From positions 27,224 to 73,277 of the forward strand of contig MHWY01000002.1 of the NCBI GenBank assembly GCA_001824295.1: DNA of 46,054 bases, read 5' to 3'. Origin of the DNA: Candidatus Zambryskibacteria bacterium RIFOXYD1_FULL_40_13 (GTDB lineage: Bacteria > Patescibacteriota > Minisyncoccia > Phycocordibacterales > DATDWN01). Under the pieces are notes generated by a model. That model searched no databases. It saw nothing but the letters and a program-made list of their open reading frames with translations, and had not been told where the DNA came from. Made by a program: the position numbers and the translations under genes. Shown in pieces: positions 1 to 46,054 of the stretch (position 1 is its first letter; each line of letters begins with the position of its first letter).

Positions 1-539
1 AGGATGATGGGTATCTTCACGATTTTACCAGTCTGGACAAGAGTAATGATTTCAAAAAACTCATCCATCGTTCCATATCCACCAGGAAAAAACAGGTAAG
101 CCTCAGCTGAGAATGATAGACATACCTTTCTGCTAAAAAAGTAGTGAAAATCAAGATTTTTCGTCAAAAAAGGATTTTGAACCTGGTGATTTGGTAGTTC
201 TATGGTTAGCCCGATAGACTCTCCACCCGCTTCAAATGCACCTCGGTTTGCTGCTTCCATAATACCCGGGCCACCCCCAGTCAAAACAGAGTATTGAAGT
301 TCTGTTACTATGCGAGAGGCGATAGACCTGGCCTTAATATAGTATTCGTTTGTTTCTTTGAAGTGACCACCACCAAAAAAGGTCACAGATTTAAGAAAAT
401 TTTCAAGAAAATTAAATCCGTCAGTAAATTCTTTTGATATCAGGTGAAGACGCTCTCTAGCATCCTCACGCATTTCTGCCTTTGTGGTAGGGTTAAGCGG
501 TAATTGTTTGAGTGGTAGGTTAACCTTTTGTTTTTCCAT
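1..539 (-). CDS. LOG family protein (TIGR00730-like, lysine decarboxylase-like fold), 3' end outside window
   Basis: Reverse-strand translation starts MEKQKVNLPLKQLPLNPTTKAEMREDARERLHL and contains TGGGPGIMEAANRGAFEAGGESIGLTIE, the GGGxGxMxA LOG motif. Confidence 0.85.
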   Translation of the reverse strand, partial: MEKQKVNLPLKQLPLNPTTKAEMREDARERLHLISKEFTDGFNFLENFLKSVTFFGGGHFKETNEYYIKARSIASRIVTELQYSVLTGGGPGIMEAANRGAFEAGGESIGLTIELPNHQVQNPFLTKNLDFHYFFSRKVCLSFSAEAYLFFPGGYGTMDEFFEIITLVQTGKIVKIPII

Positions 540-581
540 ATTTATTAACACATTGTATCGCAGAAAAGTAGGTTTTGTAAA

Positions 582-1319
582 TTAGAGATTCATACTCTTA
601 AGGAAAACCTGGAGCTCGTCACTCAGTATTTCTCTATGGTCGCTCGCTTTGGTATCTGCTAGTTCAATATTTTGTACTCTGACCCTCTGTAGGTCTCGCA
701 CGGTATATCCAAGCTTCTCTGTCATTCTTCTAATCTGTCTATTTTTACCCTCTGTCAGCACAATACTAAAAGTTGTTTCATTGATTTTCTTTGCAATAGT
801 CGGTTTGGTTATACATTCTCCTATATCTACTCCTTCTTGCATGTGTTTCAGAAAGGCTGGGGTGAATTTGCGGTCAACTTCTACCACATATTCTTTCTCG
901 TGGTTGTATATTGGATTAAGGAGTCTGTCTGTAATTCTTCCATCGTTTGTAAGTATTATTAAGCCGTGTGAATCCTTGTCTAACCTTCCAACAGGAAAAA
1001 CACTAGTCTCTAGCTTGATACTCTGCATTATGCTCTTTTCTTCGTTTTGTGGGTTTGTACTAACGAGACCCCTTGGTTTGTTGTAAACAAAATAACGATA
1101 CTGCTTTTTAGTGTGTGTTCCACGGACGACAACCTTATCTGTCTCTAAGACCTTGTCACCGAGCCTCGCTACATTTCCATTTATGAGAATTTTTTGATGT
1201 TTTATTAGGTCATCTACTCCAGTGCGTGTAGCTACTCCTTTGTGGGCAAGGTATTTATTAATACGCATGGGGTATGTGTCTGGGGTTTGGGCTAAAACAA
1301 CCTTCTTTTTCTTAATCAT
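582..1319 (-). CDS. RNA pseudouridine synthase, RsuA/RluB/RluF family
   Basis: S4-like N-terminus MRINKYLAHKGVATRTGVDDLI and catalytic motif VGRLDKDSHGLIILTNDG; ends with EGKNRQIRRM. Confidence 0.9.
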   Translation of the reverse strand: MIKKKKVVLAQTPDTYPMRINKYLAHKGVATRTGVDDLIKHQKILINGNVARLGDKVLETDKVVVRGTHTKKQYRYFVYNKPRGLVSTNPQNEEKSIMQSIKLETSVFPVGRLDKDSHGLIILTNDGRITDRLLNPIYNHEKEYVVEVDRKFTPAFLKHMQEGVDIGECITKPTIAKKINETTFSIVLTEGKNRQIRRMTEKLGYTVRDLQRVRVQNIELADTKASDHREILSDELQVFLKSMNL

Positions 1320-1480
1320 TACGACATTATAACACATTTACAATAAAGACTGCTCATCATATAATATGTTTATGACCCGGTAGTAGAAAATGACATAGAA
1401 TAAATTCAATAAGTAAAAACTATTATCGGAATAATTATTATTAACTTAATTTATAAAAATGATTTTTTGCTCGAAGAGCG

Positions 1481-1960
1481 ATGTCATTTTTCACTACTGG
1501 GATGAAAAAATTAGAACAAAAGGAATGGATTGCGGTAGTTATCGCAGTCTTCGTTGTTGGTTTCTTCTTTGTGTTTGGACCAACCCTATTATCATTATTA
1601 AATAACAATAAGAGTATACAAGCAGTAGAACAGCAACCAGAACTATTGGTAAGTGATATTGAAATCGGTACAGGTGATGAAGCTCTCTCTGGTAATCGTG
1701 TGGTTGTACACTACACTGGTCGTTTTGTGGATGGGCGTGTTTTCGACAGCTCAGTTACAAGAAATGAACCATACCAGTTTGTCCTTGGTGTTGGGCAGGT
1801 TATAAAGGGCTGGGATGATGGAGTTGTTGGCATGAGAGTCGGAGGGAAGAGAGTTTTGACTGTTCCTCCAGAGTTGGGCTATGGGCCAAGCGACTACGGA
1901 CCAATACCAGGAAACTCAACTCTAATTTTTGACATTGAACTCATCAAGGTTGACAAATAA
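1481..1960 (+). CDS. FKBP-type peptidyl-prolyl cis-trans isomerase with N-terminal TM anchor
   Basis: VVVHYTGRFVDGRVFDSSV...VIKGWDDGVVGMRVGGKRVLTVPPELGYG, an FKBP signature. Confidence 0.93.
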   Translation: MSFFTTGMKKLEQKEWIAVVIAVFVVGFFFVFGPTLLSLLNNNKSIQAVEQQPELLVSDIEIGTGDEALSGNRVVVHYTGRFVDGRVFDSSVTRNEPYQFVLGVGQVIKGWDDGVVGMRVGGKRVLTVPPELGYGPSDYGPIPGNSTLIFDIELIKVDK

Positions 1961-2084
1961 ATCTCCTTATGTTACCCTGCATGCAGATGGGAAAATTTCC
2001 CCATTGTAGCGATTTGGCGTTTCGCCCTTCGCCCTTTGCCTTTTTCCTCTTGCCTCTAGCGCTTAGCGCTTAGCGATTTTCTCT

Positions 2085-2118
2085 GACCCCAACTCATTCG
2101 AGTTGGGGTCTACCTTTT
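2085..2118 (+). terminator. Intrinsic terminator
   Basis: Perfect 11-bp stem GACCCCAACTC-ATTC-GAGTTGGGGTC followed by a T-rich tract. Confidence 0.85.
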
Positions 2119-2145
2119 TATAAAAATTTTCTTTTTTGTTTTTAA

Positions 2146-3384
<1,239 letters not shown>

Positions 3385-3397
3385 TGGTATAAAATAA

Positions 3398-3636
3398 AGA
3401 CCCCGGGCCGACTTGCTTTCGCTTGTCGGGCCGGGGCCAGGCCACTATCTAGTGACTCAATCTACAAATTGCTTGCTTAGGGCAAATCGAGATGAGCGTT
3501 TGGTACCATGGGGAGAGTTCGTTGCAACTCGCCCAGGTGCACTAGACGAGGAGCGAACTACTCCTCTGAAGACGGCTCTAGCCTACTGGCGGGGTTTTGC
3601 CCGCTGGACCATCGAGCAATGGCCCCTTTTTCTTTT
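3398..3636 (+). ncRNA. Candidate structured noncoding RNA of unknown class with terminal U-tract
   Basis: GC-rich block in an AT-rich gap. CCCCGGGCCGAC/GTCGGGCCGGGG hairpin (3401-3436), long-range GGGGCCA(3433-3439)/TGGCCCC(3620-3626) pairing, internal hairpins GAGGAG/CTCCTC and GGCGGG/CCCGCT, then TTTTTCTTTTT. TATAAAAT-like -10 just upstream. No convincing coding potential. Confidence 0.5.
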
Positions 3637-3803
3637 TCGTCTCCGTTGCAGTCTTCTTATATTGTAGCACCATATCGGTTTTATGTCAAGTATTTTTCAA
3701 TATTACTTTTCATTTTATTAAAAAATGGCTCAAATAAAGACCATTTTCATTTCAATGAATATATTGTATAGTTGCAATATGAAATTTGAGATTAGGAGAG
3801 ATT

Positions 3804-3908
3804 ATGAACCAGCAGGAGACCCCAGCACCAAATGAATTCACGCTGCGGGCCCTCGCGATTTGGTGCGGGGCGAGAAGTGCTTGTATAAAATATTGTGATG
3901 TCCAATAA
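3804..3908 (+). CDS. Putative 34-aa upstream ORF overlapping the uvrB start (MNQQETPAPNEFTLRALAIWCGARSACIKYCDVQ)
   Basis: AGGAGA Shine-Dalgarno-like sequence upstream; stop codon lies past the uvrB start in a different frame. Confidence 0.4.
   Translation: MNQQETPAPNEFTLRALAIWCGARSACIKYCDVQ
3820..3870 (+). promoter_or_regulatory. Stable hairpin in the uvrB leader
   Basis: CCCC-AG-CACCAAAT ... ATTTGGTG-C-GGGG paired arms. Confidence 0.5.
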
Positions 3909-5955
3909 TTTATTCAAAATAAATAGGCAGTATGCTCCGGCTGGAGACCAACCAAAGGCCATAAAGGCTCTGGTAGAGGGTGTAAAAAAAGGTTTTAAGC
4001 ACCAGACGCTTTTTGGTGTGACTGGTTCTGGAAAAACTTTTACTGTTGCCAATGTTATCCAAGAAGTTCAGAAACCCACTCTTGTTATTGCTCACAATAA
4101 AACCCTTGCCGCTCAGCTTGCCCAGGAGTACAAAGAATTTTTTCCAAACAACGCTGTTCACTATTTTGTTTCCTACTATGACTATTATCAACCAGAGGCC
4201 TACATGCCGGTTTCTGATACATATATAGAAAAGGAAGCAATGATAAATGAGGAGATAGACAGACTTCGTCACGCTTCAACCCAGGCACTTCTAACTCGTA
4301 GTGATGTAATCATTGTCGCATCAGTTTCCTGTATTTATGGTCTTGGTTCACCAGTTGAATATGAAAAAGTTAATCTAAAAATAAGTAGTGGAGAGAAAAT
4401 CTCTCGTGCTGAATTCATACGAAAGCTTGTTAATATTCACTTTGAACGAACGACGGCCGATCTCTCTCCGGGAATGTTTCGGGCAATAGGCAATATGGTA
4501 GAAATAATGCCAGTGTCAGAAAAAGTGATATATAGAATCGAGATTGAGGATGGAAAAGTTAAAGAAATATTAGTTATAGATGCTATCACACGAGAAATTT
4601 TAAAAACCACAGAAGCCTTTTTTCTTTTTCCCGCAAAACATTTCATATCAAACAAGGAACAAAACGAAAGGGCCTTCAAGACCATAAAGGCCGAGCTTAC
4701 AACACGCTTGAATGAGTTGGAAAAGGATGGAAAGCTTCTTGAGGCGGAAAGACTTAAACGCAGGACTTCATACGACTTGGCCTTGATACGAGAAATGGGA
4801 TACTGCAATGGAATAGAGAACTACTCCAGACATTTCTCTGGGAAAAAACCAGGTGAAGCTCCTGACACACTACTTTCATACTTCCCACACAATGAAGACG
4901 GCAGTGCTGACTTTCTGACTATCATAGATGAGTCGCACGTTTCTGTACCACAAATCGGTGCTATGAATGGGGGCGATGCTTCAAGGAAACAGTCTCTCGT
5001 TGATTTTGGGTTTAGACTTCCAAGCGCAAAAGATAACCGCCCACTAACTTTTGCCGAGTTTGAAAAGAGAGTTGGGCAGACTATATATACATCGGCTACA
5101 CCAAGCACTTATGAAAAAGAGCATAGCGGACAAATAGTTGAGCAGGTTATCCGTCCAACAGGGCTTGTTGACCCAGTGGTGGATGTAAGACCGATAACAG
5201 AAAAAGGTAATTATAAGGGCCAAATTTTTGATTTCATAAGGGAATCAGAGATAGCAATAAAAAAGGGTGGGAGAGTCATTGCTACAACGCTGACAAAGAA
5301 GATGGCAGAAGATTTGAGCGAATACCTGAAGGAAAAGGGGATTCGTGCAGAATATTTGCATAGTGATATAAAAACAATACAACGAATAGAGATACTAACC
5401 TCCCTTCGTCGTGGTGAGTTTGACTGTCTTGTTGGTGTCAACCTTCTGCGAGAGGGCCTAGATTTGCCAGAAGTAACTCTTATTGGAATTTTGGATGCAG
5501 ATAAGGAAGGTTTCTTGCGAAGTGATACATCGCTAATACAGATAATCGGCCGAGCTGCTAGAAATGTGGATGGTAGGGTTATTTTGTATGCAGACCACAT
5601 GACCCAGTCAATCGAGAGGGCAATAGGGGAAACAAGTCGTCGTCGTGCATTGCAGGTGGCATACAACAAAGAGCATGGCATAACTCCAAAGACGATTATA
5701 AAAAAGATTCAAGATATAACAGAACAGATGAGAACCGAACATGCAAAGACGGTCAGTGGTTTACTTGAAATAGATAAGAAAATGTTTGAGAAGGATCGAA
5801 CCAGGCTTATTAGACAGAAGGAAAAACAAATGGATGGAGCTGTAAAAATTTTGGACTTTGAGACGGCGGCCATATTGCGTGACGAGATTCTCGAGCTTCA
5901 AAAACTTATTACACAACCAAAACCTACAAAAAAGAAAAAACAAATATACGAATAA
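3895..5955 (+). CDS. uvrB: Excinuclease ABC subunit B
   Basis: QTLFGVTGSGKTFTVANVI, YYDYYQPEAYMP, LVGVNLLREGLDLPEVTLIGILDADKEGFLRS and a C-terminal UVR motif. Confidence 0.98.
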   Translation: MMSNNLFKINRQYAPAGDQPKAIKALVEGVKKGFKHQTLFGVTGSGKTFTVANVIQEVQKPTLVIAHNKTLAAQLAQEYKEFFPNNAVHYFVSYYDYYQPEAYMPVSDTYIEKEAMINEEIDRLRHASTQALLTRSDVIIVASVSCIYGLGSPVEYEKVNLKISSGEKISRAEFIRKLVNIHFERTTADLSPGMFRAIGNMVEIMPVSEKVIYRIEIEDGKVKEILVIDAITREILKTTEAFFLFPAKHFISNKEQNERAFKTIKAELTTRLNELEKDGKLLEAERLKRRTSYDLALIREMGYCNGIENYSRHFSGKKPGEAPDTLLSYFPHNEDGSADFLTIIDESHVSVPQIGAMNGGDASRKQSLVDFGFRLPSAKDNRPLTFAEFEKRVGQTIYTSATPSTYEKEHSGQIVEQVIRPTGLVDPVVDVRPITEKGNYKGQIFDFIRESEIAIKKGGRVIATTLTKKMAEDLSEYLKEKGIRAEYLHSDIKTIQRIEILTSLRRGEFDCLVGVNLLREGLDLPEVTLIGILDADKEGFLRSDTSLIQIIGRAARNVDGRVILYADHMTQSIERAIGETSRRRALQVAYNKEHGITPKTIIKKIQDITEQMRTEHAKTVSGLLEIDKKMFEKDRTRLIRQKEKQMDGAVKILDFETAAILRDEILELQKLITQPKPTKKKKQIYE

Positions 5956-5980
5956 CCGGTCAGCAACGGGCTGACCGGTT
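5954..5980. terminator. Bidirectional-looking hairpin between uvrB and the minus-strand small ORF
   Basis: AACCGGTCAGC-AACGG-GCTGACCGGTT, perfect 11-bp stem. Confidence 0.75.
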
Positions 5981-6015
5981 TGTGTTTCACTCGCGGACGT
6001 ACAGGGGGTGCGATT

Positions 6016-6264
6016 TTAGTATGGAAGCAGATTTTTCCAGCTAAAATAGCGTAGGCGCAAGGTTCTTCCATGAATAATTGGAGCACCCCACTTGGTTAGA
6101 GACACCAAGAGTTTGTTATCTCGCTCCTTGATCGAGTGAACCCTGATTCCTTCCCACCTGTAGATTGTGGCAAAACACTCCATCCTCTTATGTCTGGTGG
6201 TTTTGTCGTCATCCTCGACGTTCCACCTAACATGCATTCCGATTTCCGGTATGCACTTATGCAT
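6016..6264 (-). CDS. Small orphan protein, 82 aa
   Basis: ORF with a purine-rich upstream site (CGAAAGGCAGGTAGCC-ATG) and a terminator-like hairpin downstream. Confidence 0.45.
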   Translation of the reverse strand: MHKCIPEIGMHVRWNVEDDDKTTRHKRMECFATIYRWEGIRVHSIKERDNKLLVSLTKWGAPIIHGRTLRLRYFSWKNLLPY

Positions 6265-6398
6265 GGCTACCTGCCTTTCGAGTGTAAGGTCCTGTAAAAC
6301 ATTATCACTTGCCTTGATGGTGTCAAATAGTCATGTGTGTTAATATCTCCCTATACACCCCATATATGAAGCCCATGGGAGTGTCTTTGCGTATCAAT

Positions 6399-9023
6399 AT
6401 GGTAAAAAAAGAAAAACAAGATTTAATCATTGTTAAAGGTGCACGCACCCACAATCTTAAAAATATCACTGTAGAAATACCACGAAACAAGATGGTGGTT
6501 TTTACGGGTCTCTCGGGTTCAGGAAAATCCTCTCTAGCCTTTGATACTATTTTTGCGGAAGGTCAAAGACGGTATGTTGAATCTCTGTCATCATACGCCC
6601 GACAGTTTTTACGACAAATGCAGAAGCCGGATGTAGATGAGATATCTGGACTTTCACCGGCTATTTCCATAGACCAAAAATCTCGTTCAAATAATCCACG
6701 TTCTACTGTGGCTACTATCACAGAGATTTATGATTACCTACGCATTTTGTATTCTCGAATTGGCCACCCACACTGTCTTGTCTGTGGAGATGAAATAAAA
6801 AAACTTTCAAACGAAGAAATAAAAAACTTTGTTCTAGAGAAGATAGATGTAAAGAAAAAACATTTGGCTGGTAGTACAAAAAAGATTCCACTCCCAATGT
6901 ATGTGGAAGTATTTTCACCGATTGTTTCTGGTAGAAAAGGAGAATATTATCAGTTGCTTTATGACTTACTAGGTAAGGGCTACTCACATGTTTTGGTGGA
7001 TGGGGTGAGAAAATCCCTACGAGACAGAATAGAACTTTCGAAGACCAAGAGGCATAGCATAGATGTCTTGGTTGATAGTATTTCTCTACTAGACTTTAAA
7101 ACAGATGTTAAGGGTGCAGAAGAAAGACTTTCGGAAGATTTGGAGAAGGCTCTTCAGGAATCAGATGGAAAGGTTAAAATAATGTTTCGCGATGTGGCAC
7201 AGGAATCCAATAAGGGTTATGTACCTGAAGAGTTTTTTATGTCATCAAAACTTTCCTGTCCGAAAGATGGATATTCCTACCCAGAAGTTGAACCAAGGTT
7301 GTTTTCCTTTAACTCCCCATATGGTGCATGTCCAGAATGTAATGGTTTGGGTACAAGGCATTTCTTCGGTAAGGAGCCGTGTCCCAAGTGTAACGGTGCG
7401 CGACTTCGTGAAGAAGCACTACATGTGACAATTGGTGGCAAAAATATTGTGGAACTGACAGCCATGTCTATAAGGAATGCATGTGATTTTGTGATGGGAC
7501 TCAAGCTGACAGAGCGTGAGGTAAATATTTCAAAAGTGGTAATGCGAGAAATAGAATCTAGACTACTCTTTATGATAAATGTGGGTATTGAATATTTGTC
7601 ACTAAACAGAAGGGCACACACTCTCTCTGGCGGAGAAGCCCAGCGCATTCGTCTTGCCTCACAACTTGGTTCTGGGCTTGTGGGGGCTTTGTATGTTCTA
7701 GACGAGCCAACAATAGGCTTACACTCTCGAGATAACGACAGGTTGGTTAAAACTCTTCTCAATCTTAGGGATTTAGGTAATACCATTATCGTGGTGGAAC
7801 ATGACGAGGATACTATTTTTGCTTCTGACTATATTGTTGATATTGGTCCAGGGGCGGGAATTCATGGTGGACATGTGGTGGTTTCCGACTATTTGGATGA
7901 GCTTATTACTGCGAAGAAAAATGACTCAGGTTCTGTTACCCTAGACTATTTGCGAGGGGACAAGGTTGTAGAAGTTCCCGAAGAGAGAAGAACATATCCT
8001 AAAGGTGAGCTTCAGATTCGCGGAGGAAAAATATTTAATATAAAAAATATGAATGTGGATATTCCGCTCGGCAGGTTTGTGGCTGTAACAGGGGTATCTG
8101 GCTCAGGTAAATCTTCTTTTGTTTATGAAATTCTTCACAGAAATCTACAAGCCAGATTTGAACGCAAATATAGGTCAGCAGAAATATATAACTGTAAAAG
8201 TTTTGTGGGTACAGAATATCTAGGCCGGGCAATTCTCATAGACCAATCACCGATAGGTCGTACACCTCGCTCAAACCCTGCAACATATACTGGAGCGTGG
8301 ACATTTGTTCGTGATTTGTTTGCTGAATCCGCTGAGGCACGGGCCAGGGGGTGGAAGGCCAACAGATTTTCCTTCAATGTTAAGGGTGGTAGATGTGAGA
8401 CCTGTCAGGGGAACGGAATGATAGAAGTGGAGATGCATTTTTTGCCCACTGTTTATGTTCCGTGCGATGTTTGTAAGGGAAAGAGATTCATGAAAGAAAC
8501 CTTGGAGGTGCAATATAAAAAGAAAAATATATATGAGGTTTTGAAAATGACTGTGGAGGAGGCACTAAAGTTTTTTGAAGATATTCCAGCTCTGGCTGAC
8601 AGGCTGAAGACTCTAGAGGAAGTGGGGCTTGGGTACCTAGAGCTCGGTCAGTCTGCCACGACTCTTTCTGGTGGGGAAGCCCAAAGGGTAAAAATTTCAT
8701 CAGAACTATATCGTCCACACCTACAGAAAACTATATACCTTCTGGACGAACCAACTATTGGTCTTCACTATGAAGATGTAAAAAAACTGATAGAGATTTT
8801 GCAAAAATTGGTTAATAAAGGAAATACTGTTCTAGTGATTGAACACAATATGGATATTATAAAATCTTGCGACTATGTTATAGATATTGGTCCAGAGGGT
8901 GGAGAAGGTGGGGGACAGATTGTGGCAAAGGGTACGCCTGAAGAGGTTGCAAATAGTGAGAAAAGTTATACTGGAAAATATCTGAAAAAAGCACTCAAGC
9001 AATACAAAGCATATCGTAAATAG
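6399..9023 (+). CDS. uvrA: Excinuclease ABC subunit A
   Basis: [62 protein letters not shown]; two ABC domains and zinc-finger CxxC motifs; start moved to MVKKEKQ. Confidence 0.97.
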
Positions 9024-9027
9024 CGAA

Positions 9028-9047
9028 AGGGCCAGTTTCCTGGCCCT
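9028..9047. terminator. Hairpin between uvrA and the minus-strand small ORF
   Basis: AGGGCCAG-TTTC-CTGGCCCT. Confidence 0.6.
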
Positions 9048-9065
9048 CGTGTCGGTGATGTGATC

Positions 9066-9311
9066 TCACTGACTGAAGATGTCGTCAATCTGCTGTCTGG
9101 ACATGAATTCCTTCAGACAGCGTGAGCACGTTCCCGTTTGCCTCCCGCGGTATTCCTGGAATCCGACGTGTTTACACCTTACTTGAATAGTTTCAAGTGC
9201 AAGCTCGAGAACGCTGACGGTTTCTCTCGCTTCGTGGATCTTGCCAGAGATTACTCTGGCTACTCTGGCGTCTTCATCGATCTGTCCCGGCTTGGGCATC
9301 TCAACCTCCAA
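9066..9311 (-). CDS. Small orphan protein with zinc-ribbon-like cysteines, 81 aa
   Basis: VRCKHVGFQEYRGRQTGTCSRCLKEF; GC-richer than neighbours, bounded by hairpins. Confidence 0.5.
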   Translation of the reverse strand: MEVEMPKPGQIDEDARVARVISGKIHEARETVSVLELALETIQVRCKHVGFQEYRGRQTGTCSRCLKEFMSRQQIDDIFSQ

Positions 9312-9429
9312 TGAGAAACATTAAACCTTTTGCGTTGATTCGTCAAATTGAAACATAATTTGTATTATAACGAAATGAGCGCCGAGGGTTAGTCGGCGCC
9401 CGTAGTGTACGGTGTGACAGCGGGTGTCA

Positions 9430-9603
9430 CTAGTTCTTGAGACTTCTGATGGCACTGCAGATTTCCTGAACTTCGATGTTCAAGAATGTCAGCACGAAGA
9501 ACGCCGCAATCCCGGCAACACGGTTCTCCGTGGTCACACCAATCAAGACTCCAGTCACGACATTCACTGCGTGTAGGTATCCAAAGATGTCGGGCTTCTT
9601 CAT
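9430..9603 (-). CDS. Two-TM microprotein, 57 aa
   Basis: MKKPDIFGYLHAVNVVTGVLIGVTTENRVAGIAAFFVLTFLNIEVQEICSAIRSLKN; GAGGGG Shine-Dalgarno-like upstream; hairpins GCGCCGA/TCGGCGC and GTGACA/TGTCAC follow on this strand. Confidence 0.55.
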   Translation of the reverse strand: MKKPDIFGYLHAVNVVTGVLIGVTTENRVAGIAAFFVLTFLNIEVQEICSAIRSLKN

Positions 9604-9619
9604 TGTATTCCCCTCGGGC

Positions 9620-9793
9620 TTATCTGCCCACAAGACTGCTTGCGAGTCGCAACACGAGCCCAGCGACCAGCATGCCGAGCATGACGAACACAAAGCAGGC
9701 GACACCTTTCTCAACACTGTCGGTGAGTCCTCCCACCAACACGCCGAGTCCAAGACCGCCCAGAGCGCACGCAATGACGAGTGATCGAAACAT
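9620..9793 (-). CDS. Two-TM microprotein, 57 aa
   Basis: MFRSLVIACALGGLGLGVLVGGLTDSVEKGVACFVFVMLGMLVAGLVLRLASSLVGR; AGGGGGG Shine-Dalgarno-like upstream; same strand and order as the 9430-9603 ORF. Confidence 0.5.
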   Translation of the reverse strand: MFRSLVIACALGGLGLGVLVGGLTDSVEKGVACFVFVMLGMLVAGLVLRLASSLVGR

Positions 9794-9861
9794 ACGCCCC
9801 CCTAGGGAAAGCATATAATAAATTGCTGGAAAGTCAAGCTCGTGGTATATTCTAGTAAAGT

Positions 9862-11169
9862 ATGAAAATTGATTCTATAAAAAAAACGATATCAAAATTT
9901 CCCACAACACCCGGGGTGTATATTTTTAAGTCTAAAAGGCGAAAGGCGAAAGGTGCAAGTAAAATACTTTACATAGGTAAAGCTACATCTCTCCGTGACC
10001 GCGTAAGAAGTTATTTTAATCAAGATATTGTAAATACACGCGGTCCTTTGATAACCAAAATGCTGGACGGATTTAATGCTGTTGAATATATAAAGACCGA
10101 TTCAGTCTTGGAAGCGCTTGTTCTAGAGGCCCACCTTATAAAAAAATATCAGCCAGAGGCAAATGTAAAGGAAAAGGATAACAAGAGTTTCAACTATGTA
10201 GTTATAACAAAAGACCTGCCCGCCCTCCCGAGGGTACTCGGTCGGGAGCAGGTGGGAGATTACCCACGAGTTCTCATTGTTCGTGGTAGGGATTTGCAGA
10301 ATTACACAGGGTTACCCTATGTAGTGGCACATTCGTTTGGTCCGTTTCCTAATGGGAGTCAACTTAAAGAGGCAATGAAAATTGTTCGCAAGATGTTTCC
10401 TTTTCGTGATAAGTGCGAACCCCGTCCAAGGGTTCCCCTTGGACAGAACAAACCATGTTTCAATAGGCAGATTGGTCTTTGTCCTGGAGTCTGCACGGGT
10501 GAGATTAGTAAGGTTGATTATGCAAAACAGATAAAAAATATTGTTTTATTTTTACAGGGTAATAAAAAGAGGTTGATTAGTAGTTTGAATACACAAATGA
10601 AAGATTTGGCCAAGAAAAAAGAGTTTGAGAAAGCAAACCTTATTAAACATACACTGTTTACTCTAAATCACATTCAAGATGTTTCCTTAATAAAAGATGA
10701 TGTAAAGAAAAACAGAATAAGTGACGGTGAGGTTTTTCGTATTGAATCGTATGATATAGCACACATGTCTGGTCAAAACGTGGTGGGTGTTATGACCGTC
10801 CTAGAAAACGGTGAACCACAAAAGTCAGAATATAGAAAGTTCAAAATAAGAGAAAATCCTGGTGTGGATGACACAAAGGCACTAAAGGAAGTTATAACAA
10901 GGAGATTGGCTCATATTGAATGGAGGTTTCCAGATCTTGTGGTTGTAGATGGTGGAAGAGCGCAAAAAAATGTCGTAGAGAGAATACTCGGGGCCAATGA
11001 TGTGAAGATTCCAGTAGTCTCTGTAGTAAAGGATGAGAGACACAAACCAAAGGAGATTATGGGGGATAAAAGATGGTTAAAGCTTGAAAGGGAAATACTG
11101 CTTTCCAACAGCGAGGCGCACAGATATGCAATAAACTTTCATAAGCAATTAAGGGGGCGAATTAGATAA
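9862..11169 (+). CDS. uvrC: Excinuclease ABC subunit C, short form ending after the nuclease domain
   Basis: TTPGVYIFKS...KILYIGKATSLRDRVRSYF (GIY-YIG), KPCFNRQIGLCPGVC, FRIESYDIAHMSGQNVVGVMTVLENG, PDLVVVDGGRAQ. Confidence 0.93.
   Translation: MKIDSIKKTISKFPTTPGVYIFKSKRRKAKGASKILYIGKATSLRDRVRSYFNQDIVNTRGPLITKMLDGFNAVEYIKTDSVLEALVLEAHLIKKYQPEANVKEKDNKSFNYVVITKDLPALPRVLGREQVGDYPRVLIVRGRDLQNYTGLPYVVAHSFGPFPNGSQLKEAMKIVRKMFPFRDKCEPRPRVPLGQNKPCFNRQIGLCPGVCTGEISKVDYAKQIKNIVLFLQGNKKRLISSLNTQMKDLAKKKEFEKANLIKHTLFTLNHIQDVSLIKDDVKKNRISDGEVFRIESYDIAHMSGQNVVGVMTVLENGEPQKSEYRKFKIRENPGVDDTKALKEVITRRLAHIEWRFPDLVVVDGGRAQKNVVERILGANDVKIPVVSVVKDERHKPKEIMGDKRWLKLEREILLSNSEAHRYAINFHKQLRGRIR
9935..9955 (+). repeat. 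Heptamer tandem repeat AAAGGCG x2 + AAAGGTG inside uvrC
   Basis: Direct read: aaaggcg aaaggcg aaaggtg, encoding KRRKAKG between FKS and KILYIGKA. Confidence 0.75.
10215..10252 (+). repeat. Palindromic sequence in frame inside uvrC
   Basis: CCTG-CCCGCC-CTCCCGAGGGTACTCGGTCGGGAG-CAGG, including perfect CCGAG-GGTA-CTCGG (10228-10241). Confidence 0.65.
10424..10444 (+). repeat. Palindromic sequence in frame inside uvrC
   Basis: GTCCAAGGG-TTC-CCCTTGGAC, perfect 9-bp stem. Confidence 0.65.
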
Positions 11170-11280
11170 TTTCTAATTTCTAATTAATCTAATTTCTAAA
11201 CAATGGACAAACCCCACTGGGATATTTGTTATTGGGATTTATTTAGGAATTATGAATTAGGAATTAGAAATTCTCTATTA
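11168..11280. repeat. AT-rich repetitive spacer (TAATTTCTAATTTCTAATT ... GAATTAGGAATTAGAAATT inverted arms)
   Basis: Direct read; inverted arms flank a CCCCACTGGGATATTTGTTATTGGGATTT core. Confidence 0.55.
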
Positions 11281-11300
11281 TTCTATGCTAGAATAATTAG

Positions 11301-12287
11301 ATGAATACTTTACCAACCTCGCTCAGAATCGGAGTTCTTCGTGGTGGACCATCACCAGAATATGATGTTTCACTCAAGACAGGAGCAAATGTACTAAAAA
11401 ATCTTTCTCTTACTCACAACCCCGTAGATATCTTTATCTCTAAGGATGGCAAATGGCATATGAACGGTATAGAGCGCTCGCCAGAAAGGATTCTAAAAAA
11501 TGTTGATGTAATTTTCAACGCATTGCACGGTAAGTTTGGTGAGGATGGTCAAGTTCAGGAAGTACTAGATTGTCTGGGTGTTCCACATACCGGTTCTGGA
11601 AGAATGGAGTCGGCTGTATCTATGAATAAATGGCTAACCAAAGAAAGAGCTATTTTGGCTGGAGTAAAAACACCTGTTGCGATGCTTGTTCGCCAGACTG
11701 ATTCACTTGCTGTGAGAGCAAAGGAGGTTTTCAATTCTATTCCGCATCCGCTGATAGTAAAACCGGTTTCTGATGGGTCATCCCTTGGTCTCCATAAAGT
11801 AGATTCGTATAGTGAATTACTTTCTGCTCTTGAATCTGTCTTGGCTGAACATGACTCGGCAATAGTTGAGGAGTATATTGATGGACGACAAGCTACTTGC
11901 GGAGTTATAGAAAACTTTCGGGGACAGAAGGTATACACTCTGCCTTCAATAGAAATAACTCCTCCGGGAAAAATGTTGGACTATGCTTCAAGGTGTAGCG
12001 GGGAATGCAGAGAGATTTGCCCAGGAAACTTTTCAGAAAAAGAGAAAAAGGAGATAGAAAAGGTGGCAAAGCTAATGCATGAGAGGCTTGGACTTAAGCA
12101 CTATTCTTGCTCGGACTTTGTTGTTTCTCCAAAACGAGGCGTCTATTTTATGGAGACGAATAGTTTACCTAAACTTCACGAAAATTCATTTTTACCAAAG
12201 TCTCTCAAGGCAGTGGGAGTGGAGGTAAAGGAGTTTCTACAGCATCTCTTGCATTTAGCTGTTAATAGGAGTGGCATCATGCCGTAG
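11301..12287 (+). CDS. ddl: D-alanine--D-alanine ligase family protein
   Basis: VLRGGPSPEYDVSLKTG, VDVIFNALHGKFGEDGQVQ, PHTGSGRMESAVSMNK, PLIVKPVSDGSSLGLHKV, GVYFMETNSLPKLHENS. Confidence 0.9.
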   Translation: MNTLPTSLRIGVLRGGPSPEYDVSLKTGANVLKNLSLTHNPVDIFISKDGKWHMNGIERSPERILKNVDVIFNALHGKFGEDGQVQEVLDCLGVPHTGSGRMESAVSMNKWLTKERAILAGVKTPVAMLVRQTDSLAVRAKEVFNSIPHPLIVKPVSDGSSLGLHKVDSYSELLSALESVLAEHDSAIVEEYIDGRQATCGVIENFRGQKVYTLPSIEITPPGKMLDYASRCSGECREICPGNFSEKEKKEIEKVAKLMHERLGLKHYSCSDFVVSPKRGVYFMETNSLPKLHENSFLPKSLKAVGVEVKEFLQHLLHLAVNRSGIMP

Positions 12288-12350
12288 TTGTTCGTTTTGC
12301 TTGTGCGAATAATAAATTTTTGGTAATCTATTCATGCTAGTGAATGTATT

Positions 12351-12653
12351 GGGCCTTTAGCCCCTCACCCAGAAATCATGCATTATGTTTATGTGATAAG
12401 AAGCGTAGAATTAAAGGAATTGTACATCGGACAGACAAATGATCTTAAACGGCGTTTTGTTGAGCACAATGAAAGAAAGAATGTTTCAACGAAAAACAAA
12501 GCACCGTTTAAGCTCGTTTACTACGAAGCTTACCAGTCCAAATCTGATGCTAAATATCGCGAGAAGCAGTTGAAGCGACACTCACAAGCTTACGCTGCTT
12601 TGAAAGATAGAATTAAGAATAGCATTATGATTTCTGGGTGAGGGGCCTTTAGC
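12351..12653 (+). mobile_element. Candidate minimal GIY-YIG mobile element inserted at a tRNA-Ala 5' end
   Basis: GGGCCTTTAGC direct repeats at 12351-12361 and 12643-12653; perfect 19-bp inverted repeat CCCCTCACCCAGAAATCAT (12361-12379) / ATGATTTCTGGGTGAGGGG (12627-12645); the ORF occupies almost the whole interior. Confidence 0.6.
12378..12641 (+). CDS. Single-domain GIY-YIG endonuclease
   Basis: MHYVYVIRSVELKELYIGQTNDLKRRFVEHNERKN...PFKLVYYEAYQSKSDAKYREKQLKRH. Confidence 0.9.
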   Translation: MHYVYVIRSVELKELYIGQTNDLKRRFVEHNERKNVSTKNKAPFKLVYYEAYQSKSDAKYREKQLKRHSQAYAALKDRIKNSIMISG

Positions 12654-12720
12654 TCATCTGGCAGTTGCGTAGCAACATTAATAAACAGCCACCTCATTTG
12701 ATTGCAAATGAGTAATGAGA
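12643..12720 (+). pseudogene. Degenerate tRNA-Ala copy
   Basis: GGGCCTTTAGCTCATCTGGcAG matches the intact tRNA 5' end, then unrelated sequence, then cCACCTCATTTGattgcAAATGAG resembling the anticodon arm; no T-arm. Confidence 0.55.
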
Positions 12721-12756
12721 TAAACTCGATCAAGTTGATAGTAAAATAATAATATT

Positions 12757-12832
12757 GGGCCTTTAGCTCATCTGGTAGAGCACCTCATTTGCAATGAGGG
12801 GGTAGCAGGTTCGAGTCCTGTAAGGTCCACCA
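12757..12832 (+). tRNA. tRNA-Ala(UGC), CCA encoded
   Basis: GGGCCTT acceptor / AAGGTCC, D-arm GCTCATCTGGTAGAGC, anticodon arm CCTCA-TTTGCAA-TGAGG, T-arm GCAGG-TTCGAGT-CCTGT, ACCA. Confidence 0.95.
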
Positions 12833-13063
12833 AAATAATCCGCTGCAAGGCGGATTTTTTGATGGGCCTTAAGGAAGCTCTGGGGGAGCTTCCGTCAGGA
12901 CTCGAAAACCCGTGATAACTTTTTATGAGCTTGCGAAATAAAAAGTAGAACGGGTGTACAGAATCTGTAAGATTCGAGATTCCTGTAAGGTTCACTTGAT
13001 TGACAGATATAATCTTTCGTGATAGGATATAATTTATAACCTGTTCCACAAAGGAGTTCACCA

Positions 13064-13252
13064 ATGATTGACAAGAGCAAGGTTGGCCAACTGGCGCTGG
13101 AAATCGCTGAGCGGGTGAAGGCCCTTCGACAGCTCGTTAGGGACGGCGCGACTGATGGCAACCTCGACGATTCGATTCTCGCTCATGAGGTCTTCATGAT
13201 TGGAACCGCAACGAAACGTCTGGCGGAGAAGTGCGACGTCGAAATACCATGA
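13064..13252 (+). CDS. Small orphan helical protein, 62 aa
   Basis: AAAGGAG Shine-Dalgarno 8-10 nt before ATG; own terminator downstream; GC-richer than surroundings. Confidence 0.6.
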   Translation: MIDKSKVGQLALEIAERVKALRQLVRDGATDGNLDDSILAHEVFMIGTATKRLAEKCDVEIP

Positions 13253-13261
13253 CGCCTTAGG

Positions 13262-13307
13262 GTCGCGGGAAGCGCGGGACATCGAGTCTCACGTCCCGCG
13301 ACTTTTC
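13262..13307 (+). terminator. Intrinsic terminator
   Basis: GTCGCGGGA ... TCCCGCGAC then TTTTC. Confidence 0.8.
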
Positions 13308-13494
13308 ATTTACATAAATTAATTCCAATCTCATATTGTAATAACAACTTTAAATAACTAGTAGCTAAACTATATTTTAATAAAGCAAAGCTCTCAAATA
13401 CCCAGCTTTCTATCTGATTCCAACTTTTTGATACGATGTCCACCAGTTCCAATCTGTAACATTTTTGCTTTTGTGACGGCATCATAAGCATAAT

Positions 13495-14112
13495 ATGAAT
13501 GATTCACAAACAGGTTTTAAGGATATAGTTTTGGCTGTAGTAGTCGTAGCAATTATTGTCGCGATAGTATATTTATCCTTCACCTCATATTATCAAAACA
13601 ATTTTAAGACAATAGAAACAGCAAGCGCTTCAACTGTCATTTCAGCAATCACTGATGCTGAGGCAAGACAACAGTTGGAATCTGCCAACACCTGCAATTA
13701 TCCATACAACTGGGACAGAAGCGATTGCGTGAACGATCCGGAACCCAAAACAAGTTTAAAGGGTATTCAGCAGGCAGTGCTCACTGAAGTTATTAATTTC
13801 AAAAGAGCATGCGATGCATGGACGGGAAGCGGTGGTGTTTGCAACGTTGCAGTGACGGGTGGTACTGAAACCAACGCCAATCATGTGGGAGGTCCTTGTA
13901 GTCATTTGACTGGTGATAAGGCAGACATTAGTAATACTCTTTCAGTTAATAATTATATCTTAGCTAAGGATTCGGCAGGTAACTATGTAAACTTTACTGA
14001 AGATGGCTACCGCAGTAACGGTATAGCATTATATAAAAATAACACTACTGGAGTCACATACGCCAAAGAGTCCAATCACTGGGATATCGGCGGGGTGGGC
14101 TGTTCAAAGTAG
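13495..14112 (+). CDS. Membrane-anchored M15-like (DD-carboxypeptidase/Hedgehog fold) domain protein
   Basis: N-terminal TM; C-terminal HVGGPCSHLTGDKADI ... KESNHWDIGG resembles the metal-binding H-x6-D and HxD motifs of M15 peptidases. Confidence 0.55.
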   Translation: MNDSQTGFKDIVLAVVVVAIIVAIVYLSFTSYYQNNFKTIETASASTVISAITDAEARQQLESANTCNYPYNWDRSDCVNDPEPKTSLKGIQQAVLTEVINFKRACDAWTGSGGVCNVAVTGGTETNANHVGGPCSHLTGDKADISNTLSVNNYILAKDSAGNYVNFTEDGYRSNGIALYKNNTTGVTYAKESNHWDIGGVGCSK

Positions 14113-14180
14113 AGATGGTGGAATGAGAGTACCGTAGAGATACTTGACTGACATTTTAATTTATTGTTTTTATATGTAAA

Positions 14181-14224
14181 AAGCCCCGTGTGCCGTGCGA
14201 CCGTTCGCACAAACACACAGGGCC
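14181..14224 (-). terminator. Terminator for the minus-strand small ORF
   Basis: AAAAAGCCCCGTGTG ... CACACAGGGCC with inner GTGCGA/TCGCAC; T-run on the minus strand. Confidence 0.7.
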
Positions 14225-14247
14225 TCGATGGGGGTGTAGGGGTAGGA

Positions 14248-14511
14248 CTACGTCTTACGATTGTCCCCACGCAATGCCGCGGCCGTGTTGAGAGCATCGA
14301 TGTACTCGTGGAACACCTCGTCCACCAGCTCGACGTAGACCAGGAGCAGTTCATCCGCATTCACGCGTGGGCTGAGCCCAGCATTGTTGTTGAGGAGCGA
14401 GGCTTCTTCTTCAAGCCCACTCATCGTCGACGTGGCGTTGAGTGTGATGCCCGCCTTCTGAATCCGTCCCTTGACGAAGGCTCTCAGTATCTGACTCTGT
14501 CTGTCCGGCAT
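14248..14511 (-). CDS. Small orphan protein, 87 aa
   Basis: MPDRQSQILRAFVKGRIQKAGITLNATSTMSGLEEEASLL...; CAAGGAGAAGG purine-rich site before start on the minus strand; terminator downstream; GC-rich. Confidence 0.5.
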   Translation of the reverse strand: MPDRQSQILRAFVKGRIQKAGITLNATSTMSGLEEEASLLNNNAGLSPRVNADELLLVYVELVDEVFHEYIDALNTAAALRGDNRKT

Positions 14512-14803
14512 GGACCTTCTCCTTGGTATGGAACTAGATTCGTGAGGTTCGGATTGAACTCCATGAATCTAGTTCTCCTACAATAGTTATACATGAAACA
14601 CATGAAATGTCAAGTGTTAGCTAGTCTATAATTTGTTATAATATTAGTGTAAATAGAACCTTGAAAACATGCTTTGGAACCTCTTTTCTTCTTTCTCAAT
14701 CTAAACAATTTGGTTGAAAAGGGAGAGGGGGGCAGTCTGACGATTAGTCAGCGTGTTGTGTCTCGTCCACACAGCATCCAAGCTTCTCTCAACCATTACT
14801 AAC

Positions 14804-14983
14804 ATGAAAATTCTAAGGGTTATGGGGCTTGGATTACTAATCATCACACTCAAGTTCCTTGTCCCAAAAATCTTTATGGGACTCGAGAACACGCTCCTCG
14901 TGTTCTTTGAGACCATACAGACGATACTTGCCCACGGCAAGTCGTCTATGACTGCGGGACTCGTCCTACCGAGTCTTCCGTAG
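14804..14983 (+). CDS. Small orphan membrane-type protein, 59 aa
   Basis: MKILRVMGLGLLIITLKFLVPKIFMGLENTLLVFFETIQTILAHGKSSMTAGLVLPSLP followed by a hairpin terminator. Confidence 0.4.
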   Translation: MKILRVMGLGLLIITLKFLVPKIFMGLENTLLVFFETIQTILAHGKSSMTAGLVLPSLP

Positions 14984-14990
14984 TCAAACA

Positions 14991-15019
14991 AAAACCGGCA
15001 CCCTTGGGTAGCCGGTTTT
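14991..15019. terminator. Bidirectional terminator
   Basis: AAAACCGGC-ACCCTTGGGTA-GCCGGTTTT. Confidence 0.8.
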
Positions 15020-15026
15020 CTGTTTA

Positions 15027-15653
15027 TTATGCTGTGGGTGCTACTGGGGTCGGGCTGGGTTCAGTGGGTGATGCTACCGGGTTTTTTATATCCTCATAGA
15101 ACTTTGCAGTTGAGACTTGGATATAAGGGATAAGCCACAAAAGACCAATTCCTAAAGTGAATATACAAAGTATGCCCCAACCTAAGAATCGTAGAGTTAG
15201 ACGGAAAAGCTTCCATTTGTATCCCATCATCATTTTTTTACTCATTTTTATAGCTTCACGAGCTCCTACAGAAGTATTATCAGCAAGAATATAAAAGGCC
15301 ATGGAATACGACAGGCCGGCAATTATTCCTGGAATTATAAGAAGCAACATCCATAGTATTGTGAATACCATGATAAGAACCTGCGTTGCAAGGGCAGTAC
15401 CATACCGCCTAAAACCCTCAAAAATCTGCTCAAACCTTGGGTTTTGGTTTCTTGATATTGAAAGAGAAAAAATAATGAGGCCGAGATTAAGTGGTCCAGT
15501 AATTAGTATACCCAAAAGTCCACCTGCTTTTGGTATAGATTGGACTGCCATAGTTATTAGGGCGTAGACAAACATTGTTCCAATTGCTAAACCCCACTTG
15601 CCCGAGAGTGACTCTCTTGCTTGCTTCATTAATATTGAATTCCTTGTGTTCAT
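15027..15653 (-). CDS. DUF975-like integral membrane protein
   Basis: MNTRNSILMKQARESLSGKWGLAIGTMFVYALI...GFRRYGTALATQVLIMVFTILWMLLLIIPGIIAGLSYSMAFYILADN. Confidence 0.75.
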   Translation of the reverse strand: MNTRNSILMKQARESLSGKWGLAIGTMFVYALITMAVQSIPKAGGLLGILITGPLNLGLIIFSLSISRNQNPRFEQIFEGFRRYGTALATQVLIMVFTILWMLLLIIPGIIAGLSYSMAFYILADNTSVGAREAIKMSKKMMMGYKWKLFRLTLRFLGWGILCIFTLGIGLLWLIPYIQVSTAKFYEDIKNPVASPTEPSPTPVAPTA

Positions 15654-15710
15654 GTTTATTATTTTAATAATTAATTTACTCAAATATTATAACACATTCT
15701 ATATTTTTTG

Positions 15711-15738
15711 TTGACAAGGCTCTCTCGTGCTGTAATCT
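15711..15738 (+). promoter_or_regulatory. Sigma70-type promoter candidate for the 15763 small ORF
   Basis: TTGACA, 16-nt spacer, TAATCT. Confidence 0.5.
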
Positions 15739-15762
15739 TACAACAGAGTAAACTGCGAATAT

Positions 15763-16026
15763 ATGGAGGACAAGGTGGAAGCCAAATTCACTGGAAGATG
15801 GGATGACCTTCTCATCGCCATGGAAAGGTGTGTTGAAAACTGTGGGGTGATGAGGGTAGCCCTTACAGATGGTGAGTATAAGCGTCTTATGAACCCGTCA
15901 GCGATGGATGAACTTCGAAGAAGAATGTCTACCGAACTCTCCGAAAGAGTCATGCTCCAGATGGAATGGTCGGGGATGTCGCCCATGTTGCGGGTTTACA
16001 GCACTGTTCAAAGACCAGCACGATGA
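15763..16026 (+). CDS. Small orphan protein, 87 aa
   Basis: MEDKVEAKFTGRWDDLLIAMERCVENCGVMRVALTDGEYKRLMNPSAMDELRRRM...; own promoter and terminator. Confidence 0.55.
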   Translation: MEDKVEAKFTGRWDDLLIAMERCVENCGVMRVALTDGEYKRLMNPSAMDELRRRMSTELSERVMLQMEWSGMSPMLRVYSTVQRPAR

Positions 16027-16034
16027 TAGTGTGG

Positions 16035-16072
16035 GAGAACCGTACCTCTACTGTGGATGTACGGTTTTCTCG
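16035..16072 (+). terminator. Intrinsic terminator
   Basis: GAGAACCGTAC ... GTACGGTTTTCTC. Confidence 0.75.
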
Positions 16073-16134
16073 TATATTGTTGAAAATAAAATTCAGAGTG
16101 TTATAATTTATATATTAAAAACTAACTTATAAAT

Positions 16135-16506
16135 ATGGATATCACAATTTTAGTATCAAAGATATTGGGAATATATCTAGTGATTAGTGGTTTGTTCCTT
16201 ATTATAAAGGGTAAGTCAGTTCCTCATTTATTGAAGGATTTTTTTGACCACCCAGCTATTGTCTATCTCACAGGAATAATATTGATTTTCTTGTCCTCAA
16301 TGTATCTCATTCAATATAACATTTGGGATGGGACGTGGAAGGTTTTGGTTACTATTTTTGCCTGGATAGTGATGTTGAAGGGGCTAACTTATATATTTGC
16401 ACCACATGCATTGAGCGAAGCATCAGTCAAAAAGTTTAGGGGCATGTTTGGCGTTTATGGTCTTATAGCCATAGTCGTTGGATTGTATTTGTTTTTCATA
16501 AGCTAG
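16135..16506 (+). CDS. Small integral membrane protein, 123 aa
   Basis: Four hydrophobic segments, open frame with normal host composition. Confidence 0.7.
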   Translation: MDITILVSKILGIYLVISGLFLIIKGKSVPHLLKDFFDHPAIVYLTGIILIFLSSMYLIQYNIWDGTWKVLVTIFAWIVMLKGLTYIFAPHALSEASVKKFRGMFGVYGLIAIVVGLYLFFIS

Positions 16507-16610
16507 GCCTTTCTGGTCTACTTGTTTACGAATTAAGCTAAGTATTATATAATAGCTCTATTAACATTTAAGAATCCTAAACCAAATATTTTGGTCGGAC
16601 AAATAAAAAC

Positions 16611-16796
16611 ATGGATATGAAAGCTTTGTGTATGAGATGTAGAGATGCTAAAAACAAACCTACAATGCAAGTTATGTTGGATCCAAAGGTTACAGAGAAG
16701 AATAATAGATATTCTGCGAAAGGTAAGTGTGCAAAATGTGGAGGAAACATGTTCAAGTTTCTTTCAAAAGAGGATGCAGGTAAGTTGAAGAAATAA
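16611..16796 (+). CDS. DUF5679-like small zinc-ribbon protein
   Basis: MDMKALCMRCRDAKNKPTMQ...YSAKGKCAKCGGNMFKFLSK, two CxxC pairs. Confidence 0.75.
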   Translation: MDMKALCMRCRDAKNKPTMQVMLDPKVTEKNNRYSAKGKCAKCGGNMFKFLSKEDAGKLKK

Positions 16797-16964
16797 TATA
16801 TAATTTTAAGGTTTTACCACAAAAAAGGTTGCCAAACGGCGATCTTTTTTGTATATCCACAGAACTGGAACTAAAAGCTGGTAAACAAATGTTTAACTGT
16901 GTTAGAATGTCTCATGTATTTATCTAATAGAATTAGAGAGGATTATTAGCACTAAGATTATAAT

Positions 16965-17654
16965 ATGGATAAAAATAAAATAGTTTCTATCGTTGTCGTT
17001 ATTGTTGTGTTGGTTGTATTAGGTTTTCTTATGTTTAAAGGAGACGGTAAATTAAGGATTGGTGGTGAAGAAAAAGTTGCCACAGTAAATGGGGTTGCTA
17101 TTACAAAGACGTCCTATGACACACAGCTTGCTACTGCTGTAGCTTCTTACAAGGCACAAGGAATAAATACAGACGACGCAACACAGCTTGCCCAAATCAA
17201 GGCTCAGGTTTTAAACGACCTTATAAATAACGAGTTAGTTAATCAGGGCATTGTCAGTGCGGGGATTAAGGTAAACGACGAAGATGTTGAGAAGCAATTT
17301 GCTGATATCACTACGCAAGCTGGTGGAGCAGAAAACCTTAAGGCAGAGTTAGTGAAGGTCAATATGACAGAGCAAAAACTTAGAGAAAATATAGCAAAGC
17401 AGTTTGCTATTCAGATGTATTTAGAAGCAAACATTGATACAAAATCAATTGTTGTATCTAATGAAGAGGTGACACAGTTCTACAATGACTACAAGGCAGC
17501 ACAAGTTTCGGCATCCTCAACAATAAAGGTTCCAGCTGAAAAAGAATTAGCAGACCAGATAAAGCAACAGATTATTGCAAACAAACAGCAGACAATGATT
17601 AATGATTTTCTTACTACACTTAGAAGTAAGTCGGAAATTGTATTGTCTGAGTAA
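16965..17654 (+). CDS. SurA N-terminal-domain-like membrane-anchored chaperone
   Basis: N-terminal TM then VATVNGVAITKTSYDTQLA...LNDLINNELVNQGIVSAGIKVNDEDVEKQFADI. Confidence 0.75.
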   Translation: MDKNKIVSIVVVIVVLVVLGFLMFKGDGKLRIGGEEKVATVNGVAITKTSYDTQLATAVASYKAQGINTDDATQLAQIKAQVLNDLINNELVNQGIVSAGIKVNDEDVEKQFADITTQAGGAENLKAELVKVNMTEQKLRENIAKQFAIQMYLEANIDTKSIVVSNEEVTQFYNDYKAAQVSASSTIKVPAEKELADQIKQQIIANKQQTMINDFLTTLRSKSEIVLSE

Positions 17655-17678
17655 TTCCAACTTACAGACACAAACTGA

Positions 17679-17704
17679 AAGCCACCCTTCTGGGTGGCTT
17701 TTGA
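17679..17704. terminator. Intrinsic terminator
   Basis: AAGCCACCC-TTCT-GGGTGGCTT. Confidence 0.85.
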
Positions 17705-17711
17705 TTTCTAT

Positions 17712-18392
17712 CTATACTTTAATTATATGTGCGAAATTTAGGGATTTAGTGATTGTAACCTTGTCCCCAATATTTAGCTCGATTTGGCCATTTTGATTGT
17801 CAGCAAATACCACAGCGGGACCTCGGGTTATTTCTAGTTCAATCTTTGCATCTTCCTTCAAAATCATGTGGTCAGAACGCTCCGTACTGTTATTGAAAGC
17901 CAAACCAATTCCAACCTCAAAGAAACTATCTGTTATTGAGCGGTAGTAGCCTGTAGAACCAAATGGTGTGGCCACAACAACTCCGTCACCAATCACCTCA
18001 TGGCCTATTTGCCTATCATTTACAATAAGCTTGTACCTAATAGCGTGTCTTGCATCATGGTTGTGGACTATAATCTCATTTAAAGCGAGGAGAGTTTGGT
18101 GCTTTGCTTCAACTACGAGTTTCCAATAGTCCAAGGTAATATATTCTCCGTCAGATACTTTTTCGAGCACCTCACTGTTTTCAAAAGGTGAACATAGTTT
18201 ACATATACGACTGTTTCTCAATATTATTTTTGGTATTCCAGGGTATTTTTCCTCGGATTGCATAACTGTCCCGTCTCCACCATAACTTACTACAAAATCA
18301 GGATTTTCATGAACAACAACAAACCCCTTTTCCTTAACAAGTTTGGAGATGTTGTCTATCTCTTTACCAAACAGTACTACTTTGTTTTTCAT
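17712..18392 (-). CDS. nadK: NAD kinase-like protein
   Basis: PDFVVSYGGDGTVMQSEEKYPGIPKIILRN; GDGVVVATPFGSTGYYRSI. Confidence 0.8.
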   Translation of the reverse strand: MKNKVVLFGKEIDNISKLVKEKGFVVVHENPDFVVSYGGDGTVMQSEEKYPGIPKIILRNSRICKLCSPFENSEVLEKVSDGEYITLDYWKLVVEAKHQTLLALNEIIVHNHDARHAIRYKLIVNDRQIGHEVIGDGVVVATPFGSTGYYRSITDSFFEVGIGLAFNNSTERSDHMILKEDAKIELEITRGPAVVFADNQNGQIELNIGDKVTITKSLNFAHIIKV

Positions 18393-18461
18393 CGGTCTCT
18401 AAATTATATCATAACCTCCATATAGCTTTTGAGTTTTAACACACTCTGTTATAATCATGAG

Positions 18462-19040
18462 ATGAATACAATTAGCCAAGAAAATAGTCAGCACGATAAC
18501 AGTTTTATATTAAAAGATATTTTTGTCATTGCAGTAAGCATTTCGTTCGCTATATTTCTGGCTAATACCAATTTCCTTGTGAATGTACTCACAAAAACCA
18601 AAGAGCTGGAAGTGGTTGGAAGCTTTGTTGCTGGAATGTTTTTTACATCTATTTTTACAACCGCACCCGCCATTGCTACCCTGGGCGAGATATCACAAAG
18701 CTACTCAGTACTTCTGACCGCTCTCTTCGGTGCAATGGGAGCAGTTCTCGGTGACCTGATTATATTTAGATTTATTAGAGATAGATTTTCGGACCACTTA
18801 ACGGAGCTTGTTAAACATAAAGGATTTAAAAAAAGAACAAGGGTCTTATTTCATTTAAAGGCTTTCAGGTGGATAACCTTTCTTCTGGGTGGGCTAATCC
18901 TTGCCTCTCCTTTTCCTGACGAAATAGCTATAAGTATATTTGGTTTTCTACATGTAAAGACCACATGGTTTATTCCAATCTCCTTCGTGTTTAACTTTGT
19001 TGGTATAGTGCTTATCGGATTAGTTGCGACTGCAATTTAG
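18462..19040 (+). CDS. Integral membrane protein
   Basis: Multiple hydrophobic segments; MNTISQENSQHDNSFILKDIFVIAVSISFAIFLAN. Confidence 0.7.
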   Translation: MNTISQENSQHDNSFILKDIFVIAVSISFAIFLANTNFLVNVLTKTKELEVVGSFVAGMFFTSIFTTAPAIATLGEISQSYSVLLTALFGAMGAVLGDLIIFRFIRDRFSDHLTELVKHKGFKKRTRVLFHLKAFRWITFLLGGLILASPFPDEIAISIFGFLHVKTTWFIPISFVFNFVGIVLIGLVATAI

Positions 19041-19044
19041 TTTG

Positions 19045-19833
19045 CTATAAGTATCTTTGTATATTTTTCTTGTGTCCCTCGTATGTAGATGAGCAGTGGA
19101 TTTGTCGGTTCTTGTCGTGCAGATAGAACAAGCAGTTTGTTTTCTGTGGATTGTAGGCGGCTTCTATTGCAGACAGGCCTGGGTTAGCAATCGGAGCTGG
19201 TGGCATGCTGTATATGTATGTATTAAAGAGGGAATCAATTTTTTTATCCTCTGGATTAACTTGTGGCCACCACAAATCTTCATCACCTTTGGCGTATTGG
19301 AGAGTGGCATCAATCTGGAGTTTCATTCCTTTGAAAACCCTGTTCCATATTATTCCAGAAATTAGCTTCATGTCGGACTTACTTCCAGCCTCTCTTTGTA
19401 TAAGAGAAGCGATAATAAGGGCAGTATTTTCGTTTATTATCTTGGTTGTTTTTGCCTTTTTCACTGAACCTACCTTTTTTCTGTATTCATCTGTCATTGT
19501 CTTACTGACAACCAAAGGGTCGCTATCTTTGTGTATCAAATATGTTTTTGGAAAATATTGACCCTCAAAACTTTCTTTTGCATATGCGAGATGGGCATTA
19601 TTGAAATCATTTCTCTGGTTTTCATCCCATCCGAATTTATTGACCAAAATATCAACAACCTCTTCCTTTCTTAGCCCCTCCTTGATTTGAATCACTTTTA
19701 CAGAAGGGTTTGCGAGGTTTTCATAAAACGAGAGTGAGGAGAGTAGGCGCCAGTCAAGATTGTATTTGTACATAAGCCCAACTAAAACAGCCAGAGAAAC
19801 CAGAAAAAGTGTTATTACATACTTAAGCTTCAT
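19045..19833 (-). CDS. MltG/YceG-like endolytic transglycosylase
   Basis: Single TM then IASLIQREAGSKSDMKLISGIIWNRVFKGMKLQIDATLQYA ... NTYIYSMPPAPIANPGLSAIEAAYNPQKTNCLFYLHD. Confidence 0.85.
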   Translation of the reverse strand: MKLKYVITLFLVSLAVLVGLMYKYNLDWRLLSSLSFYENLANPSVKVIQIKEGLRKEEVVDILVNKFGWDENQRNDFNNAHLAYAKESFEGQYFPKTYLIHKDSDPLVVSKTMTDEYRKKVGSVKKAKTTKIINENTALIIASLIQREAGSKSDMKLISGIIWNRVFKGMKLQIDATLQYAKGDEDLWWPQVNPEDKKIDSLFNTYIYSMPPAPIANPGLSAIEAAYNPQKTNCLFYLHDKNRQIHCSSTYEGHKKNIQRYL

Positions 19834-19895
19834 GTTGCTATACACTATATCACATAGTATAGTGGTGGTAAATTTAATTTTTTAACACATTTACT

Positions 19896-20120
19896 ATGTC
19901 AATGAAAACTTTTTTAATGAAAAAAATGATGGCCTCACAGCTTAAGGGTGTTCCACAGGCCGAGCAGGATAAACTGCTATCCATGATAGAAAAAAATCCA
20001 GAACTGTTTCAGAAAATAGCACTTGAGGTGCAGGAAGAGGTGAAAAAGGGCAAGGCTCAAATGACAGCCACAATGGATGTGGCCAAAAGGTATGAGTCTG
20101 AATTGAAGGGTCTAATCTAA
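19896..20120 (+). CDS. Small hypothetical protein, 74 aa
   Basis: Open frame MSMKTFLMKKMMASQLKGVPQAEQDKLLSMIEKNPELFQKI. Confidence 0.65.
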   Translation: MSMKTFLMKKMMASQLKGVPQAEQDKLLSMIEKNPELFQKIALEVQEEVKKGKAQMTATMDVAKRYESELKGLI

Positions 20121-20225
20121 ATAGTGGAACATAATTTGCAAGAAGTAATCAACAGGCGTTGATTTATTATATGCTGTGTCTATGTTATTATTTATAGAGT
20201 TAATATTTATCAATAATAAATTTAT

Positions 20226-20498
20226 ATGGAAGAAAAACAACAATACACCGAGATTATGACTGAAATTATAAAAAAACAGTCGGTTATTTTGGGTCCAGAA
20301 ATTGCAGTATTAAAAGCTCGTAGTGTTAGTGGTTTAGTGGTCGAAAATGATGGTAGGGTTAGTGAGGTGGGTGAAAATCCTCAAGCAACTCTTCAGAAAC
20401 TTGTTGATCAATACGTTGAACTATCAGGTCAAATAGTAAAAAACGCTCTTGGGTCAATCTTTGCAAAGTATCCTAACCTTGACCTGGATAATAAATAA
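20226..20498 (+). CDS. Small hypothetical protein, 90 aa
   Basis: Open frame MEEKQQYTEIMTEIIKKQSVILGPEIAVLKARSV. Confidence 0.65.
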   Translation: MEEKQQYTEIMTEIIKKQSVILGPEIAVLKARSVSGLVVENDGRVSEVGENPQATLQKLVDQYVELSGQIVKNALGSIFAKYPNLDLDNK

Positions 20499-20503
20499 AA
20501 ATT

Positions 20504-21229
20504 ATGGAAACAATTATCACTCTTGGTTACTATGTTTCTTCCTTAAGTTTTCTTTTGGCCTCCATCATCACAGCCCTAGCTGTGCGAAAATTTGGAGAAT
20601 CTACGCTTGGATCAATTTTTTCTTACCTTTTTATTGGTACTGAAATAATTTTTGTTATTACTGTTTTTCAGAAGCTTGGTTCAGACTTTTTCCTTATTTC
20701 AGAAGCATCCGTGGATATATGGGTGCACATTATGCTTTATTTGGCACTATTTTCGTATTACTTTGGATTCAGAGCTCTTGTGGGTCTTGTTGGCAACTCA
20801 AGTGTAGCAGTTAGTAATCCTGGTCATGAGGGTGGAAAAACGTGGGGAATTTTTGCCATTGTAATGCTTGTAATAATATTTATTCTTCCAAACAAGCTTG
20901 AGTCATTTATAGGAGCTTATACAGGGTCTCTTTTGGCTGGCTATGGTTTTCATTATTATCTTGCATGTCTGTGGGCTGGTATGGCTGGAACATTTCTAAT
21001 TCGTGTAAAAAAATATCTTGGACAAATAGGTAGAGCCATTGCAAATCCAATGACTGTGGCAATCTGGACCCTAGCCGTAATGGAATTCTGGAGCTTGCTC
21101 GCTAAAACATGGAAGGTTGTTGATCTCTCGCCAAGTAGTATTGAGGGTGTAGAGAAACTATTTCTGATTATCGCTTCTGTTTCTGTAACATATGGAGCCT
21201 TGCATTTGAGATCGTTGGCAAAGGTGTAG
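20504..21229 (+). CDS. Multi-pass membrane protein upstream of a histidine kinase
   Basis: About seven hydrophobic segments; adjacent to the HK gene. Confidence 0.75.
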   Translation: METIITLGYYVSSLSFLLASIITALAVRKFGESTLGSIFSYLFIGTEIIFVITVFQKLGSDFFLISEASVDIWVHIMLYLALFSYYFGFRALVGLVGNSSVAVSNPGHEGGKTWGIFAIVMLVIIFILPNKLESFIGAYTGSLLAGYGFHYYLACLWAGMAGTFLIRVKKYLGQIGRAIANPMTVAIWTLAVMEFWSLLAKTWKVVDLSPSSIEGVEKLFLIIASVSVTYGALHLRSLAKV

Positions 21230-21260
21230 CAAATATATAACCGTATTTTTTCTACAAACA

Positions 21261-23009
21261 ATGACATTAACCTCGATTTTATTCTTCATTTTAGTTGGCG
21301 GTTTAGCTGTCAGTATTTACCATCTCATAAGTGACTATAGGGCCAAACAAGCCTTATTCAAGAGAGAAGAAGATATAAGTAGAAGGATGTACGAGCTTTC
21401 TATTCTCAAAGAAATTGGGGATAGGGTTGGGTACTCACTTGATGTACAACAAATAATAGATGTCATTATCAATACACTGGGTCAGCTCATAGACTATTCA
21501 GCTGTGTCATACATGCTTTTCGGGCAGGAAAAGATTATTTTTAAGATTCATCTCGAAAAATCTGTGCACAGAGGCTTTATTGATGATATCAAGGGTAGAA
21601 TGCTTGGTTCCCTGTCGGCACTTTTAGACCGGGAGTTTAGTGAGAAAAATATTAAAGAAATAATATCTGGTGCGATTATTATAAATGAGCTTAATGAACC
21701 CGTTAGGTCTTTTTTCAACATTCCACTAGTTATTGATGAAAAGGTGGTTGGTGTTTTGACCATCGCTGACACAAAAAGTGGCTTATACAAGGAAGAGGAG
21801 ATGACTATCCTCTACAAAATCATCCAGCAAGCTTCAAAGGCAGTTACAAGTCTGCAAGGAGTAATAAAAACAGAACAAGCAAAAGTTAATGCCATGATGG
21901 AAAGTATGGCTGATGGAGTAGTTATGACAGACACAGACTACAGAATACTTGTTGCGAACCCTAGTGCCAAATCAATCATCGGATTGTCTGCAAAAGAGAG
22001 CATAACCATTTTTGATTTTATTGATAACCTGGAAGGGAAGTTTGATATGAGAGGTAAGCTAGAAGAGAGTGTTAAGCTAGATAAAGCATTCAAGTCAGAT
22101 GAGGTTCTAATAAAAGACAAGTTTTACAAAATTTTTGTTTTTCCTGTAAAGACGAGTACAGTTGGGGCGTCTGGTGGAAAAGATATTATAGGGGGGGTTG
22201 TTATTTTTCATGATGTCACAGCGGAGAGAGCAATAGAGCAGATTCGGGAGCAGTTTACGTCTATGATTGTTCACGAACTACGCACACCACTTTCTGGTAT
22301 AAATAAAATCAGTGAGCTTCTACGGGACGGTCAGGATAAAATAGAGAAGAAAGATTTTGATGAATATGTAAAACTTATTAACACAGATAGTTCAAGTATG
22401 CTTGAACTGGTCAACGATATTTTGGACATTGCCAAGCTTGAAGCTGGGAAGTTTGATATCAAAAAGGAGCCAACCGATTTGAGAAAAATAGTTGATAATC
22501 GTATTGATTTCTTCAGGCCTAGCGCAACCGATGCAAAGCTGTCCCTAAATGTAGTTTATGACAACGAGATGCCTGCCTTGGTGCCCATAGACCAGGCCGG
22601 AATAAAACAAGTATTGAATAATTTAATCTCTAATTCTATAAAATTTACCAAGGCAGATGGTTCTGTGGAAGTGCTAGTTGTACATCATAAGGCAGACTCA
22701 AAAATTACAGACGAATTCACTAGATTATCATGTAAAACTTCAGTTCCATTACATGATGAAAGTTTTGTCGGTTTTCCAGAATCAATCATTGTAGCTGTCT
22801 CCGACACAGGCTCTGGTATTGAAGAGAATAATATCAAGGAATTGTTTAGTAAGTTTAAGCAACTAGGTAACAAGTCAGAGACGGGAGTTAAGGGTACAGG
22901 TCTGGGATTGGCTATTGCAAAAGGTATCGTTGAGGGTCATGGTGGAACTATTGGCGTCGTTTCAGAGGCAGGAGTTGGGAGCGTCTTTTACTTTGTGTTA
23001 CCATTATAG
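21261..23009 (+). CDS. Sensor histidine kinase (TM, GAF-like, PAS, HisKA, HATPase_c)
   Basis: FTSMIVHELRTPLSGINKISELL (H-box), GIKQVLNNLISNSIKFT (N-box), VSDTGSGIEE, KGTGLGLAIAKGIVEGHGGTI. Confidence 0.92.
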   Translation: MTLTSILFFILVGGLAVSIYHLISDYRAKQALFKREEDISRRMYELSILKEIGDRVGYSLDVQQIIDVIINTLGQLIDYSAVSYMLFGQEKIIFKIHLEKSVHRGFIDDIKGRMLGSLSALLDREFSEKNIKEIISGAIIINELNEPVRSFFNIPLVIDEKVVGVLTIADTKSGLYKEEEMTILYKIIQQASKAVTSLQGVIKTEQAKVNAMMESMADGVVMTDTDYRILVANPSAKSIIGLSAKESITIFDFIDNLEGKFDMRGKLEESVKLDKAFKSDEVLIKDKFYKIFVFPVKTSTVGASGGKDIIGGVVIFHDVTAERAIEQIREQFTSMIVHELRTPLSGINKISELLRDGQDKIEKKDFDEYVKLINTDSSSMLELVNDILDIAKLEAGKFDIKKEPTDLRKIVDNRIDFFRPSATDAKLSLNVVYDNEMPALVPIDQAGIKQVLNNLISNSIKFTKADGSVEVLVVHHKADSKITDEFTRLSCKTSVPLHDESFVGFPESIIVAVSDTGSGIEENNIKELFSKFKQLGNKSETGVKGTGLGLAIAKGIVEGHGGTIGVVSEAGVGSVFYFVLPL

Positions 23010-23038
23010 ATAAGTTAATAATAACTATTACAATAATT

Positions 23039-23410
23039 ATGAAGAGAATATTAATAATTGATGATGATACAACTTTTCAAAAGACAATGACTACGAAATT
23101 GCAGTCGTTCTCTTACGATGTTGTATCTGCAACAAACGGTGAGGATGGGCTAAGGATGGCCTTATCAGAAAAGCCTGACCTAATATTACTAGATGTAGTA
23201 ATGCCAAAGCTAGATGGGCTGGGATTTCTAAGGAGGCTCAATCAAAATAGAAATGCTCCAAAAGTTCCAATCCTAATAACATCAAATATTTCGGCTACGG
23301 ACAAGATAGGTGAGGGGGTAGCTCTAGGAGTTAGGGGTTATATTATTAAATCTGACGAAACTCTAGACACAATCATTAAGGAGGTTGAGGCTGTTCTTAA
23401 TCCCAAATAA
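23039..23410 (+). CDS. Single-domain response regulator (REC only)
   Basis: RILIIDDDTTFQKTM...PDLILLDVVMPKLDGLGFLRRL...ILITSNIS. Confidence 0.92.
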   Translation: MKRILIIDDDTTFQKTMTTKLQSFSYDVVSATNGEDGLRMALSEKPDLILLDVVMPKLDGLGFLRRLNQNRNAPKVPILITSNISATDKIGEGVALGVRGYIIKSDETLDTIIKEVEAVLNPK

Positions 23411-23429
23411 CTAGTAAACAATAAATCCC

Positions 23430-23798
23430 ATGAAAAAAATTCTTATCATTGATGACGATGAAATTTTCCGAAAAACAGTGAACGACTCACTTACGAATGC
23501 TGGGTATCTCATAGTTGAAGCAAAGGATGGGGAGGAAGGGCTTCTAGTGACAGAGAAAGAAAAACCGGATTTGATTCTCCTTGATTTAATGATGCCTAAC
23601 ATGGGGGGAATGAATTTTCTTAAGGTCCTGCAAAAAGAAGGGACAGAAAACAAAATACCAATCCTTATTTCATCAAACTTTACCAGCCCTAATCCAGTGG
23701 AGGAGGGAATTGCTCTTGGTATTCGTGGGTATATAATAAAGTCTGACGAGTCACTAGAGACTATCACTACAGCTATTAATTCAATAATCGGTAAGTAG
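23430..23798 (+). CDS. Single-domain response regulator (REC only), paralog of the previous gene
   Basis: KILIIDDDEIFRKTV...PDLILLDLMMPNMGGMNFLKVL...ILISSNFTS. Confidence 0.92.
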   Translation: MKKILIIDDDEIFRKTVNDSLTNAGYLIVEAKDGEEGLLVTEKEKPDLILLDLMMPNMGGMNFLKVLQKEGTENKIPILISSNFTSPNPVEEGIALGIRGYIIKSDESLETITTAINSIIGK

Positions 23799-23809
23799 TT
23801 CTAACCAAT

Positions 23810-24259
23810 ATGAAAAAATATTATAATTTTCCGACCATTCTTGCGGTGGTCTTTGCTGTTGGGCTGGTGGCTATGAGTCTATATGCCACAAGGTGTCATG
23901 GGGAGGGGTGTGTTGTAGATAATAATGTTAAAACAGAACAACCAGTCTCTATTAAAATGAATCCCGAAATTATAAAAAAACAAGTTGAGAATAATGAAAT
24001 AGTACTTCTCGATGTCAGGGAAGATTCGGAGTGGAACGATGGCCACATAAGTGGAGCTATGCACATTCCACTAGGAAATATAAATGAAGAAACGATAACA
24101 AAGATTGAAAAAGGTAAGCCCTTGTATGTTTACTGTAGGTCAGGACGAAGAGCGGGAGAAGCGGTTATTAAATTAAAAAGTCTAGGATTCAATGATGTTA
24201 CAAATCTTGGTGGAGTTTTGGATTGGCAGGAAAATGGCGGAACTCTAGTCGTGGAATAG
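23810..24259 (+). CDS. Membrane-anchored rhodanese-like domain protein
   Basis: VLLDVREDSEWNDGHISGAMHIPLGNI...PLYVYCRSGRRAGEAVIKLKSLGF. Confidence 0.92.
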   Translation: MKKYYNFPTILAVVFAVGLVAMSLYATRCHGEGCVVDNNVKTEQPVSIKMNPEIIKKQVENNEIVLLDVREDSEWNDGHISGAMHIPLGNINEETITKIEKGKPLYVYCRSGRRAGEAVIKLKSLGFNDVTNLGGVLDWQENGGTLVVE

Positions 24260-24411
24260 GTTTTGTAAATTTTACTATCTCTCACTTTTTAGGTATTGTT
24301 ACAGAATGAGTTTATCAATCGGTATTGTCAGGGCGTAACAAGTAAGTTTATTCCCTTCAGATTCGAAGTCCCGTTACCGAAACTTGTCTTAGGTAGACCC
24401 AAAAAAATTTT

Positions 24412-25134
24412 ATGAAAGAAAAGACTAAGAAAAAAATTAAAGATAATCTGGCAGCGGTTAAGGAAATGGCTATTGACTTGGGTATTAGATCCATTGACTT
24501 ACTTGACGCTGCTGTGTGGACTAGTCCCGAAGTTGCGTTGTTTAGTGTTGCGAATTTGGGCAGGTCCTTTTTAAAAGACAGGCTGGAGAAAATGTTTGGG
24601 GAGGTTCGAAAGGAACGAGAGGCTAACAAAATAGACGAAGAGGTTTTGTGTTCTGAAAAAACAACCCACGCAATTTTGGGTCTCACAAAATTCATGGTGC
24701 AACAGAATCCGGACTCAGAGGTATGGAATACGGCGAAGAAGATTTTTATGCGAACATTGCGGAAAGAAACAACAGAACAAGAAAGAACATCGTTGTACAG
24801 TTATCTTGACCTATGCCAGGAGTTGAGTGGAGCAGAAATAATGATTCTCGCTGGTGCTTACAGAATCTACAAGAATGTTGAAACCAATAAATATCCGACT
24901 GATTTGAAGTCACATCACACTAGACGTCGATGGGCTCAAGAAGTAGCTGAATTTGTTGGGTATAAGACAGAGGAGGAGGTCCTACGATATGAGGAGAGTC
25001 TGGCAAAGCAAAAACTCATATATCCCAGTGAATTTATAAATGGCAACGAGCGGGGTGATTGGACAGCGCCTGGCTATGCCCACAGACTTACCGCACTAGG
25101 AGTAAATTTTTCTAAATCTCTTTCATCTAACTAA
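24412..25134 (+). CDS. Hypothetical accessory protein, 240 aa
   Basis: Complete ORF with no recognised domain; lies in the same accessory gap as the RT. Confidence 0.7.
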   Translation: MKEKTKKKIKDNLAAVKEMAIDLGIRSIDLLDAAVWTSPEVALFSVANLGRSFLKDRLEKMFGEVRKEREANKIDEEVLCSEKTTHAILGLTKFMVQQNPDSEVWNTAKKIFMRTLRKETTEQERTSLYSYLDLCQELSGAEIMILAGAYRIYKNVETNKYPTDLKSHHTRRRWAQEVAEFVGYKTEEEVLRYEESLAKQKLIYPSEFINGNERGDWTAPGYAHRLTALGVNFSKSLSSN

Positions 25135-25328
25135 ATATGTCTAGCACTAAACAATCAATCGGGATAGTGTGGACAATAAAACAATGAGGAGAAGCGGAAG
25201 ATTGGGTGAGACACTGGATAAGAAAGGTAAGTATGTGCCTTTTGGTATTAAGATTGAATTACCTCACCACTCAGAAGGGGAATTGGTTATGGATTTATGA
25301 AAAAGAAGAAACCCTGTTCATAATGGGA

Positions 25329-25356
25329 TTGCAAATTTTAATTTTTGTAATATAAT
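25329..25356 (+). promoter_or_regulatory. Strong sigma70-type promoter candidate driving the RT leader
   Basis: TTGCAA, 16-nt spacer, TATAAT. Confidence 0.6.
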
Positions 25357-25361
25357 TTTAA

Positions 25362-25560
25362 TGTGCTTATCTTCAACTGTTCGCCAAACTGGCACTGCTA
25401 ATCACAGATTCAGCTCAACGAGCCATTGCAAGACGAGAGAAGATGAACGCAGACAACGCTACAACTTGTAGCACTCTCTGTTCTGAACATTCAATGCATC
25501 GCATGTGAATCATCTCGTGTTTAAATAGAAGTAATGAATAAAGGCCTCTCGGCCTTTATT
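25362..25560 (+). ncRNA. Candidate RT-associated structured noncoding RNA / leader
   Basis: Downstream of the promoter; hairpins GCCA-AAC-TGGC, GCTC-AAC-GAGC, GCTACAACTTGTAGC, ATTCA.ATGC-ATC-GCAT.G.TGAAT, long-range ACGAGA/TCTCGT, and terminal AATAAAGGCC-TCTC-GGCCTTTATT; no supported ORF. Confidence 0.55.
25537..25560 (+). terminator. Terminator/attenuator-like hairpin just before the RT start
   Basis: Perfect 10-bp stem AATAAAGGCC-TCTC-GGCCTTTATT; no strong U-run follows. Confidence 0.6.
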
Positions 25561-25578
25561 GCGTATTTACTCAATTGT

Positions 25579-26877
25579 ATGACAAAGAAAAAATATAAAA
25601 AAGATTTTCGTGAGGTTCTTGATGGCTTGCTTTATGCATGGGAGAAACTAAGACGACACCCTAGAAAAAATACTAAAGGAAGTGATAATGAGACAATAAA
25701 TACTTTTTCAAAAGACTACACTCTGAATCTTTTAGATTTAAAAAGAAGACTTTTGGAGGGAAAATTTAGTTTTGCTCCTCTGAGAAGAGTTATGGTTGAA
25801 AAAGGCAGAGAAATATTAGTTTATAGAGTAGAAGAAAGAATTCTCGCAATTTCCATTCTGCACGCTGTATTTCCTCGTTTAGAGCATTTAAATTCTAACC
25901 ATGATTTTTCTCGGAAAGGATTATATATGGTGGAAAATGAAGAAGAAATTGACGAGCCAGAATTTGAAGGTACTCCTTTGGCAGTAGAAAAAATTCAAAA
26001 CTATTTAAAAGAGGGGTATATATGGGTGTTCGAGGCAGATATAAAGAAGTTTTTTGACAATGTTCCCAAACAAAAGATATTCAGTCTAATTAAAAGGCAT
26101 ATTACTAATAAACAGGTTCTAGAATTAATAAGACAAATAATTTATTTTGATGTAGAACCGTCTTCTGGTAAGGATGCAAAGGAATATGGACCTCACAAAG
26201 GGGTAGCTCAAGGCTCTTCATTGTCTCCACTACTTGCGAGTATTTATTTATACGACTTCGATATGTATATTTGCAGTATGTCAGATGTAAAGTTAGTAAG
26301 GTATGTGGATGACTTTATAGTTCTTTGTAAAGATGAGAATACCGCCATAAAAATGTATGAGATAGTAAAAAAGAAGTTGAAAGATATGGAGGTAGATATT
26401 TATGAACTAGGAGAAGTGCATAAAACAAGTGGGTTAGAAAAGACAAAAATTACACTTGCACGCGGGTATGGTGCAAAATCCTTCGATTTTCTTGGGTTAA
26501 CTTTCAATAATACAGATGTTGATATAAGCCAGAAAAAGAAGGATGAGATTGATAAAAAAATAAAGGAAATTATTCACTCACCTGGAGTTAATTTTCTAAG
26601 AAAAACTAAAAGTATCGAATCTAGATTGAACGGTTACATTGACCATTATAAAAAAGCACATTACAGTAGAACAGTCGCTTCTCTTGTTAAGATTATTAAT
26701 TTCGCAGAAAAAGAATTGAGAAGCCACTATATTACTATCTACACAAAAATCACAAACAGGCACCCATTACGCAAATTAACCCCGGAAATTGGAGACAGGT
26801 TGTTTAGGTTTATGGGCATTGATTTTGCACACCTTGAGAGAGAAGTTAAAAAACCAATAACTACCCATCGTCCATGA
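25579..26877 (+). CDS. Group-II-like reverse transcriptase, apparently free-standing
   Basis: VFEADIKKFFDNVP, KGVAQGSSLSPLLASIYLYDFD, LVRYVDDFIVLCKD, SFDFLGLTFN; start moved to MTKKKYKKDF because the first 15 codons of the ORF lie in the hairpin. Confidence 0.9.
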   Translation: MTKKKYKKDFREVLDGLLYAWEKLRRHPRKNTKGSDNETINTFSKDYTLNLLDLKRRLLEGKFSFAPLRRVMVEKGREILVYRVEERILAISILHAVFPRLEHLNSNHDFSRKGLYMVENEEEIDEPEFEGTPLAVEKIQNYLKEGYIWVFEADIKKFFDNVPKQKIFSLIKRHITNKQVLELIRQIIYFDVEPSSGKDAKEYGPHKGVAQGSSLSPLLASIYLYDFDMYICSMSDVKLVRYVDDFIVLCKDENTAIKMYEIVKKKLKDMEVDIYELGEVHKTSGLEKTKITLARGYGAKSFDFLGLTFNNTDVDISQKKKDEIDKKIKEIIHSPGVNFLRKTKSIESRLNGYIDHYKKAHYSRTVASLVKIINFAEKELRSHYITIYTKITNRHPLRKLTPEIGDRLFRFMGIDFAHLEREVKKPITTHRP

Positions 26878-26970
26878 GGACAGAGGTGTGCATTGCGGAG
26901 TCCCACAGTCATATGAAATTTGAAAATGAAGCTTGATTTTTTCTTTAAAATAAGCCATATTTAATAGCAA

Positions 26971-28071
26971 ATGAGTCAGCTTAGCATCGGCATTGTGGGT
27001 CTACCAAATGTGGGGAAGTCCACACTTTTTAATGCACTAACAAAGAAGGCTGTACCAGCCGAGAATTATCCTTTTTGTACCATAGACCCATCCGTGGGTA
27101 TTGTTCCTGTGCCAGACGAAAGGCTTTGGAAACTTTCCGAACTTTCTAAATCAGCCAAAACCATTCCGGCCGTTGTGGAGTTTGTTGATATCGCAGGGCT
27201 TGTCAAAGGTGCTTCAGAGGGGGAAGGTTTGGGCAATAAATTTCTTTCAAACATTCGTGAGGTAGATGCTATCGTTGAGGTAGTTCGTATTTTTGATGAT
27301 GACAAAATAATCCATGTGCATGGGGGGATTGACCCCATTTCTGATATTGAGGTTATAAATTTTGAACTTATTTTGGTTGATGAGGAAACAGTAGAAAAAA
27401 GACTATCAAATCTACAGAAGGATATAAAAGCCGGCAAAAAGGAAGCGGTTTTTGAAGGTGAGGTTTTGGCGAAAACTTTGGCTCATATAAAGCAAGGAAA
27501 GCTGGTGAATAGTCTAGAACTAGATGAAAAAGAGAGACTGGTTGTGAAGATGCTCAACCTCCTTACTTTCAAACCAATAATGTATGCACTGAATAAAAAA
27601 GCTGGTGGAAAAAACTTAGATGAGCTAAATGATGATAGATACAAGAAACTTCTGGAATTTTTCAAAACAGAGAAAGCACAGTGGGTAATAATTGATGCGG
27701 GAATTGAGAATGAACTAAAAGACCTGGAGGGGGAAGAAAAAGAGATGTTCAGGAATGAACTTGGTGGGAAGGATGACGGTATAGATAGCCTTATAAAGGT
27801 CGGCTACACCCTTTTAAACCTGATTACATATTTTACTACTGGAGAAGACGAATCAAGGGCCTGGACTGTTATACGCGGTTCCACGGCACCTGTAGCTGGC
27901 CAAGCCATACATACAGACTTTAAGGATAAATTTATCCGTGCCGAGGTGGTGTTTAATCAGGACCTGCTTTCTTCTGGTTCATACGCTACTGCTCGTGAGA
28001 AGGGGCTTGTTAGGACTGAAGGCAAGGAATATGTGGTGAAAGATGGAGATGTTATTGAGTTTAAGATATAA
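26971..28071 (+). CDS. ychF: YchF/OLA1-type GTPase
   Basis: IGIVGLPNVGKSTLFNALTKK...AENYPFCTIDPSVGIV and a C-terminal TGS domain. Confidence 0.97.
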   Translation: MSQLSIGIVGLPNVGKSTLFNALTKKAVPAENYPFCTIDPSVGIVPVPDERLWKLSELSKSAKTIPAVVEFVDIAGLVKGASEGEGLGNKFLSNIREVDAIVEVVRIFDDDKIIHVHGGIDPISDIEVINFELILVDEETVEKRLSNLQKDIKAGKKEAVFEGEVLAKTLAHIKQGKLVNSLELDEKERLVVKMLNLLTFKPIMYALNKKAGGKNLDELNDDRYKKLLEFFKTEKAQWVIIDAGIENELKDLEGEEKEMFRNELGGKDDGIDSLIKVGYTLLNLITYFTTGEDESRAWTVIRGSTAPVAGQAIHTDFKDKFIRAEVVFNQDLLSSGSYATAREKGLVRTEGKEYVVKDGDVIEFKI

Positions 28072-28135
28072 TCAATTTCTGTTGATTTTTACTTATATGT
28101 TATAATTAGTGAATTACCACTAATACATATTTGCC

Positions 28136-28534
28136 ATGAAAAAAGGATATAAAAATAATATAGAAAAATTAACAACAGAAAACATTAGTTTTAGAAAAGT
28201 GCTTTACACTGGTGAGCAAAGTCAGCTTGTGCTGATGAGCCTCATTCCAGGAGAGGAAATAGGAACAGAAGTTCATCCAGACAATGACCAATTCTTTAGA
28301 TTTGAATCTGGAACTGGAGATGTCAGAATAAACGATGCATCATACTCGGTTGGTGACGGTGATGCCGTTGTTGTTCCAAAGGGTGCGACACATAATGTGG
28401 TAAATACTGGAAAGGAAGCTCTAAAGTTTTATACGATATATAGCCCTGCACACCACAAAGACGGTATAGAGCGTGTGACAAAGGAAGAGGCGGTGTCACA
28501 GGAAGCCGATTTTGACGGCATAACTACTGAGTAA
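28136..28534 (+). CDS. Cupin-domain protein
   Basis: EIGTEVHPDNDQFFRFESGTGDVRIND...GDAVVVPKGATHNVVNTG. Confidence 0.9.
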   Translation: MKKGYKNNIEKLTTENISFRKVLYTGEQSQLVLMSLIPGEEIGTEVHPDNDQFFRFESGTGDVRINDASYSVGDGDAVVVPKGATHNVVNTGKEALKFYTIYSPAHHKDGIERVTKEEAVSQEADFDGITTE

Positions 28535-28555
28535 ATTATAATTAACTTTACTATT

Positions 28556-29482
28556 ATGAATCCACAAACAAAAACAAGTGCTAGTGATTTTTTTCTAAAT
28601 CTCGGGGCAATCGTTGCTATCTATATGGTAGTGATTAATCTTCTGACACTACTTTTCACAGTTATAAATAGGGCTTACCCTCCAGTAAGTAAAGCCTATG
28701 GTTACTTTGGTAGCTCTACAATAAGCTGGCCAGTAGCTACGCTTATAATTGTATTTCCAATTTTCGTTTTGCTTATGTGGCTACTTGAAAGAAGCTATAA
28801 GGTTGAGCCAGAAAAACGACAAGTTGCAATTAAGAGATGGCTAACGTTTATTACTTTGTTTGTTGCCGGGATTGCTTTGGCTATAGATTTAGTTACTGTA
28901 TTGTATCATTTTATTGATGGTCAGGATTTGACAGCATCTTTCCTTCTAAAAGTTCTCTCTGTATTTGTTGTCACCTTGGGTGTGTTTCTATACTACCTTT
29001 CTGACATACGAGGAAAACTAACATCCGCATCTAGAAGGATCTGGTTGGTTGTGGCGGTTGTGGTTATGGTCGCTTCGGTTGTTTGGGGATTTGCTGTACT
29101 TGGTTCTCCGGCAACACAAAGACTTTACAAATATGATGAACAAAAATCCAACGACTTGTCTAACATTAATTCTGAAATCATGAACTCCTATTCTCAAAAA
29201 GGTGCTCTTCCAGAGAAACTTGCAGATATGAGTGGGTATTACATTCCAGTTGTTGACTCTCAAACAGGGCAACCATACACATACGAAAAAACAGGTGATT
29301 TAACATACAAACTATGTGCAGAATTCAACAAGGCAACACTGGGTGTCAATGAAAAAGACCAAGTTATCAGAACTGTAGATTATGTAAGTCCGTTTTGGGC
29401 CCATCCAGAGGGTGAACATTGTTTTGAACAAACTATAAGCCCAAGTCTATATTACAAGGGAGCACCAGTGCCTGTCCGCTAA
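28556..29482 (+). CDS. DUF5671-like integral membrane protein
   Basis: N-terminal multi-TM region with a C-terminal soluble domain; SASDFFLNLGAIVAIYMVVINLLTLLFTVINRAYP. Confidence 0.65.
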   Translation: MNPQTKTSASDFFLNLGAIVAIYMVVINLLTLLFTVINRAYPPVSKAYGYFGSSTISWPVATLIIVFPIFVLLMWLLERSYKVEPEKRQVAIKRWLTFITLFVAGIALAIDLVTVLYHFIDGQDLTASFLLKVLSVFVVTLGVFLYYLSDIRGKLTSASRRIWLVVAVVVMVASVVWGFAVLGSPATQRLYKYDEQKSNDLSNINSEIMNSYSQKGALPEKLADMSGYYIPVVDSQTGQPYTYEKTGDLTYKLCAEFNKATLGVNEKDQVIRTVDYVSPFWAHPEGEHCFEQTISPSLYYKGAPVPVR

Positions 29483-29497
29483 CTAAACTCCTTAGAT

Positions 29498-29530
29498 AAA
29501 ACCACGCAAAAGATTTGCGTGGTTTTATTT
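29498..29530 (+). terminator. Intrinsic terminator
   Basis: AAACCACGCAAA-AGA-TTTGCGTGGTTTTATTTT. Confidence 0.85.
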
Positions 29531-29565
29531 TGCAAGCGGTTCTGTTTTTGATAGTATTGGTAGGT

Positions 29566-32199
29566 ATGAAAAATAATGTTCAAAATGAATACGACCATCT
29601 AGATATTGAAAAAAAGTGGCAAAAAGAGTGGGCCAGAAAAAAGGTCTATAAAACAGAAGCTCCTTCGACACGTTCAGGGCAAGCAAAGAAAAAGAAATGC
29701 TACGTTTTGGACATGTTTCCTTATCCAAGTGGTCTAGGTCTTCATGTTGGCCACCCAAAGGGATATATTGGCTCAGATGTTTTTGCACGAATGAGGAGAA
29801 TGCAAGGCTTCAATGTCTTGCATCCAATGGGTTATGATGCTTTCGGATTACCTGCTGAACAGTACGCCCTAGAACATAACATCGCACCACAGAAGGCGGT
29901 AATAGAAAATGTAAAAACCTTTGAAAGGCAGTTGAATAAAATAGGTCTTTCCTACGACTGGGATAGAAAGGTAAATACGACTGACCCAGATTTCTATCGT
30001 TGGACACAGTGGATTTTCCTAAAGCTTTTCGGTTCTTGGTACGGTTCAACAGGCTCACCGCAGGCAACACAAAAAGCTAGACCAATTTCAGAACTTATAA
30101 AGATTTTTGAAAAAGATGGGAATCAAAAAGTAAATAGTGTTTCAGGTAAAGTTCAGGTTTTCTCCGCTTCCGACTGGAAAGCTATGGATGAAAAAACAAA
30201 GCAAGATGTATTAATGAAATATCGTTTGGCATATGAGGGATATAGCGAGGTGAACTGGTGTCCTGTACTTGGTACAGTTCTTGCAAATGATGAGGTGGTT
30301 GATAGCTCTAAAGGGTTAGTTTCGGAAAGAGGTGGTTTCTTGGTTGTAAAAAAAGAAATGCGACAGTGGTTCTTGCGCATAACAGCCTATGCTCCAAGAT
30401 TACTTGCTGGCTTAGATACGCTTGATTGGTCTTCCCACATAAAAGAGATTCAGAGAAACTGGATAGGGGAAAGTCATGGTTTGTTATTTACTGCTAAAGT
30501 TAAGGATTCAGATATGGTCATTGAGACTTTTAATGCGCATTTTCAAGCTTGCTATGCTGATACTTTCTTTGTTATTGCTCCTGATCACCCTATGCTTCCA
30601 AAGCTAGTAGAGGGTGTTGCAAACGAAACCGAAATTTTAAGTAAGGCAAGAGAAATAGTTGATAAACGAGCAAAGTTTTCTGAGGGTGAATATAGAGAGA
30701 TAGATGGCATATTTACTGGTAGATATGTTGTTGACCCACTTGGTAACGGTGATTTACCTATCTGGGTAGCAAGCTTCGCCCTGAAGGACTACGGCACGGG
30801 GATAGTCAAATGCTCTGCACACGATGAGAGAGATTTTGCCTTTGCTAAAAAGTTTAATATAAAACTTAAAACAGTTTTGCTTCCAACAAACGAGCATCTT
30901 GGGAAGAAGGTATTGAACCAGGAAATATGTTTCTCCGATATGGTAAACGGTATTCTAACAGAACCAAAGGAGCTCATGGGCAAAATAGCCGGAGAAGCGA
31001 CAAAGGATATTATTAAATATGTAACATCCAGAGGTTTTGCAAAAGTACACACAACATACAAGATGCGAGATGCAGTTTTTGCAAGGCAAAGATACTGGGG
31101 TGAACCAATTCCACTGCGACACGATAAGGATGGAATAATCCATGAACTACGAGAGAAAGATTTACCTCTAAAGTTACCAAATGTTAAGTCATATGTTCCA
31201 ACAGGTACTGGAGAATCACCGCTTGCCGGAGTGTCATCTTGGGTAAAGGCTGGGCTAGAAACAAACACCATGCCTGGCTGGGCTGGTTCCTCCTGGTATT
31301 TCTTGCGGTATATGGATCCAAAAAACAAGAAGGCCTTCGCTGATATAAATGCTATAAAATATTGGAAAAATGTTGATATGTATGTGGGGGGTCAGGAGCA
31401 TGCAACGGGCCATCTACTGTACTCACGCTTCTGGTACAAATTTATGAAGGACTATGGCTTGGTTGTGACAGAGGAGCCATTCCAGACTCTCAGAAATCAA
31501 GGAATGATTTTGGGTAGTGATAATAGGAAAATGAGTAAGCGGTGGGGGAATGTTATAAATCCTGACGACATTGTCAAAATATATGGTGCCGACACCTTGC
31601 GTGTATATGAGATGTTCATGGGCCCCTTTGAGGCTTCGCTTCCATGGAGTACTGACAATATAATTGGCTCAAGGCGTTTTTTGGAGAAAGTGTGGAAGAT
31701 AAAACAGAAGGTGATAAAAAAAGGAAAAGTTGATTCAAAATTTGAAGTTTTGTTATATAAAACAATTAAAAAAATATCCGAAGATATTGAAGGTTTTTCA
31801 TTCAACACCTCTATTTCATCCATGATGATTCTTGTTAATGAAATGGAAAAACTAGAATCTGTTAGACAAAGTGACTTTGAGTTATTTTTGAAAATCCTGT
31901 CACCCTTTGCTCCGCACATAACAGAAGAATTGTGGAAACAGCTAGGTCACAAGAGTTTTTTGGTGTTGGAAAAATGGCCAAAAGTTGATTCTAAAAAAAC
32001 TCAAGAGTTGGAGGTTAAGATTGTTGTGCAGATTAATGGCAAGGTCAGAGCAAGCTTCGATACGCATTTTGGAGCTAGGGAGGACGAGGCGGTTTCAGGG
32101 GCGAGGGCTCTAAGAGAAGTGGAAAAATGGCTAATTAATAAGGAAATAATCAAGACTGTTTTTGTTCCAAATAGACTCATTAATTTTGTGACAAAATAA
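29566..32199 (+). CDS. leuS: Leucyl-tRNA synthetase
   Basis: KKCYVLDMFPYPSGLGLHVGHPKGYIGSDVFARM, NVLHPMGYDAFGLPAEQYAL, KMSKRWGNVINPDDIV; start moved to MKNNVQNEYDH downstream of the terminator. Confidence 0.97.
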   Translation: MKNNVQNEYDHLDIEKKWQKEWARKKVYKTEAPSTRSGQAKKKKCYVLDMFPYPSGLGLHVGHPKGYIGSDVFARMRRMQGFNVLHPMGYDAFGLPAEQYALEHNIAPQKAVIENVKTFERQLNKIGLSYDWDRKVNTTDPDFYRWTQWIFLKLFGSWYGSTGSPQATQKARPISELIKIFEKDGNQKVNSVSGKVQVFSASDWKAMDEKTKQDVLMKYRLAYEGYSEVNWCPVLGTVLANDEVVDSSKGLVSERGGFLVVKKEMRQWFLRITAYAPRLLAGLDTLDWSSHIKEIQRNWIGESHGLLFTAKVKDSDMVIETFNAHFQACYADTFFVIAPDHPMLPKLVEGVANETEILSKAREIVDKRAKFSEGEYREIDGIFTGRYVVDPLGNGDLPIWVASFALKDYGTGIVKCSAHDERDFAFAKKFNIKLKTVLLPTNEHLGKKVLNQEICFSDMVNGILTEPKELMGKIAGEATKDIIKYVTSRGFAKVHTTYKMRDAVFARQRYWGEPIPLRHDKDGIIHELREKDLPLKLPNVKSYVPTGTGESPLAGVSSWVKAGLETNTMPGWAGSSWYFLRYMDPKNKKAFADINAIKYWKNVDMYVGGQEHATGHLLYSRFWYKFMKDYGLVVTEEPFQTLRNQGMILGSDNRKMSKRWGNVINPDDIVKIYGADTLRVYEMFMGPFEASLPWSTDNIIGSRRFLEKVWKIKQKVIKKGKVDSKFEVLLYKTIKKISEDIEGFSFNTSISSMMILVNEMEKLESVRQSDFELFLKILSPFAPHITEELWKQLGHKSFLVLEKWPKVDSKKTQELEVKIVVQINGKVRASFDTHFGAREDEAVSGARALREVEKWLINKEIIKTVFVPNRLINFVTK
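29659..29684 (+). repeat. REP-like sequence in frame inside leuS
   Basis: GCTCCTTCGACACGTTCAGGGCAAGC, encoding APSTRSGQA between KKVYKTE and KKKKCYVLDMFPYPSG. Confidence 0.55.
30042..30068 (+). repeat. Second REP-like sequence in frame inside leuS
   Basis: CGGTTCAACAGGCTCACCGCAGGCAAC, encoding GSTGSPQAT within the SWY...QKARPISELI segment. Confidence 0.45.
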
Positions 32200-32313
32200 T
32201 CGCTGTTGGGTCTACTGCATGTTTCGGTCAAGGCTTGACTAAAATAGACAATAATGATACAAATAAGATACATTTGTTGTAACTAATTTAATAATTTATT
32301 AGAAACATATATT

Positions 32314-33351
32314 ATGATAGAAAAATCACCAATCACCTTCAAACCAAAACAAGTGGTCAAAAAGCTACTAGCAGTTTTGGGCGATAGGTCACAAGATGTA
32401 CTAGTAAATCGTTTTGGCTTGGGTAATGACACAAAGAGAATGACACTAGAGGCGATTGGTAAGAAGTACAAGATAACACGAGAGAGAGTACGACAAATTG
32501 AAAACTATTCAATCATAAACATAAGGAAATCCAAAGAGTATGTTAAAGAATCCTTGATCTTTGCTGAACTCAAGGAAATTATTTCAAGTCTTGGTTCCAC
32601 AATAACCGAAGACAGTTTGCTAAAGCATTTATCAAAGGATAAAAGCATACAGAACTGCGTGCACTTCCTACTTGTTGTGGGTGAGGATTTTCATAAAGAA
32701 AAAGAAGATAATGAATTCAAACATCGCTGGACTGTTGATAAGGAATTATCAAAAAAAATTCACTCTTCTCTACGACAGCTATATAGTACACTTTCTGATG
32801 ACGAGATTTTACTTGAATCAGACATGGTAGAAAAGTTTCTTGAACACCTTAAGGATGTATCAGATAAATACAAGAATGAAGAGATTGCAAAAAGATGGTT
32901 AGCTCTATCAAAACTTATAGACAAAAACCCTCTTGGAGAATGGGGTAAATCCAAATCAACCAACATAAATGCAAAGGGGATGAGAGACTACGCCTTCTTG
33001 GTTATAAGGCGACATGGTTCACCAATACACTTCAGAGAAGTAGCAAAACTTATTACCGAACTGTTCAAGAAAAAAGCTCACATTGCCACAACCCACAATG
33101 AACTAATAAAAGACCCAAGATTTGTGCTAGTTGGTCGCGGACTTTATGCTCTATCAGAGTGGGGATATATGAGTGGGGTGGTAAAGGATGTTATCAAGAC
33201 TGTTTTAGACAAAAATGGGCCAATGACCAAAGAAGAAATCATTAAGAAAGTACTGAAGGAGAGATATGTTAAGGAAAATACAATAATGGTCAATCTTCAG
33301 AATCCAAAATACTTCAGAAAATCAAAGGATGGTAAGTATAGTGCAGTCTAG
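32314..33351 (+). CDS. Sigma-70 region-4-like HTH fused to HARE-HTH-like domain(s)
   Basis: RMTLEAIGKKYKITRERVRQIENYSIINIRKS (region 4) plus RRHGSPIHFREVAKLITELFKKKAHIATTHNELIKDPRFVLVGRGLYALSEWGY (HARE-HTH-like). Confidence 0.8.
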   Translation: MIEKSPITFKPKQVVKKLLAVLGDRSQDVLVNRFGLGNDTKRMTLEAIGKKYKITRERVRQIENYSIINIRKSKEYVKESLIFAELKEIISSLGSTITEDSLLKHLSKDKSIQNCVHFLLVVGEDFHKEKEDNEFKHRWTVDKELSKKIHSSLRQLYSTLSDDEILLESDMVEKFLEHLKDVSDKYKNEEIAKRWLALSKLIDKNPLGEWGKSKSTNINAKGMRDYAFLVIRRHGSPIHFREVAKLITELFKKKAHIATTHNELIKDPRFVLVGRGLYALSEWGYMSGVVKDVIKTVLDKNGPMTKEEIIKKVLKERYVKENTIMVNLQNPKYFRKSKDGKYSAV

Positions 33352-33466
33352 CAACCCTTTATATATTGCAGAATAACAGCAAAGCACTCCACAATGGAGT
33401 GTTTTGATTATCTAACATTCAAACAAATAGGGTGGTTTTTTTTATTTATTCAGATATAATTGTATT

Positions 33467-34732
33467 ATGTTTGAATCATTTTTTGAGGTTTTTTCAAATA
33501 ACAACATCATTTTAGTATTAAAAATACTCTACTATATATTCTTTATCTTTATTCCTTTTGTACTAGCGGTATTTGTGTGGGATTTATGGATTGATTACAG
33601 ACAAGCACTATTTTTTGCAAAGCAGGAGTATTTGCTACTTGAAGTTAAGTTGCCTAAAGATATTTTTAAATCACCGAGAGCAATGGAGTTTTTTTTGAAC
33701 GGTTTGCACCAACCTTTTGGTGATGGTAACTGGTATTTAAAATGGTGGCAAGGTTCTACTCGCCCATGGTTTTCTCTAGAAGTTGTGTCTATCGATGGTG
33801 CTGTGCATTTTTATATATGGACGAGGAAGAGTTATAAAAACGCAATTGAATCAAATTTATATTCCCAGTATCCTGGGATAGAAATATTTACTGTTCCTGA
33901 CTATGTAAATCAAGTAAGTTTTGATCCTGAAACAACAGGTTTATTCGCTTGTGAATTTGGATTGACTAAACCCGATGTCTATCCGATAAAGACCTATGTT
34001 GACTATGGAATGGATAAGGATCAAAAGGAAGAGTATAAGATTGACCCACTGACTCCACTTATTGAATTCTTTGGATCAGTTGGAAGAGGTAATCAAATCT
34101 GGTTGCAAATTATTGTCAGATCTCACGCAAACGAAGACGCACAAAACAATCCTAATAAAGATGATCTTCGTTGGTCAAAAGCAGCGTCAGAAGAGATAAA
34201 GAAAATATTTGAAAAAACAAAACCCGAAAAGAAAGAAGCGGAAGATAAAGATAAAAAAGAAAACGGCAGACTTCCCACAAAAGGCGAGGTTGAAATAGTG
34301 GCGGCACTAGAAAGAAGTATTTCAAAAAAAGGATATGACGTTGGTATGAGGGCTATTTATATCGCGCCCAAGGATATATTTAGCAGTGGTAATATAGGAG
34401 CAATAATTGGAGGCATAACGCACTTTAACTCAAATGATCTAAATGGCTTTAAACCAAGCTTGGCTGGTTCTGCCTACGCTGCGCCAAGGTATGAGTTTTT
34501 TCCCTGGAAGTTATGGAAAAACAAAAATATAAATATTGAAAAAAGTGGTATGTTTGATGCGTACAAACGTAGGGCGTATTTTCATAGACCATATAAGGCA
34601 GTGAAGTATTTTATTCTAAACACCGAAGAATTAGCTACAGTTTATCATTTTATGGGTAGTGTATCGGCAACCCCAACATTTACTCGTATTGAGTCTAGAA
34701 AAGCTGAAGCGCCAGTTAACTTGCCTGTTTAA
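33467..34732 (+). CDS. Membrane-anchored hypothetical protein, 421 aa
   Basis: N-terminal TM then a long soluble region; ends adjacent to mltG. Confidence 0.75.
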   Translation: MFESFFEVFSNNNIILVLKILYYIFFIFIPFVLAVFVWDLWIDYRQALFFAKQEYLLLEVKLPKDIFKSPRAMEFFLNGLHQPFGDGNWYLKWWQGSTRPWFSLEVVSIDGAVHFYIWTRKSYKNAIESNLYSQYPGIEIFTVPDYVNQVSFDPETTGLFACEFGLTKPDVYPIKTYVDYGMDKDQKEEYKIDPLTPLIEFFGSVGRGNQIWLQIIVRSHANEDAQNNPNKDDLRWSKAASEEIKKIFEKTKPEKKEAEDKDKKENGRLPTKGEVEIVAALERSISKKGYDVGMRAIYIAPKDIFSSGNIGAIIGGITHFNSNDLNGFKPSLAGSAYAAPRYEFFPWKLWKNKNINIEKSGMFDAYKRRAYFHRPYKAVKYFILNTEELATVYHFMGSVSATPTFTRIESRKAEAPVNLPV

Positions 34733-34737
34733 TCTAT

Positions 34738-35748
34738 ATGGAAGAAAACCAGAGATTCATTGAAAGGTGGTTGAAAGAGGTTCGCGATTATTTTCTTGCA
34801 CACAAAATAAATAAAAAAAAGGCAACTTTTGCATTCCTTATTGCCTTCTTTTTAGCACTCTCTTTATCGTTGTTGTTTTCTGCCCCAAAGAAGTTTCCTG
34901 TCGGCACTATTTTGAAAGTAAATTCTGGGCAATCACTTCAAACTATTACTCTGGATTTGCATGAAAAAAATATCATAAGGTCAAAGTTGTTTTTTCGCTC
35001 TCTTGTGATTTTGTTTGGGGGAGAAAAAAGGGTGATTGCTGGTGACTATTTGTTGGAAAAACGCGAGGGAACCTTTTCACTTGCCAGAAGATTGGTAAAT
35101 GGTAAGTTCCAAATTGATACGATTAAAATTACTATTCCAGAAGGTTGGAATGCTTTTCAAATAGCCGATTACTTAGAGAAAAACCTATTACTGTTTGATA
35201 AAGAAACCTTTCTTGATTTAGCAAAACCAAAAGAGGGGTATTTGTTTCCAGATACATACTTTGTTTCAAGGTCTGTTACTCCGGTGGAGATAATAAAGAT
35301 GCTTGAGGATAACTTTGAAAAGAGAGTTGAGTCAATCAGTCAAAGTTTTAGGAACTCAACAAAATCTGAAAAGCAAATAATTATAATGGCTTCAATACTG
35401 GAAGGAGAAGCGTTACCAAAAGATAGAAATGTTGTGGCAGGTATTCTTTGGAAGAGATTAGAAATGGGCATGCCACTTCAAGTTGATTCCACCTTCATGT
35501 ATGTCAATGGAAAAAATACCTACGAGTTGACACTTGATGATTTGAAGATTGATTCTCTATATAACACATACAAATACAAAGGTCTTCCACCGGGACCAAT
35601 AAACAACCCTGGTATTGAGGCAATGGTAAGCGCAATGAATCCAGTTAAAACAAAATATCTATATTTTTTGACAGAAAAAGATGGAACTATTCACTATGCT
35701 AGTACCTTTGAGGAGCACAAAAGAAACAAAGAGCTGTATCTGAAGTAA
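34738..35748 (+). CDS. mltG: Endolytic transglycosylase MltG
   Basis: TITIPEGWNAFQIADYLE, EGYLFPDTYFV, IMASILEGEALPKDRNVVAGILWKRLEMGMPLQVDSTFMY, YNTYKYKGLPPGPINNPG. Confidence 0.95.
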   Translation: MEENQRFIERWLKEVRDYFLAHKINKKKATFAFLIAFFLALSLSLLFSAPKKFPVGTILKVNSGQSLQTITLDLHEKNIIRSKLFFRSLVILFGGEKRVIAGDYLLEKREGTFSLARRLVNGKFQIDTIKITIPEGWNAFQIADYLEKNLLLFDKETFLDLAKPKEGYLFPDTYFVSRSVTPVEIIKMLEDNFEKRVESISQSFRNSTKSEKQIIIMASILEGEALPKDRNVVAGILWKRLEMGMPLQVDSTFMYVNGKNTYELTLDDLKIDSLYNTYKYKGLPPGPINNPGIEAMVSAMNPVKTKYLYFLTEKDGTIHYASTFEEHKRNKELYLK

Positions 35749-35785
35749 TTCTAGTCATTTCGGGAGATTGTGGTATAAATGTTTT

Positions 35786-36868
35786 ATGAACAAAAAGCCA
35801 AAGGTCTTTGTTGGAGTATCTGGTGGGGTTGATTCCTCGGTGGCTTTGGCTTTGCTAAAAAAAGATGGGTATGATGTAACTGGTGTCTTTCTTAAAGTTT
35901 GGCATCCGGATTTTCTGCCGTGCGAATGGAAAGAGGAGCGAAGAAGTGCCATGAGGGTCTGTGCAACAATGGAAGTACCCTTCATGACTATTGATTGTGA
36001 GACAGAGTATAAGAAGGATGTTGTTGACTATATGATTCGTGAGTATTCACTGGGTCGTGTTCCAAATCCCGATGTTTTTTGTAACAAATATGTAAAGTTT
36101 GGTGTTTTCCTAAAAAAAGCCTTGGAAATGGGTGCTGATTTTATTGCCACAGGTCACTATGCACAAAAATACGAACATACGAATAAATATGAGCTAAAAG
36201 AAGGAGTAGATAAGAATAAGGACCAGTCATATTTTCTATACACCCTAAATCAGGAACAGCTCCAAAAAGTCTTGTTTCCCATTGGTCACTTAACAAAACC
36301 AGAAGTGAGAAAGTTGGCACTGAAATTTAAGTTGCCAACAGCAACAAAAAAGGACAGTCAGGGTCTATGTTTTATTGGCAAAGTTGATATGAAAGATTTT
36401 CTTTCACATTACATTGAGATAAAGAGAGGTGATGTTTTGAACACAAAAAACGAAGTAATCGGGTATCACGACGGTGCAATGTTCTACACAATCGGACAGA
36501 GACACGGTTTCACTATTACGAGCAAGAGTAACGATGGGCCGAGGCTTTTCGTCATTTCTAAGGATTTAGAACAAAATACAATTAAGGTTGCTGATAAAGA
36601 AAGTGACGCTTCAGAGGTTTATTCAGTGAAAGAGTTATTCCTGCCCGAAATACACTTTATTTCTGACACTGACATAACTTTTCCATGCAAAATCAGTGCT
36701 CGCATTCGTTATAGGCAGGAGAAACAGGAGTGTACTCTTGAGAAAAAGACAGACGGTTTCCATATCCTATTTAACGAAAGTCAAAACGGAGTGCCGGTTG
36801 GTCAATCTGCCGTTCTCTATGATGGTGAGGTTTGTCTCGGGGGCGGAGTGATAGAAAAAACAAATTAA
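35786..36868 (+). CDS. mnmA: tRNA-specific 2-thiouridylase
   Basis: VFVGVSGGVDSSVALALLKKDGYDVTGVFLKVW, VPNPDVFCNKYVKFGVF, KDQSYFLYTL, KKDSQGLCFIGKVDMKDFL. Confidence 0.97.
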   Translation: MNKKPKVFVGVSGGVDSSVALALLKKDGYDVTGVFLKVWHPDFLPCEWKEERRSAMRVCATMEVPFMTIDCETEYKKDVVDYMIREYSLGRVPNPDVFCNKYVKFGVFLKKALEMGADFIATGHYAQKYEHTNKYELKEGVDKNKDQSYFLYTLNQEQLQKVLFPIGHLTKPEVRKLALKFKLPTATKKDSQGLCFIGKVDMKDFLSHYIEIKRGDVLNTKNEVIGYHDGAMFYTIGQRHGFTITSKSNDGPRLFVISKDLEQNTIKVADKESDASEVYSVKELFLPEIHFISDTDITFPCKISARIRYRQEKQECTLEKKTDGFHILFNESQNGVPVGQSAVLYDGEVCLGGGVIEKTN

Positions 36869-36886
36869 GTATGAGATAATTGCAGG

Positions 36887-37720
36887 ATGAGCAATGAACC
36901 AATATATGTTTTGAAGGCGAATGGAGACAGGGAGTTGTTTGATGTAAAGAAACTTGAATATTCGCTAAAGCGAGCGGGTGCATCAAGTCGATCAGCTGAG
37001 CAGACTATTTCTCACATAAAGGAAGGTTTGACTCCAGACATTACTACTCACCAAATATACCAGCACGCATTTGAGTTATTACATAAGGAAGAAAAACCAG
37101 TAGCCTTCAAGTATTCTTTGAAACGAGCCATTATGGAATTAGGGCCATCTGGTTTTCCCTTTGAGGATTTTGTCGCGGAGATTTTTAGAGCAAAGGGTTT
37201 TGAAGCAGAAACCGGAAAGATTATCCGCGGTTTCTGTGTTGAGCACGAGGTTGATGTCGTTGCGTGGAACGAGGAGAAACTTATCATGGTTGAGGCAAAA
37301 TTTCATAACGAGCTGGGTGTTAAGTCTGATTTGAAAATTGCACTATATGTTAAAGCTAGATTTGAGGATTTGTCCAAGATGACATATAAATATGGAAAAG
37401 AGAGAAAACTAGATGAGGGTTGGCTTGTGACAAATACAAAGTTTACTTCAACAGCAATAGAGTATGGATCATGCCAGGGCGGAATGAGAATGATTGGTTG
37501 GAACTATCCTCCAGTCGGGAATCTGCACGATATGATTATTGAAGCCAAACTCCATCCACTTACTTGCCTCACTACAATCAATGGACGAGAGAAGAAATTA
37601 TTTCTCGATAGGGGTGTTGTTTTATGTAAAACAATCCTAGATAATCCAGACCTACTATATGCGATTGGTCTAAACGATATTAAAGCCAGGAAGGTGACCG
37701 AAGAAATTCAATCCCTATAA
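36887..37720 (+). CDS. ATP-cone domain fused to a restriction-endonuclease-like (Mrr_cat-type) domain
   Basis: N-terminal YVLKANGDRELFDVKKLEYSLKRAGAS...ITTHQIYQHAFELL; C-terminal FVAEIFRAKGFEAETGKIIRGFCVEHEVDVVAWNEEKLIMVEAKFH. Confidence 0.85.
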   Translation: MSNEPIYVLKANGDRELFDVKKLEYSLKRAGASSRSAEQTISHIKEGLTPDITTHQIYQHAFELLHKEEKPVAFKYSLKRAIMELGPSGFPFEDFVAEIFRAKGFEAETGKIIRGFCVEHEVDVVAWNEEKLIMVEAKFHNELGVKSDLKIALYVKARFEDLSKMTYKYGKERKLDEGWLVTNTKFTSTAIEYGSCQGGMRMIGWNYPPVGNLHDMIIEAKLHPLTCLTTINGREKKLFLDRGVVLCKTILDNPDLLYAIGLNDIKARKVTEEIQSL

Positions 37721-37742
37721 AGTAATATCGTTTATAAATTAT

Positions 37743-38351
37743 ATGCCACTTTCTCTTGAACAAAAATTTGAGAAAATGAAGTCTATTCGTGACAGGCTTC
37801 TATCTTTTAGGAAATCTCCTCTTTATAGGTATAGGGTAGAGAACAAATACTTTCCTGTAGTGGGTGAGGGGAGTCACAATGCACATATTATGTTTATTGG
37901 CGAAGCACCAGGAAAAACAGAGGCCGAAACAGCCAAGCCCTTTTGTGGTAGGTCGGGTAAGGTACTAGATGAGATGCTTGATTCTATCAAACTAGCGCGA
38001 AAAGATGTCTATGTAACAAATATAGTTAAGGATAGGCCACCTGAGAACCGTGATCCAACTCCAGAAGAGATTAAACTTTACTCACCGTTTCTTGATGAAC
38101 AAATAGATATAATCCAGCCCAAGGTTATTGCAACACTTGGTAGGTTTTCTATGGTTTACATTTTGGAACTTCTAAAATATAAAAATCCAATAAACTCTAT
38201 TAGTGAGATGCGTGGAAAGGAGCTTGTGTGTGAGGCTTCATTTGGTCAGGTAATTGTGGTACCCTTGTATCACCCAGCTGTTGCACTATATAACGGCAGT
38301 AACAAAGGGACACTACTAGATGATTTTAAAATATTAAAAAAATATGTCTAA
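37743..38351 (+). CDS. Uracil-DNA glycosylase, family-4-like
   Basis: IMFIGEAPGKTEAETAKPFCGRSGKVLDEML, VYVTNIVKDRPPENRDPTPEEI, LYHPAVALY. Confidence 0.92.
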   Translation: MPLSLEQKFEKMKSIRDRLLSFRKSPLYRYRVENKYFPVVGEGSHNAHIMFIGEAPGKTEAETAKPFCGRSGKVLDEMLDSIKLARKDVYVTNIVKDRPPENRDPTPEEIKLYSPFLDEQIDIIQPKVIATLGRFSMVYILELLKYKNPINSISEMRGKELVCEASFGQVIVVPLYHPAVALYNGSNKGTLLDDFKILKKYV

Positions 38352-40125
38352 AAAAACGACAAATAAAATAAACACCGAATGGAACTTAAAACAACTATAC
38401 AAATCACCCGATGATTCACAGATAGAGAATGATTTGCTTTTTGCGGAGAAGGCCTACGAAGTTTTTGCTAAAAAATACAAGACAAATAGCAAATACATGA
38501 CAGAGGAGGCCAGTTTATTAAACGCTCTTCGTGACTATGAAAAAATATCAGATATTCCAGTTTCAAAGACTTACATGTATCTGCATTTAGCGCAGGACTT
38601 AGATTCAAAAAACGTAAAAGTTAGAGCGAAAATGAATCTCGTGTCACAGAGACTGCAAAAAATAGGAAATAGTGTTTTATTTTTTGAAGTAAATCTTTCA
38701 AAGATTTTACCAAAATATCAAAAGCTTTTTCTATGTAATAAAAAATTGTCCAAATATAACTATTTATTAAGGAAAACATTTGAAACTGGCAAATATGTTC
38801 TAACGGAACCAGAAGAAAAAATTTTGTCACTAAAATCACTTCCTTCGCGTAAGCTCTGGACAGATGCATTTAGTAAAATAATAAGCAAGCAGACAGTAAG
38901 ACATAATGGGAAAGATATACCTATATCAGAAGCCTCAGTAATAATAAGGGATTTAAAAACTCAAGCAGAAAGAAAGAAACTACATGATGCGGTTATGGAT
39001 AAGTACTGTGAGCTAAGCGAGATGGCAGAGAGTGAGCTTAATGCAATAGTAACTGACAAAAAAATTAACGACGAGCTAAGGGGTTACGATAAAGCATATG
39101 ATTCCACTATTCTAGGGTATGAGAATGATAGAAAAAGTGTTTTAAACTTGGTAAAAACTGTAACCGACAATTTTAATGTGGCTCACCGTTTTTATGCTAT
39201 TAAGGCTAGGATGCTAAAACTTAAGAATCTTAATTATTCAGACAGAGCTGTGCCGGTGGGAAAAACAAAGAGAAAAGTAACTTTCAGTGAATCAAGTGAT
39301 ATTCTACAAAAACTCTTTAGCTCAATTGACCCAAAGTTTGGTGAAATTCTTAAAGGTTATCTTGCAAACCGTCAGATTGATGCCTTCCCGAAGGTTGGTA
39401 AGAAGGGTGGAGCATACTGTTCATATGACCACAAAACACCAACTTTTGTTTTGCTCAATCACACCAATACATTTGAATCACTGTCTACTTTTGCTCACGA
39501 AATGGGTCATGCCATACACAGTGAATTTTCAAGGACCCAGCCTGCAATATATGAAAGCCATTCAACCTCAACAGCAGAAGTGGCCAGTACGTTATTTGAA
39601 TCATTCCTTTTCTATGACCAGTTTGAAAAGTTCTCAAAAGAAGAAAAGATAGTAGCTCTTCACGACAAAATCCAGGATGATGTCGCCACGATTTTCAGGC
39701 AAATTGCGTGCTTTAATTTTGAACTAGAGATGCACGAGACGATAAGAGAAAAAGGCAATATGACCAAAGAAGAGCTTGCTCTTTGCATGAATAAACACAT
39801 GAAAAACTATCTTGGTAGCAAGTTTAAGCTTGATGATAAAGATGGATACAGCTTTGTTGGATGGCCACATATAAGATATTTCTTTTATGTCTATTCCTAT
39901 GCTTTCGGCCAGTTAGCAAGCAAGGCACTCTACAAAAAATATCAGGAAGATAAAACATATATAGAAAAAATAAAAAAGTTTTTGTCACTTGGTGGTTCAA
40001 TGAGCCCGGAGGATATTTTCAAGTCTATTGGTGTTGATGTTCTCAAGCCAGATTTCTTCAAGAAGGGGATAGAGAGTATAGAAGAAGATGTAAAAATGTT
40101 AGAAAGATTGGTCGCTAGAAAATAA
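38344..40125 (+). CDS. pepF: Oligoendopeptidase F family peptidase (M3)
   Basis: TFAHEMGHAIHSEFSRTQPAIYESHSTSTAEVASTLFE, with HExGH zinc motif. Confidence 0.95.
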   Translation: MSKKTTNKINTEWNLKQLYKSPDDSQIENDLLFAEKAYEVFAKKYKTNSKYMTEEASLLNALRDYEKISDIPVSKTYMYLHLAQDLDSKNVKVRAKMNLVSQRLQKIGNSVLFFEVNLSKILPKYQKLFLCNKKLSKYNYLLRKTFETGKYVLTEPEEKILSLKSLPSRKLWTDAFSKIISKQTVRHNGKDIPISEASVIIRDLKTQAERKKLHDAVMDKYCELSEMAESELNAIVTDKKINDELRGYDKAYDSTILGYENDRKSVLNLVKTVTDNFNVAHRFYAIKARMLKLKNLNYSDRAVPVGKTKRKVTFSESSDILQKLFSSIDPKFGEILKGYLANRQIDAFPKVGKKGGAYCSYDHKTPTFVLLNHTNTFESLSTFAHEMGHAIHSEFSRTQPAIYESHSTSTAEVASTLFESFLFYDQFEKFSKEEKIVALHDKIQDDVATIFRQIACFNFELEMHETIREKGNMTKEELALCMNKHMKNYLGSKFKLDDKDGYSFVGWPHIRYFFYVYSYAFGQLASKALYKKYQEDKTYIEKIKKFLSLGGSMSPEDIFKSIGVDVLKPDFFKKGIESIEEDVKMLERLVARK

Positions 40126-40299
40126 AATCTCTTTCTCGTCATGTCTTTTGAGAGACCGCTCACTTTTCCAGCGAAAAGCTCGCTTGGTTCTCGGCCTGAA
40201 TCTGTCAAGAGCCCTCGTTTCACTCGGGTCATTGACAGAACCATGCTTCAGGCCTGCGAAGTCTCCCAAAAGACATAACTTCAACGAGATTATATTTTA
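40119..40299. repeat. ~180-nt imperfect palindrome between pepF and alaS
   Basis: Outer arms AAAATAAAATCTC...ATGTCTTTTGAGAGAC and GTCTCCCAAAAGACAT...GAGATTATATTTT; inner arms GGCCTGAA/TTCAGGCC and CTGTCAA/TTGACAG; 5'-side hairpin AGCGA-AAAGC-TCGCT. Confidence 0.7.
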
Positions 40300-40418
40300 A
40301 GACAGTTTTCTTGATTGACGAGAATAGTAAAATCGTACCAACGATTTATACGTGTCTTGGAAAGGTTTGTAATGAGCGGATTTTGTGTAATAATGTGGGT
40401 ATTATGAATGAGGATATT

Positions 40419-42317
40419 ATGACGGCAGATGAAATAAGGCAGAAATTTCTACAATTTTTTAAAGATAGGGGCCATGCGGTTATTCCTTCGGCTTCTCTCA
40501 TACCAGAAAACGACCCGACAACTTTATTTACTGCTTCTGGTATGCAACCAATGCTTCCTTATCTACTTGGTCAGGAACACCCAGCCGGTACTAGGGTTGC
40601 TGATTCACAGAAATCTTTTCGTACAGTTGATATTAATGAAGTTGGAGACAACCGTCACACAACCTTCTTTGAGATGCTTGGAAACTGGTCGCTCGGTGAT
40701 TATTTTAAAAAAGAACAAATTGAATGGATGTTTCAATTTTTAACTGACGAAATTAAAATTGATCCAAATAGGTTATATGTCACTGTTTTTACTGGGGACA
40801 AAAAAAATAACATCCCAAAAGATACAGAGGCAGCTGGCATTTGGAAAGAACTATTTGCTAAAAAAGGTATTAATGCAAAGGAAATTGAAATCGGAGGCGA
40901 AGAGAATGGATATAAGGTAGGAATGCAAGGTGGCCGTATCTTTTACTATGATGTAAAAAAGAACTGGTGGTCTCGTGCGGGCACCCCTGACAACATGCCT
41001 GCCGGTGAACCCGGTGGTTCAGATTCAGAAATGTTCTATGAGTTTACAGATATTGAACATGATAAAAAGTTTGGTGAATTATGTCATCCAAATTGTGATT
41101 GTGGTCGTTTTCTTGAAATTGGAAATAATGTATTTATGCAATACAAAAAGAACAGCGACGGAACATTTTCTATGTTACCAAAACATAATGTTGATTTTGG
41201 TGGAGGACTTGAACGAATGATCATGGCTGTTCAAAATTGTCATGATATTTTTGAAGTAAATCATAAATCAATATTAAGCCATATTGAAAAAGTTTCTGGT
41301 AAAAAATACGGGCAGAATTGTGATGACTTAAAAGCATTTAGAATTATTGCTGACCACATGAAAGCCTCGGTATTCTTGATAGCCGATGGAGTTATTCCTG
41401 GTAATACAGATAGGGGTTATTTTGTTCGGAGGTTAATACGTCGATCTGTGCGGTATGCAGATTTGTTGGGAATTAAGGTTAATACATTAGCTTATGTTGT
41501 GGAACCAATTACCAACATGTACAAAGATTGTTATCCAGAAGTTCATAATCAACTAGAAAGAATTATTGATATAGTTATTAAGGAAGAAATGGCTTTTAGA
41601 AAAACACTAATGAATGGTTTAAAAGAGTTTGAAAAAGTCATTAAAAAAGGAAACTTTGGGAGTGGTTCGGGTGAATATGTTTCTTCTGATGCTGTTTTTA
41701 ACCTAGTCACGACATATGGATTTCCTGTTGAGCTAGTTCAAGAGATTTCTGAGGAAAAGGGTTTAAGTATTGATTTGGAAACATTTCAAATGAAAATGGA
41801 CCTACATAAAGCCCGGTCCCGATCTGGTTCGGAGCAAAAATTTAAGGGTGGTTTGGGTGGAACAGGGGAGATGGAAACAAAATATCACACTGCTACACAT
41901 CTTCTAAGACAGGCACTTGAGGATGTCTTGGGAGAAAAGATAGTTCAAAAGGGAAGCAATATAAATGCAGAAAGACTAAGGTTTGACTTTGGCTTTGACA
42001 GAAAGATGACAGATGATGAGAAGAGAAAAGTTGAAAAGATTGTCAATGAAAAAATACTAGCTGGTTTTCCTGTTCAAAGAGTTGTTATGAAAAAAGAAGA
42101 AGCGGAAAAAACTGGAGCAGTACATGCGTTCGGAGACAAGTATGCTGATGAGGTAAGTGTGTATTTCGTTGGAGACTCTTTGGAGACTGCGTATTCAAAA
42201 GAGTTTTGTGGTGGGCCACATGTTGAGAACACAAACTTGCTTGGTAGGTTCAAAATAACCAAGGAGGAAGCAGTTTCGGCTGGAGTAAGGAGGATTAAAG
42301 CTGTGCTGGAGTCATAA
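40419..42317 (+). CDS. alaS: Alanyl-tRNA synthetase, short form
   Basis: FTASGMQPMLPYLLGQEHPAGTRVADSQKSFRTVDINEVGDNRHTTFFEMLGNWSLGDYFKKEQIEW; editing site HTATHLLRQAL and CGGPHVENT; exact start uncertain (40404 or 40419). Confidence 0.95.
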   Translation: MTADEIRQKFLQFFKDRGHAVIPSASLIPENDPTTLFTASGMQPMLPYLLGQEHPAGTRVADSQKSFRTVDINEVGDNRHTTFFEMLGNWSLGDYFKKEQIEWMFQFLTDEIKIDPNRLYVTVFTGDKKNNIPKDTEAAGIWKELFAKKGINAKEIEIGGEENGYKVGMQGGRIFYYDVKKNWWSRAGTPDNMPAGEPGGSDSEMFYEFTDIEHDKKFGELCHPNCDCGRFLEIGNNVFMQYKKNSDGTFSMLPKHNVDFGGGLERMIMAVQNCHDIFEVNHKSILSHIEKVSGKKYGQNCDDLKAFRIIADHMKASVFLIADGVIPGNTDRGYFVRRLIRRSVRYADLLGIKVNTLAYVVEPITNMYKDCYPEVHNQLERIIDIVIKEEMAFRKTLMNGLKEFEKVIKKGNFGSGSGEYVSSDAVFNLVTTYGFPVELVQEISEEKGLSIDLETFQMKMDLHKARSRSGSEQKFKGGLGGTGEMETKYHTATHLLRQALEDVLGEKIVQKGSNINAERLRFDFGFDRKMTDDEKRKVEKIVNEKILAGFPVQRVVMKKEEAEKTGAVHAFGDKYADEVSVYFVGDSLETAYSKEFCGGPHVENTNLLGRFKITKEEAVSAGVRRIKAVLES

Positions 42318-42347
42318 GACATGTGAATTTTGTGCTAAAATATATTT

Positions 42348-43667
42348 ATGATTTTTGACTATTTATTTTTGATATCAGCGTGTGTCGTGTTGTTGTCAAT
42401 TCTATATCTTTTTTTTAAAAGACACGGAGTTTCTATTTCACGCAAAGTTATACAGTTTTCTAATATTACTTCAAACGTTACGAACAGCAAAGCAAATAAC
42501 TGTCTCGTTATTCATGTTAGTAGTGGAAGTATAAATGTGGCACTTGCCTCCCTGGCAAAGAATAAGCCTCTAGATTTTATATATAGCATGTCAGTGCCTT
42601 TTATTGGGGAGAGACCAACAGATTCAAAATTATTACCAGAAATGATTGGAATATTGGATTCGTCAATTAAGGAAGTAATAAAAAAAGGTTTTTTAAAAAA
42701 TAATGTAAAAGATAGAAGAATTTCCCATGCAGTAATCTCTCTGTCTTCTCCGTGGTTTATACTTAAAACAAAAAAAATAAATTTAACAAAAGAGTCACCG
42801 TTCACTATAACTAAGACATTCATAAACAGTATTCTTTCTGACGAGGAGTCCAGATTCAAAGAAGAGTTGTCGGGGAAGGCATCAGATACTTCTCACGACT
42901 ATATTGTGATTGAAAAAAGTATAGTGCATACAAAAATAAACGGTTACTCTGTTGTAGATATAATGAACAAGAGAACTAGGTCTCTTGAGGCTTATGTTTA
43001 TGTCTCTGCTATTTCCAAGTTGGTAGACGATGCTGTTATGGGTGTTATTTCAAAAAATACACATCTAGGAAGGGAAGACGTAATGATTCACAGTTTTCCC
43101 CTTGTGCTGTTTTCCTCAATTAGAGATTTTTCTAGTAGTGACGCAAATTTCCTAATAATAAACATTAGTTCAGAAGTAACAGATATTGTTTTGGTTCGCG
43201 ACCAGATTATTGAATCAACGACCTCTTTTTCATTTGGCAAGAACACTATTATTCGTGAGCTTTCTAAACAATTCAAAGTCTCCCTTGAGATTGCTGAGTC
43301 TCAGTTATCAATGTATCTTTCAGAAAAAACAGATGCATCAGTTTCAAATTCTATGCAGAATATTTTAGTGGAGCTTGAAAAGGAATGGTCTACGCATTTA
43401 ACTAGTGCTCTTCTTGTGGTTTCGCCGAATTCAAACTATCCTAAAAAGACGTTTTTGTTTGTTAAGAAAAATATCTCTCCAATATTTCTTAAACTACTTG
43501 AATCTGGAAGCGAGGGTAGTATTCCTACATTTAGAAAGAATATCCAGATAATAGAAATTGACGAATCAATATTTAAAGACGAATACGAGGCGGTTGCAAA
43601 AATACAAGTTGATATTGCTCTGATCGCACTGGCAGTATTTCATAACAAATTATTCCAGATTCAATAG
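42348..43667 (+). CDS. Membrane-anchored protein, possibly actin-like ATPase fold (PilM/FtsA-like)
   Basis: N-terminal TM; VIHVSSGSINVALASLAK and LIINISSEVTDIVLVRDQIIESTTSFSFGKNTIIREL resemble phosphate motifs of actin-like ATPases. Confidence 0.5.
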   Translation: MIFDYLFLISACVVLLSILYLFFKRHGVSISRKVIQFSNITSNVTNSKANNCLVIHVSSGSINVALASLAKNKPLDFIYSMSVPFIGERPTDSKLLPEMIGILDSSIKEVIKKGFLKNNVKDRRISHAVISLSSPWFILKTKKINLTKESPFTITKTFINSILSDEESRFKEELSGKASDTSHDYIVIEKSIVHTKINGYSVVDIMNKRTRSLEAYVYVSAISKLVDDAVMGVISKNTHLGREDVMIHSFPLVLFSSIRDFSSSDANFLIINISSEVTDIVLVRDQIIESTTSFSFGKNTIIRELSKQFKVSLEIAESQLSMYLSEKTDASVSNSMQNILVELEKEWSTHLTSALLVVSPNSNYPKKTFLFVKKNISPIFLKLLESGSEGSIPTFRKNIQIIEIDESIFKDEYEAVAKIQVDIALIALAVFHNKLFQIQ

Positions 43668-43718
43668 ATTTGTTAACACTTTTCTGTTTGCCTTATTTGC
43701 TTTGATTAAGCTATAATA

Positions 43719-45080
43719 ATGATGAATATGAAAAAAAGTATTGTTCAAGATGTCATTCCTCCAAGACGCACAATCAGAAATGTGGAACTGCCCAATAGAC
43801 CGAAACATATAGAGAGGCCAGTGCAACCAGTAATAGATATAAAAAAAGCAGACTCAGAGCCTGATTTTGAAGTTTCTGACAAAACCTATAGATATGAATA
43901 TGACGAGCCGGTAAAGCACTCAAAAAAAACTTTCTATTTTGCAATTGGGGTTCTTATTCTTGCGGTGGTTTTTGGAGTCTCTGCTTTTTTCAAAAGTGCA
44001 GAGATAAAAATTACACCTAGAAGCCAGATACTGCACTTGGATGAGCTGTTTAAGGCAAACAAGGATACATCTGCGCCAAATGACCTGGGATTTCAAATAG
44101 TAACTACCTCCAAAGATATTGAAAAAACAGTTTCGGCAACAGACGAGCAAAATGTACAAAAAAAGGCAACCGGAAAGATTATTGTTTACAACAATTTTAG
44201 CACTGAGACTCAAAGACTAATCGCAACAACCAGGTTTGAAACGCCGGAGGGCCTTATTTTCCGTGCTATTGATGCGGTTAATGTGCCAGGCATACAGCAA
44301 AAAAATGGAAAACCGGTTGCAGGAAGTGCAGAGGTTACTGTCGAGGCGGACAAACCTGGGGGAGAATACAATATAGGCATGAAGGATTTCACTGTTGTTG
44401 GCTTTAAGGGAACCACAAAATATTCCAAAATTTATGCTAGATCCAAAACAGAAATGACCGGCGGATTCTCTGGTGTTCAAAAGGTAGTAAGCTCGACTGA
44501 CTTGGCTAAGTTTGATTCTGAACTCACTCAGGAACTAAAGGATGCACTTTCAAGGGATATAATTTCACAGATACCAGAAAACTATGTTCTTTATGAGGAA
44601 AGTATACAGCACAAGCTTGAGCCTACTGCACAGGTATATATAAACTCAAATAATTCAGCAGAACCAAACTCTGCAATTCTTAGGAAGAAAGGTTCTATAA
44701 GTGCCATCATTTTTGATAAGGGTACTTTGACAAGAATGATTGTTTCAAAAACACTTCCAGACCTAACTGATGACTTGATAAAAATTGTTAACCTGGATAG
44801 TCTCGTCTTCTCTATTCCCGCTGAGAGCACATTTGACCAAAATACAAGTACAGTATTGAATTTTAGCCTTAAGGGTGAGGTAAACTTGGTCTGGGTTTTT
44901 GATGAAAACAAGCTAGAGACAGAGTTACTTGGACTGTCAAAGCGTGATGCTGTTACGGTCATTAGTTCCTACGAAAATATAATTAAAGAAGCCAACATAA
45001 AAACCCGACCATTCTGGAATACAAAGATTCCGAACGACCCAGGAAAAGTCGCTCTGATTAATACTCTTGAGAGTCAATAG
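43719..45080 (+). CDS. Single-TM hypothetical protein with a large extracytoplasmic domain
   Basis: Proline-rich cytoplasmic N-terminus, one TM, then QKKATGKIIVYNNFSTETQRLIATTRFETPEGLIFR. Confidence 0.7.
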   Translation: MMNMKKSIVQDVIPPRRTIRNVELPNRPKHIERPVQPVIDIKKADSEPDFEVSDKTYRYEYDEPVKHSKKTFYFAIGVLILAVVFGVSAFFKSAEIKITPRSQILHLDELFKANKDTSAPNDLGFQIVTTSKDIEKTVSATDEQNVQKKATGKIIVYNNFSTETQRLIATTRFETPEGLIFRAIDAVNVPGIQQKNGKPVAGSAEVTVEADKPGGEYNIGMKDFTVVGFKGTTKYSKIYARSKTEMTGGFSGVQKVVSSTDLAKFDSELTQELKDALSRDIISQIPENYVLYEESIQHKLEPTAQVYINSNNSAEPNSAILRKKGSISAIIFDKGTLTRMIVSKTLPDLTDDLIKIVNLDSLVFSIPAESTFDQNTSTVLNFSLKGEVNLVWVFDENKLETELLGLSKRDAVTVISSYENIIKEANIKTRPFWNTKIPNDPGKVALINTLESQ

Positions 45081-45162
45081 ATCTAACTATATAGATATTC
45101 ATATGGGCTATTGACGAAATAGCCTTAATTCTGCTACTATATATCTCGTTGATTAAATCGTA

Positions 45163-45384
45163 ATGCAAGACAAAAACAAAAAAGACACCACTGTAGTAGC
45201 ACAGGTTTTAGAGGCCCTACCAAACACTTTTTTTAAGGTTAGGATAGACAATACGGGTGAGGAAATGTTAACTTATCTTTCAGGAAAGATGAGACTACAC
45301 AGGATACGTGTTTTAATTGGCGACAAAGTAATCGTCGAAGTCGAGCCCTATGGTGGTAAGGGTAGGATAGTTAAGAGGGTATAA
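45163..45384 (+). CDS. infA: Translation initiation factor IF-1
   Basis: VAQVLEALPNTFFKVRIDNTGEEMLTYLSGKMRLHRIRVLIGDKVIVEVEPYGGKGRIVKR. Confidence 0.97.
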   Translation: MQDKNKKDTTVVAQVLEALPNTFFKVRIDNTGEEMLTYLSGKMRLHRIRVLIGDKVIVEVEPYGGKGRIVKRV

Positions 45385-45388
45385 ATAA

Positions 45389-45505
45389 ATGAAAGTAAAA
45401 TCTTCAGTCAAAAAAATATGTTCAAAATGTCAGGTTGTTCGAAGGAAGGGCTACGTGTATGTTATCTGCAAGGCAAACGCTAGACATAAACAGAGACAAG
45501 GATAA
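45389..45505 (+). CDS. rpmJ: Ribosomal protein L36
   Basis: [38 protein letters not shown]. Confidence 0.96.
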
Positions 45506-45513
45506 TAAAAATC

Positions 45514-45891
45514 ATGAGAATACTAGGAATAACATTGCCAGAGGAAAAGAGAATTGAAATCGGTTTGACCGTTCTTTATGGCGTTGGTAGGTCACGAGCT
45601 CATACTATTTTAGATGTGTCAAAGGTAGAATATGGGCTTAAACCAAAGGAGATAACTGTTGATCAGGAAAACAAGATTCGAAAAATTATAGAGGAAATGA
45701 AAATAGAAGGTGATTTGAAGCGAGAAGTATCTGGAAACATCAAGAGACTAAAAGATATAAAGTCATACAGAGGTAGTAGACACCTAAAGAATCTTCCAAC
45801 AAGAGGTCAGCGTACAAAAACCAATGCAAGGACAAAGCGTGGTGCTAAGAAAACCATGGGTACGGGTAGAAAGTTGGCTGATAAAAAATAA
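45514..45891 (+). CDS. rpsM: Ribosomal protein S13
   Basis: MRILGITLPEEKRIEIGLTVLYGVGRSRAHTIL...RHLKNLPTRGQRTKTNARTKRG. Confidence 0.98.
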   Translation: MRILGITLPEEKRIEIGLTVLYGVGRSRAHTILDVSKVEYGLKPKEITVDQENKIRKIIEEMKIEGDLKREVSGNIKRLKDIKSYRGSRHLKNLPTRGQRTKTNARTKRGAKKTMGTGRKLADKK

Positions 45892-45896
45892 TTAAT

Positions 45897-46054
45897 ATGG
45901 GCAAAAAAAGAATCGTAAAAACAGGAGATGATAGTAGTGCTGAAAAAAAAGTCAGCACAGTTTCATCTGTATCAAAAAAGAAAGTAGACGTCGGTGCACT
46001 ATATGTTGAGTCTACATATAATAACACGAAGCTAGTGCTAACAGATTCAAAAGG
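45897..46054 (+). CDS. rpsK: Ribosomal protein S11, partial (runs off window)
   Basis: MGKKRIVKTGDDSS...VGALYVESTYNNTKLVLTDSKG. Confidence 0.92.
   Translation, partial: MGKKRIVKTGDDSSAEKKVSTVSSVSKKKVDVGALYVESTYNNTKLVLTDSK

Follow-up and report, generated by a model that had tools for sequence, protein, structure and literature searches.

The closest described systems are the REP/RAYT systems, or REPtrons, in which palindromes of 20–40 nt occur together with Y1 transposase genes bracketed by matched palindromes, and in which one genome can hold several palindrome types, some with a transposase of their own (PMC2817692, PMC6006769). Classical REPs carry a GT(A/G)G foot and are found in more than 100 copies, mostly extragenic; some RAYT subclasses have repeats that are atypical or without consensus (PMC6006769). 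Intragenic GTAG/CGTC REPs are known in several species (Di Nocera et al. 2013, PMC3733652). Among their hosts, the DNA-repair genes are stressed, with uvrA in O. terrae and Thioalkalivibrio and uvrB in R. conorii; genes for tRNA synthetases and for enzymes that modify tRNA are hosts as well (PMC3733652). The Rickettsia palindromic elements (RPE) are likewise palindromic repeats that form a translated, in-frame part of protein-coding genes; the insertions of RPE-1 are longer, and RPE-4 and RPE-6 are marked by a CGTC end and lack a transposase of their own (PMC3733652). In the papers searched, such elements were not found to be reported from Patescibacteria.

In the present analysis, uvrC and tgt of an uncultured Candidatus Zambryskibacteria-like Patescibacterium were found to contain in-frame palindromes. 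Three of them, namely segment 2 of uvrC, a third uvrC element and a tgt element, are best read as copies of small (~19-27 nt) REP-like palindromes.

Palindromic segments in uvrC and tgt

The genome (G000) consisted of 728,731 bp in 10 contigs with 39.7% GC, and the completeness of the assembly was 95.7%. The window, which is the whole stretch of 46,054 nucleotides analysed here, covered positions 27224-73277 of contig 2 and showed the gene order tgt-uvrB-uvrA-uvrC-ddl. The nearest named relatives of its UvrC came from Candidatus Zambryskibacteria and other Parcubacteria/Patescibacteria genomes. The features of the window were as follows:

2164..3384, plus strand: tgt, queuine tRNA-ribosyltransferase (Pfam TGT), host of a further in-frame palindrome
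2795..2821, plus strand: tgt palindrome, family F3, ATTTGTCAACCTGCCAGGTTGACGAAT, encoding LSTCQVD in frame
9862..11169, plus strand: uvrC, 435 aa, with GIY-YIG, UVR and RNase H endonuclease domains (Pfam matches)
10216..10257 (approximate), plus strand: segment 1, a 42-nt in-frame insertion, LPALPRVLGREQVG, with an imperfect palindrome at 10215-10252 and its core at 10225-10248
10302..10324, plus strand: third uvrC palindrome, family F5, TTACACAGGGTTACCCTATGTAG, encoding YTGLPYV in frame in a variable linker
10424..10444, plus strand: segment 2, REP-like palindrome, family F1, GTCCAAGGGTTCCCCTTGGAC, encoding PRVPLG in the variable linker of the Cys region

The first-pass annotation had described segments 1 and 2 as two palindromic sequences inserted in frame within uvrC. 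The sequences, coordinates, frames and peptides of both were confirmed. The two properties were divided between them: segment 1 was an insertion and had no significant hairpin, while segment 2 had a significant hairpin and was not a clean insertion. The third uvrC palindrome (10302-10324) and the tgt palindrome (2795-2821) were found in addition. In the AlphaFold2 model of the UvrC of the window (mean pLDDT 87), all four sites fell in predicted coil or linker; segment 1 formed a loop, modelled with low confidence, that joined two strands, and the third uvrC palindrome also formed a loop.

Protein alignment and a codon-level view showed that segment 1 added exactly 14 residues (42 nt) in frame, and that the limits of this insertion nearly matched the palindrome unit described before. 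Its residues were absent from all 77 other non-redundant UvrC sequences, and the turn that it lengthened, typically ITxE-DFPR, was crossed without extra residues by 77 of these 77. The DNA hairpin of segment 1 was weak (z = -1.2; 23 of 200 shuffles folded at least as well). Within 3 mismatches, no second copy was found in the genome, and 11 same-genus genomes contained no copy. A search of 198 genomes of the order with the core (CCCGAGGGTACTCGG) revealed no convincing relative (3 matches including itself, against 1 for the control). No repeat family was found for segment 1. On the sequence comparison, segment 1 is a genuine insertion in the same size class as the REP-like elements, and it is only possibly a decayed one. 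The chances are about even that a short GC-rich stretch was inserted or duplicated in a surface loop by an ordinary event, and that it looks palindromic by chance and is unrelated to segment 2. A hairpin that is not significant for its composition and the lack of a second copy anywhere searched agree with such an origin, whereas the near coincidence of the insertion limits with the palindrome, and the likeness of the encoded PRV-LG to the PRVPLG of segment 2, speak against it.

Segment 2 formed a significant hairpin (z = -4.1, 0/200 shuffles). Genome-wide, 5 further sites were found within 3 mismatches (controls 0), and its family, F1, had 7 credible genomic copies in all. One of these copies was located in frame in the gene of tRNA-dihydrouridine synthase (Dus) and encoded the same peptide, PRVPLG. 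Alignment showed that the linker containing segment 2 differed in length by up to ~40 residues among relatives. At the site of segment 2, the linker of the nearest relative was one residue longer, so that no net length was gained from segment 2; the F1 copy in Dus likewise caused no net length change. This suggests that in both genes the element replaced, or merged with, loop sequence.

The third uvrC palindrome had 4 genomic copies, against 0 for the reversed control, and a hairpin z of -1.6. The tgt palindrome had a hairpin z of -5.5 and lay within a net gain of 5 residues relative to the nearest relative, G011. With up to 4 mismatches allowed, its family, F3, was found 4 times in the genome, and a fifth copy was shorter.

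The idea of the first-pass annotation, in-frame palindromic elements in protein genes, thus holds well for three sites at which dispersed repeats were recovered: segment 2, the third palindrome of uvrC and that of tgt. Counting the same palindromes genome-wide gave 7 copies for segment 2 but a single copy for segment 1; alignment with relatives supported an insertion for segment 1, which was absent from the other UvrC sequences, but gave no net length gain for segment 2. The homologs did not share the same residues throughout: segment 1 occurred in none of them, and at the other sites different residues, often with different palindromes, were present.

Dispersed palindrome families and RAYT genes

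At least five low-copy palindrome families were present in the genome: F1 with 7 copies, F2 with 3, F3 with 4-5, F4 with 5 and F5 with 4. Reversed-sequence controls gave zero matches to F1-F5, and the nearest relative (G011) contained zero copies. About one third or more of the F1-F5 copies were inside genes; copies were also found between genes and beside transposases. The proteins carrying copies in frame were UvrC, Tgt, Dus, ThrRS, RNase HII and a NifS-like protein (class-V aminotransferase), and the F2 and F4 copies that were not at RAYT genes were in frame in the last three of these. Compared with G011, Tgt had gained a net 5 residues, RNase HII 6 and the product of the NifS-like gene 3. 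The outer arms varied between copies yet remained complementary, which fits selection for the hairpin or hairpin-directed correction.

The ThrRS of this genome (C1:52402-54273) was a long form; that of G011 (C2:205843-207111) was shorter and lacked ~170 N-terminal residues, and several same-genus genomes shared this shorter form. In this genome and its relatives, the in-gene copies of AAGG type mostly read x-R-x-x-(x)-L-x. Their peptides were mostly (S/P/T)-(R/K)-x-x-(L/F)-(D/G/V), and the other frames were often open. A strict reading-frame rule was rejected; there was only a bias, with exceptions, and stops closed one frame in some families. An ORF of 285 aa with no Pfam match had F3 palindromes at both ends (L048:17368-18344; genome contig 3, 57368-58344), and it is possibly a mobile gene that has escaped recognition, or else a partner of the F3 family.

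The Y1 transposase domain PF01797 was present in 40 of 61 genomes, namely in this genome and in 39 of 60 relatives. Two RAYT-like genes (PF01797) were found in this genome:

C3:17995-18651, minus strand: first RAYT gene, bracketed by F2 palindromes
C2:17305-17997: second RAYT gene, with F4 copies around and inside it

For the one RAYT tested, the best match was NCBIfam REP_Tyr_transpos, below the cut-off of that model. An F2 palindrome marked each end of the first RAYT (C3:17997 and 18650); the one at 17997 encoded the last residues of the protein itself. The second had F4 upstream, inside and downstream (C2:17297, 17505 and 18015). The loop bases of F2 and F4 had opposite orientation at the two ends of their RAYT genes, and inverted palindromes at the gene ends are the arrangement reported for RAYT genes (PMC2817692).

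Links between palindromes and RAYT genes were also found across genomes. A one-base variant of F1 (TCCAAGGGTTACCCTTGGA) flanked a 222-aa RAYT on both sides in G117, a genome of the same order and another family, the pair having the same orientation and not an inverted one; the exact variant was also present in the genome under study at C8:43808. The tgt family F3 had a 20-nt exact match to the palindromes at RAYT L324 of the same-genus genome G002. In G030, 24 nt of a 48-nt perfect palindrome in uvrC recurred exactly in a palindrome located within a RAYT gene of that genome. Most RAYTs of the relatives were bracketed by inverted palindromes of the same family. For 17 of 21 RAYT genes (this genome and relatives), the two flanks had a repeat in common that was 12 nt or longer; among 515 background genes this was so for 14, and at least 3 of these 14 were themselves bracketed by these palindromes. 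The RAYT genes L331 (G030), L333 (G028) and L187 (G030) carried in-frame palindromes, either internal or as C-terminal residues. No degenerate RAYT was seen between the two F1 copies at C8:43807-44456, which enclosed only unrelated small ORFs.

The best reading, and in our view a probable one, is that these elements are REP-like, that RAYTs mobilise them and that protein loops tolerate them. Its observed base consists of the dispersed families, their placement at RAYT genes, the in-frame copies in loops and the recurrence in relatives. The palindromes would be bound, cut and moved by their RAYT: this enzyme (Y1 tyrosine, HUH-type) would cut and rejoin the palindrome hairpin, inserting copies around the genome. 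Copies within genes would persist only where the frame was kept, no stop arose and the loop was tolerant, and the surviving ones would become short peptides such as PRVPLG, MSRVPLD and TRFHLV. Several points count against mobilisation by RAYTs. In this genome (95.7% complete), neither F1 nor F5 was found to bracket a RAYT, and the assembly may lack the F1 transposase through incompleteness. The palindromes had no GT(A/G)G foot, they occurred in 3-7 copies and not in hundreds, the uvrC family CGATATATCG had no RAYT link, and the palindromes of G006 occurred without a Y1 gene.

Alternatively, the palindromes could arise in place, fast-evolving linkers gaining inverted repeats by template switching or hairpin-directed correction in replication, with no transposase involved. 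Many uvrC palindromes of relatives are indeed unlike the RAYT-flanking ones of the same genome (e.g. the 46-nt palindrome of G028), the outer arms differ between copies but stay perfectly complementary, and uvrC palindromes are present in G006, where a search for Y1 genes found none. However, a single genome carried exact or near-exact copies at loci that are not linked, and such copies stood at either end of RAYT genes; different genomes also had exact matches of 20-21 nt, and dispersed families are not what an origin in place produces. We consider such an origin unlikely.

Palindromes in UvrC and other genes of relatives

Among 78 non-redundant UvrC genes, 25 strong palindromes were found, against 1.5 in codon shuffles or 1.7 in synonymous shuffles (maximum 5); very strong palindromes numbered 11, against 0.05 expected. 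The enrichment of UvrC across relatives was ~15-fold, and ~200-fold for the strongest class, with the counts among related genes being non-independent events. Most UvrC genes had no strong palindrome. Three linkers (around residues 146-151, 191 and 284-288 of the UvrC of the window) contained 19 of the 25 strong palindromes, and within these shared linkers the palindromes differed in sequence between lineages.

In the same relatives, 20 strong palindromes were found in UvrC (1.2 expected), 8 in Tgt (0.4), 5 in UvrB (1.1) and 1 in Ddl (1.0). A phenomenon restricted to uvrC was rejected, as tgt showed it too, uvrB weakly and ddl not. For the conserved genes overall, strong palindromes numbered 11 against 6.0 expected in this genome and 13 against 3.8 in G011, and gene samples from G030 and G008 agreed with a general effect. 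A genome-wide excess in genes was rejected as the explanation, since the excess in this genome was mild. The palindrome effect is general and concentrated in genes with tolerant loops; UvrC showed it most among the genes tested, a rank that holds for these and not for all genes of the order, uvrC having been chosen because it had been flagged.

That mild enrichment of conserved genes is what chance or a codon-usage artefact can draw on. Set against it are the strong enrichment of UvrC and the genome-wide copies with zero control matches. Chance was rejected for segment 2 (0/200 shuffles; control matches 0) and for uvrC as a class (25 against ~1.6), and its overall probability is negligible, although the hairpin of segment 1 may be due to chance. 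It is also highly improbable that the hairpins are kept for a role at the mRNA level, such as pausing at domain boundaries to aid UvrC folding. Their recurrence at loops and domain linkers would suit such a role, but their sequences and sites differed among relatives, strong palindromes were lacking in most UvrC genes, and members of the same families were also seen in intergenic positions and next to transposases.

Another palindrome family, with the core CGATATATCG, was observed in frame in uvrC linkers of G002 and G006-G009 (L012, L058-L061), in uvrC/tgt of G048 (L062, L268), and elsewhere. In the data, no RAYT partner of this family was found, and no Y1 gene was found in G006, which has uvrC palindromes of this type. 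The copies were often extended to perfect palindromes of 18-36 nt.

Relation to REP and RPE systems

The families share with the REP/RAYT systems the palindrome length, the occurrence of several types in one genome, some with their own transposase, and the Y1 transposase genes bracketed by matched palindromes, which were inverted for F2 and F4. In the broad sense of a REP/RAYT system, RAYT-type Y1 genes were therefore present and were bracketed by inverted palindromes. In the strict sense of GTAG-type REPs, F1-F5 were short dispersed palindromes but had neither a GT(A/G)G foot nor more than 100 mostly extragenic copies: no consistent foot was seen in the flanks of F1-F5 or of the palindromes at RAYT ends, and each family had 3-7 copies. 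Unlike classical REPs, a large share of the copies was in frame inside housekeeping genes, and the hosts were Patescibacteria.

In their in-frame translation and in their presence in repair and tRNA genes (here UvrC, and Tgt, Dus and ThrRS), the elements were in striking agreement with the intragenic REPs described before (PMC3733652). They differed in that the repair gene was uvrC, the palindromes were not of the GTAG type, and the same loops of one orthologue took unrelated palindromes in many lineages of one order. Intragenic REPs are thus already known, and what is new here is the phylum, the repeat types and the repeated use of the loops of one gene.

The first-pass annotation had pointed to the Rickettsia palindromic elements as an analogy. 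The in-frame palindromes bear this out; however, REP/RAYT systems are the better match because palindromes of the same families bracket RAYT genes. The present elements are shorter (~19-27 nt) than RPE-1 and are RAYT-linked, unlike RPE-4 and RPE-6, whose CGTC end (rule from PMC3733652) was absent from the ends of F1-F5.

Mobile DNA of the REP/RAYT type is in this way tied to protein evolution in the ultra-small Patescibacteria. As ~90% of the sequence of these small genomes is in ORFs, there is little intergenic room, and REP-like elements turn up in essential proteins, where they appear to form new stretches of peptide. Mobile DNA appears to have been turned repeatedly into new pieces of working proteins, with relatives carrying different hairpins in the same loops. 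UvrC provides a natural series of this kind, in which the same loops hold different palindromes in many lineages, and through which insertion tolerance, frame choice and site preference become testable. The as yet unexplained excess of repair genes among the genes that bear REPs is extended to another phylum. That excision-repair genes are a favoured target of RAYT elements across phyla, with the elements interacting with host repair and not merely being tolerated in loops, is a tentative idea that we regard as quite improbable.

Within the window, the spacer between uvrA and uvrC (9024-9861, 838 bases) contained a number of small ORFs, most of them on the minus strand (9066-9311 and 9620-9814, for example). 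The spacer appeared GC-richer than the surrounding genes and is possibly a small inserted module.
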